The notes under the pieces: generated by a model
The model's input: only the letters and a program-made list of their open reading frames with translations
What the model was told of the DNA's origin: nothing
The model's database searches: none
Position numbers and translations under genes: made by a program
In this document: one piece after another, positions 1-58,128 of the stretch
Position numbering within the stretch: the first letter of the stretch is position 1
How the letters are laid out: each line of letters starts with the position of its first letter
DNA from: a virus
IMG/VR virus record: IMGVR_UViG_3300030104_004696
Span: 1-58,128 of that record
Length of the DNA stretch: 58,128 nt
Strand: one strand, 5' to 3'

Positions 1-98
1 CAAAAGCAACATGGTGTGATTGGATTATCTCTAATTTAAAATATAAAGACAGGCAAAAAAGAAAGGAAGCTTTGGAATTATTAGTAAAAACTATAAGT
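1..98. repeat. Terminal direct repeat, left copy
   Basis: Bases 1-98 are identical to 58030-58127; the next base differs (g at 99, a at 58128). Joining the two copies gives a 58,029-bp unit in which a 136-codon gene crosses the junction in frame. The length and position fit an assembly overlap of a circular map. A true short terminal redundancy of the packaged DNA cannot be excluded. Confidence 0.95.
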
Positions 99-230
99 GA
101 TAAAGCAGAAAGTTTAGGGAAAAAATATGTATATGCACTGATTAAAAACAAACCTTTAATTAATGTGTATAAAAAAATAGGTTTTGTGGAGGGTAGTACC
201 TACACTCATGAAATGATTAAAACAATATAA
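1..230 (+). CDS. GNAT-like acetyltransferase, 3' part (continues from window end)
   Basis: This is the C-terminal 76 codons of a gene that starts at 57849 and crosses the junction; the frame here begins at base 3 and stops with TAA at 228-230. The joined protein is 136 residues. The C-terminal part has the GNAT-like pattern of a helix, a strand (KYVYALIKN) and a final YKKIGF-type strand-turn that normally closes the acetyl-CoA domain. Small GNAT-like proteins of this kind occur near tail genes of marine phages; the substrate is unknown. It follows the tail gene ending at 57827 and precedes the ejection proteins by 2 bp. Confidence 0.75.
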   Translation, partial: KATWCDWIISNLKYKDRQKRKEALELLVKTISDKAESLGKKYVYALIKNKPLINVYKKIGFVEGSTYTHEMIKTI

Positions 231-232
231 TT

Positions 233-988
233 ATGGCAGTAGTAACAGCAGCAGTAGTAGGTATAGCAGCAACAGCAGCAAGCACAACAATGAGCTTTAG
301 AAATGCGGCAAAACAAAAAAAAGCAGCTGAAGAGGCAGACGCAGAAGCAAAAAAAGCAATGCAAGAGGCTAAATCAAAAGCTGAAGTAGATTATTTTGCT
401 TCATTAAATGTTCCGTTAGATGCTTATGAAGCAGAGTTTGAAAATCAATTAGCGGGTCAACAGCAAGCAATAGAGGCTCTTCAAGAAGGAGATGCCAGAG
501 CTTTAGCCGCTGGAGTAGGAAGGGTGGGAGCTCAGCAAACTGCAGCAGGAGAGCAAACTCGTATCGCTATGGGTGAAGAAATATCTGATCTTAACATGAT
601 GAAAGCAGAAAGTAAAGACGCTATAAATCAACAACTTATAGAGATGGATGTAGCTCAAGCAAGAGAACAAAACCAAAGGAGAGCAGATGCTGAATTTGCT
701 CGTAGCCAATCTATTCAAGAAGGAGTAGCTGGTGTAGGGGCTTTAGTAGGTCAAGTTGGGGATGCCGCTCCTTTATTTAGTCAAAGTGGGGCCACTCGAA
801 GAGGTGCTAAATTAGCTAAACAATCTCAAGTAGGTAAAGGAGACATGAATGATGCACAATATCAGAATAAATTAAGTGAGCTTGGCTTAACCAGAGAAGA
901 GTATAGGAGAGCAAAAGGAATGAATGATGCTCAATTAACAGAATTCTATAAAAGCAAAGGGTTTAACTTTCCGAAGAAAAATATTTAA
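233..988 (+). CDS. Internal virion (ejection) protein, small, gp14-like by position
   Basis: 251 residues. The first 18 residues are an Ala/Val-rich hydrophobic segment (MAVVTAAVVGIAATAAS) followed by a long charged, Ala/Glu/Lys/Gln-rich helical region to about residue 160, then a Gly-rich hydrophobic stretch (about 160-185) and a polar tail. This composition is like the small pore-forming internal protein of T7-type podoviruses (gp14). It is first of three adjacent genes of rising size (251, 678, 2254 residues), matching the T7 gp14-gp15-gp16 order. I see no alignable signature, so the assignment rests on composition and order. Spacing to the next gene is 8 bp, suggesting one operon. Confidence 0.6.
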   Translation: MAVVTAAVVGIAATAASTTMSFRNAAKQKKAAEEADAEAKKAMQEAKSKAEVDYFASLNVPLDAYEAEFENQLAGQQQAIEALQEGDARALAAGVGRVGAQQTAAGEQTRIAMGEEISDLNMMKAESKDAINQQLIEMDVAQAREQNQRRADAEFARSQSIQEGVAGVGALVGQVGDAAPLFSQSGATRRGAKLAKQSQVGKGDMNDAQYQNKLSELGLTREEYRRAKGMNDAQLTEFYKSKGFNFPKKNI

Positions 989-996
989 TAATAAAG

Positions 997-3033
997 ATGG
1001 CAAATAAATTCGCAAAAAAAACTATAGACTTTGATGTTTACGAAAGACAAGATAAAGATTCTTTAATTAATTGGAGTAAGGTTGGTGCTGATATTACTAA
1101 AGCTTTTAGTGATGTTGCCACTGCGAGAGAAACCAAGAAGGCTGCAATACAGAAAGCTTTTACTGATCAACAAGCGGCAGCGGCTGACATGGGAGAATAT
1201 AATGATGTTACCATTCAGCAATATGCAGTAAATGGGGGTCAAAAAATTGCTAACTACAATCAAGATATGTACAACTTAGTACAAAAAGGAATAGTGAAAC
1301 CTTCAGAATTTACTAAGTTTCAAAACAACGTGACTGCGAATTTAAAATTAGTAAAAGCTAATGCTCAGGCTTATGACCAAGCTTTTAAATTATATACTGA
1401 TCGTACTCAGACTGATAAAAATGCTGCATTAGAAAGATACCAAGCGGGTATGTTGGAAGGGTTTGCTTCTTTAAATAATTTAGAATTAGACTGGGATCCT
1501 ATGACAGGAGAGGCGGTAAACATTCGTGTGGACAATGAGGGTAATCCTATACCAGGAGAAAGTATGACGGTACAAAATATGAGTGTTATGTTAAAACAAC
1601 AATATGACGCATATGATCTTAATGGAAGTATAAATACAGTGAAAGATAGATTAGGTAGTGTTATTACTGCAGATTTAAAAAGATCTTTAGGTAATTCGGT
1701 AGTAATCACTGAAGAAATGGTAACCAAGGCAGAACAAGATTTTTTTGATCCTAAGAATAAAAGAGGACAGGATGTGTTGAGAAAAGAAGCCCTTTCGGTA
1801 TTAACAAATGATGTAGGGAAACAAGATTTATTAGCAGAAAACTCTGCTATTTTAACAGAAAAAGGAGAGCAATATAAAGTAGGTAGTTTAGAAGAATATG
1901 AGAAGTGGAATGAGGAGAATCCTGGAGACGAAAAAAATAATCCTATATTGAGAACTAAATTTGAAGGAGGTAGATTAGTTCCTGAGTTTAATGAGTTTCA
2001 AGATGAGGCTGCAACTAAGTATATGATGGGTATGATAAGTAGCTCTTTAGATGTAAAGCAAACTAAAGAAAGTAAAAACCTTCCATTTGCCCCTCAAGCA
2101 ACTCAAGCAAATATACAAGCTGGTCAAGACAAAGACATAGGAAAAGGTGCATTTACTACCCTAAGAACTTTTATTACAGGTACGGGAGCTGATGCTCAAG
2201 CGGCAGGAGATGAGTTAGCTATTATGTATAATAAAAATGTAAAAGAAGGAGAAAGGAAAATGAGAAGAATTGATCGTATGGCTAATGGTCAGTTTAGAGT
2301 TATATATTCAGAGGGAGATGATGATATACTTGGGGATCCAAATGGTTCAGTTAAAAATGCTGAAAGAGCATTATATGCTGTTATTCAAGCGGGAACGGAT
2401 ATGCCGCAACTTTATGATAGTGCTTTAAAACAATTTGATTTAAGTGCTGCGGAAGGCGATGTAACTTTAGATGATCCATTATCAGGATTTACACAACAAG
2501 CAGAATCAACATATACACCAGGTTTAGTGGCGGTATTAGAAGATGGTAAGTATGTAAATAAAAAACTATCTGAGGTTTCTAAGAGTATTTCTACAGAAAA
2601 TTGGTTGGGTAGAAATGCTAAACCTGAACAGTTAGTAACAGACTTTACAGAGCTCATTAACACACCAGGGTTTTTACCTGCAACATTTAAGACTGACTTG
2701 AAAAGAATAGGTCAAGCAATAGAGGTGGATACGGATGCTAATGGTGATGCTTTTTTTAGAATAGTGGATAGAAAAAACAATGGAAAAACAGTTCAGGTAA
2801 AAGATAGTGAAGGTAATTTATTTGATGCAATAATCACTATGGGAGATACATTCCTGGATAAAAACTCTGGAGAAGATATTGCTACCCAAATACAAGAGCT
2901 GGTTAAAAAGAAAAATACAGACATAAACAAAAGGTTTAATAGAACTGATAAAAACTTCCCGACCTATAAAGAATGGATAAAAGAAAATCAAGGGAAAACT
3001 TATACTGATTATATAAGAGCTAAAAACCAATAA
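997..3033 (+). CDS. Internal virion (ejection) protein, middle, gp15-like by position
   Basis: 678 residues, soluble and mostly helical, with charged coiled-coil-like stretches near the N-terminus (about 25-160) and a lysine-rich C-terminus. No enzyme motif or membrane segment is visible. Size and place between a small amphipathic protein and a very large one are like T7 gp15 (about 750 residues), which forms the periplasmic part of the DNA-ejection tube. It starts 8 bp after the upstream stop and ends 4 bp before the 2254-codon gene. The functional call is by context only. Confidence 0.55.
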   Translation: MANKFAKKTIDFDVYERQDKDSLINWSKVGADITKAFSDVATARETKKAAIQKAFTDQQAAAADMGEYNDVTIQQYAVNGGQKIANYNQDMYNLVQKGIVKPSEFTKFQNNVTANLKLVKANAQAYDQAFKLYTDRTQTDKNAALERYQAGMLEGFASLNNLELDWDPMTGEAVNIRVDNEGNPIPGESMTVQNMSVMLKQQYDAYDLNGSINTVKDRLGSVITADLKRSLGNSVVITEEMVTKAEQDFFDPKNKRGQDVLRKEALSVLTNDVGKQDLLAENSAILTEKGEQYKVGSLEEYEKWNEENPGDEKNNPILRTKFEGGRLVPEFNEFQDEAATKYMMGMISSSLDVKQTKESKNLPFAPQATQANIQAGQDKDIGKGAFTTLRTFITGTGADAQAAGDELAIMYNKNVKEGERKMRRIDRMANGQFRVIYSEGDDDILGDPNGSVKNAERALYAVIQAGTDMPQLYDSALKQFDLSAAEGDVTLDDPLSGFTQQAESTYTPGLVAVLEDGKYVNKKLSEVSKSISTENWLGRNAKPEQLVTDFTELINTPGFLPATFKTDLKRIGQAIEVDTDANGDAFFRIVDRKNNGKTVQVKDSEGNLFDAIITMGDTFLDKNSGEDIATQIQELVKKKNTDINKRFNRTDKNFPTYKEWIKENQGKTYTDYIRAKNQ

Positions 3034-3037
3034 TACC

Positions 3038-6000
3038 ATGGATGAGAAAGAGTTAGAAGCTTTATTTGAACTATTACAAGAAAGTGAGAGTGGTCTTGAA
3101 GATGTAAACGAGGCGAGAGCTATAATTGAAACTGAAGGGATAGGAGTTTTCTTTCCCTTAGTAGAAGATAGTTTTGAATCTACAGAACAATTTCAACAAG
3201 CTTTTCCAAGCTTAAAAAAAAAAGACGATTCACAATTTTCTTCCGAAGAGGAAGTTATGGTATCAGATACAGAACAAGTTCAAGAACCTGGCTCATCGGA
3301 GCCTTCTCCTCAAATACCATCTGAACCAGCTGGTAGTTCACTAACCACACCCCCTATTCAACCTGAAGTAGTTGAGACTACTGCAGAAGAAGTTGTCACA
3401 GAAACTCCTGTTGAGGAGGATCTGATGGAAACAGATACTGAAGAACTATATCAGTCTGATGGTTTAATTACTGATGAATATACTTCACCTGGTCTAATAG
3501 AGGCTACTGATGAAGATGTAGATAATCTCCCTGGTATATTAGGATTGTTCGATTATAACGAATGGATGGACTTTGGAGATGATGTAGTTAAAACTGTAGG
3601 GAACGCTGTCGATAGAGGTAACACAGTAGATGAAGCTTTAAAATTATTATATGAGGGAGCTGATGCTAAAGATATAGATATAGAAAACTTTCTAAAAGTA
3701 TTACAAGATTTAGAAGACGGGGAATATGTAAGAGAAGAGGAGGAATGGAATAAAGCTAAAGAAAAATGGGGTGGCGGAGCTTTTGGTTGGTTGATGGCTT
3801 ATTATGAAAACCCTACTCGAGCTCCATTAGCACTAATACAATCTGTTACTCAATTAGCAAACAAAGCATCTTTATCAGCGGGGGGAACTGTAGTGGCAGG
3901 AACAACAGCGGCAGGAGCTGCAGCGGCAGGAGCAGGTGCAGTACCTGCATTTGTAGCCAGTCTTCCTTGGGCTTATGGTGCGGCCAGTGCTACATTAGAA
4001 ACAGGTCTTACTTTTGCAGAGTTACTTGAAGAACAAGTAAAAGAAAATGGAGATGAATGGAATTTAGAAGGGGTAAAAAAAGTATTAAGTAACCCAGAGC
4101 AGCTTCAAGATTTAAGAATAAAATCTGCAGGTAGAGGTGCGGTTATAGGTTTAGTAGATAAATATACGGGAGGTATAACCAGTTCTATGGTTAAAAAAGC
4201 CGCTAAAGATGTAAGTAAACAAACCCTTAAAGAAGGACTTAAAACAGCGGTAAAAGTAGAAGCAGTAGGTTCTGTAGGTGGAGGTGTTGGGGAAGTTTTA
4301 GGTATGACGGTAGCTGGTCAAGAGTATGATGTAGCAGAAATTTTAGACGAGATGTTTATAGGAACTCAGGGTACCGCAGTAGAGGCGGGTTCTGCTATTA
4401 CATTAAATAAAATTAGACCTGCTGTTTATAAACTAAACTCTAAAGGAAAAGATGGTATTGTATCAGAGCAAGATATGATTACTTTTTTAAAGACAGCTAC
4501 TGATGCAGAAATAGCAGAGGCTGAAGTTACTATTGAAAATAATAGTGCTCTTAAAAAAATTGCGGAAGATAGAAAGAACAAAGCTCAAAAGGATGCTATA
4601 GTAAAAGCAGAATTAAAACGATTAGGCATTAATAATGAGCAAGATTTAAATGAACTTACATCTTTAGAGCATGAAAAAAGCAGGTTAGAAAAAGATAATA
4701 CCAGAGCTTCCAAGAGAAGATTGGTAGAGGTTAATAATAGAATAGATGAAATATTAGATAATACAAAAGTAGAAACAACTGCAGAAGTTGAGGTGACAGA
4801 TCAAGAAGCAAGAGAGTCTTTGGAGTTAGACAATGAATTAAACGCTCAAATGGAATCACGAGGTATGCCTAATTCAGGGCAACAAATTATTGATGATGCC
4901 GCAATACAAGAAAGAAAAAATAAACTAATAAAAGAGAAACAAGATGCCATTCAAGAGTCAAGCACAACGCAGGTGGATGTACAAGAATCTACCCAAGATA
5001 GCCAAGAGGTGGGAGAAAGAGACACCCCTGGGCAGCCTACCCAAGAAGGTCAAGAAAATCAAACAGATATTGAAACGCAACAAGAGACGGAAATAGAAAC
5101 TCCCGCTTTCGAGCAAGTAGATGAAACAGTATCTATGAATAGGAGTAAAATACCTCCTAATAAAACTCGTTTTGCGTTTAGCGAATTAGTAAAAGAAACT
5201 GCTGTTAAAGCAGGGAAAGCTTTAAAAAACATTGTACCTGAAATAAAAATTGTACTGCATGAAAATGCTAATGACTTTGCTGATCAAGCAAATGACAATG
5301 CTAATAACAGAGGGGTATATGATAACAATACTAAAACCATACATATTAATTTAGAAAAAGCTAAACGTTCTACTATAGCTCATGAAACTTTTCACGCAAT
5401 TATTTTAAGTAAACTTAAGACTGATGTTAATACTCAACAAGTTACTAAAAAAATGATGCAGTCGTTAGCAAAGACATTACCTAAAGATTCAGCTTTGTTA
5501 AAAAAAGTAAATGAGTTTGCGGCTAACTATGATGCTAATTTACAAAACGAAGAAAAGGTGGCAGAAATAGTAGGAGAATTATCTTCTAACTACCAGCAAT
5601 TATCGGCTCCTCAAAAGAGTTTAATTCGTAGATGGATAAATAAGATTGCCCAAACTTTAGGTATTAAAAAAGAATTAGATAGTGCTACCCAAACTGACCA
5701 GGATGTAATTGATTTACTTAATACTTTATCTAAAAAAGTTAGAACAGGAGAAACCATTACTGAGCAAGATGTTAGTGTATTAGATGAAGGAAGAGTTCAA
5801 AAACCTGTGAAGGAAACTAAAAAAACTTCTAAACCTAAACAGCGTCAGCAGAAAGGACAGCCTACAACTATGGCTAAACTTATGAACTTTTATAAGATGG
5901 ATAAAGATGGTTTTATAGAACCTAAAAATGTTTATGATTTAGATGCCTTGGAAGAATGGGCGGGGAAGGTAGGACATAGAGTGGACCGATCAAGAGGTGA

Positions 6001-9000
6001 TAGAGGAGAAACTACAAAGTATTATTTAAGAGATAAACAAACAGACAGAAAGTTTAATCCTGTTACCAAGCGTCAGCAGAAAGGAGAGATGACGGGTTAT
6101 GAAAGAATGATGAAAGAAGTAGAAGGGATTATTTCTAAGTCTGAAAAAAGAGGAGTTAAATTCAATAAGATTTCTGAAAATGTAATTGAATACATTAAAG
6201 GGTCTAAGGTTTATGAAAGAGCGACAGATATACAAAGAGAAAATTTATTAAGAGATGCTCGAGAAAGATTTGGTATTAAAGATAAACCTTCAGTAACAAT
6301 GAATAAGTTGTTTGATAAATTAAAAGACGTTAAGAAGATAACGGTATCAGACAAGACTTTATTGTATCAAAGGTTAAGAGATTTAAACAGAGGGGCTAAA
6401 ACTGCTAAGGCTGCTTTCGTAAAAGGAAGCAAAGAGTTAGCTGCTACCACTAAAGAATTGGTTTCATCAGGAAGAATATCTGCTAAACAAGCGGCAGCTG
6501 TTATCAGTAGATTCTCAAAAGTAAATATGTTTAATGACGCTTCTGTTAATTCCTTTATTGATTACATGGCTAATGTATTTAAAGATGCGGAGTATAGTTC
6601 TAAGATGGCATTTGCTAATAAGAAAAGAAAGCAAGCTAAGAAAAATATATTTACTAAATTAGGTAAAGCAGATGGTTTATTAGGTTCTTTAAATAGATTG
6701 CTAAGTGTAAACCCTACTCTGATTCCTGATAGTGTGCTTAATAAATATTTAGAAGTATTAGAAATGTTTGGTGAAAGAGCTTCTGTACTTACACTGGATG
6801 AAAAAAGTAAAAGCATTAAAGATGTAGAAAGTATTTTAGAAGCATTGGAGATGGAACAATCTAAAGTAGATGAACTCTCTTTAATTTTTGCTGACTCTAA
6901 TAATAAAGTTTATAATGATAACGACACTATAAATTATACTGAGACAGTAAAGAAAATGTTAGACGAGGGAGAAATTACTACTGAGTATGCGGACTTAATG
7001 CGTAAGTATAAAAAAGATATTTCACCTCAATTAGAAGACACGCAACAAACAGACGCAGAATTAGATCAAGAAAGACAAGATATAATAAAAAGATTTGATA
7101 ATGTAATTATAGATAAAGATTCTTTACCTACTCGAGAGGAAAGAGCTTTAGCTAAAAGATTAGATAAATTAATTAACACAGTAGCTTTAGACCAGTTGAA
7201 TATTACGCAGCTAAAAAACTTGTTAAAAGTTATAGATAATATAAACAACGGATACCTCCCTCACTATGCTCAGTTATTAGTAGAAAGCATGGAAGCGATT
7301 AATGATGGGGATACTTTAGCTGATGGTATAAGTAAAGGAAAGCCATTACCACTTTCTAAAATATATGCAAACTTTAAATCCCTATTAACCAGAAAAGATG
7401 CTTACTTAGAAATGATAAGAAGAAACCCTTTGTTTTATATTGACCAAGTTTTTGGTAATTTTAAAGGGAAAGATATTTATAATTCTTTATTTAATCCTCT
7501 TGCAAAAGCTAAAGCTACATTTGATAAAGCATTTTCTACTGTTCAACAGAGAATTGAGAGAGCACAAGATAAAGTAAAAAAATCTTTTAAATCGGATATG
7601 AATAAGTTATTAAAGTCCAGCTTTAAACAAACAGCTTACATGGTCCAATTAGAGTTTGAGTCTAATCCTGATAGTAAACAAGTAAATCCAGCTGCTGAAT
7701 ATATTAAGTCTACTATTAAAGCAATTAGAGATGGTAAAACTCATTACGCTGAAAAAGATGCTCAAGTATTAGAAGATATTTTAGAAGATTTTTCTGACTC
7801 AAAAGGAAATATAAATTTAGATAAACTTTATAATTCTTTTAATCCTGCAGAAAAAAATTCTATCAAAGTAATTCAAGATGTAAATAAAGAAATGCTTCCT
7901 CTTGCCGAATATACTTCGGGAGTTATAAGAGGAGATAAAATTAATCCAATAGATAATTATGTTCATTTAAATGTAATACAAGATACTACTGAAACAATTA
8001 AAGGAACAGATAGTGTAACGGAATTTAGTGATTCTTTAAACCCTTCTACAAAAGCTAAGTCTTTAATTTCTCGTACAGGTAAGGTAGCTCCTCTTAATTT
8101 TAATATTTACTCCTCAGCCCAAAGGGGAGCAAAGTTTGTTTTATTAGATAGGTACATGACAGAACCTGTGAGGACTGCTCGAAGAACTTTAAAATTTGCC
8201 GAAAATAAATTAGAGCAAGACAATAATGGTAGGATACCAAAAGAACAACGAAAGATATTTAATGCTATTAAAGGAGCTTTTAATGAATCTATAGAAATGG
8301 ATCTTGTCAACATGTTTACGGAAAGCACTTTAGGAGATAGAGCATTTGATTACATGAGTAAACAAGGATACCGTACTATGTTAGCGGGAACAGGAAGGTT
8401 TGCTGCCGAATTATTAGCCAACTTATCTTATGCGGTTTTTGTAAATCCACAAGCTTTATTAACTGCTGGTAAGCTCAGATCTTTTGTTATGTCAGCTGAT
8501 GCTGTCCAAGTAATGGATAATGTAAATAGTACCCAGACTAATCGTATGTTTCCTGGAGATAAGCTGTCAGGAAGAATGGTGGATACTAATATTTTAAATC
8601 AAAGTATAGGTAAAAAAGATAGTAAAACAAAAAGTATAGTTGCTAATAAACTACAGCAAATTTATAATTTATCTCTTAAAAAATATATGAATTTTGTTGA
8701 GCTAACAGCCGATACATTAATATCATCTCCTGATAAAATGATTATGAAACCAATATGGTTTGGAAGCTTTGCAAATGCTTTTAAAGAAGCAGCAGGAGTG
8801 GAGGTTGATTTGGATAAGATAGCAAAAAATGATGAGGCTTACATGACTAAATATGCGGAGGCAATTAAAACCGCTCAAGTTAAAGCTGATGAAAACTCTG
8901 TTCAAGCAGGAGCAACTACAAACCCTTACCAAACATTTTTAAAAGGGAAGACAAATAAAAATCAAAGCATTTCTGCAAGAGCCTTTAATATATTTAATAA

Positions 9001-9802
9001 TTTTATGCAGAACTTCTTAATCTTTGAGTATATGACAGCCCGTACTGGAATTAACGCTGCAGTAGGTAATGGTATGATAAATAAAATACAAGGAGCAAAA
9101 ATGATAGCGGGAGTTACTTCTCGTATGGTTCTTTATACCTTGTTAGTCAAAGTGATGGGCAGTGGTTTAATAGGATTGTTTAGTGATGAAGAAGAGGAGG
9201 AGAAAAAAGATATAGACAAGCAAGTAGGACAAGCGGTTCTATCTGCATTTTCCACTTTATTACTTGGAAGGGACTTTGGAAATGTAACTAAAAGTTTAAT
9301 AAATATAGGTGTTGAAAACTTTAATGAACAAAACCTTGAGATGTTAAGAGATGGTGAGTACGATCCATATAAAGATGCATTACAATACACTATTACTGCA
9401 GGAAGAAGAGAATATAAAGGTTATGATTTAGGAAAGATAATGCTTAACTTATTTGGCCCTTATACTCCGGCTATTAAAACATTATCTTTTGGAGTTTCAA
9501 AACTGGGTGAACCAAAGCGTAAAACAAAAGCTGCACGAGAAAGACAAGAAAGAGAGATTAGCGAAAGACTTCCTTTAGAAATTTTAGGAAACTTAGGATT
9601 AATTCCTATCTATAAAGATGTAAGAAAAGAGGTTATTGGAACTATATATAAAGACATAAACAAAAAACCAAGCACACCAATGAGTGATAAGGATATGAAA
9701 AAATATCATCCAGAATTATACAGGATGCAAAAAGATTTGGAAAAAAGAACTCCTCAAACTCCAAATATTCCTACACCTCCAACACCTAAATTACCCAGGT
9801 GA
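3038..9802 (+). CDS. Giant internal virion / polyvalent-type protein with HExxH metallopeptidase motif
   Basis: 2254 residues, the largest gene here. The order is: an acidic, low-complexity N-terminus (about 1-160); an Ala/Gly-rich hydrophobic stretch (about 255-330); charged linkers; then, at residues 782-786, HETFH in a context (strand-rich ..IHINLEKAK..IAHETFHAI..) typical of zincin peptidase domains, with a possible third ligand Glu in EKVAEIVGEL about 60 residues on. Long helical regions follow, a hydrophobic helix pair lies near residues 2010-2050 before an EEEEE patch, and the tail is Pro-rich. Its last-in-trio position and size match the T7 gp16 role, and its multidomain build resembles the phage 'polyvalent' proteins injected with DNA. 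The peptidase would act on host wall or host proteins; the target is unknown. Confidence 0.65.
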   Translation: MDEKELEALFELLQESESGLEDVNEARAIIETEGIGVFFPLVEDSFESTEQFQQAFPSLKKKDDSQFSSEEEVMVSDTEQVQEPGSSEPSPQIPSEPAGSSLTTPPIQPEVVETTAEEVVTETPVEEDLMETDTEELYQSDGLITDEYTSPGLIEATDEDVDNLPGILGLFDYNEWMDFGDDVVKTVGNAVDRGNTVDEALKLLYEGADAKDIDIENFLKVLQDLEDGEYVREEEEWNKAKEKWGGGAFGWLMAYYENPTRAPLALIQSVTQLANKASLSAGGTVVAGTTAAGAAAAGAGAVPAFVASLPWAYGAASATLETGLTFAELLEEQVKENGDEWNLEGVKKVLSNPEQLQDLRIKSAGRGAVIGLVDKYTGGITSSMVKKAAKDVSKQTLKEGLKTAVKVEAVGSVGGGVGEVLGMTVAGQEYDVAEILDEMFIGTQGTAVEAGSAITLNKIRPAVYKLNSKGKDGIVSEQDMITFLKTATDAEIAEAEVTIENNSALKKIAEDRKNKAQKDAIVKAELKRLGINNEQDLNELTSLEHEKSRLEKDNTRASKRRLVEVNNRIDEILDNTKVETTAEVEVTDQEARESLELDNELNAQMESRGMPNSGQQIIDDAAIQERKNKLIKEKQDAIQESSTTQVDVQESTQDSQEVGERDTPGQPTQEGQENQTDIETQQETEIETPAFEQVDETVSMNRSKIPPNKTRFAFSELVKETAVKAGKALKNIVPEIKIVLHENANDFADQANDNANNRGVYDNNTKTIHINLEKAKRSTIAHETFHAIILSKLKTDVNTQQVTKKMMQSLAKTLPKDSALLKKVNEFAANYDANLQNEEKVAEIVGELSSNYQQLSAPQKSLIRRWINKIAQTLGIKKELDSATQTDQDVIDLLNTLSKKVRTGETITEQDVSVLDEGRVQKPVKETKKTSKPKQRQQKGQPTTMAKLMNFYKMDKDGFIEPKNVYDLDALEEWAGKVGHRVDRSRGDRGETTKYYLRDKQTDRKFNPVTKRQQKGEMTGYERMMKEVEGIISKSEKRGVKFNKISENVIEYIKGSKVYERATDIQRENLLRDARERFGIKDKPSVTMNKLFDKLKDVKKITVSDKTLLYQRLRDLNRGAKTAKAAFVKGSKELAATTKELVSSGRISAKQAAAVISRFSKVNMFNDASVNSFIDYMANVFKDAEYSSKMAFANKKRKQAKKNIFTKLGKADGLLGSLNRLLSVNPTLIPDSVLNKYLEVLEMFGERASVLTLDEKSKSIKDVESILEALEMEQSKVDELSLIFADSNNKVYNDNDTINYTETVKKMLDEGEITTEYADLMRKYKKDISPQLEDTQQTDAELDQERQDIIKRFDNVIIDKDSLPTREERALAKRLDKLINTVALDQLNITQLKNLLKVIDNINNGYLPHYAQLLVESMEAINDGDTLADGISKGKPLPLSKIYANFKSLLTRKDAYLEMIRRNPLFYIDQVFGNFKGKDIYNSLFNPLAKAKATFDKAFSTVQQRIERAQDKVKKSFKSDMNKLLKSSFKQTAYMVQLEFESNPDSKQVNPAAEYIKSTIKAIRDGKTHYAEKDAQVLEDILEDFSDSKGNINLDKLYNSFNPAEKNSIKVIQDVNKEMLPLAEYTSGVIRGDKINPIDNYVHLNVIQDTTETIKGTDSVTEFSDSLNPSTKAKSLISRTGKVAPLNFNIYSSAQRGAKFVLLDRYMTEPVRTARRTLKFAENKLEQDNNGRIPKEQRKIFNAIKGAFNESIEMDLVNMFTESTLGDRAFDYMSKQGYRTMLAGTGRFAAELLANLSYAVFVNPQALLTAGKLRSFVMSADAVQVMDNVNSTQTNRMFPGDKLSGRMVDTNILNQSIGKKDSKTKSIVANKLQQIYNLSLKKYMNFVELTADTLISSPDKMIMKPIWFGSFANAFKEAAGVEVDLDKIAKNDEAYMTKYAEAIKTAQVKADENSVQAGATTNPYQTFLKGKTNKNQSISARAFNIFNNFMQNFLIFEYMTARTGINAAVGNGMINKIQGAKMIAGVTSRMVLYTLLVKVMGSGLIGLFSDEEEEEKKDIDKQVGQAVLSAFSTLLLGRDFGNVTKSLINIGVENFNEQNLEMLRDGEYDPYKDALQYTITAGRREYKGYDLGKIMLNLFGPYTPAIKTLSFGVSKLGEPKRKTKAARERQEREISERLPLEILGNLGLIPIYKDVRKEVIGTIYKDINKKPSTPMSDKDMKKYHPELYRMQKDLEKRTPQTPNIPTPPTPKLPR

Positions 9803-10224
9803 TAACTAAATATTTTAAATATCTTTTTGACATATTAAAATATTACGATGTCCAACCTTTACTTTTATTTTGGTGTGTGTCAGATATATTAAACAATCAA
9901 GTCCTTTGGACTGACTATCAATATTGGTTAGACTTAGGTCAGCCTAATACTTATTACTTATACGGGGCTTACTTAATAGTAAGTATAGGGATATTTACAT
10001 CTATGTATTGTATTAAAAGATGTACGTTTTTTGTATCCGTATATCTGTTGCTAACTTTGTTTGCCACTATTAGGTATGTAGTAGACCTGTCTTGTAATCC
10101 TGAGTCTTCATTTGATTTAGCAGCATTAAAAGCTTTAACCATTACGTTTTTTTATTTGTTTATTTGGATATGGATATGGGTTAAACTTAAAAATGAAATC
10201 CTGTATAGAAAAATAAAATCATAA
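9799..10224 (+). CDS. Multi-pass membrane protein
   Basis: 141 residues, starting with GTG that overlaps the upstream stop codon (GTGA). Four hydrophobic segments are visible (about residues 18-32, 53-68, 75-93 and 115-130), the last very rich in Trp/Ile/Tyr, with short charged loops and a basic C-terminus. It sits at the downstream end of the late operon with a coiled-coil membrane protein, so a role in lysis or membrane passage of DNA is possible. I do not recognise a family. Confidence 0.6.
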   Translation: MITKYFKYLFDILKYYDVQPLLLFWCVSDILNNQVLWTDYQYWLDLGQPNTYYLYGAYLIVSIGIFTSMYCIKRCTFFVSVYLLLTLFATIRYVVDLSCNPESSFDLAALKALTITFFYLFIWIWIWVKLKNEILYRKIKS

Positions 10225-10511
10225 TGGATCCAAACTTAACAACAATAATTACATCATTAATTGCTGTTCTCTTTGGAGGAGGAGCTTGGAAGTTTTATGA
10301 ATTTTTAGTAAGAAAGAAAGCTAAAGATAAACAAAGCATTAAGTCCGAGCAGACTATGTACAGAGATGATCTTATCCTTAGAGTGGAAAAATTAGAATCA
10401 GAAAAAGATAAATGCAGTGAAAAACTAATGGAATTAAGCAGTCAGCTTGCGGCTTTAACTGTAGAATTAGAGTTCATTAAAAAAGAAAACGAAAGACTGA
10501 AATATAAATAA
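10224..10511 (+). CDS. Single-TM coiled-coil protein (spanin- or holin-like)
   Basis: 95 residues. One N-terminal membrane segment (about residues 5-27, ITSLIAVLFGGGAWKFYEFL) is followed by a basic stretch and a long heptad-like helix to the end (about 45-93). This N-in membrane anchor plus periplasmic coiled coil is the layout of inner-membrane spanins (Rz type) and some small holins. Its start overlaps the upstream stop (TAATG). No partner outer-membrane lipoprotein is seen overlapping it, so the spanin call is tentative. Confidence 0.5.
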   Translation: MDPNLTTIITSLIAVLFGGGAWKFYEFLVRKKAKDKQSIKSEQTMYRDDLILRVEKLESEKDKCSEKLMELSSQLAALTVELEFIKKENERLKYK

Positions 10512-10512
10512 T

Positions 10513-10746
10513 ATGAAAAACTTTAATGAAGACCTTTGTATGAGGCACAGTTATAATTTATTGTTAGGTAAAAAAACATTAGATGAATTAATTGAAGAGA
10601 CAGCAGAGTTAACTTTGATGTTTAATCCTGCACGAAAATATGTTAAGATGGAGGATGATCTTTATGATACTCTAATAGAATACTTTACTTATACTGAAGA
10701 GTATGAGAAGTGTGCAGAGCTTCTTAAAGCAAAGAGCTCTCTTTAA
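10513..10746 (+). CDS. Small helical hypothetical protein
   Basis: 77 residues, predicted all-helical and acidic, without membrane segments or motifs I recognise. It is the last gene of the rightward block, 1 bp after the previous gene. Its final 23 bp overlap the end of the converging minus-strand gene at 10724. Confidence 0.6.
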   Translation: MKNFNEDLCMRHSYNLLLGKKTLDELIEETAELTLMFNPARKYVKMEDDLYDTLIEYFTYTEEYEKCAELLKAKSSL

Positions 10747-10924
10747 TCTCGTGGTTTATTAAATCGAATAGTTGAGCGGCAGTGTAGATAGGGAGTTTAT
10801 CATTGTAGTTCTGATAGATTTGAGTAAAGTTTTTTTCCTCCCTATCCCACGTCCATAATGTGTTTACTTTATTTTTAATGTTCTGTTTAAGAACCCACTT
10901 AATAGTTTTATATTTCATGCTCAA
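10724..10924 (-). CDS. Small hypothetical protein, last of leftward block
   Basis: 66 residues, basic N-terminal half with several Trp/Tyr, no recognised motif. It overlaps the upstream gene (10908-11291) by 17 bp and the converging plus-strand gene by 23 bp. The near-palindrome AAAGAG-CT-CTCTTT at 10731-10744 lies in the shared end and might serve as a weak bidirectional stop signal. Confidence 0.55.
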   Translation of the reverse strand: MSMKYKTIKWVLKQNIKNKVNTLWTWDREEKNFTQIYQNYNDKLPIYTAAQLFDLINHEIKESSLL

Positions 10925-11291
10925 ATTTTATATGGTCTTTAAGGTCTCGGTTTCTATTGTATTGGTCTACTAAAAAATTCTTATCATAATTTTTTCTTTC
11001 AGCCTCTAACTTATAATATAAGAACGCCTGGAATCCATTAACATGTGAGTCAGTAGGAAAGAAATATTTCCACCCTTTAGATTTTCCTTTAGCAATATAA
11101 TAACAAAATGCTACTCCTATTTTTCCACTATTCTTTTTAAAATTAATAACCGCAGTATGATCAGAAGTTGGTATAACCTCTTCTACCTTAAATGATTCAT
11201 TATTTACATTTCCCTCTCTGTCTGTACGAGAAAACCTTTCGGCTATTACTTTACTAAACTCGTTTAATTCTTTAGCTATTTGTTTATTCAT
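10908..11291 (-). CDS. Hypothetical protein
   Basis: 127 residues. It has mixed alpha/beta character with a strand-rich middle (..TAVINFKKNSGKIGVAF..YYIAKGKSKGWKYFFPT..) and polar ends, and no membrane segment. I do not recognise the family. It overlaps both neighbours by 8-17 bp, so translation is probably coupled along the minus-strand operon. Confidence 0.6.
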   Translation of the reverse strand: MNKQIAKELNEFSKVIAERFSRTDREGNVNNESFKVEEVIPTSDHTAVINFKKNSGKIGVAFCYYIAKGKSKGWKYFFPTDSHVNGFQAFLYYKLEAERKNYDKNFLVDQYNRNRDLKDHIKFEHEI

Positions 11292-11544
11292 GTGTATTAA
11301 TATATATTGGTGTTTTTTTCCCCATGTCAGAACCTAAAGTTTTGTAGTAAAAAAAATCTATTGCATCTTCTTTACTCATATTATCCTCTTCCATTAAACA
11401 TTTAATACACAACTGAGCATCATATACAGCGACAGGGTTAGCCCCTTCAGTTATACCTATTAAAGCTTTATTATATCCTGCAGCTAACAAGCATTCATTG
11501 TGCTCTAACTGCATTAAGAGTAGTTCATTTATATTATGTCTCAT
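11284..11544 (-). CDS. Hypothetical helical protein
   Basis: 86 residues, helical, with a CLLAAGYNKALIGI-type middle and a C-terminal half rich in acidic residues. No motif is recognised. It overlaps the next gene by 8 bp and the upstream gene by 4 bp (ATGA-type junction). Confidence 0.6.
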   Translation of the reverse strand: MRHNINELLLMQLEHNECLLAAGYNKALIGITEGANPVAVYDAQLCIKCLMEEDNMSKEDAIDFFYYKTLGSDMGKKTPIYINTHE

Positions 11545-12065
11545 TGTATTAAAAAGTAAATTTCATTTTCATTATTTTCAGGATGAAAAGCATCAAATAA
11601 TTCTTCTGTTATTTCTTTACTTAAGTTATTTTTAGAAAAACTTTTTACATCCTCACTCACAGGCTGAGGTTCAATAAAGTTTTTATATTTTTTTGATCCC
11701 TCAGATTCTTTATTTTGAACAACAAAAAACTCGTCTTCTTTAGATTTAAAATTATATGTTGCTATTAGTTTATTATCTTTATCTAATCTATATTCTTTAT
11801 CATTGCTAAATTTAGATCCGTTGTAAGATCTTAAATACATAGAATCAAAATTTATTTTATTATTTTTATAATTAAATTTTAAAATAGCATGTGTTTGAAT
11901 GTTAGTTCTAAAATGAACGTATATAACTATAATTTTTCCATCTAATATTCTAATAAAACCTGTGGATTCTTCCCATGGTTCAATATGATAAATATCTATT
12001 AGTTTTTGTGGCACCTCTTCAAATAATCTTTCACTAAAATCTTCTTTAAAATATATATTATTCAT
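11541..12065 (-). CDS. Hypothetical protein
   Basis: 174 residues. The N-terminal two thirds look like an antiparallel beta domain (..GFIRILDGKIIVIYVHF..ILKFNYKNNKINFDSMYL..), the rest is polar and acidic. There is no signal peptide or recognised motif. It starts 8 bp inside the HNH-type gene upstream. Confidence 0.6.
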   Translation of the reverse strand: MNNIYFKEDFSERLFEEVPQKLIDIYHIEPWEESTGFIRILDGKIIVIYVHFRTNIQTHAILKFNYKNNKINFDSMYLRSYNGSKFSNDKEYRLDKDNKLIATYNFKSKEDEFFVVQNKESEGSKKYKNFIEPQPVSEDVKSFSKNNLSKEITEELFDAFHPENNENEIYFLIQ

Positions 12066-12408
12066 TGTTTTTATTTCTTTTATGTGTTATTATTCTGTGG
12101 CAATTAGAACATCTTATCTCACATTTTTTTATTTCTTTTTTTATAGATTCTATACTATAACAGTTTCTTACCATATTAGAAATACACATTGTTTTATTTC
12201 CTCTTACATGATCAAAATCTAAAACTAAAGGATTTGTTTCTCCGCAATCCACACACTCAGATAAACCTTTTACTGCATCTACAAATTCTTTGGCTATTTT
12301 CCTCTGACTTTTATTTCTTTTATGAGAACGTTTTTTTATTTTATCTTTATTAGCCTCGTAATGTCTTTTACTGGCTGCTGCTTGATCTATTTTACTTTTA
12401 TACGCCAC
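12058..12408 (-). CDS. HNH-type nuclease domain protein
   Basis: 116 residues, starting with GTG. A basic N-terminal helix (about 12-45) precedes the zinc-bound HNH-like core: C52-x-x-C55, the LDFDH motif at 63-67 with the catalytic-type His67, and C96, C100-x-x-C103-H104 near the end. Such small HNH proteins are common in phages as free-standing (homing) endonucleases or packaging-associated nickases. This one is inside the replication block, far from the terminase, so a homing or DNA-processing role is more likely than packaging. Confidence 0.75.
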   Translation of the reverse strand: MAYKSKIDQAAASKRHYEANKDKIKKRSHKRNKSQRKIAKEFVDAVKGLSECVDCGETNPLVLDFDHVRGNKTMCISNMVRNCYSIESIKKEIKKCEIRCSNCHRIITHKRNKNNE

Positions 12409-12448
12409 TTCTTAGCAAGGCCACAAAACTACCAGGTTAAAAGTATTT

Positions 12449-12640
12449 TTAAATTTCATCTGATAAAGATCGTATAAGTGTTTGAAGTTCTTTAACTAAT
12501 TCTTCTGCTTTTACTTTAACTTTTTTGTGTTCTCTATCCATTAATTTCTCATAAATATCATCTCCAAAGTCGTGAATAGTATCACATAAAAAAGTAATGT
12601 GTGCAATTTGCTGACGGTCTTCGGGTGCTATTCGTGGCAT
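12449..12640 (-). CDS. Small helical hypothetical protein
   Basis: 63 residues, two predicted amphipathic helices, no motif recognised. It ends 40 bp before the HNH gene start and starts 3 bp after the DnaA-like gene stop. It could be a small accessory factor of that gene; nothing in the sequence shows its function. Confidence 0.55.
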   Translation of the reverse strand: MPRIAPEDRQQIAHITFLCDTIHDFGDDIYEKLMDREHKKVKVKAEELVKELQTLIRSLSDEI

Positions 12641-12643
12641 CAG

Positions 12644-13072
12644 TTATAATCCATTATTGATTAGTTTTTTTATCTGTTCCAACTGTTCTTGAACATTATT
12701 TAATGACAAATTTAACATTTTATTTTGTTCACGCAAATATTTCAGTTCTTTTTTTATAAACACCGGCTTTACTTCATTAAAATCTCCAGACACCGCAGCC
12801 CATAACGCCTCAATTTTTTCTGAATCCCTTCGCATTTGAGCGTCTGACATCAGCATATATTTAAAGTTTTTTAAGGTTAATAAGACTGTTGAGTGATGTT
12901 TAGTGAAGTGCCTGCCTATTTCAGTTACCGTCATATATTCCTTGTTTCTAAGAATATCATAACAAATTGCCCGAGCATTTACCACTTCTCTTTTACTGCT
13001 TTTGAGTGTAAAATCAACCTTACAAACGTCTTCTACGATTTGTTTTAGGGTTTGGACTTTTTGATAGTTCAT
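12644..13072 (-). CDS. Stand-alone DnaA domain IV-like protein (first copy)
   Basis: 142 residues. Residues 27-72 resemble the DNA-binding domain IV of DnaA: KREVVNARAICYDIL, then TVTEIGRHFTKHHSTVLLTLK, where HHSTV aligns with the DnaA signature (R)DHTTV that reads the DnaA box. There is no AAA+ ATPase. A C-terminal coiled coil (about 105-140) may oligomerise it. I infer an origin-binding or replisome-recruiting protein, or a transcription factor. A second copy of the fold lies at 19772-20065. It overlaps the upstream gene by 53 bp. Confidence 0.72.
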   Translation of the reverse strand: MNYQKVQTLKQIVEDVCKVDFTLKSSKREVVNARAICYDILRNKEYMTVTEIGRHFTKHHSTVLLTLKNFKYMLMSDAQMRRDSEKIEALWAAVSGDFNEVKPVFIKKELKYLREQNKMLNLSLNNVQEQLEQIKKLINNGL

Positions 13073-13379
13073 TTGATTTTAAATTTAATAAGTCTAAATA
13101 TTCATCCATTGAAATAAGCTGGAGATCAGATAATATAATTTGAGTGGAATAATCTTTTATTATTTCTACCGCAAAAGTAACAGGCTCTTTCTCATCATTT
13201 ATAACAACACCTCCTAAAATTGTTGACACATTAAGGTTGGGTTGCACATGGTCTACATTAGCTTGAATAAATTTAGCTATCTTAATAGCTGTCCGAATAT
13301 CAAATTGTTGAATGGTTTCTACAAACCCCTCATCAATATCAAACCCCGCCTCCTTTATATACTTCTGTTCTACATCCAT
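13020..13379 (-). CDS. Hypothetical protein
   Basis: 119 residues of alpha/beta character with a very basic C-terminal tip (NRRRRL). No motif recognised. It is unusually deeply overlapped with both neighbours: 53 bp with the DnaA-like gene and 41 bp with the VRR-NUC gene. Both neighbours carry clear domains, which supports real overlap rather than an annotation error, but a later start within this gene is possible. Confidence 0.55.
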   Translation of the reverse strand: MDVEQKYIKEAGFDIDEGFVETIQQFDIRTAIKIAKFIQANVDHVQPNLNVSTILGGVVINDEKEPVTFAVEIIKDYSTQIILSDLQLISMDEYLDLLNLKSNELSKSPNPKTNRRRRL

Positions 13380-13587
13380 GTTTTTCTAATTCTTTTAATC
13401 TATATTCTTGTAGCTTTGAGAGTTTGCCATTTGGTTTTTTTACTTCCGAAAATAAAACTTGACAGTCAGGAGGAATAGCAAGGAGGTCGGGTATACCATT
13501 CTTATTGGTCTTTATTAGCTTAAGAACATAGTATCCTTCCGACTCCAGTTGCTTAATCCTCTTGCTTTGTATTTGTTGTTCGGTCAT
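13339..13587 (-). CDS. VRR-NUC (PD-(D/E)XK) nuclease
   Basis: 82 residues, the usual length of a minimal phage VRR-NUC domain. Motif order: an N-terminal helix, GIPDLLAI (31-38, Asp34), a strand ending FSEVKK (Glu48, Lys50 = the E-x-K of the PD-(D/E)XK site) and a helix with the conserved Gln60 (KLSKLQ). VRR-NUC proteins cut structured DNA such as Holliday junctions. Here it would fit resolution of recombination or replication intermediates together with the annealing protein and helicases. Confidence 0.85.
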   Translation of the reverse strand: MTEQQIQSKRIKQLESEGYYVLKLIKTNKNGIPDLLAIPPDCQVLFSEVKKPNGKLSKLQEYRLKELEKHGCRTEVYKGGGV

Positions 13588-13762
13588 ATTTATAGTCTAA
13601 ATAAAATCCTATTGCTACTATTACATTCATTCCTATTGATGAAACAATTTCTATTACATCATGGAAATCATGTATAGATAAGTGAATATGTCCTACCACC
13701 CAAAATGGTATTGCTAAATTTTGACTTATCCAAATGAGTGTAAATATAACAAACCTTTTCAC
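13553..13762 (-). CDS. Small membrane protein
   Basis: 69 residues with two hydrophobic helices (about 4-26 and 36-56) and a polar C-terminus. It is placed between the SF2 helicase (3 bp upstream) and the VRR-NUC gene (35-bp overlap). No family recognised. Confidence 0.55.
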   Translation of the reverse strand: MKRFVIFTLIWISQNLAIPFWVVGHIHLSIHDFHDVIEIVSSIGMNVIVAIGFYLDYKYDRTTNTKQED

Positions 13763-13764
13763 AT

Positions 13765-14997
13765 TTACAAATTTACAAAATCCCTTTTGAAATGTGTGAG
13801 GGTATAATCTTTCTTCTTAACCACTGCCTTATATATATCTTTTTCAATACCTCCTTTGCTAAATATCCAGTAGATGTTATTTTTTAACCTATCTTTAGTT
13901 GTCATTCTATCTCTGCTCTGCCAATAAGATGTAGCACTAAAGTCAATGTTGTAATATACTAAACACTCCGCCTTCCTTAAAGAGATACCTTCCCTTCCAC
14001 TAACTATTTGAAGAGCAATGTTTTTATTAGTAGTATTAAAGCAATCTAAGTCAGTACATATATTATCTCCAAACACTTCTTTAATAGCATTAAGTTCCTC
14101 TTTAAATTTATAAAACATTCCTATCTTTTTTCCTTTAAAGTGTTCTTTAATAAATTCGGCCTTACTTAAATCTAACACCATCGAATTACCGCTCTCAAAC
14201 TTAATAGTTCCACTGCATAGCTGATGAACTTTAGTCATTAGTTTAACAGAAGTGTCTGCTAATATTACCTCACTATCCCCCTCTACTACTAAATCTCTTT
14301 TTAATTTTTTTATCAGATCAAGTGTAGAGGTTTTAATATTTACCTCTAAAACTTGTTCGGTGGTATCTACTACAAATCCCGCATCCTTTTGACTAAAGTT
14401 AATAGTATAAGGAGACATATGTTCTATAATTTTTATATTCCCTTTAGAGTAGTCATTGATATACATTCCTCCTATTTTCTTTTGGACCACCTTAACGTAT
14501 TGTTTAGCAAACTGATAAAAGTTTTTATAGTGAGCAAACGGACTGGTAGGAATAAAATAAACTTGATGATACATTTGAGAGTAAGACTCTGGAGTAGGGG
14601 TACCACTAAGTAATATCACATATGGATTAGATCTAAATATTATATTTTTTACCTTCTTAGATCTACCACTTGGTTTAGGGAATGCTCCCATTCCATGAGC
14701 CTCATCACATATAACTACATCCCAACCCGTTTGTCTTACCTTGTGCAAAGATTCATAGTTAATTACTTCTAATTCAAAATCAGGTTGAAGTAGTTCATAA
14801 TCATTTTGTATACTCGAAATAGCTTTCTTTTTAGTTATAAATAAAACATTATCTATATGTAATTTTTCGCATATACCTAAACTTGTCAAAGTTTTTCCTG
14901 TTCTAACCTCCATTGCTAAATATAAAAAGCGATGAGGTTTTAAGATGCCTATACCTCTTGATATAATATCTTTTTGATAATTTCTAAACTCTATCAT
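13765..14997 (-). CDS. SF2 (SNF2/DEAH-like) helicase
   Basis: 410 residues. The superfamily 2 motifs are in order: RNYQKD near the N-terminus, Walker A MEVRTGKT (29-36), DEAH box (98-101), motif III SGTPTPES (131-138), and a C-terminal RecA-like half with motif V-like SGREGISLRKA and motif VI QSRDRMTT, whose Arg contacts ATP. Length is typical of compact phage ATP-dependent translocases of this group. It overlaps the primase-helicase by 4 bp, so both are probably translated together. It may remodel forks or strip proteins; its exact substrate cannot be read from sequence. Confidence 0.88.
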   Translation of the reverse strand: MIEFRNYQKDIISRGIGILKPHRFLYLAMEVRTGKTLTSLGICEKLHIDNVLFITKKKAISSIQNDYELLQPDFELEVINYESLHKVRQTGWDVVICDEAHGMGAFPKPSGRSKKVKNIIFRSNPYVILLSGTPTPESYSQMYHQVYFIPTSPFAHYKNFYQFAKQYVKVVQKKIGGMYINDYSKGNIKIIEHMSPYTINFSQKDAGFVVDTTEQVLEVNIKTSTLDLIKKLKRDLVVEGDSEVILADTSVKLMTKVHQLCSGTIKFESGNSMVLDLSKAEFIKEHFKGKKIGMFYKFKEELNAIKEVFGDNICTDLDCFNTTNKNIALQIVSGREGISLRKAECLVYYNIDFSATSYWQSRDRMTTKDRLKNNIYWIFSKGGIEKDIYKAVVKKKDYTLTHFKRDFVNL

Positions 14998-17396
14998 ATG
15001 TCAAGAGCTGCTTGAGGTTCTTTAGCTACAAACTCAATCCACTTACCTATATTATCCCTCCCCTCAATAGGATCACATCCATATTTATAATGAGAGTATG
15101 AAATCAACCACTTACCAAACCTTACCCTGCTAACAGCCATTCTTGATTTAGGGGCATAGTCAGGATACTCATTGGTAAAATCTATATATAAATCATTAAT
15201 CTTTATTCTCATATTTTCAACCAACTTACTATTAGAACTACCCCCTATTACCCCACACCATTCTATAAATTCATGGGAAGTCTCAGCGGAAAACTTTCTT
15301 GCTTTTAGATTAACAAAGTCACTCTTTATTAGTCCTTTGTCTAAGTATAACTGAAGACACGATATCATATAGTTATCAAATTGACACCAGTCATTATCAT
15401 CCCACTCACCAAACATTAATTTACCAAACTCTACAAGAGGAGTAAACTCTTTGGTGTAAAATTGACTTAGCTCTAACTCCCATTTCCTTCTTTCAAAAGA
15501 TGATCCCTTCCCTTTGATAGCATAGTTAGTAGTGATTGCTACCTTTGGAGATTTACTAAATGGTATTTTGATAGCATCTTTATTTTTCTTTTCAAGAGTT
15601 AAACCTTCAGTCACTACACTGAATAATCTCTCAAAGTCAAAATGTTTCTTAACATCATCAAAGCAAAGTATTTGCGTGTCAGCAGAAACAAGTTGGTAGG
15701 CAAAAGATTTTTCAAAGTTAAATGATTTACCATCTATCACTACTAATTTTTTCATATGAGATATTCCATTCATAAATAATCCTTTACCAGTTCCTCCTTC
15801 AGGATTGTCCGATATAACCTCATCATTTAAAATAGTTGCAGGACAATAAGATAAATTTTTCCATCCATGTAATAAGTATCCAATAGTAGATTCCATAGAT
15901 GTTGTTCTCTTTTCAGTACCTCCACTAATATTATTTATAAAAGTTTTATAATCACAATCCGTAATCTCACATAAATCAAATACCCTATCAATAACATGAT
16001 CCTTCCATACATAACCTCCTAAATCTAAATAATCTATAGGAATGGTTTCATCTTTAGTAATTTTTACCGCACAATTTTTGTAGTATAAGTAGGCGGTATC
16101 TTTATCATCTGCAATAAAGTAAACATTAATGGAAGAGAGTAAGGTTAGAAATTCTTCTCTAAAATATCTTACTTGGTCCGCAAAATAATTATATACAGAG
16201 ATGTCATCTATATCTAATAAATAATTTAATACAAAGTCTTTAATTTCTTTTTCAGAGGTATGGTCTATTAAGTTGTTAGTTACCTTAACGAACACATAGT
16301 TCTTGCTTCCTTCAGGATTAAATTTATAAAACCCATTATCTTCTAAAAACTTTTTAAAAGATATGTGCACAATCTTTACTACTCCCTTTTCAGATTTACT
16401 CCAAAACTTTTGTTTATCTTGCTCCTCCTCTAACCTACGAATTACATTGTCTAAAACACTTTCCTCTACATCTGAAGACTCCTCTATAGTAGATTTTATT
16501 TCTCCTTTAGACACCCCTTTACGCAGTTTCGACTTTACTTCATTAACCTTTTCCTCATCCTCATAATACTTTGTGCCAAAGTTTTGCACTTGTTTATATG
16601 CGGAATGTATAGTTCTTTTAATTTCACTTTGAGGAAAATCTTTACTTACAAAATTACCCATTACATACTCTGCTAAAGTTTTATTAACCCCAAAGTCATT
16701 AAAGGCAGATGCCAATATATATACATTATTGTTTCTTTCCCCACTATTTAACCCATACTTTCTTTCCCACCACTTCATGAGTATATCTACAATTTTATTT
16801 TCATCAGTTATAGGTATGGTTTGAATATCCTTATGCTTTACAACCTCTTGGTATTCTTGTTCTAAAATTTGATTGAATACACTGGATTGTTCATTAATAT
16901 AAATTAAAGGATCGTAAGACTCATAACAAACTCTTGATACATTCTTACAAGTAATGTCAAAATAAGGAGAATCAAAATGATGTTGTAAAGAATTAAAAAA
17001 TTGTTTATGAGTTTCAATATCAGCCGGTATCTTTACTAATACCTTTAGCCCCAAACCACTTGGAGATATGAAACACGCAAATGTATACCTGTCTTTAGTT
17101 ATTAATTCCTTCTCCTCTAATAATAACTTGTCAGTTTCATACCCATCAAAGTCTAAACATATTAACCCACTATGTTTGCTTAATGAGGAATCATTTCTTT
17201 TTGTAAATTTACCACTAAAACATATTGCAGGTAATGATTGCTTTAATTTATTTCTTACTTCTTTGTCTTTTTCTCCCCTTATTGATCTTACTATTTCTTG
17301 GGACGCTCCTTCTCGAATTCGTTCTAATATCTTTGATACATCTCTATAAAAAGGTTGAGCAGTATCTTTAATATCTTTAAATATTGTTATTTCCAT
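14994..17396 (-). CDS. Primase-helicase (BT4734/VirE-N type N-domain plus D5/SF3-like helicase)
   Basis: 800 residues. The N-terminal part has the acid motif CLDFDGYE (80-87), then SPSGLGLKVLV (111-121), His130, Asp147 and SRVCYESYDP (154-163), a pattern I know from the BT4734/VirE N-terminal family found with replication proteins of Bacteroidota elements. The C-terminal part is a D5/SF3-like ATPase: Walker A EGGTGKGL (533-540, with G in place of the usual S/T after GK), Walker B ILCFDDV (576-582), sensor ITTNYA (621-626) and the Arg-finger-like FERRKW (634-639). The two halves would prime and unwind DNA. With no polymerase gene in the genome, it is likely the core of the phage replisome. Confidence 0.85.
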   Translation of the reverse strand: MEITIFKDIKDTAQPFYRDVSKILERIREGASQEIVRSIRGEKDKEVRNKLKQSLPAICFSGKFTKRNDSSLSKHSGLICLDFDGYETDKLLLEEKELITKDRYTFACFISPSGLGLKVLVKIPADIETHKQFFNSLQHHFDSPYFDITCKNVSRVCYESYDPLIYINEQSSVFNQILEQEYQEVVKHKDIQTIPITDENKIVDILMKWWERKYGLNSGERNNNVYILASAFNDFGVNKTLAEYVMGNFVSKDFPQSEIKRTIHSAYKQVQNFGTKYYEDEEKVNEVKSKLRKGVSKGEIKSTIEESSDVEESVLDNVIRRLEEEQDKQKFWSKSEKGVVKIVHISFKKFLEDNGFYKFNPEGSKNYVFVKVTNNLIDHTSEKEIKDFVLNYLLDIDDISVYNYFADQVRYFREEFLTLLSSINVYFIADDKDTAYLYYKNCAVKITKDETIPIDYLDLGGYVWKDHVIDRVFDLCEITDCDYKTFINNISGGTEKRTTSMESTIGYLLHGWKNLSYCPATILNDEVISDNPEGGTGKGLFMNGISHMKKLVVIDGKSFNFEKSFAYQLVSADTQILCFDDVKKHFDFERLFSVVTEGLTLEKKNKDAIKIPFSKSPKVAITTNYAIKGKGSSFERRKWELELSQFYTKEFTPLVEFGKLMFGEWDDNDWCQFDNYMISCLQLYLDKGLIKSDFVNLKARKFSAETSHEFIEWCGVIGGSSNSKLVENMRIKINDLYIDFTNEYPDYAPKSRMAVSRVRFGKWLISYSHYKYGCDPIEGRDNIGKWIEFVAKEPQAALDI

Positions 17397-17643
17397 TTGA
17401 TTTGTGTTGTTTAATGTTAACTTTATGTTGACTTTATTTATTCTTTTTTTATCTATTTACTACTTATATATTTTATTTATAGTGTTAAAGTGTTAATAAT
17501 AAATATAAAAAATATAAAATAAAAAAGTATATAATATGTATAAATGTATAGGGCTTAAGTTTTAGTGTTTAATTCAACACTTTAACACTTTAAGAACAAA
17601 AAGAAAGGGGACACGAAGTCCCCCTTCAATTATTTTATTCCAC
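17397..17643. promoter_or_regulatory. AT-rich intergenic region with AGTGTT/AACACT site cluster
   Basis: 247 bp between the primase-helicase and the SSB-tail gene. It holds five copies of the hexamer AGTGTT/AACACT: 17481-17486 and 17489-17494 (direct, 8-bp period), 17564-17569, and inverted copies at 17576-17581 and 17584-17589. AGTGTTAAAGTGTT at 17481-17494 is the exact reverse complement of 17576-17589, about 80 bp away. The same 16-mer AGTGTTAAAGTGTTAA recurs at 25435-25450. The stretch between is A/T only for long runs. I infer an operator or a replication origin. The SSB-tail gene terminator is at its right end. Confidence 0.6.
17607..17624 (-). terminator. Intrinsic terminator after SSB-tail gene
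   Basis: On the minus strand the sequence forms a GGGGAC/GTCCCC stem closed by a TTCGT loop, followed by TTTCTTTTTG. It lies 20 bp past the stop of the gene at 17644 and would separate it from the primase-helicase, which then needs its own promoter in the adjacent AT-rich region or read-through. Confidence 0.8.
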
Positions 17644-17916
17644 TTAGAAAGGTAAGTCCTCATCTACTGCTGGTGCAGCAGCTGGAGCTTCCTCTTTCTT
17701 TGCTTCAGGTTTAAATGTATCTATAGCTACATAATGTGTTTTACCATAGTCATCAGCCCCATCTCTTTTTGCTGATACATTTACCTTAATGTATTTCTTA
17801 CCATTGTACTCAAACATATGTTCTTGAGGTAGATCTGATAAACAAATACTGCATGAGATTAAGTTCCCATCAAACTTGGAAGTTCCACTTCCGACATAGA
17901 TTTTTTCGTCTGCCAT
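17644..17916 (-). CDS. Small protein with SSB-type acidic C-terminal tail
   Basis: 90 residues. The C-terminus is a flexible Ala/Pro linker (APAAAPAV) ending DEDLPF, which is the canonical protein-interaction tip of bacterial single-stranded DNA-binding proteins (D-D-D-I/L-P-F). The body (about 1-70) has strands and two C-x-x-C-like cysteines (C22, C25) but is too short for, and does not look like, a full OB-fold SSB. I infer a phage ssDNA-binding or replisome-docking protein that binds host SSB partners. It precedes the recombination genes in the operon and ends at a strong terminator. Confidence 0.65.
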   Translation of the reverse strand: MADEKIYVGSGTSKFDGNLISCSICLSDLPQEHMFEYNGKKYIKVNVSAKRDGADDYGKTHYVAIDTFKPEAKKEEAPAAAPAVDEDLPF

Positions 17917-17918
17917 AA

Positions 17919-18086
17919 TTAAAAATTTTTATAAATTATTTGCTCCAACTTATTCATTGTTGCCTCCATGACTTTATCACGATCAGCCTGTGAAGTGTAA
18001 TTGGTTGGAACTCTCAACCACACCACATTTTCTTTTTTATTAAAGCGTTTCTTTAATAATGTATGTTTCAATATCTTCTTCAGCAT
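17919..18086 (-). CDS. Small basic hypothetical protein
   Basis: 55 residues from an ATG at 18086 to TAA at 17919, starting 47 bp inside the nuclease gene and ending 2 bp before the SSB-tail gene start. The N-terminal half is strongly basic (MLKKILKHTLLKKRFNKKE), the rest polar/helical. The tight fit between neighbours supports it as real. No family recognised. Confidence 0.55.
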   Translation of the reverse strand: MLKKILKHTLLKKRFNKKENVVWLRVPTNYTSQADRDKVMEATMNKLEQIIYKNF

Positions 18087-18777
18087 CTTTACTATAAAAT
18101 TTGTTATACACTTCTATCGCTCTCTCTACTTTTTCTTTACCATAACTTAAAAAAGTTTCTGATGGATAGTATACTCCTAACTCAAAGGTTAGTTTATCTA
18201 CCACATAAAACACTAATGGTTTGTCAAAGAATTGTTGATATAAATATGCTTGACTATCATAGTTGTATTTCCTTGCACTATATTTAAAGTCTTTTATGTT
18301 AGATGTAGTCTTTAGGTCTATTAACATATCCTCCCCAACTATATCTGCCTTACCTTTCCATTTCATCCCCATTACCTCGTGAATTATAGGAACCTCAAAC
18401 TTATTCTTATCATCATAGATTGCCTCATAAAATTCTAAATTGTTTTTCATTGTACTAATTGCTTTGTCTATCTCTACCTTTTCTTTTGTTAACATCATTA
18501 AAGGTCTTTTATAATGCAGCAGTTGTTCTTTATATAATTTAGTATTTCTACTTGATGAATCTATAGTCCAATACTCTACACCTGATAATTTCTCTGGCTC
18601 AAGCATAGCTGTATGAAAATATCTCCCCACCAACATTGCTTTAGTCATAGGTTTATCTTGTCTAAAATTTTTAGGATCGTTTAATAAAGTTATGATATCT
18701 GAATTAGATAAGAATTGTTTACCAAACTTACCATAGTAATGACTATCCTCTTTAAGTAACTGTAAATCCTTATCCAT
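18040..18777 (-). CDS. PD-(D/E)XK exonuclease, RecE/Exo VIII-like
   Basis: 245 residues. Signature parts are VGRYFHTAMLEPEKL (50-64), GKADIVG (142-148), then D154-x-K156 in MLIDLKTTS, and a Gln/Tyr helix YDSQAYLY (173-180): the arrangement of the RecE-like/YqaJ-type nucleases that resect dsDNA 5' ends. It directly follows the single-strand annealing protein gene (1-bp overlap), the classic exonuclease plus annealase pair of phage recombination. It probably makes 3' overhangs for that partner. Confidence 0.87.
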   Translation of the reverse strand: MDKDLQLLKEDSHYYGKFGKQFLSNSDIITLLNDPKNFRQDKPMTKAMLVGRYFHTAMLEPEKLSGVEYWTIDSSSRNTKLYKEQLLHYKRPLMMLTKEKVEIDKAISTMKNNLEFYEAIYDDKNKFEVPIIHEVMGMKWKGKADIVGEDMLIDLKTTSNIKDFKYSARKYNYDSQAYLYQQFFDKPLVFYVVDKLTFELGVYYPSETFLSYGKEKVERAIEVYNKFYSKDAEEDIETYIIKETL

Positions 18778-19385
18778 TACTTAACGCTTTTAGATAATTC
18801 CTTCTTTACTATTGCTTTAATATTATATTTAGTTTCAAGATTCTTTACAATCTTTGGTAGACCTAATTCTTTATTCTCTGCTACATACTTTAATACCTTA
18901 CTCCAATTAGCATCTCCAATATCTAAAGTCATTTTAGTCATTGTCTTAGCACTTGGGGTTTTGCTTACTGCTTGAGGGGCTTTAACTACTTGTGCAGTAT
19001 CCTCTCCTATCCATAGACTTAACCCTAATCCATGCATCGCTATGGCTTTAGCAGTTGATCTTTGTATTGCAGTATTAACATCCATTGATGTAATCTTTTC
19101 CATTGAAATAGAATTGTTACGATAGTCCATTACAGGTAAATAATCAATATGTTCCATACCATTTATAGTGATTCCAACCTTTACATACGCAGTCTTACCA
19201 TCAGTAAAAAAGTTCAATCCAGTATGCTCAGACTCATATACTTTTCTTTGTGCATCAGGATATTGTTCTTTAACCATACTCCACGCAGTTGCCCACGACA
19301 TATAGTCAAACTTTCCTTTCTTATCAGTTTTCCCTTTAATTGAGATGGATGATAAATCCTTAAATATGTTTTGTTTTTTGTCCAT
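18777..19385 (-). CDS. Single-strand annealing protein, DUF1071/Sak3-like
   Basis: 202 residues. The pattern FDYMSWATAWSMVKEQYP (27-44), FFTDGKTAYVKVGITI (59-74), LPVMDYRNNSI (83-93) and the helix with VNTAIQRSTAKAIAMHGLGLSLWIGED is that of the DUF1071 (Sak3) annealing proteins. Such proteins form rings or filaments on ssDNA and anneal it, working with the adjacent exonuclease. The Lys-rich C-terminal 40 residues are probably a separate docking segment. It overlaps the upstream gene by 26 bp. Confidence 0.85.
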   Translation of the reverse strand: MDKKQNIFKDLSSISIKGKTDKKGKFDYMSWATAWSMVKEQYPDAQRKVYESEHTGLNFFTDGKTAYVKVGITINGMEHIDYLPVMDYRNNSISMEKITSMDVNTAIQRSTAKAIAMHGLGLSLWIGEDTAQVVKAPQAVSKTPSAKTMTKMTLDIGDANWSKVLKYVAENKELGLPKIVKNLETKYNIKAIVKKELSKSVK

Positions 19386-19779
19386 TTGTTATTTGATTTA
19401 ATTGTTTATTACGATTTGAATATTTAAGCAAGAGGTTTTCTCTTGTCGTTTTTAATTTTTGTATATGTTTATCGTTTTTTCTTGTATTTACTTCTGTTTT
19501 AATTTTTTCCTCTACAATTTCTAACTTTCTTTTATAGTTCAACATAGATAAACGAAGTGACCCTTCTCTCCATCCATACTTATAAAATAAATTATATTCC
19601 TCTATGTTACATTCTTGAAAATAATCCCCGCTTCTTGAGCAATTAAGTATTTCGGTTTTGGAATTAAACTTTTGAATTTTAACTCCATAGTTCAAAACAC
19701 TATTTACATTTGGCTTTTCTATTTTAAGGGAATTACTATCGTTTAATGCTTGAGCAAATATATCATCTACACTATACAT
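19360..19779 (-). CDS. Hypothetical coiled-coil protein
   Basis: 139 residues. A polar N-terminal half contains GWREGSLRLS (70-79), followed by a long basic coiled coil (about 80-130). Not an enzyme I recognise. It overlaps both the annealing protein gene (26 bp) and the second DnaA-like gene (8 bp), placing it in the recombination/replication cluster. Confidence 0.6.
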   Translation of the reverse strand: MYSVDDIFAQALNDSNSLKIEKPNVNSVLNYGVKIQKFNSKTEILNCSRSGDYFQECNIEEYNLFYKYGWREGSLRLSMLNYKRKLEIVEEKIKTEVNTRKNDKHIQKLKTTRENLLLKYSNRNKQLNQITNGQKTKHI

Positions 19780-20065
19780 TTTGTAGTGTCTTAACTACAG
19801 ACTCATAATCTTTATCCTTATCTATAAGTTCTTTGGCTTTTTTATATCCATGAATGATTGTAGAATGGCTTACTTTATGTCCCTGATCCTCCATAAATCT
19901 TTGTATGTACGATATTCTAATTGGTCGTTCCATACACATATAGTAGAGCATTTGTCTTGCATCTACTATTTCCCTTTTCTTTGTTTTGTCAAACATCTGA
20001 TCCATAGTCAGATGAAATCGCTGTGCAATAGCTACTGCATAAGCATCAAATATGTCTTTTTTCAT
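19772..20065 (-). CDS. Stand-alone DnaA domain IV-like protein (second copy)
   Basis: 97 residues. KREIVDARQMLYYMC (30-44) and GHKVSHSTIIHGYKKAKEL (62-80) follow the DnaA domain IV helix-turn-helix pattern, with SHSTI in place of the DnaA DHTTV box-reading motif. No ATPase domain is present. It is a diverged paralogue of the protein at 12644-13072 (shared KRE(I/V)V(D/N)AR and HST(I/V)). It begins the recombination sub-block, behind a 77-bp spacer, so it may bind DnaA-box-like or other sites near the origin. Confidence 0.68.
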   Translation of the reverse strand: MKKDIFDAYAVAIAQRFHLTMDQMFDKTKKREIVDARQMLYYMCMERPIRISYIQRFMEDQGHKVSHSTIIHGYKKAKELIDKDKDYESVVKTLQNV

Positions 20066-20142
20066 TATATTTTATTAAGATTAAATTAGTCGGCTAATAT
20101 AATTCTTTTTCAATTAATAGCCAAATCTTGTTTAAGTTTTTT
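20066..20142. promoter_or_regulatory. Short spacer with small hairpin
   Basis: 77 bp without a gene. It holds the inverted repeat ATTAG-TCGG-CTAAT (20085-20098), 20 bp upstream of the second DnaA-like gene on the minus strand. No TAnnTTTG box is clear here. It could be a regulatory hairpin or operator. Confidence 0.3.
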
Positions 20143-20409
20143 TTATTTCTTTTCTTTTTTACATTGCACCCTGTACAATATAAGGTAGCCAATTAGATCA
20201 AGCATTGTGTCCTCTGTCTTATCATTGAGTCCTACTTGCTTGATTCTACTTAACTTATCATCTATCCTCGCCAGTATTCCTTCTTTAGCTGATAGCTTTG
20301 AAAATATTTTTGGTGGTTTATTAGCAGTATCTCCGTATGCTTTATTCTTTTCAAGTAGTAGCATTATTACTTCTCTACCTACTTCTTTGATTAAGTCCTC
20401 TGTTTTCAT
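20143..20409 (-). CDS. DUF1599/Nmad1-like small all-helical protein
   Basis: 88 residues. The pattern KNKAYGDTANKPPKIFSKL, then EGILARIDDKLSRI, then EDTMLDLIGYLILYRVQ matches the small helical 'nucleotide modification associated' domain family (DUF1599-like) seen in many phages. Its fold is thought to be MazG-like and possibly concerned with nucleotide metabolism or base modification; that role is not proven. The ATG overlaps the stop of the small gene upstream. Confidence 0.72.
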   Translation of the reverse strand: MKTEDLIKEVGREVIMLLLEKNKAYGDTANKPPKIFSKLSAKEGILARIDDKLSRIKQVGLNDKTEDTMLDLIGYLILYRVQCKKEKK

Positions 20410-20564
20410 TTCAATTTACTTGTTAAAGTTTTACGTTTAGATAATAATTGTTTTGTTTCCTCCTCATTATCTCTTATTTTCTTTTTCTTTAATCTACCAT
20501 CGATCTTTTGTATCTCTTGAAAGATAGCCATTCTTACATTTGTTTTGCCTTTTCTTTTACTCAT
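20406..20564 (-). CDS. Small basic coiled-coil protein
   Basis: 52 residues (ATG at 20564, TGA at 20406), highly Lys/Arg-rich with one amphipathic helix. Its stop overlaps the start of the next gene (ATGA), so the pair is probably translationally coupled. Function unknown. Confidence 0.55.
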   Translation of the reverse strand: MSKRKGKTNVRMAIFQEIQKIDGRLKKKKIRDNEEETKQLLSKRKTLTSKLK

Positions 20565-20575
20565 CTTATTTAATT

Positions 20576-20941
20576 TTAATTTGTGATTAATTCTATATCT
20601 CGTATTGTATCTACATAATCATAGTAGTCTCCTATTTCAGAATGTAAGTTTCCATCCTCTCCCATTCCTAAACAAAATACATTGTCTATTCCATCTTGCT
20701 TATCTATTTTATAATCATCCATCTTTCCTAAAAATAGCATAATTTCTCTGCACCATTCATCATCGTGATACCATTTTATATAATCAAATGTATAGGTTTT
20801 GTATTCCTCCACCTCTCCTACCACTAAATGATCGGTGTGAGGTTGATCTAATTGAAAATCGTGTTTCTTTAATATCTCATCAAATTCTTTTGATAATATT
20901 CCTTTTTTTACTCCTACAATTACTTTACTTCTATATCCCAT
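20576..20941 (-). CDS. Phage hypothetical protein, MGYRSKV family
   Basis: 121 residues, beginning MGYRSKVIVGV. This opening and the acidic, Tyr/Trp-rich C-terminal part (..TFDYIKWYHDDEWCREIM.., ..GEDGNLHSEIGDYYDYVDTI..) recall a family of small phage proteins of unknown function that share the MGYRS start. Alpha/beta, soluble. It lies in the early small-gene block. Confidence 0.6.
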   Translation of the reverse strand: MGYRSKVIVGVKKGILSKEFDEILKKHDFQLDQPHTDHLVVGEVEEYKTYTFDYIKWYHDDEWCREIMLFLGKMDDYKIDKQDGIDNVFCLGMGEDGNLHSEIGDYYDYVDTIRDIELITN

Positions 20942-20942
20942 T

Positions 20943-21128
20943 TTATTTAATTTTATTTAGTTGTTTTTTCCAAAATTCTTTTTTACCTAATTTAGTTTCT
21001 AAATATACTTTTTTAAGTTGATTCTCAAAATATTCTCTCATATATTCGTTGTCTAATATTATTCTCCCCTCAGCATCCTCGTGGTAGAATATAGGTATAG
21101 TCATGTGTGTTCTTATTTTTTTTTCCAT
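20943..21128 (-). CDS. Small hypothetical protein
   Basis: 61 residues from the ATG at 21128; an internal ATG at 21104 (MTIPIFYHEDAEGRI) would avoid the 16-bp overlap with the upstream gene and is an equally good start. The middle is acidic, the C-terminus basic and helical (KKVYLETKLGKKEFWKKQ). No family recognised. Confidence 0.5.
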   Translation of the reverse strand: MEKKIRTHMTIPIFYHEDAEGRIILDNEYMREYFENQLKKVYLETKLGKKEFWKKQLNKIK

Positions 21129-21400
21129 AATTCTTTAGCTTTTTTATTTGATTCATATCTATTTTCTATCCATCTTTTATGCATATATTCATTCATCATA
21201 TCTACCTGTGGATTTTTCTGTATCCATTTTTGATACTCTTTTTCATTCTGCTCTATTTTTTTATATACTCCTTTAGTCTCCTCTGTCTTACCACTATACT
21301 TAAAATAGTGATCCATTTCTATGGTGTTTTGTCTCCATAAATCCTCTAAAAATTTCTTTTGCTTTACTTCTGCTATTAAGTTTTGAGTAAGATCTTTCAT
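21113..21400 (-). CDS. Hypothetical helical protein
   Basis: 95 residues with start at 21400 (MKDLTQNLIAEVK). An in-frame ATG 72 bp upstream would run through the small membrane-protein gene, so the later start, which overlaps that gene's TGA as ATGA, is preferred. Charged, helical, several Trp; function unknown. Confidence 0.55.
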   Translation of the reverse strand: MKDLTQNLIAEVKQKKFLEDLWRQNTIEMDHYFKYSGKTEETKGVYKKIEQNEKEYQKWIQKNPQVDMMNEYMHKRWIENRYESNKKAKELWKKK

Positions 21401-21504
21401 ATAAAAAATATTTTTATTAAAGGTACTATTGCAATGTAATACATAAATATTGTTACAATTATTCCTATCCATCCCAATAATATTAGTAATGTTTTATTTT
21501 TCAT
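21397..21504 (-). CDS. 35-residue single-TM peptide
   Basis: ATG at 21504 to TGA at 21397. After a short basic start (MKNKT) the whole peptide is hydrophobic (LLILLGWIGIIVTIF...). Both ends overlap neighbours (ATGA with the next gene, 11 bp with the previous), which supports a real translated unit. Possibly a small membrane effector; no family recognised. Confidence 0.5.
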   Translation of the reverse strand: MKNKTLLILLGWIGIIVTIFMYYIAIVPLIKIFFI

Positions 21505-21592
21505 TTTTTATTTGTATATAGATGTATTCCATCCATTCGTTGTAGGTTTTAGCAGTACGCTTCCCTACTTTATATGCTCTTATTTTTTTCAT
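21494..21592 (-). CDS. 32-residue basic peptide
   Basis: ATG at 21592 to TAA at 21494: a basic N-terminus (MKKIRAYKVGKRTAKTYNEW) and an aromatic middle. It is supported only by its tight coupling to the membrane-peptide gene that starts inside its 3' end. Function unknown. Confidence 0.4.
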   Translation of the reverse strand: MKKIRAYKVGKRTAKTYNEWMEYIYIQIKNEK

Positions 21593-21632
21593 TCTGCAAT
21601 AATAAGTATTAATATTTAATTATACAAGTTTT

Positions 21633-21803
21633 CTACAATATATAATGTAACAACTTGATTATCTGTAATATAACAAATGCTACAAAAATAATTATTATAG
21701 CCATAATTACTCCAAATTGTATTCCTTCTTTAATAAATTTAGGTAATTGCTTTTTAAAATTCTCCCATTCCTCTGGCGTAGGATCTAAATCTTTATTTTT
21801 CAT
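21633..21803 (-). CDS. Small single-TM protein
   Basis: 56 residues (ATG 21803, TAG 21633). The N-terminal half is polar (DLDPTPEEWENFKKQL), the C-terminal half a membrane helix (VIMAIIIIFVAFVILQII). It sits 2 bp after the stop of the upstream gene. This is the form of many small early phage membrane proteins; role unknown. Confidence 0.55.
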   Translation of the reverse strand: MKNKDLDPTPEEWENFKKQLPKFIKEGIQFGVIMAIIIIFVAFVILQIIKLLHYIL

Positions 21804-21805
21804 AT

Positions 21806-22072
21806 TTATTTACTTTTATTTATTAATTCTATTGCGTACTTATTTAATTCTTTTTTTGATCGTTTACCTATTCTCTCTATAATTTCTTCAAGTAGTTTCA
21901 TATCATTCTCCTCTACTAATCCATAGTAACTCGCTTCTCCAATAAAACTCTCCATTATACTTTCATCTTCATATAGGTTATATTTGGATAGCCTTTTAAA
22001 ATATAGGTTATAAAACTTACCTAATTGTTGGTACTGCATTAAATTCCCTATTGTTTCTTGTTCGTATTTCAT
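21806..22072 (-). CDS. Hypothetical helical protein
   Basis: 88 residues, all-helical, acidic, with repeated Tyr/Phe in the first half and a basic KRSKKELNKY helix near the end. It is preceded by the leader AATAGATATG shared with several genes of this block. No family recognised. Confidence 0.55.
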   Translation of the reverse strand: MKYEQETIGNLMQYQQLGKFYNLYFKRLSKYNLYEDESIMESFIGEASYYGLVEENDMKLLEEIIERIGKRSKKELNKYAIELINKSK

Positions 22073-22091
22073 ATCTATTTTATTTTAATTA

Positions 22092-22265
22092 TTATATATT
22101 TTTTACGTGTTGATGCCAATAGTTAAGAATTTGTTGTATTTTTTCAATATCTTTTTTAAATTCTTTATCATTACCTCTTACTATTAAATTATCTATTATT
22201 TCGTTTGTATGATAATCTAATTTTATTAAATCATCTTTTAAAAATTCTTTTAAAGTTTCTTTCAT
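22092..22265 (-). CDS. Small helical hypothetical protein
   Basis: 57 residues (ATG 22265, TAA 22092), a charged helical protein without Cys or membrane segment. Its start carries the AAATAGATATG leader seen at 22072, 22613 and 22795. It lies downstream of a hairpin at 22316-22337, so it may be weakly expressed or have its own start signal. Confidence 0.5.
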   Translation of the reverse strand: MKETLKEFLKDDLIKLDYHTNEIIDNLIVRGNDKEFKKDIEKIQQILNYWHQHVKNI

Positions 22266-22315
22266 ATCTATTTAATTTTAATCTTAGAAAACACTATTGT
22301 CCTCTACCACCAAAA

Positions 22316-22337
22316 GCCCACTATTTTCATAGTGAGC
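22316..22337 (-). terminator. Hairpin with GAAA loop, probable terminator
   Basis: On the minus strand a 9-bp stem (GCUCACUAU / AUAGUGGGC, one G-U pair) is capped by GAAA and followed by UUUU. It is flanked by CACC and GGTG, which can pair around it. It lies 28 bp after the stop of the gene at 22365. The most economical reading is an intrinsic terminator, though the outer pairing is unusual. Confidence 0.5.
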
Positions 22338-22364
22338 CAAAGGTGTCCTACACACACAATTAAA

Positions 22365-22613
22365 TCATAACCAATACTCTTGACTGCACCATTTACTACA
22401 AAAGGTATTTTCTTCTTCTACCTCTTCATTGCAATTATTACATAAGTAAGGGTTTAATTCTTCATTACATTCATCACAATATTCTTCGTCCCAACCTCTT
22501 GGCACTTCTTTCCATTCATAATACTCATCACAATTATAACATTGCTCAAGATCCTTTGTTTTTTCTAATTCAGGAAACTCCATAAATTTTGCTTCTAATT
22601 CTTTTCTTGTCAT
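22365..22613 (-). CDS. Small Cys-rich putative zinc-binding protein
   Basis: 82 residues with eight cysteines in pairs: C25-x-x-C28, C46-x-x-C49, C58-x-x-C61 and C72-x3-C76, enough for two zinc sites of the ribbon/treble-clef kind. The rest is very acidic and Trp/Tyr-rich, which argues against DNA binding and for protein binding. Start has the TAGATATG leader, where the TAG is the stop of the upstream lipoprotein gene. Confidence 0.6.
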   Translation of the reverse strand: MTRKELEAKFMEFPELEKTKDLEQCYNCDEYYEWKEVPRGWDEEYCDECNEELNPYLCNNCNEEVEEENTFCSKWCSQEYWL

Positions 22614-22615
22614 AT

Positions 22616-22795
22616 CTATTTAATTTTATAATATTCAATTAGCAAACTATCTTGCTTTACTTGGTATTCGTTCCATAATTTATTCATCTCGTAATCAATC
22701 TTACTTCTTTGATGTAATTGTTCATCAGTAAGTTTGTTCATCATTCCACATGAAGTTAGTAAACTCGCTGTTATTACTATTAATATCTTTTTCAT
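22616..22795 (-). CDS. Small lipoprotein
   Basis: 59 residues (ATG 22795, TAG 22616). A lipoprotein signal peptide, MKKILIVITASLLTSC, places the lipid-modified Cys at residue 16; the mature part is charged and helical. It would sit in a host membrane facing the periplasm or outside. It could be an exclusion or lysis-related (outer spanin-like) protein, but no evidence links it to a partner. Stop and start codons are packed as TAG-AT-ATG at both ends. Confidence 0.65.
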   Translation of the reverse strand: MKKILIVITASLLTSCGMMNKLTDEQLHQRSKIDYEMNKLWNEYQVKQDSLLIEYYKIK

Positions 22796-22797
22796 AT

Positions 22798-23268
22798 CTA
22801 TTCTATTTCAGTTAATACTCCGTTAATTTCCTCATACTGATAATCTCCAGTACATTCCCATTCAGTATAATATACTCCATAGTGATTGTATCCTATCTCT
22901 AATATATCATCATCATTTTTACTTTTCCAATTAGCAAATTCTACTCCACCATTTGCTATTTCCTCATCCATAAGTTCTTTGATATGTTTTACTGCATCTA
23001 CCTTATTCTTAAAGTATTCATCAGTTTGTTCATCTATCCATCCCTCATTCATTCCTTTGTGAGTGATAGAACATTTTCTTGCGTATTTCATATTGTGTGT
23101 TATGTACTCAGACGCCCATTCTAAAACTTGCTTAGATGATACTTCAGCATCTATGGTATCAGATAACTCATCATTCCATACTGATAAGTATAAATTGTCT
23201 TTATAGATTCTTGCATCTATTCCGTACTTACTTTTAAGTACCTCTACTGCTTTTTCGCTTGTTGTCAT
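22798..23268 (-). CDS. Hypothetical protein downstream of hammerhead A
   Basis: 156 residues. An N-terminal SEKAVEVLKSKYGIDARIYKD segment looks alpha/beta; the C-terminal part is acidic and aromatic (..GYNHYGVYYTEWECTGDYQYEEI..). Soluble, no recognised motif. The ribozyme at 23286-23339 would leave this message with a 23-nt leader starting AGUAUU and a 5'-hydroxyl. The leader ends AACACACA directly before ATG. Confidence 0.6.
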   Translation of the reverse strand: MTTSEKAVEVLKSKYGIDARIYKDNLYLSVWNDELSDTIDAEVSSKQVLEWASEYITHNMKYARKCSITHKGMNEGWIDEQTDEYFKNKVDAVKHIKELMDEEIANGGVEFANWKSKNDDDILEIGYNHYGVYYTEWECTGDYQYEEINGVLTEIE

Positions 23269-23285
23269 TGTGTGTTATTTAAATT

Positions 23286-23339
23286 AATACTGACACTACT
23301 TGCGTAGTGTTTCGTCCCATTAGGACTCATCAGAGTATT
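23286..23339 (-). ncRNA. Type I hammerhead ribozyme A
   Basis: Read on the minus strand from 23339: stem I 5' strand AAUACU; core CUGAUGA (23333-23327); stem II GUCC-UAAUG-GGAC (23326-23314); GAAA (23313-23310); stem III ACACUAC-GCAA-GUAGUGU (7 bp, GNRA loop, 23310-23293); cleavage nucleotide C23292 in GUC; stem I 3' strand AGUAUU (23291-23286). All invariant core bases of the hammerhead are present and all three helices pair. The element begins 1 base after the stop codon of the lipoprotein gene, and the cut falls between 23292 and 23291, 23 nt before the next ATG. Confidence 0.92.
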
Positions 23340-23465
23340 TTATCTGTATGCAGGACAGGAAGTAGCGTTCTTTTTAGCATAGCTTGATGCATATGGACAA
23401 TAGCTACTTGCACAACTTGATAATAAGAATGTTAATACTACCGCTACTAAAATTGACTTTTTCAT
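23340..23465 (-). CDS. 41-residue lipoprotein between two hammerheads
   Basis: Start chosen at 23465 (MKKSILVAVVLTFLLSSC), because the upstream in-frame ATG at 23534 would translate through ribozyme B. The lipobox LLSSC gives a 23-residue mature lipopeptide rich in Ser, Tyr, Ala with further cysteines. Its message would be freed by ribozymes at both ends as a 198-nt RNA (23489-23292). The leader is AGUAUAAAACAACACACAAAACAA before ATG. Short Cys/Tyr/Ser-rich lipopeptides of this type occur in Bacteroidota; function unknown. Confidence 0.7.
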   Translation of the reverse strand: MKKSILVAVVLTFLLSSCASSYCPYASSYAKKNATSCPAYR

Positions 23466-23484
23466 TTGTTTTGTGTGTTGTTTT

Positions 23485-23542
23485 ATACTGACTATCTCAT
23501 TTGAGATAGTTTCGTTGCATTTCAGCAGACTCATCAGAGTAT
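23485..23542 (-). ncRNA. Type I hammerhead ribozyme B
   Basis: On the minus strand from 23542: stem I AUACU; core CUGAUGA (23537-23531); stem II GU(C)UGC / GCAAC with one bulged C and loop UGAAAU (23530-23514); GAAA (23513-23510); stem III ACUAUCUC-AAAU-GAGAUAGU (8 bp); cleavage base C23490 in GUC; stem I AGUAU (23489-23485). Helices II and III differ from ribozyme A but remain paired, which is independent support for both. It begins 1 base after the stop of the 55-residue gene, and the cut leaves 24 nt before the lipoprotein ATG. Confidence 0.9.
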
Positions 23543-23710
23543 TTATTTGACCTCAACAAACTCAAAGTTTTTAAATTTGTCTCGTAGTTTTTGATTAATC
23601 TCTTTTATCAATTCAGACTCTTTAATCTTATAAAATGCGATTAACTCTTTGTTGTCTTTTGGGTTTTGGTTTAAACTCTTTATGAGTCTTTTTAATTCAA
23701 TTATATTCAT
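23543..23710 (-). CDS. Small helical protein upstream of hammerhead B
   Basis: 55 residues (ATG 23710, TAA 23543), charged and helical (MNIIELKRLIKSLNQNPKDN...). Its stop codon abuts hammerhead B, so after cleavage its mRNA would end in the ribozyme stem III hairpin with a 2',3'-cyclic phosphate. No family recognised. Confidence 0.55.
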   Translation of the reverse strand: MNIIELKRLIKSLNQNPKDNKELIAFYKIKESELIKEINQKLRDKFKNFEFVEVK

Positions 23711-23738
23711 TTGTTTATTGTTTTATATTAATATTCTG

Positions 23739-24152
23739 TTAAAGGTTGTTGTATTGAGGCATTCTTTTTTGATAGTGTGCCGCTTTATATGATTTATGCA
23801 AATTGTGAAATAGTGTGTATTGTGCATGAAATAGCATATCCATTCCACACCCTGAAATTCTGCCATTCTCAGAAACACCCGCTAAGGATAATATTTCTTT
23901 ATCGCCTATTTTATGCAGTTTGTTCTTATAGATGTAAGCAAGTTTTATTGTTCTGCTCCTTCCTGATTTGCTAACGCTTTCAACACCGGCGTAAAATTTA
24001 CCTTTTAATAGTGCGTTTTTAATTCGTTGCAATTCTTCCGCTTTCCAATTTGTTAACTGCGGTTTGTCTTTCTCTGTCCAAAAATCAGAGGTTTTAATAT
24101 CTTCATTAACTAACGCTTCCGCAAGATTTAAAATATGTTTTGTTGTTTTCAT
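23739..24152 (-). CDS. Conserved-type phage hypothetical protein
   Basis: 137 residues. The middle reads GVESVSKSGRSRTIKLAYI (57-75), followed by a CGMDM motif and HAQYTLFHNLHK; this combination recurs in small phage proteins of unknown function. Mixed alpha/beta, basic. Leader is AAACACACAA before ATG. It is the second gene of the leftward block. Confidence 0.6.
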   Translation of the reverse strand: MKTTKHILNLAEALVNEDIKTSDFWTEKDKPQLTNWKAEELQRIKNALLKGKFYAGVESVSKSGRSRTIKLAYIYKNKLHKIGDKEILSLAGVSENGRISGCGMDMLFHAQYTLFHNLHKSYKAAHYQKRMPQYNNL

Positions 24153-24171
24153 TTGTGTGTTTTTTTATTTA

Positions 24172-24309
24172 TTAATTTATTGTTTCAATTATTACGTCAT
24201 CATAACCTTTATTAATCCACTCTGATTTTTCAATTTGGGCTTCAATTAAGGTATTAAAATAGTTTGGAATCCCTCCAATCCATACAATATATTTTGTTTC
24301 TTTTTTCAT
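24172..24309 (-). CDS. Small protein, first gene of leftward block
   Basis: 45 residues (ATG 24309, TAA 24172): a beta start (KKETKYIVWIGGIPNYF), one helix (TLIEAQIEKSEWINKG) and a final strand YDDVIIET. This is a plausible mini alpha/beta fold. It is preceded by a TAnnTTTG promoter at 24350-24357 and leader CACACAA, so it is the first minus-strand gene transcribed. Confidence 0.55.
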   Translation of the reverse strand: MKKETKYIVWIGGIPNYFNTLIEAQIEKSEWINKGYDDVIIETIN

Positions 24310-24349
24310 TTGTGTGTGATTTAAGTTAATATTATATTTAATTATTGTG

Positions 24350-24357
24350 CAAAGATA
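24350..24357 (-). promoter_or_regulatory. Minus-strand promoter for leftward block
   Basis: TATCTTTG on the minus strand, 40 bp before the 24309 start, fits the Bacteroidota -7 box. No clear TTG at -33 is seen. It is the only good box between the divergent blocks on this strand. Confidence 0.65.
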
Positions 24358-24805
24358 GTTTAATTTTTCATATAATCACTATTAATTTAGTTTTATTTTC
24401 TTTACACATATGTTTTTATATTGTAAGTATATTGATTATCAAGCAGTTATGTTGTTAATAACTTTTTGTTTTGTTTATGTGTTTTGATGGTCGGAGGGGG
24501 ATAATGGGGGAAGTCTCATTGAGACAATGAGTCTTTAATCGTTCTTTATGCGGGGGAAAGGGGGAAAGGTTGGACAATATGCGTAGACATTAAGCAGTCA
24601 TTAAGGGATAATAAGAAGATAGACAGGGGGACAGGTAGGCGAACAGGTACACCCACCAACACCCCACCAAAAAAAGCTAAAAAATCTACACAAAAAATTT
24701 TAAAAAGTCAAAAGACAAACAACCCCCCCACCCCTTTCTCTATGGCGATGCTTGAGCGTATGATGTAGTATAGCCCTCAACCCCCAGACATCTAAAAAAA
24801 TTTTA

Positions 24806-24813
24806 TATCTTTG
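24806..24813 (+). promoter_or_regulatory. Plus-strand promoter for rightward block
   Basis: TATCTTTG, 15 bp before the ATG at 24829, is a Bacteroidota -7 box. The short A-rich leader (TAAAAAATAAAAAAT) is typical of these hosts. Confidence 0.7.
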
Positions 24814-24828
24814 TAAAAAATAAAAAAT

Positions 24829-24999
24829 ATGCCTACAGTAAAATATAAATGTGGAGACACAGGTAAAATGAAAAAGAAAACTTTCCCATACAATGCGGTG
24901 GGTAAAGCACAAGCAAGTGAGTTTGCTAAAACAATGGGTGGTAAGATTAAGAACAATCCAAGTTATGGTATGGAGAAAACAATGAAGTCCAGTTACTAA
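24829..24999 (+). CDS. Small basic protein, first gene of rightward block
   Basis: 56 residues, MPTVKYKCGDTGKMKKKTFP at the start and Gly/Lys-rich throughout, single Cys. It may bind nucleic acid or be a small virion component; it resembles the short basic proteins common around marine phage structural genes. It is 1 bp before the next gene. Confidence 0.6.
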   Translation: MPTVKYKCGDTGKMKKKTFPYNAVGKAQASEFAKTMGGKIKNNPSYGMEKTMKSSY

Positions 25000-25000
25000 T

Positions 25001-25282
25001 ATGAATTGTGGTTGCGGACAAACTCCTTGTAAGACTTATGGAAATAAAAAAAACAATAATAATATGAAAATGATGAACAACCCATTTAAAGGATCCGACA
25101 ATGTTGGAGGTCTTTATGTAGAAGACGGTAGATTAATTAATGGTCGTATGGACGGTGAAACGGGAATAGCACAAGCTGCTCGTATTAAGCGTGCAATTAA
25201 AAACGATAGAAAGATAAATAGAATAGCTGAAGGTATTGAATTGGCTGATAACAAAAAGAACTGGAGAGAGTTAGAGTTCTAA
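25001..25282 (+). CDS. Small protein with Cys-rich N-terminus
   Basis: 93 residues. The start MNCGCGQTPCKTYG has three close cysteines, followed by an Asn/Lys tract, a GGLYVEDGRLINGRMDGET segment and a basic helix (AARIKRAIKNDRKINRIAE). It ends just before an intrinsic terminator, so it forms a two-gene transcript with the preceding gene. Function unknown. Confidence 0.6.
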   Translation: MNCGCGQTPCKTYGNKKNNNNMKMMNNPFKGSDNVGGLYVEDGRLINGRMDGETGIAQAARIKRAIKNDRKINRIAEGIELADNKKNWRELEF

Positions 25283-25310
25283 AGATTCCCATTTGTTCTG
25301 TTGTGAAAAG

Positions 25311-25342
25311 GAGGTAAGACATTTAGTCTGCCTCTTTTTTTT
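25311..25342 (+). terminator. Intrinsic terminator
   Basis: GAGG-TA-AGAC-ATTTA-GTCT-G-CCTC followed by eight T, 28 bp after the stop at 25282. It separates the two small genes from the groEL unit. Confidence 0.8.
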
Positions 25343-25360
25343 ATATATATGTTAATGTTC

Positions 25361-25450
25361 AACACTAAAGTGTTATTCTTTTTTAAAGTCAACACTAACT
25401 TAACTTATTGATTTACAATAACTTAAATACTATTAGTGTTAAAGTGTTAA
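25361..25450. repeat. Second AGTGTT/AACACT site cluster
   Basis: Five hexamer copies: 25361-25366 and 25369-25374 (inverted pair, 2-bp gap), 25391-25396, then 25435-25440 and 25443-25448 (direct, 8-bp period). AGTGTTAAAGTGTTAA at 25435-25450 is identical to 17481-17496. AAAGTCAACA beside 25391 also recurs inverted near 17427. The rest of 25283-25602 is AT-rich, with (ATA)n at about 25471-25495 and TA tracts, and no gene. It lies upstream of groEL, so an operator or origin sites are both possible. Confidence 0.6.
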
Positions 25451-25562
25451 GTTAAACTCTTTTTTTTATAATAATAATAATAATAATAATAATAGAATAT
25501 ATATATATATAAAAGAAAAAATAAATACAACATCTCACCACAATGTATATATATATTTTTAT

Positions 25563-25570
25563 TATCTTTG
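25563..25570 (+). promoter_or_regulatory. groEL promoter
   Basis: TATCTTTG 32 bp before the groEL ATG, followed by an A/T-rich leader. A -33 TTG is not evident. The site cluster at 25361-25450 lies about 110 bp upstream. Confidence 0.7.
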
Positions 25571-25602
25571 CCATAAATTAAATTTAATTAAATCACAACA
25601 AA

Positions 25603-27183
25603 ATGAAAGACCAAGGATACATTCCAAAAGACCTGTCTTTTGATGACAAGGCAAGAACCAAATTAATATCGGGAATCTCAAAAATCTCTAACGCAGTTAA
25701 ATCAACTCTGGGCCCCCAGGGCCAGACTGTATTGATTGAGTCAACACAGCATACTCAAGGGTTAACAGTAACTAAAGATGGTGTGACTGTCGCTAAGTCA
25801 ATCTTTCTTTTAGATCCTGTAGAAAACTTAGCGGTTAGAATGATGAAGCAGGCTTCTGAGAAAACTGCTAATACTGCAGGAGATGGAACAACTACAGCGA
25901 TTGTTTTAACGGAGGCTTTAGTAAAGGCTGGACAAAAGTATATTAAAGAAGGAGAGAATACTATTAAGGTAGTAAGGGCTATAAGAGAAGCAGGTGATAA
26001 GTTATTAGAAAGAATAAAAGAAGAATCGGTTGATGTAACTGATGATATGTTAAAAGATATAGCAACAATCTCTGCAAACAATGACAACGAGATTGGTGAG
26101 ATTATAGCTAAGGCTTATAAAGAAGTAGGGCGTGATGGCATAGTAACAGTTGAAAGATCTCAAACTGATGAGACCTATGCTGAGGTTACTAATGGTATTA
26201 AAGTAGATAGAGGATGGACTTCTCCTATGTTTATTAATGACCAAAGAAAAGATGAGTGTATATATGAGGATGTTAAAGTTTTAATATGTGATAGTGAAAT
26301 AAATAATATATTACAAATTGAGAATGTTCTAAAACCTATTATCAATGCAGGAGAAAAATTACTTATCATTGGAGACTGCTCAGGTAATGTGATTAATACT
26401 TTAGCCGCTAACGTACAAAGAAACGGACTGAAGTTCTGTAATATTGTCCCTCCATCATTTGGATATAAGACTCACGAGTTAATGCAAGATATTGCGTTTG
26501 CAGTAGGTGCTAAATACTTTTCAGAGAAAACAGGAGACGATTTATCCCTAATTAGAATGGAAGACTTAGGTCATGCAGATAAAATTATTGTAGGAAAAGA
26601 TAATACTATCATTATAAAAAACGGTGAGATTACTAAAGAGACTATAGCAAGAGTAGACGAGCTAAGAGACCAGCAAGAAAGACTAACAGCTAAACATGAG
26701 AAAGATTTTATTAATGAGAGAATCGCTTCTTTAGTTGGAGGAATAGGATGTATACAGGTAGGAGCTACTTCTGATATAGAGCAAAAAGAAAAATTTGACA
26801 GAGTCGATGACTCTGTCTGTGCAGTGCGTTCCGCACTACAGGAAGGAATAGTTGCTGGAGGAGGATTATTATTAAACACCTTATCTAAAGAATTAAAAGG
26901 AAAGAGTACTGCTGATAAGATTCTTAAAGAAACATTACAAGCTCCCTTACAGCAAATACTTGTAAACGCAGGATTAAATAAAAAAGATATCTATGAAGAA
27001 GATCTTAAAAAGAACTTCGGATATAATGTTGTTACAGGTAAATATGGAGATATGTTTGAAATGGGAGTTGTGGATCCAGCTAAGGTTACTATACAAGCTT
27101 TATCCAACGCTATTAGTGTAGCAACAACTATACTTACTACCAACGCTATAATAACTCACGCAAGAATAGGACAAGATGATTAA
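25603..27183 (+). CDS. groEL: Phage-encoded chaperonin GroEL
   Basis: 526 residues (bacterial GroEL about 540-550). Conserved motifs are present: STLGPQG (34-40), AGDGTTTA (92-99, Asp94 = E. coli Asp87), ISANND (156-161), VDDSVCAVRSALQEGIVAGGG (Asp403 = E. coli Asp398, AGGG 418-421). Glu46 stands where E. coli has Asp52, with a two-residue longer loop after it, and the C-terminal GGM repeat tail is absent. It is preceded by its own promoter and followed by groES. It would fold phage proteins in the host cytoplasm, perhaps the capsid or the giant virion proteins. The apical domain is diverged from host-like sequences, which argues for long phage residence. Confidence 0.97.
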   Translation: MKDQGYIPKDLSFDDKARTKLISGISKISNAVKSTLGPQGQTVLIESTQHTQGLTVTKDGVTVAKSIFLLDPVENLAVRMMKQASEKTANTAGDGTTTAIVLTEALVKAGQKYIKEGENTIKVVRAIREAGDKLLERIKEESVDVTDDMLKDIATISANNDNEIGEIIAKAYKEVGRDGIVTVERSQTDETYAEVTNGIKVDRGWTSPMFINDQRKDECIYEDVKVLICDSEINNILQIENVLKPIINAGEKLLIIGDCSGNVINTLAANVQRNGLKFCNIVPPSFGYKTHELMQDIAFAVGAKYFSEKTGDDLSLIRMEDLGHADKIIVGKDNTIIIKNGEITKETIARVDELRDQQERLTAKHEKDFINERIASLVGGIGCIQVGATSDIEQKEKFDRVDDSVCAVRSALQEGIVAGGGLLLNTLSKELKGKSTADKILKETLQAPLQQILVNAGLNKKDIYEEDLKKNFGYNVVTGKYGDMFEMGVVDPAKVTIQALSNAISVATTILTTNAIITHARIGQDD

Positions 27184-27245
27184 GTTTATATACTGGCTTT
27201 TAGGAATAGGAGAAATAAATAATATAGAATCAAACATTAAACAAT

Positions 27246-27503
27246 ATGAAACCAATAGGGAAGTATATAGTAATAAAAAAAATTGAGGAAGAATTAAAGA
27301 CTGAATCAGGATTATTACTTTCTGCTCAAGACGCTTCGAGCTTTAGATATAAAAAAGGAGAAGTAATTAAGGAGGGTACTGATGTTAAAGTCATCAATAA
27401 GGGAGATGTAATTTATTATGACGGAGCTGCAGGGCATCAAATGCTTATTAAGGATAATCCTTATACGGTTATTCAGGAGAGAGATGTCGTTGTTGTTTTA
27501 TAA
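27246..27503 (+). CDS. groES: Phage-encoded co-chaperonin GroES
   Basis: 85 residues, a little shorter than bacterial GroES (about 95). It starts with the conserved PIGKYIVIKK strand, has a mobile-loop segment (about 17-33) with the hydrophobic LLL tripeptide (23-25) that should bind GroEL, and a KGDVIYYDG strand (52-60). The gene follows groEL by 62 bp, an order reversed from most bacterial groES-groEL operons. Its end overlaps the converging regulator gene by 35 bp. Confidence 0.9.
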   Translation: MKPIGKYIVIKKIEEELKTESGLLLSAQDASSFRYKKGEVIKEGTDVKVINKGDVIYYDGAAGHQMLIKDNPYTVIQERDVVVVL

Positions 27504-27942
27504 ACTGATTCATCTCTATAATCATATTGCGATAAATCTTATCCATATAAGATGCATCGTGTCTAAATAAGGGGTTAGCCTGCGGGCTTTCCCCTATCTC
27601 TTCACCATTTAATTTCTTATATAGTGTGTTAATCAAGCGTTTACCTTTATAGGATAGTTCATATAGGGTTGTTTCTTTACCCTTTCGCTTTCTCCAAATA
27701 TGTATCCATCCTTCTTTAAGTAGTCTATGGAACCTGGGCTCGTCCCATGACATACACTCTTCAAACTCTTTAAACTTTGTTTTATTGAATATTTGTTCGC
27801 TATATAGAAAAAATAGCATATCTATATCGGGAGTTCCGATCTTATACTTGGCTTTAGCCCAGTACCTTATCACCCTCCAATACTTCATGTAATCGTGTGA
27901 GGGTTGAACTCTATCGTAGTTCTTTCTTATTATATTTGGCAT
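27469..27942 (-). CDS. Winged-helix-like regulator (putative)
   Basis: 157 residues from ATG 27942 (MPNIIRKNYDRVQPSHDYMKYW); a start 60 bp further upstream would add a hydrophobic leader that overlaps the divergent gene and is less likely. Residues about 30-115 show helices, a basic recognition-helix-like segment (EPRFHRLLKEGWIHIWRKRKGK) and a wing-like TTLYELSYKGKRLI, as in MarR-type winged helices. It is the only minus-strand gene within the rightward block and lies back-to-back with 27996, sharing a 54-bp promoter region; it could repress itself and the late unit. Confidence 0.6.
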   Translation of the reverse strand: MPNIIRKNYDRVQPSHDYMKYWRVIRYWAKAKYKIGTPDIDMLFFLYSEQIFNKTKFKEFEECMSWDEPRFHRLLKEGWIHIWRKRKGKETTLYELSYKGKRLINTLYKKLNGEEIGESPQANPLFRHDASYMDKIYRNMIIEMNQFIKQQRHLSPE

Positions 27943-27963
27943 TAAATTAAATTTGTATCTTTG
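27936..27963 (+). promoter_or_regulatory. Plus-strand promoter for polybasic unit
   Basis: TTG (27936-27938), then 17 bp, then TATCTTTG (27956-27963): a full Bacteroidota promoter. The -33 box overlaps the first codons of the divergent regulator gene. It drives the gene at 27996. Confidence 0.75.
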
Positions 27964-27969
27964 CAAGAA

Positions 27970-28003
27970 CAAAAGTAATAAAAAATATATTTGATATGCC
28001 AAA
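27970..28003 (-). promoter_or_regulatory. Minus-strand promoter for regulator
   Basis: On the minus strand, TTTG (28003-28000), 22 bp, and TACTTTTG (27977-27970) fit TTTG-N17-23-TAnnTTTG. It overlaps the start of the 27996 gene, so the two divergent promoters interlock. Confidence 0.5.
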
Positions 28004-28241
28004 TCCTAAAACAAAAAGAGTAAGCAAAAGGAATATGAGAGATCCTTTAGCTCCAAGTCAATTTGACGAATTTAAAAAAATTATTACCCAACAAAATCGT
28101 GAGGCCAAAGCTGCTGAATTAAAAAAGCGATATGAGGAAAAACTAAAAAAGGAATATGAGGAAAGGAAAAAAAACATAAGGAAAAAGTATAAGTCAAGCC
28201 GCCAGCCTTTTAAAGACAAAAAGACAAAAGGAGGAAAATAG
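27996..28241 (+). CDS. Polybasic helical protein 1
   Basis: 81 residues, start MPNPKTKRVSKRNMRDPLAP, then an extended Lys/Glu/Arg helix and a Lys-rich tail. Strong net positive charge. It is the first of four consecutive polybasic genes. Nucleic-acid compaction or a virion internal role is possible, but there is no motif to decide. Confidence 0.6.
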   Translation: MPNPKTKRVSKRNMRDPLAPSQFDEFKKIITQQNREAKAAELKKRYEEKLKKEYEERKKNIRKKYKSSRQPFKDKKTKGGK

Positions 28242-28266
28242 TTTCAAGAAAATAAAAAAATAAATT

Positions 28267-28560
28267 ATGTCTGATAAAAAGAAAACTAAAGTAGAAAAGA
28301 AGATTCACAAACTGAGAAAAAAAGATGCTCGTATTATGCATCGTGCTCATAAAGTAGAGGGTAAGGCTAATGAGAAAATAGATAAAATTAAAGCTTCAAA
28401 TCTAACAAAAGAAGAAAAAGATAAAAAGATACAAAAAATTTATGAGAAAACTAATCGTAAGTTAGATAGGGTTACAAGAAAAACACCTAAGATAATGCAA
28501 CAGATTAGAGACTTATCTACACCTTTAGCTACGACTCCTAAATTTAAAATGAAACCTTAA
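28267..28560 (+). CDS. Polybasic helical protein 2
   Basis: 97 residues, beginning MSDKKKTKVEKKIHKLRKKD, with long charged helices (to about residue 80) and a Pro/Thr-rich basic tail. The MSDKKK start is shared with the gene at 28852. Function unknown; see the polybasic cluster. Confidence 0.6.
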   Translation: MSDKKKTKVEKKIHKLRKKDARIMHRAHKVEGKANEKIDKIKASNLTKEEKDKKIQKIYEKTNRKLDRVTRKTPKIMQQIRDLSTPLATTPKFKMKP

Positions 28561-28562
28561 TT

Positions 28563-28847
28563 ATGCCAGATCCTAATAAAAAAATAGCTCGTCTTAAAAA
28601 GAAAATAGAAAGAGTAAAGGCAAAAACAAAGAAGAAAACTCAAAAACAAATTGATAAAACAGCAAGGAAATTAAAGAGAACTGCTAATAGAACTACGGGT
28701 ACTTTTGTAAACCTGTCTCCACAAAAAGCACGTAAGACAGTAAGACAAGGAAAGGAAAAGATAGCAAAGATCACTAAAAGAGGTGAGAAAAGAGAAAAGA
28801 AATTATTAGATAGATTAGCAAAAATTAAAGCAAGCCTGCAAAACTAA
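28563..28847 (+). CDS. Polybasic helical protein 3
   Basis: 94 residues, MPDPNKKIARLKKKIERVKA at the start, about one third Lys+Arg, with a short non-basic break (TTGTFVNLSPQ) in the middle. It follows the previous gene by 2 bp and precedes the next by 4 bp. Resembles the linker/histone-tail-like composition of DNA-compacting proteins; inference only. Confidence 0.6.
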   Translation: MPDPNKKIARLKKKIERVKAKTKKKTQKQIDKTARKLKRTANRTTGTFVNLSPQKARKTVRQGKEKIAKITKRGEKREKKLLDRLAKIKASLQN

Positions 28848-28851
28848 AACT

Positions 28852-29580
28852 ATGTCTGACAAAAAGAAAAAAGTAAGCCGTCCTCAGTTAAGAAAAACAA
28901 AAAAGAAAACTACTGTTAAGTCAGTGGCTACTGTTAAAAAAGAAAAACAAGAAGCTAAAAGGAAAGAGGCGGATAGAATAGCTGCGGAAAAAATAAAAGC
29001 AGCTGAAAAAGAGCAAAAACAAAAAGAGTCAACCGCAACTTCTGAGGATAAGGTAGACAGGAGTTATGATAAAGAAGATAAAAGGTACACTAAAATATCT
29101 GAGAAGTACAAGAAGAAATCAGCTAAAATAAAAAAGAAGTCTGAGGAAAAAAGAGAAAGAATAAAAGCTAATAAGGAAAAAAAGGGGAAGAGAAATATAG
29201 AAAAAGCAAAAAAACTTCAAGATAAAAAAACAGAGGTAAAGAATAATAACAACCTAACTAAAGAGCAAAAAGAAAAAAAGATTGCTTCCTTAAATAAAAG
29301 AATAGAAAAATTAGAAGAAAAAGGCAAGAAAATAGTTGCTCGAAGCAAAACAAAAACAGCTAAAAGCACAGATCGAGAAAAAAGAAGATTAGAAAGAGCT
29401 GAAAAAAGATACACCAAGGGGAGTCTGAGGAATGAAAGAAGAGCAGAGCGAGAACGAGACCGGGCTACTGGTAAAACTAAGATGTCTCGTCAAAAACGTA
29501 GAGCTACTAAAAGAGCTAATCGTAAAAAAAGAAGCCAAGCTGTTACAGGTATTAAACGGTGGGATACAACTTGGAACTAA
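28852..29580 (+). CDS. Large polybasic coiled-coil protein 4
   Basis: 242 residues, nearly all Lys, Arg, Glu, Ala, Thr, organised as long charged helices with a very Arg-rich segment (about 175-225) and a distinct aromatic tip (IKRWDTTWN), which could be a docking or packaging tag. No enzymatic motif. If virion-borne it would be well suited to neutralise packaged DNA. Low complexity, so database hits may be misleading. Confidence 0.6.
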   Translation: MSDKKKKVSRPQLRKTKKKTTVKSVATVKKEKQEAKRKEADRIAAEKIKAAEKEQKQKESTATSEDKVDRSYDKEDKRYTKISEKYKKKSAKIKKKSEEKRERIKANKEKKGKRNIEKAKKLQDKKTEVKNNNNLTKEQKEKKIASLNKRIEKLEEKGKKIVARSKTKTAKSTDREKRRLERAEKRYTKGSLRNERRAERERDRATGKTKMSRQKRRATKRANRKKRSQAVTGIKRWDTTWN

Positions 29581-29602
29581 ATAAAAAAATTAACTATCTT
29601 TG
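29571..29602 (+). promoter_or_regulatory. Promoter for 29626 gene
   Basis: TTG (29571-29573), 21 bp, then TATCTTTG (29595-29602), 23 bp before the ATG at 29626. The -33 box lies in the last codons of the preceding gene. Confidence 0.7.
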
Positions 29603-29625
29603 TAAAATATTAAAAATTATAAATT

Positions 29626-29835
29626 ATGAAAAAGCAAGGTTACAACGCAAGACTTGATGAGTCTTTAGGAAACAAGCATAAAGGAAAACATTCTCAATCT
29701 ATGAAAGATAGAAGAGATGAATCTAAAGCTATGTCAAAAAAAATATATGGTCATGCATATGGTGGAGATCACAATATGTCTTATGAAAAAATTAACAATG
29801 TTAAGAAGCACGTTGGTGCTGCTATTAGAAAATAA
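29626..29835 (+). CDS. Small basic protein
   Basis: 69 residues: MKKQGYNARLDESLGNKHKG start, basic, His-rich (four His), with an AYGGDHNMS turn. Short proteins with RxDESLGxRxGK-like starts are frequent in marine phage genomes; no function is known. It follows its own promoter and is 2 bp before the next gene. Confidence 0.6.
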   Translation: MKKQGYNARLDESLGNKHKGKHSQSMKDRRDESKAMSKKIYGHAYGGDHNMSYEKINNVKKHVGAAIRK

Positions 29836-29837
29836 TT

Positions 29838-30050
29838 ATGGCCAAAAAAGGACGAACTAAAAAAGAAGCCTTTCCAGAAATAAAAGAATCTCGTCAGGGA
29901 GCTTTTACTAAGTGGGCTAAAAATAACGGATTCAAAGATGCGTGTAGTGCAGCGTCTGCTGTCATGAAGAAGACTGATAAGTATTCTGAAAAGGTAGTAA
30001 AGATGGCTAACTACGCTAACAACTTTGGGTGTAAAACTAAAAGAGGTTAA
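29838..30050 (+). CDS. Small basic protein, MAKKGRTK group
   Basis: 70 residues: a basic start MAKKGRTKKEAF, a helix FTKWAKNNGF, a CSAASAVM segment and YSEKVVKMANYANNFGC. The same MAKKGRTK start opens the gene at 32617, suggesting a common N-terminal tag. The ANNFGC end recalls small marine phage proteins of unknown function. Confidence 0.6.
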   Translation: MAKKGRTKKEAFPEIKESRQGAFTKWAKNNGFKDACSAASAVMKKTDKYSEKVVKMANYANNFGCKTKRG

Positions 30051-30051
30051 G

Positions 30052-30192
30052 ATGGGTAAATTATTAATATGGTTAGGAGAGTCTATCTCTAACCTGTGGT
30101 GTAAACTACAATGTAAATGGAATTGGATGATTTCTAAAATAATGTTTAATGTAGAAAGCTGTCCTAATAAACTTTGTACTTGTAATAAATGA
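30052..30192 (+). CDS. Small Trp/Cys-rich peptide
   Basis: 46 residues (TGA at 30190-30192). An amphipathic Trp-rich N-terminal helix (MGKLLIWLGESISNLW) is followed by five cysteines. It may associate with membranes. It overlaps the next gene by 4 bp (ATGA), which supports its translation. No family recognised. Confidence 0.5.
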   Translation: MGKLLIWLGESISNLWCKLQCKWNWMISKIMFNVESCPNKLCTCNK

Positions 30193-30368
30193 AAAGAACA
30201 TCAGTAAATCAACTAAAATCAAGAGGCTTTGGAGATACTGTAGAAAAATTTACCAAAGCAACAGGAATAAAAAAAGCAGTCGACACCATATCAAAAGCAA
30301 CTGGAACTGACTGTGGGTGTGGAAAACGAAGAGATACTTTGAATAGAGTATTTCCTTATAATAAATAA
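30189..30368 (+). CDS. Small conserved-type protein with DCGC motif
   Basis: 59 residues. It ends TGTDCGCGKRRDTLNRVFPY, with a preceding helix FTKATGIKKAVDTISKATG. Short proteins with this DCGC-xKR-x-LN-x-(L/V)FPY tail appear beside tail/fibre genes of Bacteroidota phages, of unknown role. The two Cys could bind a metal. Confidence 0.6.
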   Translation: MKRTSVNQLKSRGFGDTVEKFTKATGIKKAVDTISKATGTDCGCGKRRDTLNRVFPYNK

Positions 30369-30379
30369 AAAGAAAAAAA

Positions 30380-30922
30380 ATGGCATATCAAAAATTACAA
30401 AGTAGAGAGGCATTAGCAGTTATACCCGATAATTTTGTTCCTATACCTGACCCAAGCACAGCTATTAATTTAATTAGCACTACAGTAGCGGCAATAGATG
30501 GTGTAACAGTAATTCAGGTAGCCGCAAATGCGGGTTCTGTTTTAACTGGAACTAACACTAAGTTTACTGAAATGAATATTCCTGTAGGGGCGATTATATA
30601 TAATTCTACAGCATCAGAAGCTTACTTTGTAGTAAGTATAGATAGTGATACTCAGATTACTGTAAGCAAAGCAGTTGGAGGAGGAGCGACAGATAATATA
30701 ACAATATATACTAAACCAACTATAGGTTGTGCGTTATTTGTAGGAACAGCCGGAGATCTTACGGTGCACATGGCATCACAGAACGGTAATACTACTGTAT
30801 CAACAAGACCTGCTAACCAGAGAATGGTTTATAAAAATATACCTAACGCATCTTTTCTACCTATTCAAGTAAGAGCAGTTCTCGCACTTAGTACAGCAAC
30901 GGACGTTGTAGCAATGTGGTAA
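30380..30922 (+). CDS. Virion surface-type beta protein
   Basis: 180 residues, beta-rich. Residues about 55-112 hold the recurrent module also seen in capsid and tail proteins (GAIIYN..VVSIDSDTQITVS). The C-terminal third (NASFLPIQVRAVLA..TDVVAMW) looks like the trimming strand of small head-decoration or spike proteins, which often end in this way. It is 1 bp before a lectin-like gene. I infer a structural, probably surface, protein. Confidence 0.6.
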   Translation: MAYQKLQSREALAVIPDNFVPIPDPSTAINLISTTVAAIDGVTVIQVAANAGSVLTGTNTKFTEMNIPVGAIIYNSTASEAYFVVSIDSDTQITVSKAVGGGATDNITIYTKPTIGCALFVGTAGDLTVHMASQNGNTTVSTRPANQRMVYKNIPNASFLPIQVRAVLALSTATDVVAMW

Positions 30923-30923
30923 C

Positions 30924-31697
30924 ATGGGATTAGGACTTGGTAACGGAAACGCAAATCAATGGACACCGATAAAAGGGCCAACAGGACCTGCTTACAGCTG
31001 TAAGACAAGTTACTCTATACAATTTGACGGATTAACAGAAAACGGATCAACCGTAGGTAAAAATGTTCCTTTATTAGGATCGGGGGGTACGGGTAATTTT
31101 TGTATTTCATTTTGGTTCAAAACTCCAGATATTACGGGAGGTGGTACTAATCAACGTATATTTACCACTGGAGGTTCTGCTTATAATTGGAGTATATATT
31201 TAAAAGGTTCAGATGGTAAACTAATAATAACAGGAACTCCTTGGGGATCAGATGCGTGTAATTTTGTATTTAGTAATAACACCTGGTTCCATGTTGCTTA
31301 TTCAGCAGCTCGTGGAAGTTTTGGTAGATGGGTCGTTAATGGATCTCAATCAGATGTAAAAAATATTTCTTCGGGAGCAGGGTTAGCTTTTACAAATGCA
31401 GGAACAAGCTATTTAGCATCTAATACTTCAGGAGCTCAAGATTTTGAAGGAAACTTAACAGAGATAGCGATTTGGAATGAAATAATGAGTGATGCTAAAT
31501 TAACTGAGTTATATACTAATACAGAAGGTAAATGTTATGCAAGTGATTTTTCTTTTTCAAGTACTTTGGCTCACTACTACCCATGCTTTAATCCTTCTGG
31601 AACCTTTACAAATCCATTACCTGACACGATAGGAGGGGATGATTATACTTTAGTAAATATGGATGCTTCTAATGTTTCAACTGATACACCTTTATAA
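30924..31697 (+). CDS. LamG/ConA-like lectin-fold adhesin
   Basis: 257 residues. About residues 28-205 show the LamG-like jellyroll pattern: YSIQFDG, FCISFWFKTPD, NTWFHVAYSAARG, GRWVVNG, then FEGNLTEIAIWNEIMSDAKL, which is the terminal strand and helix usual in these domains. The N-terminus is Gly-rich (MGLGLGNGNANQW). Such proteins bind glycans; on a phage they serve as receptor-binding or decoration proteins. The binding target is unknown. Confidence 0.8.
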   Translation: MGLGLGNGNANQWTPIKGPTGPAYSCKTSYSIQFDGLTENGSTVGKNVPLLGSGGTGNFCISFWFKTPDITGGGTNQRIFTTGGSAYNWSIYLKGSDGKLIITGTPWGSDACNFVFSNNTWFHVAYSAARGSFGRWVVNGSQSDVKNISSGAGLAFTNAGTSYLASNTSGAQDFEGNLTEIAIWNEIMSDAKLTELYTNTEGKCYASDFSFSSTLAHYYPCFNPSGTFTNPLPDTIGGDDYTLVNMDASNVSTDTPL

Positions 31698-31699
31698 TT

Positions 31700-31996
31700 A
31701 TGCCGAGAGATTTATACTACGCAAGAATACCTATAGATAATGCTAAAGACATAGTGTTTGAAGAAGTTATGGAAAATAGTTGGGATACCGCAAGATGGGA
31801 TACCGATCAAACTGAAGTTCTGGTTCATTGGGTTGGCGAGACTCCTCCTTCGATATCAAAAATTTTAGGTGCAATAAAGAGTGAACCTCAAACTCATACT
31901 CAAGAATATGATTACATTAAAAAAAGTGACGAAGGAAAATCAAAGTGGGAAGACAGGCCAGTAGCTCCTTCTCAACCAAAGGATAAAAAGAAATAA
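31700..31996 (+). CDS. Hypothetical protein, fibre neighbour
   Basis: 98 residues: an alpha/beta N-terminal 60 (Trp-rich, VLVHWVGETPP) and a polar Pro/Lys tail. It is 2 bp after the lectin-like gene and last before a promoter, so probably part of the same virion surface unit. No motif recognised. Confidence 0.55.
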   Translation: MPRDLYYARIPIDNAKDIVFEEVMENSWDTARWDTDQTEVLVHWVGETPPSISKILGAIKSEPQTHTQEYDYIKKSDEGKSKWEDRPVAPSQPKDKKK

Positions 31997-32003
31997 ATTT
32001 TAT

Positions 32004-32011
32004 TATCTTTG
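32004..32011 (+). promoter_or_regulatory. Lysis cassette promoter
   Basis: TATCTTTG, 79 bp before the holin-like ATG at 32091. A 25-codon open frame starts at 32017 almost at the expected transcript start, overlapping the holin start; it could be a leaderless leader peptide. Confidence 0.65.
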
Positions 32012-32090
32012 CATTTATGAAGTGGATACAAACACATACAAGTATAGGGGATTTTAAATATATCCAAACCTCTACGTGTAATATAAAAAA

Positions 32091-32246
32091 ATGAACACAG
32101 AAATGAAAGATACAGTAGAAGTAGTAGCCGCCAACGGGGGGGCTTTAGGGTTAACATTAATGCAGGCTAATGAAATACTTCAATTTGTTTCTCTTTCGCT
32201 TGCTATTGCATTTACAATTTATAAGTTTATAAAAAAGAAAAAGTAA
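32091..32246 (+). CDS. Small holin-like protein
   Basis: 51 residues: polar N-terminus, ANGGALGLTL, then one membrane helix (ILQFVSLSLAIAFTIYKFI) and a KKKK tail. This pattern is typical of small phage holins, and it lies 2 bp before the endolysin gene. It would permeabilise the inner membrane at lysis. Confidence 0.7.
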   Translation: MNTEMKDTVEVVAANGGALGLTLMQANEILQFVSLSLAIAFTIYKFIKKKK

Positions 32247-32248
32247 TC

Positions 32249-32617
32249 ATGAAATATTTTACCCACAGTGAGTTTGATTCTCCTGATGAGAGTGGTTCAG
32301 GGAAAAATATGAGACATGACTTTTTAGAGATGTTAGACTTCGCCAGAGAAGAAGCTGGTATACCTTTCAAGATAACATCAGGATTCAGAACAGAAGCATA
32401 CAATAAAGATTTACAAGACAGGGGATATCAAGCAAGTCCTAATAGCTCACACTTAAAAGGATGTGCTGCTGATATTGCGTGTGGTAATTCAGAAAAGAGA
32501 TCTATAATGGTTAGAGCATTAGTTAATGTGGGGTTTACTCGTATAGGGATTTCAAAGACCTTTTTACATGTAGATAATGATCCTAATAAGTCTGCCGCAA
32601 TATGGTTATATGCATAA
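32249..32617 (+). CDS. Endolysin, M15 (D-Ala-D-Ala carboxypeptidase-like) peptidase
   Basis: 122 residues, the length of the compact M15_3 group. ITSGFRT (42-48), SSHLKGCAADI (66-76, zinc ligands His68 and Asp75) and FLHVD (105-109, ligand His107) form the zinc site. It cuts peptidoglycan cross-links. No signal peptide, so it needs the upstream holin for export. Confidence 0.9.
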   Translation: MKYFTHSEFDSPDESGSGKNMRHDFLEMLDFAREEAGIPFKITSGFRTEAYNKDLQDRGYQASPNSSHLKGCAADIACGNSEKRSIMVRALVNVGFTRIGISKTFLHVDNDPNKSAAIWLYA

Positions 32618-32775
32618 TGGCAAAGAAAGGAAGAACTAAAGATAAAGGAAATAAAATCTGTAAGGCAGGTAAAGATTGGGCCATGAGAACTTACGGTAAG
32701 TGGTCAGCTTATGCTGCAATGGGAGCTTCAAAGTATTGTAAAGATCCTAATTATGCTAAAAATAAAAAGAAATGA
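32617..32775 (+). CDS. Small basic protein, MAKKGRTK group
   Basis: 52 residues. After MAKKGRTKDKGN it reads WAMRTYGKWSAYAAMGASKYCKDPNYAK; the motif with SAYA..ASKYCKDPNYAK recurs in small proteins of marine phages and algal viruses. Its start overlaps the endolysin stop by 1 base (TAATG) and its stop overlaps the next start (ATGA). Function unknown. Confidence 0.65.
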   Translation: MAKKGRTKDKGNKICKAGKDWAMRTYGKWSAYAAMGASKYCKDPNYAKNKKK

Positions 32776-32903
32776 TAGATAAAAAGAAACTTAAAACAAT
32801 AGCGGCTGAATTAAAAAAAGCATCAGCTATGCATAAAAGTCAAGCTCTTAGAATAGATAAAATGTTAAAATCTATTAAGACTCCAGCTAAAAAGAAAAAG
32901 TAA
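32772..32903 (+). CDS. Small helical basic peptide
   Basis: 43 residues: one amphipathic helix LKKASAMHKSQALRIDKML with a Lys-rich end. This ASxMHxSQAxRI pattern is common among marine phage small genes. ATGA coupling with the gene before and TAATG with the gene after. Function unknown. Confidence 0.55.
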   Translation: MIDKKKLKTIAAELKKASAMHKSQALRIDKMLKSIKTPAKKKK

Positions 32904-33142
32904 TGGCAGGAGCTTTAAAAAAATGGAGAGACGAAAAGTGGGTTCGTATAGGAACTGATGGATCTATATTAGGTGCTTGTGGAACAAGTAAAGCTAAAAA
33001 AAATCCCTCAAGATGTTTACCATTATCTAAAGCTAAATCATTAACTAAATCAGAAAGAGCGGCAACAGCAAAAAAGAAAAAAAGATCAGGTGGAAAAAAA
33101 CAATTTGTAATGAACACTAAAAAAGCAAAAGTACGTGGCTGA
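32903..33142 (+). CDS. DUF5872-like small basic protein
   Basis: 79 residues. LKKWRDEKWVRIGTDGSILG, ACGTSKAKKNPSRCLPLSKA and SLTKSERAATAKKKK follow in the order I know from the DUF5872-type family present in phages and large algal viruses. Basic; possibly virion-associated. Function not established. Confidence 0.75.
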   Translation: MAGALKKWRDEKWVRIGTDGSILGACGTSKAKKNPSRCLPLSKAKSLTKSERAATAKKKKRSGGKKQFVMNTKKAKVRG

Positions 33143-33425
33143 TAAAAGCAGAATGAAATGTAACCGAGTAGTAGCTTCTGACCGTCCAGGTAAAAAGAAG
33201 ATGGTTAAAGCATGTGAGGGTGGCAAAGAGAAGTTAATTCACTTTGGAGCTAAAGGTTATGGCCATAACTATTCTGCAGCTGCAAGAAAATCTTTTAAAG
33301 CAAGACATAAATGCGGGACAGCAAAATCCAAACTAACAGCACGATACTGGTCTTGTAAAAAATTATGGGCAGGTAAAGGTGGTTCAACTAAAAGTTCACC
33401 ATCTAATAGAAGAGGTAAATACTAA
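33135..33425 (+). CDS. DUF5754-like small basic protein
   Basis: 96 residues, GTG start overlapping the upstream TGA. KSRMKCNRVVASDRPGKKKM, VKACEGGKEKLIHFGAKGYG, SFKARHKC and LTARYWSCKKLW match the pattern of the DUF5754-type family, which like DUF5872 is shared by marine phages and eukaryotic algal viruses. Unknown function, often encoded beside virion genes. Confidence 0.75.
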   Translation: MADKSRMKCNRVVASDRPGKKKMVKACEGGKEKLIHFGAKGYGHNYSAAARKSFKARHKCGTAKSKLTARYWSCKKLWAGKGGSTKSSPSNRRGKY

Positions 33426-33631
33426 TGGAAGAGATTTTAAAATTAATAGAAGGATACGGATTACCTTTAGTGTTATTGTTAGGAGCATTATATGCTTTAT
33501 ACAATTTCTTTTTTTTCAGTATTAGAGAAGTTAAAAATACATTTTCAAAACATCATGAAAAAAATGCTGATAACATGGAAGAGATAAAAAAGAAAATAGA
33601 TATCATATTAGAATACATTAGAAAACAATAA
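33425..33631 (+). CDS. Single-TM plus coiled-coil protein (holin/spanin-like)
   Basis: 68 residues: N-terminal acidic helix, one membrane segment (YGLPLVLLLGALYALYNFFFF, 11-31), then a charged coiled coil to the end. It resembles small BhlA/UviB-like or i-spanin-like phage proteins and lies within 1 kb of the endolysin. The start overlaps the previous stop by 1 base. Confidence 0.6.
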   Translation: MEEILKLIEGYGLPLVLLLGALYALYNFFFFSIREVKNTFSKHHEKNADNMEEIKKKIDIILEYIRKQ

Positions 33632-33635
33632 TATT

Positions 33636-34091
33636 ATGCCAGAAAAAAAAACTAAGACAAATGCTATTAATCTGAAAGACATGAGTGCTCAGGAAAAGCA
33701 AGAATTGTTTTCTAAATGGAAAAGAGAAAGAAACAATAAACAAACTCAAGGAAATAATAAGACTAATAAAACTCACCGTACTAACGTAAAAGAAAATAAG
33801 AGAACTAAGAAAGAACAGGATGCTATAGCGTATTGGAAAGCAAATCCAAATAAAAAACATTCTATGAAGTACGGAGTTAATCCTAAGAACCCTAATAAAA
33901 AATTTATAGAAAAAACTGCTTACGATGGCTCTGGATTTGGTAAAGATGATAAGATTAGTAAAGCGTTTAGTGTAGGGGCGAGCACTTTGTTAACAGGTGG
34001 TGTCACTAATGCTCTTAAACTTAGAGGGCTAAATACAGCTGCTAAAACAATTAAGGTGGGATCTAAAGTTAAAAAAGGTACAGATCTATAA
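33636..34091 (+). CDS. Hypothetical basic protein
   Basis: 151 residues: an Asn/Lys/Thr-rich low-complexity N-terminal half, a YGVNPKNPNKKFIEKTAYDGSG-like basic middle and a Gly/Ala/Leu C-terminal region (FSVGASTLLTGGVTNALKLRG, about 110-130) that could lie in a membrane or pack as a helix. It ends where the 3-TM holin-like gene starts (1-base overlap). Confidence 0.55.
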   Translation: MPEKKTKTNAINLKDMSAQEKQELFSKWKRERNNKQTQGNNKTNKTHRTNVKENKRTKKEQDAIAYWKANPNKKHSMKYGVNPKNPNKKFIEKTAYDGSGFGKDDKISKAFSVGASTLLTGGVTNALKLRGLNTAAKTIKVGSKVKKGTDL

Positions 34092-34483
34092 TGAGTATTT
34101 GGACTAAAATATTTGGAAAGGGAGCATTAGATGTAGCTGGGAAGGTTGCAGGAATTGCTGATAGGTTTATTCAAACTAAAGAAGAGAAGGCAGCTTTTGA
34201 AATGGAGATGCAAAAAATCTTTATTGAAGCAGAAGCTGAGATTCAAAAGAATGTAACAGAAAGATGGAGAAGCGATATGACCAGCGATTCCTGGTTAAGT
34301 AAAAATGTAAGACCTCTGGTATTAATATTTTTAGTTGTATGCACTGTCTTAATGATATTTATAGATGCAGGCTCTATTAACTTTAAAGTAGAGGATAAAT
34401 GGACAGACCTTTTACAGTTAGTATTAATAACAGTTATTGGGGCTTACTTTGGAGGAAGGTCATTTGAGAAAATTAAAAAATAA
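34091..34483 (+). CDS. 3-TM holin-family protein
   Basis: 130 residues. An amphipathic N-terminal part (IADRFIQTKEEKAAFE) is followed by TERWRSDMTSDSWLSKNVRPL, then TM helices at about 77-92 and 105-120 (a third weakly hydrophobic). The W(R/K)SDMxSDSWLSKNVRPL and GAYFGGRSxEK end are the hallmarks of the GTA-type 3-TM holin family. It would act with the M15 endolysin 1.8 kb upstream. Confidence 0.8.
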   Translation: MSIWTKIFGKGALDVAGKVAGIADRFIQTKEEKAAFEMEMQKIFIEAEAEIQKNVTERWRSDMTSDSWLSKNVRPLVLIFLVVCTVLMIFIDAGSINFKVEDKWTDLLQLVLITVIGAYFGGRSFEKIKK

Positions 34484-34500
34484 AGTCTAAAAACTTTTCT

Positions 34501-34508
34501 TATCTTTG
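34501..34508 (+). promoter_or_regulatory. Promoter for fibre unit
   Basis: TATCTTTG, 32 bp before the ATG at 34541. No clear -33 TTG in range. It starts the transcription unit of the coiled-coil and fibre genes. Confidence 0.65.
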
Positions 34509-34540
34509 TAAAAAATTAACTATAATTTAAATTTATTAAA

Positions 34541-34789
34541 ATGAAAAAAATTGAAGAAAAAGAATTAACAGATTTACAAGAGTTGCATGCTGAATTTAAT
34601 AAGCTAAAAACTCAACTTGGAGATTTAGCTTTACAGAAACATGGAATATGTTTAAGAGTGGAAGAGTTAAAAGCTGATTTTCAAAAGCATGAACAAGCTT
34701 TAGTTGACAAGTACGGTGTAAACTCTGTTATTAATTTAGAAACAGGAGAATTAAAAGAAAAAGAAGAACAAAAAGAAGCTAATGGCTAA
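34541..34789 (+). CDS. Small coiled-coil protein
   Basis: 82 residues: one long helix (5-60) with an EFNKLKTQLGDLALQK segment and an end reading KYGVNSVINLETGELKE. Proteins of this form are common in phage late regions; possibly a chaperone or virion component. It overlaps the next gene by 8 bp. Confidence 0.6.
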   Translation: MKKIEEKELTDLQELHAEFNKLKTQLGDLALQKHGICLRVEELKADFQKHEQALVDKYGVNSVINLETGELKEKEEQKEANG

Positions 34790-35309
34790 AATTGAAAACA
34801 CTACCGTATATCCTAATATAATCCCTACAGTAAATGATTATGTAATATTAACAGATGTTAGTGATAACAATGCAACTAAAACTGCTAAGGTATCTCAGTT
34901 TCAAGAATCTTTTGGAGTGAGCACGTTGGAAGTTACAATAGATAAGCATGTTATTACGGGATTGTTTTCTAATCCTAAAGTATTGTTAACTTGTAATGCG
35001 GGAGAGTATATTCAACCTATCTGTTCTGTTATAAAATATGTATATGATTCAATAGCATATACATTTGCTGCTCAATTAGAATTAAGAATGGGGCCTACAA
35101 CAAATAATGCTATACATACTTGGCCTGCTTCAGCTTTATTTAATGGAATACAAAATGTAGTAGCCTGGTCAAACCCTACAGCTTCTTCTTATGAATATGG
35201 TAATGCAGCGGGAGGAGACTCGTTAACATTAGCCGCTACAGCTCTGAATCCTGTAGGGGACGGGGGAACAATGACGATTAATGTACAATATAGAATTGTA
35301 AAATTTTAA
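34782..35309 (+). CDS. Fibre-type protein with MAKIENT anchor (short paralogue)
   Basis: 175 residues. Its first 45 residues (MAKIENTTVYPNIIPTVNDYVI..DVSDNNATKTAKVSQF) are clearly homologous to those of the next gene, which marks a common N-terminal anchor. The remainder is a single beta-rich domain. It may be an alternative or companion fibre, or a spike tip. Confidence 0.7.
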   Translation: MAKIENTTVYPNIIPTVNDYVILTDVSDNNATKTAKVSQFQESFGVSTLEVTIDKHVITGLFSNPKVLLTCNAGEYIQPICSVIKYVYDSIAYTFAAQLELRMGPTTNNAIHTWPASALFNGIQNVVAWSNPTASSYEYGNAAGGDSLTLAATALNPVGDGGTMTINVQYRIVKF

Positions 35310-35312
35310 GAT

Positions 35313-37178
35313 ATGGCTAAAATTGAAAACACTAAAGTTTACCCTACGGTCACACCAGCAATGGATGACTTACTTATTGCTACAGATGTAAGTAATAAAA
35401 ATGAAACAGTTACATTTTTAGTAAGTGATTTAATAGGTGGTGCAGGTGTTCTTCAAGGATTACAATCTGTTTTAGACACAGGGAATACAGCTACTCAAAA
35501 TATAAACTTAACAGGTGTAGGGGCAGGAGGAGGAATAACGGTTATTGGAACAGTTTATCCTACTACAATTACAGCAAGTGGAACAACAGGGGTGGCAGGA
35601 CAAATATTAAGTTCTACAGGAACAGGTATACAGTGGATCAATAGCCCTTCTGTATCTTGTTGTGGCTGGGAAGACACGTTGATAATAGATCCAGAATCAT
35701 CTGTAAACGCAGTAATGGATGCTGCCACTATGACTTTTCAAAACGCAGGTGCTGGAATAATTATAACAACACCAGGAACATTAAGTAACAGTGGTATTTC
35801 TACCTTTACAGGACAAGTAAATGTTAATAGTACCTCAATAAACTTTAATGCAACAGGCCAAATTAATGATGGTGCAGGAGCTACAGGAACAGCAGGGCAG
35901 TGGTTAACATCTACCGGAACAGGATTAGCGTGGAGCAGCACTATACCTCCGGCATCTTGTTGCGACCTTCAGAGTACATTAAATATTGGATCTACATCCT
36001 TCAATCAAGGAATGAGTTTTACAGGTACCAGTAGTATTACAATGGCTGCAGGAGTTAGTATAGGGTCATCAGGAAACAATGTTTTCAGTGGAACTAATAC
36101 TTTCTCAGGAACATTAGATGTAGATGCGTGTTTAGAAGATTCACTTGGCTCTTGTGGTACCGCAGGTCAAGTATTAATATCTACAGGTAGTGCAGTTCAA
36201 TGGTCAAATGGAGCGGGTATTGGTGCTCAAAATTTACAGGGAGTTTTAGATACAGCACCTTTTGGAGCAACAGGAGCAAATGCTAATGTGGTAATTTCAG
36301 GAACATTAAATGCAGGGACTATTACTGATAACTCAGGAAGTACAGGAGCAGTAGGTCAGTATTTAGCTATAAGTGGTGCAGGTTTAACTTGGACTACTTT
36401 AGCTCCAGGTGGAGTTACTTCTGTAACCGCTGGTTCTCCGGCTATATCTACAGGTGCACCACTAACTATTACTCCTACCACTGGTGCGGTAGTAGCAACA
36501 TCAAATTATTTTGGAGGATCAAATAATGTAGGGCATGTTCCTGATTCAACAGCAGTAGATCAAATTACAAACTTTTTGCGAGCAGATGGGTCGTGGGCAG
36601 TACCACCTGGTGGAAGTGCTTCTAATCCAGAAGAAGTGGTGAGAATTCCTTTCTTTAATCCAAAATGGGATCCTGGTACTACAGGGGCAAGTGATTACTA
36701 TACTTTTGATGGAATAACACAGGGACCAGCATTTGGCATAATAGGAAATAATAATGTAGGAGCAACAATTCCATCGTCAGCAACTATTACTGCAGAAGAT
36801 TATATTGGAGGTATGGTGTGGGGATATCCACCGGCAGGAAGTTGTACATTATTATATAATTCTTGGGCGGTATGTTCTGTAAAATTTCAAGTTTTCAGTG
36901 ATACTAATACTTCTTTTTTCTTTCAACTGTGGAAAGGACCTTTATGTCCTACAGGTACTGGTGTAACAGGTCTTACATTATTAGCAAATTGCGAATTTGC
37001 AGAAGTCGATATAACCAAAATTGCGTGTTGTGATGGAACTGTAGCAGCATCCCCAGCAAATCTAATTGGTCATGGCGAAGCACTTTTTATGACTTTAACT
37101 AATGCGGGTGTGGGATCAAATGCAGTAAAGTTTCAAGGAAACGTATTTATAAACTTACAAAAAGCTGTAAAACCTTAA
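35313..37178 (+). CDS. Tail fibre-like protein with four GQxLxSTGTGxxW repeats
   Basis: 621 residues. N-terminal anchor as in the preceding gene (1-45), then four repeats of the form G-x-x-G-x-x-GQ-x-L-x-STGTG-x-x-W at about 90-109, 188-208, 279-298 and 340-360, separated by Gly/Ser/Thr/Asn-rich beta stretches with CC or LC pairs, and a distinct C-terminal domain (about 445-621) likely to be the receptor-binding tip. The repeats are of a kind seen in trimeric fibre shafts of Bacteroidota phages. Confidence 0.75.
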   Translation: MAKIENTKVYPTVTPAMDDLLIATDVSNKNETVTFLVSDLIGGAGVLQGLQSVLDTGNTATQNINLTGVGAGGGITVIGTVYPTTITASGTTGVAGQILSSTGTGIQWINSPSVSCCGWEDTLIIDPESSVNAVMDAATMTFQNAGAGIIITTPGTLSNSGISTFTGQVNVNSTSINFNATGQINDGAGATGTAGQWLTSTGTGLAWSSTIPPASCCDLQSTLNIGSTSFNQGMSFTGTSSITMAAGVSIGSSGNNVFSGTNTFSGTLDVDACLEDSLGSCGTAGQVLISTGSAVQWSNGAGIGAQNLQGVLDTAPFGATGANANVVISGTLNAGTITDNSGSTGAVGQYLAISGAGLTWTTLAPGGVTSVTAGSPAISTGAPLTITPTTGAVVATSNYFGGSNNVGHVPDSTAVDQITNFLRADGSWAVPPGGSASNPEEVVRIPFFNPKWDPGTTGASDYYTFDGITQGPAFGIIGNNNVGATIPSSATITAEDYIGGMVWGYPPAGSCTLLYNSWAVCSVKFQVFSDTNTSFFFQLWKGPLCPTGTGVTGLTLLANCEFAEVDITKIACCDGTVAASPANLIGHGEALFMTLTNAGVGSNAVKFQGNVFINLQKAVKP

Positions 37179-37215
37179 TAAAACAGTTTAATCAAATTAA
37201 TTAAAATAAAATGAA

Positions 37216-37434
37216 ATGGACATTAGAAAAATATCAATCGGTTCTGACTATAAGTCTGGAGCTATGCACTACATAGTTGGTCAAGAAGTATTGGGAGGGT
37301 CACATACAATACATCTTATTCAAGGAACTGAATCTTCTTATAAAATTTGGATACAAAAAAAAGAAGAAATATATTTATGGAAAGAATTCCTTAGCACCCT
37401 TCCTATATCGTTAGAATTTAACATTAACTTTTAA
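37216..37434 (+). CDS. Small phage protein, MDIRKIS family
   Basis: 72 residues beginning MDIRKISIGSDYKSGAMHYI, followed by QEVLGGSHTIHLI and LWKEFLSTLPISLEFNINF. This compact beta protein is found beside tail/terminase genes in marine phages; function unknown. The start was set at 37216 because the ATG at 37211 is in another frame. It overlaps the next gene by 1 base. Confidence 0.65.
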   Translation: MDIRKISIGSDYKSGAMHYIVGQEVLGGSHTIHLIQGTESSYKIWIQKKEEIYLWKEFLSTLPISLEFNINF

Positions 37435-37997
37435 TGCGTTCTCCATATAATTTTATTGTTACACCTTTAAAAAATAAAAGGTATGACAACAGTAAAGACA
37501 TAGGGGGTGTCGATTTTATTACAAGCGTTTCTAAAGAAGACCACAAAACATCTAATAGGCTTGCTAAAGTAGTTGCTTTGCCTATAGATTATAATGGTCC
37601 TATAAAAGAAGGAGATACTTTATTAGTTCACCATAATGTATTTAAATTATATTATGATATGCAAGGAGTAGAAAAAAGTGGTAGAAGCTTTTTAAAAGAT
37701 AATTTATTTTTAATAGATAATGAGCAGTTTTTTTTATATAAACAAAATAAAAAATGGAAGGCTCATAGTAAATATTGTTTTATAAAACCTATATTATTAG
37801 AAGACTCTTATATTTTTAAAGGAGGAAATGAAGAACCTTTAGTAGGGATAGTAAAGTATATTAATAAAGAATTAGAAAAATTAGGAGTAAAAGAAGGAGA
37901 TAAAATATCTTTTACACCTGATAGTGAATATGAATTTAATATAGAAGGGGAAAAATTATATCGAATGTTTACTAATAATATAACAATGACCTTATGA
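37434..37997 (+). CDS. GroES-like double-barrel protein (gp31-type candidate)
   Basis: 187 residues. Two copies of a GroES-type beta-barrel pattern are visible: 42-105 (AKVVALPIDY..GPIKEGDTLLVHHNVFKLYYD..NLFLIDNEQFFLYK) and 112-187 (FIKPI..LVGIVKYINKELEKLGVKEGDKISFTPDSEYEFNIEGEKLYRMF). The second has the GroES 'vkxGDkvxFxxxxxxexxidGe' signature. It is distinct from the real groES at 27246. It precedes the 2OG oxygenase (4-bp overlap) and may be a gp31-like co-chaperonin for virion proteins or a fold adapted to another role. Confidence 0.6.
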   Translation: MRSPYNFIVTPLKNKRYDNSKDIGGVDFITSVSKEDHKTSNRLAKVVALPIDYNGPIKEGDTLLVHHNVFKLYYDMQGVEKSGRSFLKDNLFLIDNEQFFLYKQNKKWKAHSKYCFIKPILLEDSYIFKGGNEEPLVGIVKYINKELEKLGVKEGDKISFTPDSEYEFNIEGEKLYRMFTNNITMTL

Positions 37998-38572
37998 TAT
38001 ATATTCAAGATGATTTTATAGATAAAGATCTTTTTAATATAGCTTGTAATTATTTAAAGAAAGGAGATTTTATTACACATACAGTAGGAGAAAAAAATTT
38101 TTATATACAAGAATCTCCTTCTACTTTTGATGAATATGTTTTAAATAAATTAGCCCTTACAGAAGGAAGACCTTTAGAAAACATATTAAGTTTTTTTAGA
38201 GTATCAACAGATAAATTAGATAATACTTGGAGAATACATTCTGATTTAAATATAGATGGTAAACGTCCTGATAGAGCTGCTGTCTTATATATGTCTCCTC
38301 GAGAAAGAGAAGATTTGCATGGTACTGCATTTTGGGAGCATGCTATTTATGGTAAAAATTTACCTTCAGATATTACTGATGAAACGTATGATCAATTAAT
38401 AAGAGTAGACTCTGAAAATTTAGATATGTGGAGGCTGGTTTCAGTTTCAGGTTATGAGCAAAACAGATTAATATCTTATCCTGCCAATTATTTTCATAGT
38501 AAATATCCTAATAAATCTTGGAAAGAGGGCAGGGAAGTATATGTTATATTTTATAAATTTAAAAAAAATTAA
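37994..38572 (+). CDS. 2OG-Fe(II) oxygenase (prolyl-4-hydroxylase-like)
   Basis: 192 residues. The double-stranded beta-helix iron site is readable: H82-x-D84 (WRIHSDL), distal His168 (YFHSK), and Arg180 (EGREVYVIFY) for 2-oxoglutarate. Marine phages often carry such enzymes; possible substrates are a virion or host protein or DNA base. It overlaps the GroES-like gene by 4 bp (ATGA). Confidence 0.8.
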   Translation: MIYIQDDFIDKDLFNIACNYLKKGDFITHTVGEKNFYIQESPSTFDEYVLNKLALTEGRPLENILSFFRVSTDKLDNTWRIHSDLNIDGKRPDRAAVLYMSPREREDLHGTAFWEHAIYGKNLPSDITDETYDQLIRVDSENLDMWRLVSVSGYEQNRLISYPANYFHSKYPNKSWKEGREVYVIFYKFKKN

Positions 38573-38575
38573 ATC

Positions 38576-38782
38576 ATGGGAGTACAAAAAAACATTGGAA
38601 TACTAAAAGCTAAAGTAGAAAGTTTAACAGATAACCTTCAGAAGTTAATTATAGAAGAAAAACAAACTCGAGATATGGTCTTAGGTGCGTTGCAAATCTT
38701 AAAAGAAATGCCAGGACATGAAAAAGCTTTGAAAAAACTACAAGAAAAATTTGAAAAAGAAAATGGACATAAGGGAGCTTAA
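38576..38782 (+). CDS. Small coiled-coil protein
   Basis: 68 residues, one continuous heptad-like helix (about 5-62). It sits just upstream of the terminase genes and overlaps the next gene by 20 bp. Possibly a terminase accessory or head protein; no family recognised. Confidence 0.55.
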   Translation: MGVQKNIGILKAKVESLTDNLQKLIIEEKQTRDMVLGALQILKEMPGHEKALKKLQEKFEKENGHKGA

Positions 38783-39041
38783 AGCAAATATAATACAAGC
38801 TGGTGAGAAAGCGGTCAAACAACTTATTAAGGTTGCAAAAGAAGATATTATAAAATTTGATAAAGATGATGAGTTAGCAGCAGATAGATTAAAAAATGCG
38901 GCAGCCACTAAAAAGCTGTGTATTATGGATGCGTTTGAAATATTAAAACGTATAGAAGAAGAAAGAGCTTTATTAGATGGGAATGTAACAGAAAAGAAAA
39001 CTAACACCCCTAAAGGATTTGCGGAATCAAGATCAAAATAA
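38763..39041 (+). CDS. Putative terminase small subunit
   Basis: 92 residues from the ATG at 38763 (MDIRELKANIIQAGEKAV); a TTG four codons upstream is possible but less likely. It is all-helical, with AADRLKNAAATKKLCIMDAFEILKRIEEER (about 46-75) as the conserved core. Position immediately before terL, overlapping it by 23 bp, and the helical build suggest the small terminase (DNA recognition) subunit; no DNA-binding motif is certain. Confidence 0.5.
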   Translation: MDIRELKANIIQAGEKAVKQLIKVAKEDIIKFDKDDELAADRLKNAAATKKLCIMDAFEILKRIEEERALLDGNVTEKKTNTPKGFAESRSK

Positions 39042-41265
39042 TTTACATAAAGAAATAAAAAACTTTATACCTAAATCTGTTATTACTAATAAAAACAGGG
39101 CTAAAACTTGGCTGTATGGATATAACGAAAAATACGACATAGTAGTAATTTCTCGAAATGGAACATTAGGTAAAGTAATAGATATTAATGGATTAAAAAT
39201 AGGATTACCTAAAGAGCCTAAAAAAGTTTATTCCAAATCTAAAAAAAAGGAAGAACAATATTGGGAGCCTACTTTAATTTCAAAACAGCTAAGTAGAATT
39301 AAATCTATATTTCAGTGGCATGAAACTCCTGATGCTTTTAAATCCCAATGGGTAGATTACATAGAAGAAGAATTTAACCGAAGAGAAGAAGGCTACTGGT
39401 TTATGAATAATGGGACTCCTACTTATATAACGGGAACTCATTATATGTATTTACAGTGGACTAAAATAGATGTAGGTAATCCTGACTTTAGAGAAGCTAA
39501 TAGAATTTTTTATATATTTTGGGAAGCGTGCAAAGCGGATAAAAGAAGTTTTGGAATGTGTTATTTAAAAATTAGACGTTCAGGATTCTCTTTTATGAGT
39601 TCGTGTGAAGGTGTTAATCAAGCAACTATAACTAAAGATGCTCGTATTGGAATACTTTCTAAAACAGGTTCCGATGCTAAAAAAATGTTTACCGATAAGG
39701 TTGTTCCTATTTCAAATAACTATCCTTTCTTTTTCAAACCTATTCAAGATGGAATGGATAAGCCTAAAACAGAATTAGCCTATAGGGTTCCAGCTTCTAA
39801 GATTACTAAAAAAAATATGCACAAGATTTCTGAAGAAGAGTTAGAAGGATTAGACACTACTATTGACTGGAAAAACACAGGGGACAATAGTTATGATGGT
39901 GAAAAATTACAATTACTATTACATGATGAAAGTGGTAAATGGGAGAAGCCTGATAACATATTAAATAACTGGAGGGTAACTAAAACTTGTTTGAGACTGG
40001 GTAGCAAGGTAATAGGGAAATGTATGATGGGATCTACTTCTAATGCTTTAGATAAAGGGGGTAGTAATTTTAAATCTCTGTATGAGGACTCTATGCCCAG
40101 TAAAAGAAATGCTAATGGACAAACTAAATCAGGGTTATATTGTTTGTTTATTCCAATGGAATGGAACTTTGAAGGTTATATAGATAGGTATGGAATGCCT
40201 GTATTTAAAACACCTATTAAACCAGTTATAGGTATAGATGGAGAGGATATTAAAGTAGGGGCTATAAATTATTGGGAAAATGAAGTAGAGTCTTTGTCTC
40301 ATGATCCTGATGCGTTAAATGAATTTTATCGTCAGTTTCCAAGAAGTGAATCTCACGCATTTAGAGATGAGAGTAAACAATCTATATTTAACTTAACTAA
40401 GATTTACCAACAAATCGATTATAATGATTCTCTTATAATGGATCATCATTTAACCCGAGGATCATTTTCTTGGGAAAACGGAATAAAAGATTCTAAAGTA
40501 ATTTGGAGTCCTAATAATAGGGGTAGGTTTTTAGTTAGTTGGACCCCTCCTAAACATTTACAAAATAAGATTGTGATGGAGCGAGGAACAAAAAAACCGG
40601 GTAACGAACACATCGGTTCATTTGGATGTGACTCTTATGATATATCGGGAGTTGTGGTAGGGAAAGGGTCTAATGGAGCACTGCATGGGATGACTAAGTT
40701 TAGTATGGAAGAAGCTCCAAGTAATGAGTTTTTTTTAGAATATATTGCCAGACCTCAAACTGCGGAGATATTTTTTGAAGAAGTTTTAATGGCTTGTGTA
40801 TTTTATGGTATGCCTATACTGTGTGAAAATAACAAACCTCGTTTATTATATCATTTTAAAAATAGAGGTTATAGAGGCTTCTCATTAAACAGGCCAGATA
40901 AAACTTACAATAAATTGTCTAAAACAGAAAAGGAATTAGGAGGTATCCCTAATACATCTGAAGATGTAAAACAATCTCACGCTTCTGCAATAGAATCTTA
41001 TATTGAAAAGCATGTAGGTATAGATTTTAATGGTGATTACAGGGATGCAGGAGATATGGGAGTTATGCATTTTGGTAGAACTTTAGAGGATTGGGCTAAG
41101 TTTGATATTAGTAATAGAACAAAGTTTGATGCTGCTATTAGTTCAGGATTAGCTATTATGGCTAACCAAAAACACTTATACACACCATCTAAACAAAAAT
41201 CAAAAATAAGTATTAACTTTGCAAGATATAATAATGCCAGCAATAAAAGTCAAATAATTAGATGA
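39019..41265 (+). CDS. terL: Terminase large subunit
   Basis: 748 residues. The start is TTG: a stop in this frame lies upstream, and there is no ATG or GTG before the N-terminal domain. Motifs: a Walker A-like RRSGFSF (186-191 region), Walker B LLLHDE (298-304 region, Asp303-Glu304), and the nuclease domain beginning FGCDSYD (Asp538) with a second acidic residue in ILCEN. It packages DNA into the prohead through the portal. The Walker A is diverged, as often in crAss-like terminases. It overlaps the portal gene by 4 bp (ATGA). Confidence 0.9.
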   Translation: MRNQDQNNLHKEIKNFIPKSVITNKNRAKTWLYGYNEKYDIVVISRNGTLGKVIDINGLKIGLPKEPKKVYSKSKKKEEQYWEPTLISKQLSRIKSIFQWHETPDAFKSQWVDYIEEEFNRREEGYWFMNNGTPTYITGTHYMYLQWTKIDVGNPDFREANRIFYIFWEACKADKRSFGMCYLKIRRSGFSFMSSCEGVNQATITKDARIGILSKTGSDAKKMFTDKVVPISNNYPFFFKPIQDGMDKPKTELAYRVPASKITKKNMHKISEEELEGLDTTIDWKNTGDNSYDGEKLQLLLHDESGKWEKPDNILNNWRVTKTCLRLGSKVIGKCMMGSTSNALDKGGSNFKSLYEDSMPSKRNANGQTKSGLYCLFIPMEWNFEGYIDRYGMPVFKTPIKPVIGIDGEDIKVGAINYWENEVESLSHDPDALNEFYRQFPRSESHAFRDESKQSIFNLTKIYQQIDYNDSLIMDHHLTRGSFSWENGIKDSKVIWSPNNRGRFLVSWTPPKHLQNKIVMERGTKKPGNEHIGSFGCDSYDISGVVVGKGSNGALHGMTKFSMEEAPSNEFFLEYIARPQTAEIFFEEVLMACVFYGMPILCENNKPRLLYHFKNRGYRGFSLNRPDKTYNKLSKTEKELGGIPNTSEDVKQSHASAIESYIEKHVGIDFNGDYRDAGDMGVMHFGRTLEDWAKFDISNRTKFDAAISSGLAIMANQKHLYTPSKQKSKISINFARYNNASNKSQIIR

Positions 41266-43697
41266 AAGACGTAAAAATACAGATAAACTCTGCTGCGTTC
41301 CCAGATCAGTTTGCAACCGATAAACAAAAAGCTTCAGATGAATTCGGGTTACAAGTTGGTCAGGCAATTCAATATGAGTGGTTTAGAAAAGATGGAATGA
41401 GGTGTAGGTTTTATAATCAGTGGGGAGAATTCCATAGATTAAGATTGTATGCCCGAGGAGAACAAGCCATAGGTAAATATAAAAATGAATTAGCAGTAGA
41501 TGGAGATTTGTCTTATCTAAATTTAGATTGGACTCCGGTTCCTATTATACCAAAATTTATAGACATTGTGGTAAACGGAATGTCAGATAGAATGTTTAAA
41601 GTAAATTGTATTGCAATGGATGCTTTGTCAGCAGAAAAAAGAAATACATTTCAAGATACGGTAGAAAGAAACATAGTATCAGGTGACATATATAGACAAG
41701 TTGAAAAGGAGTTTGGGGTTCAAATGTTTGAAGTAGACCCGGAAACATTACCTGAGACTAATGCCGAGATGGAGTTGTATATGCAATTAAACTATAAGCC
41801 TGCTATTGAAATAGCAAATGAAACTGCTATTAATACAATGTTAGAAGAAAATCATTATGTAGACACTCGTAAGAGGGTTGATTATGATATTGCAACTTTA
41901 GGTATTGGAATGTGCAAGCATATGTTTCAATTAGGAGATGGTATAAGAGTAGAGTATGTAGACCCTGCTAATGTAGTTTATAGTTATACTGAAGATCCTT
42001 ATTTTAAAGATTGTTTCTATTGGGGTGAGATTAAAACTTTACCTATAGCTGAATTAGTAAAGATAGACCCTGAGATTACCAACGAACAAATGGAAGAAAT
42101 TTCTAAATACAGTCAGTCTTGGTATGATTACTATAATGTAGCACAGATGTATGAGAATAGTATGTTTTCAAGAGACACCTGTACTTTATTATATTTTAAT
42201 TATAAAACCACCAACAGTTTTGTTTACAAGAAAAAACAAACTGCCGAAGGAACATTTAAGACAGTAGAAAAAGATGATGAGTTTAATCCTCCACAAGAAA
42301 TGATGGATGAGGGTAACTTTGAAAAAGTAGAAAAAAGAATTGATGTGTGGTATGAAGGTGTAATGGTCATGGGTACTAACATTATTTTAAAATGGGAAAT
42401 GATGGAAAATATGGTTAGACCTAATTCGGCTAATCAATATGCTTACCCTAACTATGTTGCTTGTGCTCCAAGAATGTATAAAGGAGTATTAGAGTCTTTA
42501 GTAAGAAGAATGATTCCTTTTGCCGATTTAATTCAATTAACACATTTAAAAATTCAACAAGTAGTTTCTAAAGTAGTTCCTGACGGAGTCTTTATTGACG
42601 CAGATGGATTGAGTGAAGTTGATTTAGGAACAGGAGCTGCGTATAATCCTGAAGATGCTTTACGATTATATTTCCAAACTGGTAGTGTGGTAGGTAGGTC
42701 TTATACCCAAGATGGAGAATTTAATAATGCCAGACAACCTATTAGTCAGTTAACATCCAGTAGTGGTCAAAGCAAAATGCAAATGTTAATTGGAAACTAT
42801 AATCATTATTTGAACATGATAAGACAGGTGACAGGATTAAATGAAGCTCGAGATGCTTCTACTCCAGACCCTAATTCTTTAGTTGGTGTTCAGAAATTAG
42901 CAGCATTAAATTCTAATGTAGCAACTCGACATATATTAAAAGCAAGTTTATATATAACTAAAAGATTAGCTGAATGTTTATCTATTAGGACTGCAGATGT
43001 ATTAGAGTATTCAGATTTCCGAGATGAATTTGCAATGCAAATTGGTAAATATAATTTAGGTATATTAGAAGAAATATCAAATCTATATTTATATGACTTT
43101 GGTATATTTATAGAAATGACTCCTGATGAAGAAGAAAAGGCTCAGCTTGAACAAAACATACAGATGGCTTTACAAAGTGGTGGTATTGATTTAGAAGATG
43201 CTATTGATATTAGAACTATTAATAATTTAAAATTAGCTAATCAATTACTTAAAGTAAAACGTAAACAAACAGAGAAGGTAAAGCAACAACAAGCTCAACA
43301 AGCCCAAGCAATGCAAGGCCAGCAACAACAACAGTTACAGCAAATGAAAGCTCAAGCTGAAATGCAAAAATCCCAACAAGAAATGCAGTCTAAAATTCAA
43401 ATTAAACAAGCTGAGATTGCTTTTGAAATAGAAAAACAGAAAAACGAAGCAGACTTGAAACGTAGACTTATGGATGTTGAGTTTAATTATAACATGCAAA
43501 TTCGAGGTATGGAACAGAAACAGATAGATATGCGTGAACAAAAAAAAGAAGAAGGTAAATCACAAAGAATAGCTGAAGCAAATTCTCAACAATCTAAATT
43601 AATTCAACAAAGAAAAAATAATTTACCACCTGTAAGTTTTGAATCTAATGAGGATAGTTTAGATGGGTTTGATTTAGCAGAATTCAATCCAAGATAA
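41262..43697 (+). CDS. Portal protein
   Basis: 811 residues, a typical portal length for crAss-like phages. It directly follows terL. The body is alpha/beta with a tunnel-forming C-terminal half, ending in a long Gln/Lys coiled coil (about 670-780, runs such as QQQQQLQQMKAQAEMQ) which may be the barrel crown. No sharp motif; the call is by order and length. Confidence 0.85.
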   Translation: MKDVKIQINSAAFPDQFATDKQKASDEFGLQVGQAIQYEWFRKDGMRCRFYNQWGEFHRLRLYARGEQAIGKYKNELAVDGDLSYLNLDWTPVPIIPKFIDIVVNGMSDRMFKVNCIAMDALSAEKRNTFQDTVERNIVSGDIYRQVEKEFGVQMFEVDPETLPETNAEMELYMQLNYKPAIEIANETAINTMLEENHYVDTRKRVDYDIATLGIGMCKHMFQLGDGIRVEYVDPANVVYSYTEDPYFKDCFYWGEIKTLPIAELVKIDPEITNEQMEEISKYSQSWYDYYNVAQMYENSMFSRDTCTLLYFNYKTTNSFVYKKKQTAEGTFKTVEKDDEFNPPQEMMDEGNFEKVEKRIDVWYEGVMVMGTNIILKWEMMENMVRPNSANQYAYPNYVACAPRMYKGVLESLVRRMIPFADLIQLTHLKIQQVVSKVVPDGVFIDADGLSEVDLGTGAAYNPEDALRLYFQTGSVVGRSYTQDGEFNNARQPISQLTSSSGQSKMQMLIGNYNHYLNMIRQVTGLNEARDASTPDPNSLVGVQKLAALNSNVATRHILKASLYITKRLAECLSIRTADVLEYSDFRDEFAMQIGKYNLGILEEISNLYLYDFGIFIEMTPDEEEKAQLEQNIQMALQSGGIDLEDAIDIRTINNLKLANQLLKVKRKQTEKVKQQQAQQAQAMQGQQQQQLQQMKAQAEMQKSQQEMQSKIQIKQAEIAFEIEKQKNEADLKRRLMDVEFNYNMQIRGMEQKQIDMREQKKEEGKSQRIAEANSQQSKLIQQRKNNLPPVSFESNEDSLDGFDLAEFNPR

Positions 43698-43726
43698 TTT
43701 GCTTAAAAATATAATAAAATTAGTAT

Positions 43727-43734
43727 TAACTTTG
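43727..43734 (+). promoter_or_regulatory. Promoter for scaffold and capsid genes
   Basis: TAACTTTG, 23 bp before the scaffold ATG at 43758; TTTG at 43698-43701 is 25 bp upstream, slightly long for a -33 box. Confidence 0.55.
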
Positions 43735-43757
43735 TAACCTAAATTAAATTAAATAAA

Positions 43758-44918
43758 ATGGAAGAAAATAAATTTGTCGTAAAAGACGTAAGCGGTGTTG
43801 AAAAATCCAAAGTAGAAATAGAAGAAAAATTACTTAAAGAGCATGAAGAAAAATTTGAAGCTCCAGAAAGTAAACCTGACGTGGAACGAGTGGATACAAG
43901 CACTGCGAGTGCCGACACCAATACGAAACAAGAAGAAGTACAACAGGAAGAAGAAACACAAAAAGAAACTACCGCATCAGAGTTAAATGATGCAGACGTT
44001 CTTTCTTATATTAAAAGCAGATACGATAAAGATATCGAATCGGTAGATCAATTATTTGACACCAAAGAATCAAATGAAGAATTGCCAGAAGATGTTGCAG
44101 CGTATTTTAAATACAAAAAGGAAACTGGACGTGGAATCAAAGATTTTGTTGAATTACAAAAAAACTTTGATGAAATGGATGGAGACCAAGTGCTAAAGGC
44201 TTACTATTCTAAAACTGAAGAAGGTTTAGATATAGAGGATATTGAAGATATCATGGAGGATAAATTCTCATTTGACGAAGAATTAGATGATCCAAAAGAT
44301 ATTAAGAAAAAGCAATTAGCTAAAAAAAGAGAACTTGTAAAAGCTAAAAAGTTTTTAAATGAACAAAAAGATAAATATAAAGCTCCTCTTGAGTCAAGTG
44401 GGGGTGGATTATCTAAAGAGTCCATGGAAGAATTTGATAGCTATAAAAGTTATGTAGAGGAATCTAACAATGCTAAAGAAGCACAGAAGAAAAGGTATGA
44501 CTATTTTCTTAATAAAACCGATGAGGTTTTTAACGATGAGTTCAAAGGTTTTGAGTTCAAAATCGGAGAGAAAAGTTTTACATTTAAACCTGGGGATAGA
44601 GAGGAGTTAAAAAGTAAACAATCTAATGTAAACAACTTTGTTGAGAAATATATGGACAAAGAAAGTGGATTGATGAACGACCCTCAAGGATATCATAAAG
44701 CTATAGCAGTTGCCATGAATCTTGACAAGTTTGCTGAATTCTTTTATAATCAAGGAATGACCGAAGCTGTAGATAATGTTTCTAAAAAATCAAAAAACAT
44801 TAATATGGAAATGAGGAACACTCCACAAAGTTTCAGTAAAGATGGACTTAAGATTAGAAGTATGGGTGACCAAAGCAGTGGAAGAGGACTCAAAATTAGA
44901 AGTATAAAAAAATTATAA
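43758..44918 (+). CDS. Scaffolding protein
   Basis: 386 residues, very acidic N-terminal half (Glu/Asp/Gln/Thr-rich), long charged helices in the middle and a basic C-terminal tip carrying two copies of GLKIRS (SKDGLKIRSM and GRGLKIRSIKKL). Scaffolds bind capsid protein through such a C-terminal basic segment. Located between portal and major capsid gene, where scaffold is expected. Function by position and composition. Confidence 0.8.
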   Translation: MEENKFVVKDVSGVEKSKVEIEEKLLKEHEEKFEAPESKPDVERVDTSTASADTNTKQEEVQQEEETQKETTASELNDADVLSYIKSRYDKDIESVDQLFDTKESNEELPEDVAAYFKYKKETGRGIKDFVELQKNFDEMDGDQVLKAYYSKTEEGLDIEDIEDIMEDKFSFDEELDDPKDIKKKQLAKKRELVKAKKFLNEQKDKYKAPLESSGGGLSKESMEEFDSYKSYVEESNNAKEAQKKRYDYFLNKTDEVFNDEFKGFEFKIGEKSFTFKPGDREELKSKQSNVNNFVEKYMDKESGLMNDPQGYHKAIAVAMNLDKFAEFFYNQGMTEAVDNVSKKSKNINMEMRNTPQSFSKDGLKIRSMGDQSSGRGLKIRSIKKL

Positions 44919-44938
44919 ACTAAAAAAATTAAAAAATT

Positions 44939-46390
44939 ATGTCAGTATTAGCAACACCAGGCTTTGACTTGCAGCCAAGTGCACAGCAAGTAGCGTTAGC
45001 CTCAAATTACATTACTAACTTTGATTTTCTTAATCAGTATCTTCCAGATACATATGAGAAAGAATTTGAAAGATATGGTAATAGAACAGTAGCATCATTT
45101 TTAAGAATGGTTGGTGCTGAAATGCCTTCTAACTCAGACCTTATAAAATGGGCTGAACAAGGAAGGTTACACACTAAATATACAGCGTGTACTTTAGCAA
45201 CTTATGTAGGTAATGAAACTACACAGGTAATAACAATCCCTGCAACACAAATCAACCCTGTAGCTCCAGCATCATCAGCTCCAAGTAATGGTTTTGCAGC
45301 AATCAGAGTAGGTCAAACTATTATGATCTCAGATGAAACTGCTGGATCAACTTTAAGTAATAAAGCAATAGTTACAGCTAATTCAGGATATGTTGCTGGT
45401 GGTCCAATGACTATAACAGTAGCTTACTATGAATTAACTCAAGCAGCTTATGCGGCAGCTTCAACTGTAAGTATATTTATTTATGGATCTGAATTCAAAA
45501 AAGGAACTGCTGGAATGTCTGGTTCTTTAGAAGCTCAAGACTTTATCTTTGACAACTCTCCAATTATCATCAAGGACACTTACGAAGTAAATGGTTCTGA
45601 CATGGCTCAAATTGGATGGGTTGAAATTTCTACTGAAAATGGTGGATCTGGATACTTATGGTATATGAAGTCTGAGCACGAAACAAGACTTCGTTTTGAA
45701 GACTATCTTGAAACTGCAATGGTTGAAGCGGTTCCTGCAGCAGTAGGTTCTGGTGCGGCAGCTACTACAGGTCCAGAAGGAAACAAAGGATCTGAAGGAG
45801 TATTCTACGTAGTTAATAACCGAGGAAATGTATGGAGTGGTGGTAACCCAGTTGCTCTTGCAGGTTTCGATGCAGTAATCCAAAGATTAGATAAGCAAGG
45901 TTCTATTGAAGAAAATGTTATTTTCGTAAATAGAGATTTCTCATTTGATATTGACGATATGTTAGCAGCACAAAACTCTTACGGAGCTGGTGGTACTTCA
46001 TATGGTTTATTTGATAATGATGAGGAAATGGCTTTAAACTTAGGCTTTACAGGTTTCCGTAGAGGTTATGATTTCTACAAGTCAGACTGGAAATACTTAA
46101 ACGATCCTACAATGAGAGGTGGTTTAACAGGTGGTAAAATCAATGGACTTATGGTTCCAGCTGGTTCTACAACTGTATATGACCAAATCTTAGGTAAGAA
46201 CGCTAAGCGTCCATTCTTACACGTTAGATACAGAGCTTCAGAAACTGAAGACAGACGTTACAAAACTTGGATCACTGGTTCAGCTGGTGGAGCAAGAACG
46301 TCTGATGTAGACAAGATGCAAGTTAACTTCTTATCTGAAAGAGCTTGTTGTACTTTAGGTGCAAACAACTTCTTCTTATTCCAAGATTAA
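44939..46390 (+). CDS. Major capsid protein
   Basis: 483 residues, HK97-type by order and pattern. A short N-arm is followed by a helix (about 15-60), then an inserted beta module (about 117-185) of the kind also seen in other virion proteins here, and the P- and A-domain region from about 186 (..MKSEHETRLRFEDYLETA..) to the conserved C-terminal end with VNFLSERACCTLGANNFFLF. It is the last gene before a strong terminator, consistent with high expression. Confidence 0.9.
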   Translation: MSVLATPGFDLQPSAQQVALASNYITNFDFLNQYLPDTYEKEFERYGNRTVASFLRMVGAEMPSNSDLIKWAEQGRLHTKYTACTLATYVGNETTQVITIPATQINPVAPASSAPSNGFAAIRVGQTIMISDETAGSTLSNKAIVTANSGYVAGGPMTITVAYYELTQAAYAAASTVSIFIYGSEFKKGTAGMSGSLEAQDFIFDNSPIIIKDTYEVNGSDMAQIGWVEISTENGGSGYLWYMKSEHETRLRFEDYLETAMVEAVPAAVGSGAAATTGPEGNKGSEGVFYVVNNRGNVWSGGNPVALAGFDAVIQRLDKQGSIEENVIFVNRDFSFDIDDMLAAQNSYGAGGTSYGLFDNDEEMALNLGFTGFRRGYDFYKSDWKYLNDPTMRGGLTGGKINGLMVPAGSTTVYDQILGKNAKRPFLHVRYRASETEDRRYKTWITGSAGGARTSDVDKMQVNFLSERACCTLGANNFFLFQD

Positions 46391-46407
46391 TAAGTATCAT
46401 TAATTTA

Positions 46408-46437
46408 GGGGAGGATTAACCTCCTCCCCTTTTTTTT
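46408..46437 (+). terminator. Intrinsic terminator after capsid gene
   Basis: GGGGAGGA-TTAACC-TCCTCCCC followed by eight T: a perfect 8-bp GC-rich stem, 17 bp after the capsid stop. Confidence 0.9.
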
Positions 46438-46459
46438 AACTTTAATTAAATTATATAAA

Positions 46460-47254
46460 ATGAAAAAACAAAACAAAGCTGTTGCTAAACAGTACCGATT
46501 AAAAAGAGATGTAGCTCCTTTATGTTTTATGCTATCTTCTCACCACAACAAAAGAACCCCATTACTTTATTTTGATGAAGACAAAGGGATAAACCGAGCT
46601 TTACGTTATGCACGAAATCAAAAAAGCCCTTTTGAGGATGAACAGGATGGAAATGCAATTATGGAACCTATTGTTTTTGAAGATGGGTTTTTAAATGTAG
46701 ATAGAGGAAATCAGGTTCTTCAAGAATTTTTATACTACCATCCACAAAATGGACATGTATATGAAGAAATTAATAATGCTAAAGACGCTGCGGAAGAATT
46801 AGAAATAGAAGAAATAATTTTAGATGCTCAAATATTAGCAAAAGAATTAGATCTTTCTACCCTTGAGAGTTTATCCAGAGTTTTATTTGGATCACAAGCA
46901 GATAAAAGAAGTACAGCAGAACTTCGTAGAGACATGTTAGTGTTCTCTCGTACTAACCCAGCTGATTTTATGGACATGTTAAATGATCCTTCACTTCAAG
47001 TGTATGATGATGTTTCTCAATTTTTTGGAGCTAACTTATTAATAGTTAAAAACAAAAATAGAGATGTTTACTTTAACTTAGCTACTAATAAAACTAAAAT
47101 GTTAACTGTTCCTTTTGGAGAAGACGCTAAAGATATTGTGGCTTCTTATATGCAAACTGATCAAGGAGTAGAAACATATAAGCTTTTAAATAAAATGCTA
47201 AAAGGAGACACTAAGAAATCTTCTAAAAAGAAACTCAAAAAGACTGAAGAGTAA
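46460..47254 (+). CDS. Conserved-type head-region protein
   Basis: 264 residues. The start reads KKQNKAVAKQYRLKRDVAPLCFML, followed by RTPLLYFDED, NRALRYARNQKSPFEDEQDG and MEPIVFEDGFL, a family found right after the capsid gene in marine Bacteroidota phages. The C-terminus is Lys-rich. Mixed alpha/beta; function unknown, perhaps a head-completion or cargo protein. A terminator follows. Confidence 0.7.
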   Translation: MKKQNKAVAKQYRLKRDVAPLCFMLSSHHNKRTPLLYFDEDKGINRALRYARNQKSPFEDEQDGNAIMEPIVFEDGFLNVDRGNQVLQEFLYYHPQNGHVYEEINNAKDAAEELEIEEIILDAQILAKELDLSTLESLSRVLFGSQADKRSTAELRRDMLVFSRTNPADFMDMLNDPSLQVYDDVSQFFGANLLIVKNKNRDVYFNLATNKTKMLTVPFGEDAKDIVASYMQTDQGVETYKLLNKMLKGDTKKSSKKKLKKTEE

Positions 47255-47261
47255 TAAAGAG

Positions 47262-47289
47262 AGCACCTTAAATAGGTGCTTTTTTTTTA
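47262..47289 (+). terminator. Intrinsic terminator
   Basis: AGCACCT-TAAAT-AGGTGCT followed by nine T, immediately before a promoter for the next gene. Confidence 0.9.
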
Positions 47290-47291
47290 TC

Positions 47292-47299
47292 TATCTTTG
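47292..47299 (+). promoter_or_regulatory. Promoter directly after terminator
   Basis: TATCTTTG, 30 bp before the ATG at 47330, starting three bases after the T-run of the previous terminator. Confidence 0.7.
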
Positions 47300-47329
47300 C
47301 ACTTTATTAACCCATTAAAATTATTAATT

Positions 47330-47623
47330 ATGGACAAATTTTTAGACACTCCTGTAACGGGAGAAACGGACATGCTTGTAAGCTGTTCAGATGTGATTGC
47401 TGTAACTATTGGAGATCCAGCAGGAGCAAACGCAACAACCAAAACTACTATTACTTACAATAGTGCTAACACAGTAACGATGACTCATGCTACAGTATCT
47501 ACTGCTTTAGAAATGAGAGATTCAATACAAAACGCTATGGAAGAAGCCTTAAAAACTTCTTGGACGGATGTTGCATTTGCATACGTACCAGCTAAAGCTG
47601 TTAGTGCAATAGCAGTAGCCTAA
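47330..47623 (+). CDS. Small beta-rich structural protein
   Basis: 97 residues; start at 47330 (MDKFLDTPVTGETDM), since the upstream ATG lies within the promoter/terminator. Thr/Ala-rich beta pattern (VIAVTIGDPAGANATTKTTI) and a helix of SIQNAMEEALKT. Resembles small head-fibre/adaptor proteins. The next gene starts 5 bp on. Function unknown. Confidence 0.6.
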   Translation: MDKFLDTPVTGETDMLVSCSDVIAVTIGDPAGANATTKTTITYNSANTVTMTHATVSTALEMRDSIQNAMEEALKTSWTDVAFAYVPAKAVSAIAVA

Positions 47624-47628
47624 GTAAG

Positions 47629-48426
47629 ATGTATAGATATATTAATTTACCCGTACAAATGTATCCAGGTTCTACCGCAACAAATGCAGTTGCTGCAGAC
47701 TCTGGGACAACTGATGCGGCTACTGAAGGAAAACTAACTCAGTCAGGTCAAAACTTTTTAACTTCAGTTAGTGTAGGTGACTATGCTGTTATTACTACAG
47801 GTATTTCTGGGTATCCAGTAAGAACCTGGTCAAAAATAACAGCAGTAGATAGTGACACTGTATTAAGTATTAGTGGTGCTGGAAATCCTGCTACAGGTAC
47901 AGGAGGATTATCTGCTTCAGGAACAGTTTATTCTATTATAGCGGCAGCTGATATTTCTAAATGCGTATTAGCAGGGGCTAAGTTTACAGAAAATGTGCAA
48001 GCAGGAGATGTAGTGTGTAATGTAACTACTAATCTTAACTACACTGTAGCTTCGGTAACTAACGATACTACTATTGTTTTATCAGGAGATAATTTTGGAA
48101 TCCTTGTTGGTGATGACTTTTTTATCTTAACAGATAGAGGTTCTCAAGGAGCGACAAAAGTAAGATTAGATAACGCTACTGAAATTAGAGGTAATGCTTC
48201 TAATGGAGAGGTTACTGTTCATTACAAAAAAGTAGGATCTACTAATGATAAGTTAGCGATTAGCATGGGAGACACTGTAACGGATGATGCTTACTTTATT
48301 AAGTTTAAAGAAGTAGCGTTAGAAGTTATGAAGTCTAAATGGACTACTAATTCTGAAACGATGCCTTTAATGCCATCTACTGGTACTCAAGGTATTCAAT
48401 GGGCAGGTACTTTTACTTGGTCATAG
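47629..48426 (+). CDS. Virion protein with tandem beta modules
   Basis: 265 residues. Two copies of the recurrent module lie at about 40-104 and 116-168 (..SVGDYAV..ITAVDSDTVLSIS.. and ..QAGDVVC..VASVTNDTTIVLS..), followed by a polar domain (about 170-265) with a helix. By place between head and ring genes it is probably a head-tail or ring protein. A terminator follows. Confidence 0.65.
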   Translation: MYRYINLPVQMYPGSTATNAVAADSGTTDAATEGKLTQSGQNFLTSVSVGDYAVITTGISGYPVRTWSKITAVDSDTVLSISGAGNPATGTGGLSASGTVYSIIAAADISKCVLAGAKFTENVQAGDVVCNVTTNLNYTVASVTNDTTIVLSGDNFGILVGDDFFILTDRGSQGATKVRLDNATEIRGNASNGEVTVHYKKVGSTNDKLAISMGDTVTDDAYFIKFKEVALEVMKSKWTTNSETMPLMPSTGTQGIQWAGTFTWS

Positions 48427-48449
48427 AGTATTAATTTACATTTTAAAAG

Positions 48450-48484
48450 AGAGGTTTACAAAAAAAGTAGACCTCTTTTTTTTT
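48450..48484 (+). terminator. Intrinsic terminator
   Basis: AGAGGTTTAC and GTAGACCTCT pair (one mismatch) around A7, then a T-rich run, 23 bp after the stop at 48426. Confidence 0.85.
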
Positions 48485-48486
48485 CT

Positions 48487-48494
48487 TATCTTTG
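48487..48494 (+). promoter_or_regulatory. Promoter for ring protein genes
   Basis: TATCTTTG, 18 bp before the ATG at 48513, again right behind a terminator. Confidence 0.7.
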
Positions 48495-48512
48495 TAAAAA
48501 TCTTTATAAAGA

Positions 48513-49472
48513 ATGGCGGCATCGATAAACGAAGTTAGAAATACAGTATTAGCAATAGCTAATAAAAATAATTACGGATATATAACTCCTCAAGATTTTA
48601 ATCTTTATGCTCAGCAAGCACAGTTAGATATGTTTGAGGATTATTTTTATTATTATAATAATTGGATAAATAGAGAAAATAACCGATCTGCAGGAACAGG
48701 TTATGCAGATGTAATGAAGGGGTTAGAAGAAGTGATTGATACCTTTTCAGTAACTGTTACATTAGGAAATATTTTTGCTTCTAATGTATGGCAACTACCA
48801 AGGGATTATTATTTAATTAATAAAGTATTTTATTATTCCGATCCTTTATTTACAGGTACTAATACAGCTGCCGGAGTCAACGTTTTAATTGACGGAGCGG
48901 CTACTGGTTGGACTACTATTCCAACTTCATCACCAACTCCTCCTATTGGAAGTCTGGTGGTTAACACCGCTACTTTTGAGGAGGCTTACATTACAGGGGT
49001 AGTTTCAACCACGGAAGTAACTTTAAGTAGAAGTATTTTCCCGGTGGTATTAGGGCAAGAATATGTAATATATAATAATACTAAAATACGAGAAGTAGAA
49101 AGAGTAACACAAAGTAAAATTTGGTATTTAACTAATTCTCAATTAACCGCCCCTACTAAAACTTATCCTGCTTACACTATGGAGGGAAGTAGGATTACGG
49201 TATATCCTACTACTATTACAAATAGAGCTTCTATTAGGACTCAATATATTAGATATCCAAGACCTCCAAGATGGACTTTTCAAAACTTACAATTAGGAGA
49301 ACCTCAGTTTGATCCTACTCAACAAGATTTTCAAGAGTTTGAATTACCTGATTCTGATGAGCCTACGTTGATTGCTAAAATCTGTCAGTATGTAGGTATA
49401 GAAATACGAGAAGCAGAAGTTTATAACTTTGGAAAAGCAGAAGAAGATAGTGAAACACAAGAAAGTAGTTAA
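48513..49472 (+). CDS. Tail ring/adaptor-type protein (crAss-like)
   Basis: 319 residues. The N-terminal SINEVRNTVLAIANKNNYGYITPQDFNLYAQQAQLDMFE has the look of crAss-like phage ring proteins. A copy of the recurrent beta module lies at about 140-188. The C-terminus is acidic. It likely forms a dodecameric ring between portal and tail. Adjacent to a second ring-type gene. Confidence 0.75.
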   Translation: MAASINEVRNTVLAIANKNNYGYITPQDFNLYAQQAQLDMFEDYFYYYNNWINRENNRSAGTGYADVMKGLEEVIDTFSVTVTLGNIFASNVWQLPRDYYLINKVFYYSDPLFTGTNTAAGVNVLIDGAATGWTTIPTSSPTPPIGSLVVNTATFEEAYITGVVSTTEVTLSRSIFPVVLGQEYVIYNNTKIREVERVTQSKIWYLTNSQLTAPTKTYPAYTMEGSRITVYPTTITNRASIRTQYIRYPRPPRWTFQNLQLGEPQFDPTQQDFQEFELPDSDEPTLIAKICQYVGIEIREAEVYNFGKAEEDSETQESS

Positions 49473-49474
49473 TT

Positions 49475-50395
49475 ATGACATATATAACAGATTATCAATA
49501 TTACGAAAACAATCAAAATGTACCTACAGATGCTAACTGGGGTTCTTACCAATATGTTTCTTTGGAAGATATTGTTAATAATTTTATGCTAATGTATCAG
49601 GGCAACAACGAACTGATTAATAATATAAATCGATACCAAGTTTTGTTTCACGCAAAAAGAGGAATTCAAGAATTGAATTATGATGCGATGAAAGAAATAA
49701 AAATATTAGAGTTACAAATATGTGATCAATTAAGATTTGTCTTACCTCAAGATTATGTTAATTGGGTGAGAATATCTTTAGAGCAAAATGGAATGCTTTA
49801 TCCTATGACAGAAAATATTCAAACTAATTGGAGTGGGGCTTATTTACAAGACCATGAATGTAGAATATTATTTGATATTGATGGGAATGTTTTAAAACCT
49901 CATAACTCTTTTTGGGATAAAGAAAGATTAGGTAACCAACAACGAACTATGTATTTAGGAGATGGACCTTATAATGGACAGTTGGGGTACTTAGTAGACG
50001 GAATATGGTATTTTGATTATCAAATCGGAGCTCGATATGGTTTAAATACAGAGACTGCAAATGTAAATCCTACTTTTAGTATAAACAAAAAAGGAGGAGT
50101 AATAAACTTTAATTCAGGAATGGCTGGAAAGTTAGTGGTATTAGAGTATGTTTCAGATGGCATGGAAAATGGTGACGACTCCAGTGTAAGCGTAAATAAA
50201 TTATTTGAAGACTTTATATATGCTTATATAAAGTATGCTATTTTGAATGGCCGATTTGGAGTACAGGAATATATAATTAATAGAGCAAGAAAAGATAAAT
50301 CATCTTTATTAAGAAATGCTAAATTAAGATTAAGTAACATACACCCTGGTAGACTCTTACAAAATTTAAGAGGTCAGGATAAATGGATAAAATAA
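49475..50395 (+). CDS. Tail ring/tubular-type protein (crAss-like)
   Basis: 306 residues. YVSLEDIVNNFMLMYQGNNELI (27-48), FHAKRGIQELNYDAMKEIKILEL (57-79) and CDQLRFVLPQDYVNWVRISL (82-101) are highly typical of a tail ring protein conserved in crAss-like and Cellulophaga podoviruses. It would build the tail tube interface. 2 bp after the previous gene and 1 bp before the stabilization gene. Confidence 0.85.
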   Translation: MTYITDYQYYENNQNVPTDANWGSYQYVSLEDIVNNFMLMYQGNNELINNINRYQVLFHAKRGIQELNYDAMKEIKILELQICDQLRFVLPQDYVNWVRISLEQNGMLYPMTENIQTNWSGAYLQDHECRILFDIDGNVLKPHNSFWDKERLGNQQRTMYLGDGPYNGQLGYLVDGIWYFDYQIGARYGLNTETANVNPTFSINKKGGVINFNSGMAGKLVVLEYVSDGMENGDDSSVSVNKLFEDFIYAYIKYAILNGRFGVQEYIINRARKDKSSLLRNAKLRLSNIHPGRLLQNLRGQDKWIK

Positions 50396-50396
50396 T

Positions 50397-53300
50397 ATGA
50401 CAAATGTTAGCACGAATTTTATAAAGGGTAGAATGAATAAGTCTGTTGACGAAAGACTTATTCCTACAGGAGAGTATATTGATGCATTAAATGTTCGTTT
50501 AGGTTCTACAGAAAATACTGAAATAGGTGCGGTAGAAAATTCAAGAGGTAATAGTATTTTAACTGATTTACAGTTTCAAGGAGTCCCTTTGGTTGGAGAT
50601 GTGAGAACTATTGGAGTGTATGAGGATGGTATTAATGAAACTCTTTATTGGTTTATTCATAACGAAAACAATCCTAACTCTGTAACTACAGGGGTGGTAG
50701 ATATGATTGTATCTTATAATACTAATATAGGGTCCTTAGTTTATCACGTTATTAGTACTTCAGTTTTAAATTTTGATTTTAAATATTTAATAACCGGAGT
50801 AAGTAAGATTGAAAACTTATTATTTTTTACCGATGATTTAAATCCTCCTCGAGTTATAAATATAAAAAGAAATTATGATGACCCTGGACCTGGAACAGTA
50901 GATGATGTTTTTGAGGAAGAGGATGTAAGTGTTATTGTAAAGCCACCGGGCTTTGAGGATTTTGATGCAACTGCAGGACAGGTAGCTCCTTTAGGAGCTC
51001 CTTTTATAAAGCTTATTGCAATCCCTGGATTTAGTAATGCTGGTGGTGGTATCGAAAGTCCTAACTATATGGATGTTAGGTTTTTATCTTTTGCTTATAG
51101 ATATCGTTATGAAGACGGACAGTATAGTGCTACGTCTTTATTTACTAATCCTGCTTTTCAACCTCAGCCTGATTTTGAATTAAGCCTTCAGAATTTTTGG
51201 AACGATGCCATGAAAAATCGTTTTAATGGATGTAGAGTAACAGTTTCTACAGGATCTAAAAGGGTAAAAGAAATAGATATTCTTTTTAAATTAACAGGAT
51301 CTAATGTTATTAATGTAATTAAAAGATATGATAAAGAAATACTGGGAATTAATAATAATCAATTTTATGAAATTGAATTTCTTAACAGTGAAATATATAG
51401 CACTTTAGGATCAGACGAATTATTAAGACTTTATGACAATGTTCCTCGTACTGCTAAGGCTCAAACCATTCAAGGTAATCGTTTAATGTATGGTAATTAT
51501 GTTGATCAATACGATATTGTAGATGCTCCAGGAGGAAGTAAGATACCTATTACCTATCATGTCAATCCTATAACAGAGACTATAGCTGGTCAACCATTAC
51601 CAAATGGTGTTGGTTCTCCAGTTGATTATACTATTGATACTTTTACAGGAGGGACTCATACAGAGCCACTTGCAGCTTTGACTTTTGATTTATCAGATGC
51701 AGCTCCTGCAGGTGGGGCTCCTCTTGAAATTGGCACTACATTTAAATTTGAATTTAGCATGCAACAAGTGACCCCTACTACGGTAATTAATAATGGTATC
51801 ACTCCAGCACCAACTGCTACCATACAGTCCTCTCCATTTACTGTAGGATTTCTTTTTACGGTAGACCAGCCTTATGCGGATATTAATACTATGTTAAATT
51901 CAAGTGCTTTTAAAAATAGAATTGGAGGTAGTGTGGCTCAGGGCTTTGCCCCTGGTACTGCTTTGGAGCAAGGATTATTAAAATCTTTATATCCTTGTAA
52001 TGACTCTAATACAGGGGCTACTTTAGGGGATAAATTTTACGCTACTGCAGACTCACCAATGGTAGGAACAAGCTTTATATTAGTAAGTGGAGGAATAACA
52101 AATGCACCATGTGCTCCTGCTGTTTTAGATACTACCCCTTTTCCTATAGTTTGTACCACTAATTCTATTGCTTCGGGTGTTACTTCTTGTGGGGCTGCAC
52201 CATTAACTCCTTGTGCCGCTATAACTCCTCCTGTTCCTCCAGCTACGCAAGATACTGGACAAATGATTGTAACAGGTACTGATATGGGAGTTTTCGGTAT
52301 ACAAGTTGGAGATATAGTATACGATCAGCTAACTGGTTTATCAGCAGCAGTAATAGCACCAGCTCCAGTGGCTGGAGATGAGTTTGTTAATTTAGAAGAT
52401 ATAGATGGTGGATTAGCGACTTTAGCGGTCGATGGAACTACTTTTGTAATTATTCCTGGAGGAGCACCAACTGCACAATTATGTTTTCAAGATGGATTTG
52501 ATTATACGGTGTCGGGAGAATCATTTACTATTAAAGCTCCTGCTACTCAATATTTCCAGGCAGATGGAAGTGCGGGAGGAGTTTTTGCAAATGCATTTAG
52601 ATATTATCAGTTTATTGAGTTTTCTTGTTTTGCTTCTTATAAGCTAACAGCTGATACTTCAAGTCTTCATTCTAATAGAGACTATCAAGTAGGAATTGTT
52701 TATATGGATGAGTATGGAAGGTCTTCCACAGTGTTAACCAGTCAAGAGCCTACAGTATTTTTTGATGCGGGCAATTCGGTTAATCAAAATAAAATGCAAG
52801 TTAATCTTTCCAATATACCTCCTTATTGGGCTACTAAATATAAATTTGTAGTCAAGCCAAGTCAAGGTACCTATGAAACTATTTTTTCTAATTTATTTTA
52901 TGAACAAGACGGAACAGCTACTTTAGCAGATGCTGGATCTTCTTTACCAATAGCAGGAGAAAATGACCCATCGCAAGTATGGTTTAGGTTAGAGGGTCAA
53001 AACCAAAATGTTTTAAAAGTAGGAGATGAACTAATAGTAAAGTCAGATACTCAAGGTCCTCTTCCTACATTAGAAAAAGCGGTAGTTTTAGCTATAGAGG
53101 CTTATTCCAGTAGAGGTGTTACAAATAAATCTTTAAAAGGTTTATACATGCTTTTAAAACCATCTGGGTGGACTACTGAATCAATAGATCAGTCAGAAAT
53201 TTTTTATCCTCAAAAAAGTAAAAAGAATGAGAGTGGGGGTAGTATATCAGGAAGTTGTATTACAGCCTATAGTTTAAATTTTAGTAATGGAATTCCATAT

Positions 53301-55757
53301 GATATTCCAGCCGGATCTACTATAAGAATAAAACTTCAATCAACAAGAGGAGGAGGTGCTTGTAGAAGAAGAATATATTATGACAGAACTTTTATATCTA
53401 CACAAAGTTATGGTAATTTTCACCAATGGGCAATAGGAGATGATTTAGAAAGTCAAATGTTTTGTTCAGGAAATGGTGGTTCTGTTTCACCAGGAGTAAG
53501 TGATGTTGATGGAATGAACCTTAAATTTTTCCCTAACCTATATAGTAGTAGTTCATCGATATGTACTGCTCAAGGTGAGTTTAATGCAAGTTTTGGAATA
53601 TACCAAAACGCTGCGGGTTCAATGTATGCCGCATATCAAGGAGCACTTACCAGGTGTTCTGATTGGGGTGGATTGTTTCCAGGGAGAGCCCGATTAAAAA
53701 TAGAGGTAACCAGAACAAGTGGTATATTTTGTTTTGAAACAACACCTCAAGATGCAGATCCTAATTTATATTACGATGCTTCATCACTTTTAGATATTGG
53801 TACAGACCCAACTACTGGTAAGAAATTTCATAAAGCTAAACAAAATTTTGATCCATCTACATCTTTATATTCTTTAGCATCATTAGGACAAGATCAGGTA
53901 GTAGATGCTTCTGGTAATACAGTGGTTCCTTTAGTTACAATGCTTGATGCTTATAACTGTTACACTTTTGGAAATGGTGTAGAAAGTTATAAAATATATG
54001 ACAGTCCCTCTGGAAGAAGTTTTAATTTAGGAGAAAGAACGTTAGCTGTATCTAATCAAGACTTTCAAGAAGCAGACAGATTTGCAGGAATGACATATAG
54101 TGGAGTGTATAGTAGTTCAGCTAACAGTAATAATCTTAATGAATTTAATTTAGGGCTTGCAAACTTTAAAGATTTAGAAACTACATTTGGTCCTATTCAA
54201 AAACTTCATGCTCGTGAAACAGATATACTTGTATTACAAGAAGATAGGATATCTTATGTTTTAGCTGGTAAAAATGTTATTACAGATTCTACAGGAGGAG
54301 GGGCTATTGCTTCGGTACCTCAAGTATTAGGAACCCAAGTTGCCAGAATAGAAGAGTATGGTATAAGTTTTAATCCTGAAAGCTTTACTTCTTGGGGTTA
54401 TGACATGTTCTTTACTGACACTAAAAGAGGAGCTGTACTAAACTTAAGAGGAGCCTCGCAAGGTAGTGATCAATTACAAGTTGTTTCTACTTATGGGATG
54501 AATAGTTGGTTTAGAGATTGTTTTAACGCTAACTTAACTACTCAAAAATTAGGAGGATATGACCCTTATATGAAAGAGTATGTATTAGGAACTAATTTAA
54601 GGCAAGTACCAATGCCTGTTGATGAAATACCTTGTGGAACTTCTGTTAGTCAATTAAATGCTACTCAACCTATTACATTTGATGTTAATTTAGGATTGGT
54701 AATTGGTCAAGTAGACATACCATTTAGCGTGAATTCAGGAACTGTAACTATTACTGTAGAATGGGATGGGGCAGTTGTTGCAAGTGCTTCAGCTTTTAAT
54801 AACGGAATGCTTTCTTTTAATAAAACCACTAACACTCCTTCAACGTGTACGGTAACTTGTACGCCTTCAGGAGGAGCACCTATTGTTCCGGCTACTTATA
54901 AAATTACAGTAAGGTGCCCTAAAGAAAAAAAATTAACAGTTATTCAGGTAGTAGTAAATTCTAATAACTATAATGGACAATTTATTCATACTAATTATAA
55001 TTGGTTTAACTCAACTAACGTTAGTGCTTTTACAGGGTTTAGTTCAGCTGAATTAAATACTCCTGATGCTGCCGAGTATAGTTCTAATACAGGGATACAA
55101 TCTTTAAATGTGATACCGTATAACGGAGCTTCCATAAGATTGAGAACTGAAAAATATGGTATAGATAATTTTGATTTTGATCCTTCAATTCATAAATTTA
55201 GAATACATTATTCTACCACATTATATAACAATGTACCATCAGAAATTCAAACTTTATTAACAGCCTCTTCAGTAGTAAGTGGAGCTATTACTAATCCTTC
55301 ACCTGGAGTTTATGAAGCTGTTGAGCCTGCATTCACTATCCCTGGGGATAAATATTTATATTTAATTTGGGATTTCAGAATAGTTGGTTCTTCACAATTA
55401 TGTTATTGTTCTGATCCATCTTCAGCTGAAGAAGTTTGTTGCCTATGTGAAGTGCCTTGTAAGTTTGTTACTTTAGGCCCTCTCACTGCTACGCAGCCGC
55501 AGGCATGTATTAGTACCATTGGAGACCCAGGAAGTGCACTTAAAGGATTTACAGGAAATGGGGCATTGCCAACTTTAGGAAGTGTACTTTATAATAATAC
55601 TAAATGTAATTTATACCCAACTCCACCTTCGATACTTTCAGGTTATGCAGCTCCAGGATTTTATAGAGCAGATAGTTCAATAGTTGCTCCATTTAATGAT
55701 AATAAGTGGATAGAGATTGGTGCTAACGGAGTAGTAATATCAGAGGGAACATGTTAA
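50397..55757 (+). CDS. Tail stabilization/muzzle-like protein
   Basis: 1786 residues. The N-terminus (FIKGRMNKSVDERLIPTGEYIDALNVRLGSTENTEIGAVENSRGNS) is the signature of the crAss-like 'stabilization' protein, the large protein that closes the tail end. Insertions include the recurrent beta module (about 625-690) and Cys-rich segments; the C-terminal 70 residues carry a module ending IGANGVVISEGTC. It is more than twice as long as typical relatives (about 700-900), so much of it is probably inserted adhesive domains. Confidence 0.8.
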   Translation: MTNVSTNFIKGRMNKSVDERLIPTGEYIDALNVRLGSTENTEIGAVENSRGNSILTDLQFQGVPLVGDVRTIGVYEDGINETLYWFIHNENNPNSVTTGVVDMIVSYNTNIGSLVYHVISTSVLNFDFKYLITGVSKIENLLFFTDDLNPPRVINIKRNYDDPGPGTVDDVFEEEDVSVIVKPPGFEDFDATAGQVAPLGAPFIKLIAIPGFSNAGGGIESPNYMDVRFLSFAYRYRYEDGQYSATSLFTNPAFQPQPDFELSLQNFWNDAMKNRFNGCRVTVSTGSKRVKEIDILFKLTGSNVINVIKRYDKEILGINNNQFYEIEFLNSEIYSTLGSDELLRLYDNVPRTAKAQTIQGNRLMYGNYVDQYDIVDAPGGSKIPITYHVNPITETIAGQPLPNGVGSPVDYTIDTFTGGTHTEPLAALTFDLSDAAPAGGAPLEIGTTFKFEFSMQQVTPTTVINNGITPAPTATIQSSPFTVGFLFTVDQPYADINTMLNSSAFKNRIGGSVAQGFAPGTALEQGLLKSLYPCNDSNTGATLGDKFYATADSPMVGTSFILVSGGITNAPCAPAVLDTTPFPIVCTTNSIASGVTSCGAAPLTPCAAITPPVPPATQDTGQMIVTGTDMGVFGIQVGDIVYDQLTGLSAAVIAPAPVAGDEFVNLEDIDGGLATLAVDGTTFVIIPGGAPTAQLCFQDGFDYTVSGESFTIKAPATQYFQADGSAGGVFANAFRYYQFIEFSCFASYKLTADTSSLHSNRDYQVGIVYMDEYGRSSTVLTSQEPTVFFDAGNSVNQNKMQVNLSNIPPYWATKYKFVVKPSQGTYETIFSNLFYEQDGTATLADAGSSLPIAGENDPSQVWFRLEGQNQNVLKVGDELIVKSDTQGPLPTLEKAVVLAIEAYSSRGVTNKSLKGLYMLLKPSGWTTESIDQSEIFYPQKSKKNESGGSISGSCITAYSLNFSNGIPYDIPAGSTIRIKLQSTRGGGACRRRIYYDRTFISTQSYGNFHQWAIGDDLESQMFCSGNGGSVSPGVSDVDGMNLKFFPNLYSSSSSICTAQGEFNASFGIYQNAAGSMYAAYQGALTRCSDWGGLFPGRARLKIEVTRTSGIFCFETTPQDADPNLYYDASSLLDIGTDPTTGKKFHKAKQNFDPSTSLYSLASLGQDQVVDASGNTVVPLVTMLDAYNCYTFGNGVESYKIYDSPSGRSFNLGERTLAVSNQDFQEADRFAGMTYSGVYSSSANSNNLNEFNLGLANFKDLETTFGPIQKLHARETDILVLQEDRISYVLAGKNVITDSTGGGAIASVPQVLGTQVARIEEYGISFNPESFTSWGYDMFFTDTKRGAVLNLRGASQGSDQLQVVSTYGMNSWFRDCFNANLTTQKLGGYDPYMKEYVLGTNLRQVPMPVDEIPCGTSVSQLNATQPITFDVNLGLVIGQVDIPFSVNSGTVTITVEWDGAVVASASAFNNGMLSFNKTTNTPSTCTVTCTPSGGAPIVPATYKITVRCPKEKKLTVIQVVVNSNNYNGQFIHTNYNWFNSTNVSAFTGFSSAELNTPDAAEYSSNTGIQSLNVIPYNGASIRLRTEKYGIDNFDFDPSIHKFRIHYSTTLYNNVPSEIQTLLTASSVVSGAITNPSPGVYEAVEPAFTIPGDKYLYLIWDFRIVGSSQLCYCSDPSSAEEVCCLCEVPCKFVTLGPLTATQPQACISTIGDPGSALKGFTGNGALPTLGSVLYNNTKCNLYPTPPSILSGYAAPGFYRADSSIVAPFNDNKWIEIGANGVVISEGTC

Positions 55758-55778
55758 ATAATAAAATAAAATAAAGAT

Positions 55779-56927
55779 ATGGCGTGTAATAATTCAGGAG
55801 TTTTCTATTGGGCAGGGGCAAGTTTTCTTACTGCTACCGCTTTGTATACAGATGTTAATTTAACTAACCCAGCCCCTGATGGATGGTATTCTATAGGTGG
55901 TGTTTTTAGGCAAATATCTGGAGGTGTTTTAAGTGCTCCTACCACCTGTCCAACATGCGATGATTTATATTGTCCCACAGGCTTATTAACAGGTAGTGGA
56001 AATGCTGGTAAATATACAATGAATATAAATGTAGGGTCAGATATGGGGGCTATAGTAATTAGGTTTAATCCTGAGAGTAGACCTGATAAATGTACTTGGA
56101 CTTTTGATGGGGTGAGTGCTTCCGAATATAGTCACCCTATAAAAGGTTATATGCAAGGTTTCGTGGGAACTTGGGGTTATAGTATTCCTTATGTCCCTCC
56201 TACAACAAATCCCATCCCTGATTGTACAGCTAATACAGGTAGTGGTTTAGGTGCTTATTATAGTAATGATCCTGCTGTTCAACCACCTCCCTTTGGGCCT
56301 ACACTCCCTACAGGTTCTTTAAATCCTGTGGTACCTACTAATCTTTCTTTATGTGTTAATGCGTGGCCAGGAAATACTCAAACTGTAAATGGGTTTAATT
56401 ATGAATGGGATTTTGCAAGCTCAAGTTTTATGCCTACTCAAACAGGCGGGGTTAATGATATAATTACTTTGGGACCTTATACCACTCCTAACACAGGAAT
56501 ACAATCATCATCTCCTTCTAACACTGGTAGACCTTGGGTTTATATGGTAGTCCCTAAGCCTAACCCTACTCCTGGAACCGTGCAAGTTGTAGTAGAGGGA
56601 TTAGACCCTTCTACACAGTGGAACATAGAAGTTTATTGTCCTGTCAAACTTAGTTCTTGGCCTATTGGTGTAGCGGGAGGATCATGTAGTGCAACTACCG
56701 CAACAACTTTATATACTCAATATGTGGGTACTCCCCCTGCAAGTCCTTTTGTGCCAGGTAGTGCTCCTTATTTATCTAACGGAGATTGGTGTTTTACTGA
56801 TCCTGATGGAGTAACTCCATTTCCTGCAGGAACTTATCCTGTAAATGTTGGTGGAGCAATCCAGTGTGTTACTATAAGTTCAGATGGAGTAATTACTAAC
56901 TTAACCACATGTGTAGGAACATGTTAA
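55779..56927 (+). CDS. Tail tip protein with Cys-bounded modules
   Basis: 382 residues. The first 58 residues (SGVFYWAGASFLTATALYTD..PDGWYSIGGVFRQISGGVL..TTC) and the last 70 (LYTQYVGTPP..NGDWCFTDPDGVTPFPAGTYPV..ITNLTTCVGTC) are two copies of one module, also found at the end of the upstream protein. The middle is Pro/Thr/Gly-rich beta. Probably a tail tip or receptor-binding component. Confidence 0.65.
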   Translation: MACNNSGVFYWAGASFLTATALYTDVNLTNPAPDGWYSIGGVFRQISGGVLSAPTTCPTCDDLYCPTGLLTGSGNAGKYTMNINVGSDMGAIVIRFNPESRPDKCTWTFDGVSASEYSHPIKGYMQGFVGTWGYSIPYVPPTTNPIPDCTANTGSGLGAYYSNDPAVQPPPFGPTLPTGSLNPVVPTNLSLCVNAWPGNTQTVNGFNYEWDFASSSFMPTQTGGVNDIITLGPYTTPNTGIQSSSPSNTGRPWVYMVVPKPNPTPGTVQVVVEGLDPSTQWNIEVYCPVKLSSWPIGVAGGSCSATTATTLYTQYVGTPPASPFVPGSAPYLSNGDWCFTDPDGVTPFPAGTYPVNVGGAIQCVTISSDGVITNLTTCVGTC

Positions 56928-56945
56928 TTTTAAAAATATAAAACT

Positions 56946-57827
56946 ATGTCAGATCCACTTAAAGCAAATACCTTATCTTACAGTGAAGATGTAAAAGGAT
57001 GGCCTTCTTTTTATTCTTTTCTTCCAGACTATATGTGTGGTATGAACGGTTTTTTCTATAGTTGGAGTGGAGGAAATTTATATCGACACAATACTAATCC
57101 TTTAAGAAATAATTATTATGGGGTTCAATATAGCTCTACTATTCAGTCAGTGTTTAATGTAGAGCCTCAGACTATTAAGTTGTTTAAAACCATGTCATAT
57201 GAAAGTAATGACGCTTGGAATTGTACAGGGTTATTTACAGATTTAAACACTGGCTCTATGCCTGGTACTGGTCCCGCACCTATTCAAACATGGTTTGTGC
57301 AAAAAGAAGGTGAGTGGTTTTCATTCTTAAGAGAAAATTCTACCACCACTAATTTTAGAGACAGATCATCTAATGGTATAGGAGCATCTAATAGTGTAAT
57401 AGGTCCACTTAACGCTATAGTAATTAATTTTAACCTGCAAGATTTAGGGAGTATAGTAACCGTTGGAGATCAAGTTTATTCTATTGTTTCTACAGTACCA
57501 CCAGCAACACCTGGGGTTCCAACTTTTGTGGGAGCAGTAACTAACATTGTAAGGCAACAAACTACAGATGTTGTAACTGGTGTAGTTACATTACCTTCTA
57601 TTACGGTAGATACAGTAGGTCCATACCCACCAGTAGGTACTCCTTTACCTTATCCGTTTCCAGGAGTTGTTCCTCCTATTGGTGATTTTATATTGATAAT
57701 AAAAGATCCTATAGCGGCATCCAATGGTGCTCGTGGATACTTTATGAATTTTACGCTACAAAATGATAATACTGAAGCTGTAGAATTATTTTCTGTCGGT
57801 AGTAGTTCGATGAAAAGTAATCCATAG
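56946..57827 (+). CDS. Tail protein, 'KGWPSFYSF' family
   Basis: 293 residues. SEDVKGWPSFYSFLPDYMCGMN (13-34), LYRHNTN, TMSYESNDAW and KEGEWFSF are the marker of a tail protein family of Bacteroidota phages that often lies last among tail genes. A copy of the recurrent beta-module pattern is at about 165-258, unusually Pro-rich. Function in tail or baseplate is inferred. Confidence 0.75.
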   Translation: MSDPLKANTLSYSEDVKGWPSFYSFLPDYMCGMNGFFYSWSGGNLYRHNTNPLRNNYYGVQYSSTIQSVFNVEPQTIKLFKTMSYESNDAWNCTGLFTDLNTGSMPGTGPAPIQTWFVQKEGEWFSFLRENSTTTNFRDRSSNGIGASNSVIGPLNAIVINFNLQDLGSIVTVGDQVYSIVSTVPPATPGVPTFVGAVTNIVRQQTTDVVTGVVTLPSITVDTVGPYPPVGTPLPYPFPGVVPPIGDFILIIKDPIAASNGARGYFMNFTLQNDNTEAVELFSVGSSSMKSNP

Positions 57828-57835
57828 AATTTTAT

Positions 57836-57843
57836 TATCTTTG
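57836..57843 (+). promoter_or_regulatory. Promoter abutting GNAT gene
   Basis: TATCTTTG ends 5 bp before the ATG at 57849. Transcripts from it would start at or next to the start codon, that is, leaderless, unless the second ATG at 57864 is used. Confidence 0.6.
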
Positions 57844-57848
57844 TAGAA

Positions 57849-58128
57849 ATGAAATTAAATATAATGCCACTAAAAAAAGGAGACTATGAAAACATTCTAT
57901 GTAAGTGGTGGAAAGATTGGAGATGGACACCTCCTTCAACAGATTTTTTACCAGAGAACGGAATGGGTGGGTTTATTGTTTATGATGGAGACACACCAAT
58001 TTGTGCGGGGTTTATGTATGTAACTAATTCAAAAGCAACATGGTGTGATTGGATTATCTCTAATTTAAAATATAAAGACAGGCAAAAAAGAAAGGAAGCT
58101 TTGGAATTATTAGTAAAAACTATAAGTA
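57849..58128 (+). CDS. GNAT-like acetyltransferase, 5' part (continues at base 1)
   Basis: First 93 codons of the gene that finishes at 230 (136 residues in all once the repeat is counted once). The start MKLNIMPLKKGDYE forms the first strand and helix of a GNAT domain; WWKDWRWTPPSTDFLPENG and GGFIVYDGDTPICAGFMY give the beta-hairpin region, followed by the start of the acetyl-CoA helix. A later ATG at 57864 is possible. Close relatives in marine phages lie beside tail genes; role unknown. Confidence 0.75.
   Translation, partial: MKLNIMPLKKGDYENILCKWWKDWRWTPPSTDFLPENGMGGFIVYDGDTPICAGFMYVTNSKATWCDWIISNLKYKDRQKRKEALELLVKTIS
58030..58128. repeat. Terminal direct repeat, right copy
   Basis: 58030-58127 equals bases 1-98; base 58128 (a) differs from base 99 (g). 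Confidence 0.95.

Follow-up and report, generated by a model that had tools for sequence, protein, structure and literature searches.

Predicted type I hammerhead ribozymes at gene junctions of a flavobacterial podovirus operon and of a Flavobacteriales chromosomal operon

Introduction

What do two hammerhead-like RNAs do between consecutive early genes of a phage? We addressed this question in a 58,128-nt phage sequence (IMG/VR record IMGVR_UViG_3300030104_004696, here called the window), in which two such elements lie on the minus strand in the gaps among three consecutive leftward genes. Clustered hammerheads that flank single prophage genes were described in 2011, and processing of long phage RNAs into mRNAs of gene length was proposed as their role (PMC3088659). 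Cleavage in vitro was shown for the natural tandems of A. tumefaciens, A. caulinodans, and C. scindens, and in E. coli as well for the A. tumefaciens set; no Bacteroidetes example appears in the main text of that study (PMC3088659). A 2017 review stressed the link to phages and regarded the role of prokaryotic hammerheads as still open (PMC6155905).

Results

The window contains two elements with the complete hammerhead architecture. We found hammerhead A at positions 23286 to 23339 and hammerhead B at 23485 to 23542, both type I and both on the minus strand. A pattern of the core plus stem I matched the window twice, and 0.00 matches were expected from shuffled windows. This agrees with a first-pass annotation of the window, which had described two tandem minus-strand hammerheads with CUGAUGA, stems, and a GUC site. 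The sequence of A is AAUACU-CUGAUGA-GUCC(UAAUG)GGAC-GAA-ACACUAC(GCAA)GUAGUGU-C^AGUAUU, where ^ marks the predicted cut. Its stem I is formed by 23339-23334 and 23291-23286, the core by 23333-23327, stem II by 23326-23323 and 23317-23314, the GAA by 23313-23311, and stem III by 23310-23304 and 23299-23293 around a GCAA loop, and C17 is 23292. The sequence of B is AUACU-CUGAUGA-GU[C]UGC(UGAAAU)GCAAC-GAA-ACUAUCUC(AAAU)GAGAUAGU-C^AGUAU. Here, stem I is formed by 23542-23538 and 23489-23485, the CUGAUGA core by 23537-23531, stem II by 23530-23525 and 23518-23514 with a loop of UGAAAU, the GAA by 23513-23511, and stem III by 23510-23503 and 23498-23491, and C17 is 23490. Stem II of B carries a bulged C that was absent from the first-pass annotation and that recurs among relatives.

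By the NUH rule for hammerheads, cleavage is predicted on the minus strand between C23292 and A23291 in A (23291..23292) and between C23490 and A23489 in B (23489..23490). The 5' ends predicted earlier, 23291 and 23489, coincide with this layout. Both elements have the full core, closed helices II and III, the open helix I that defines the type I topology, and a GUC cleavage triplet. The class is described by CUGANGA...GAA...A-UH, with N10.1-N11.1, N1.1-N2.1, and A15.1-U16.1 paired (PMC3088659), and we found every one of these positions in both A and B. The hammerhead is the minimum-energy structure of A (z, -3.3). It is not the minimum-energy fold of B, for which a competing ACUC/GAGU hairpin is better by 2.6 kcal/mol when secondary structure alone is considered.

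An Rfam scan of the window gave no match at the gathering level. Against Hammerhead_1 (RF00163; gathering threshold, 34), A scored 24.6 bits and thus has the features of the class while falling below the threshold of the family. Against RAGATH-1-hammerhead (RF03152; gathering threshold, 56.3), B scored 31.2 bits and A 22.7, and relatives reached at most 34.9 bits. Among dozens of copies (20 phage loci and 15 bacterial loci), none reached an Rfam threshold. A shares with Hammerhead_1 the core, three helices, open helix I, GUC triplet, and a GUCC/GGAC stem II, but the elements here have an AU-rich stem I of 5 to 6 bp and a long stem III, and the known loop-loop contact is not evident. We identified no clear stem I loop for this contact, which speeds natural hammerheads. 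RAGATH-1 has the same core and open helix I and is the best sub-threshold match for B and several relatives, but its upstream helix aligns weakly, and to coding sequence. The first-pass annotation had held that sub-threshold scores would speak against hammerheads. Such scores did occur, yet the covariation described below supports the identity of the elements, and we attribute the scores to Rfam models that miss this whole lineage. Given the strong covariation, we set aside Rfam gathering scans, negative at every locus tried, as the arbiter.

We built a family covariance model, R1, from 18 phage copies that include A but not B. R1 scored A, as a training member, at 74.1 bits and B, which was not in training, at 45.5 bits. 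We found no third hammerhead in the window, where nothing besides A and B exceeded 12.9 bits (R1, filters off). Scanning IMG/VR with the stem I and core pattern gave 52 stretches, and R1 identified 48 phage records with one to four copies each, clustered and on the same strand. In an alignment of 65 distinct phage copies, which was fitted to R1, 97.3% of helix cells are standard-paired and 15 of 17 pairs are doubly compensated. When the partner strands in this alignment were slid as a control, pairing was only 26 to 42%; with a shift of one base, it was below 30%. A smaller MAFFT alignment, not fitted to the model, has 98.7% of cells paired, with both sides changed in 10 of 17 pairs.

Covariation is seen in all three helices. 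In the first set, the search pattern itself accounts for part of the UACU/AGUA conservation in stem I, an effect offset by covariance-model matches with other stem I sequences. Unrelated stem I sequences still pair (UACA/UGUA, GGCAA/UUGUC, GAUUAA/UUAAUC, and GUAUUA/UAAUAC), and stem sequences vary among copies that precede different genes. Position 7 of CUGANGA is free in hammerheads, and it is the only core position that varies here (U in 61, C in 3, and A in 2 of 66 copies). Loop II is mostly UNAAU or UGAAAU. An unpaired A flanks the two ends of stem I in 61/65 and 56/65 copies. These features would be compatible with a tertiary contact between stem I and loop II, but the A-rich surroundings of the element and its adjoining stop codon confound the counts. 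One record has two hammerheads back to back (L092, 1455-1555), the second apparently decayed in stem III. Around 10 pattern matches in other bacterial genomes (e.g., L206, L212, and L224) lacked matching helices and were set aside as chance matches, as was a match in L030. We concluded that, judged by structure and covariation, A and B are genuine type I hammerhead ribozymes with predicted cleavage. The covariation across the family also supports their earlier assignment as type I hammerheads in the early operon.

The elements sit between a stop codon and a start codon. A 55-aa gene upstream of B (23543..23710, minus strand) ends in a UAA stop that directly abuts stem I of B. Between B and A lies a lipoprotein-like gene of 41 aa (23340..23465, minus strand) with a signal peptide and the lipobox LSSC; its start codon follows the B cut by 24 nt, and its UAA stop lies directly against stem I of A. 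The 156-aa gene downstream of A (22798..23268, minus strand), which has a weak sub-threshold hint of DUF5376, has its start codon 23 nt beyond the A cut. No ribozyme precedes a 45%-identical homologue of this last gene. Within B, an AUG in the core is in frame with the lipoprotein gene (23340-23534), so that uncut RNA might give an N-terminally extended product. Elsewhere in the window, the rightward gene block opens with GroEL and GroES genes (25603-27503).

The same arrangement recurs in the family and is its most informative feature. The upstream stop codon ends at most 2 nt from stem I in 34/66 phage copies (1.6% for random positions), and an open frame starts 19 to 35 nt past the cut in 59/66 (11% for random positions). 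Nearly all post-cut leaders are predicted to be unstructured. One subset starts with a single short 5' hairpin on the cleaved RNA, the 5-bp AGUAUC-AUAA-GAUACC, ahead of unrelated genes; this 3' flank is common to L010, L013, L015, L027, L029, L032, L048, and L099. We rejected a tie to one particular downstream gene in phages, where the downstream genes are diverse.

We propose that the hammerheads probably punctuate the leftward early operon of this marine flavobacterial podovirus, cutting its polycistronic mRNA co-transcriptionally into single-gene units. As the RNA emerges, B and then A would fold and cut after C23490 and C23292. The upstream piece would terminate in a 2',3'-cyclic phosphate, its 3' end formed by the stem III hairpin, the 198-nt middle piece would carry the lipoprotein gene only, and the downstream mRNA would begin with a 5'-OH end 23 nt before the 156-aa gene. 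Each downstream gene would thereby gain its own short, unstructured, A-rich leader. Bacterial RNA-decay enzymes that depend on a 5' phosphate or on a free 3' tail should be slowed by both ends. Slowed decay would give neighboring genes separate lifetimes and translation rates, and mRNA stability and dosage would be uncoupled without a host nuclease or a new promoter. From the structure, covariation, intergenic position, recurrence, and same-strand orientation of the elements, we infer cleavage in vivo and altered stability and dosage.

Two rival readings, ribosome gating and ligation, might also be refinements of this scheme. In the first, cutting would be gated by ribosomes. With the stop codon directly against stem I, a ribosome terminating there would cover the 5' strand of stem I, and also part of the core, so that cutting would be confined to RNA on which translation does not reach the end of the upstream gene. 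The element would then report translation or ribosome availability. The close spacing of stop and stem I in about half of the phage copies, and within a few nucleotides in most chromosomal ones, is consistent with this. However, tight packing of stop, ribozyme, and start is expected in compact phage genomes in any case, and several copies have the stop 7 to 35 nt away. We regard gating as a tentative reading that is unlikely, if plausible.

The tandem arrangement raises the possibility of joining as well as cutting. With AUACU/AGUAU common to stem I of both copies, A offers a stem I strand to which the excised piece can pair through its 5' end, and reverse ligation could circularize the 198-nt B-A piece or splice the outer pieces. 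The authors of the 2011 study considered ligation in bacterial tandems, searched for its products, and found none (PMC3088659). In related phages, stem I is incompatible in about half of the second copies, and many records have a single copy. We consider such joining improbable, and we rejected circularization as the conserved purpose and main reading because so many second copies have incompatible stem I strands.

Separation of neighboring genes remains our preferred reading, and the hammerheads extend to cultured phages. A relative of the window terminase (48 to 95% identity) is carried by 35 of the 48 records, and the others are mostly fragments. Among cultured phages, the relatives are Flavobacterium elemoviruses and phages of Cellulophaga and Tenacibaculum. 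We found unannotated hammerheads in Elemovirus elemoA 13-1A and in Cellulophaga phages phi18:3 and phi19:3; these copies have a different stem I or stem III with near-complete pairing, and stem III of elemoA has one mismatch. Most of the elemovirus records listed below have an opposite-strand CDS, probably spurious, annotated over the ribozyme. Phages phi13:2 and phi46:3 keep the downstream gene and lack the hammerhead. At one junction with near-identical flanks, phi18:3 (L202) has a hammerhead, whereas phi13:2 (L236) has a small extra gene, gp053. At one hammerhead of the elemoviruses (L200, L201, and L239 to L242), the stem II alleles GACU/AGUC and GGUU/AACC are paired, and the mixed GACU/AACC of elemoD 13-5B and elemoF 6-3D leaves stem II broken. 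Among five long relatives chosen by terminase alone (at least 48 kb, outside the pattern set), one has a clear copy, and the presence of the element is thus patchy. Four of the more distant long relatives had no match to R1, a model that may miss divergent copies. Since copies come and go, being broken, absent, or without an R1 match, the device is not essential.

The same pattern also found 20 structured copies in bacterial genomes, one of them on a 1.39-Mb contig and all in contigs titled Flavobacteriales, Bacteroidetes, or Bacteroidota. Applied to 398 Flavobacteriales genomes, R1 identified 27 positives, all of 1 to 2 Mb. There is a single copy in 26 of these, and G118 has a second. In all 27, the main copy (L221, 5186-5245, and L243 to L269) has a TonB-dependent receptor gene on one side and, on the other, a small lipoprotein gene carrying a C-x2-CH motif (CHECH). 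The receptor, which ends at the junction in ...NPGRSFNINLKYEF-stop, was identified by inspection from its C terminus and one full sequence. In most genomes the stop lies a few bases before stem I, the start is usually 22 to 27 nt past the cut, and changes in stem I are compensated. The CHECH lipoprotein gene occurs in 39 genomes, which include all 27 with hammerheads. We read 5 of the other 12 and found the lipoprotein gene directly behind a receptor-like gene with no hammerhead, in 4 of them with a short spacer. We concluded that the chromosomal hammerhead is an optional insert in a conserved operon that lies outside any evident phage. Most likely, these hammerheads too cut shared mRNAs into single-gene pieces.

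Could the hammerheads be selfish or decaying mobile elements that spread through intergenic gaps with no benefit to the phage? The patchy presence, some decayed copies, and a module whose identical leader (AGUAUCAUAAGAUACC) precedes unrelated genes would fit such elements. However, we saw no shared flanking sequence or open reading frame beyond ~60 nt, stems differ even among copies in one genome, and the chromosomal copy occupies one fixed site in 27 species-level genomes with compensatory changes; we consider this reading quite unlikely. Also quite unlikely are structured elements that do not cut (RNA-end stabilizers, attenuators, or protein-binding sites with an incidental hammerhead core), for although the same kind of junction can hold a plain inverted repeat (L204), a gene (phi13:2), or a short spacer instead, conservation is highest in the single-stranded catalytic core and the helices change freely, the opposite of what a hairpin function predicts.

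Discussion

The first-pass annotation considered a head-to-tail hammerhead pair between phage genes unusual. This view is not supported, as 23 of the 48 related records carry at least two copies (two to four), and clusters flanking single prophage genes, with suggested mRNA processing, were published in 2011 (PMC3088659). The window pair therefore belongs to an already known kind, the clustered phage hammerheads. Like the earlier clusters, it places several hammerheads around single genes. Those clusters, however, are in prophages of other bacteria and surround inconstant genes (PMC3088659), whereas the family described here is found in flavobacterial podoviruses, with fixed spacing, and in a conserved nonphage chromosomal operon. 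Our literature search, whose coverage left out most subscription journals, found no report of flavobacterial hammerheads. Within this incomplete coverage, we likewise found no mention of the punctuation layout with its fixed spacing, of the conserved chromosomal operon, or of the flavobacterial phage lineage that Rfam misses. Because current Rfam thresholds hide the entire lineage, many genomes carry hammerheads unannotated.

A broader reading is that the ribozyme is a standing expression device of marine Flavobacteriales and their phages, placed exactly between stop and start, cutting operon mRNA, and gated by ribosomes. We offer this full version as speculation with a low chance of being correct. 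The family makes the role of bacterial and phage hammerheads testable through its fixed stop-start position, cultured phages, presence/absence pairs, and broken alleles. With copies in a chromosomal operon outside any evident phage, a domesticated role in gene expression becomes directly testable.
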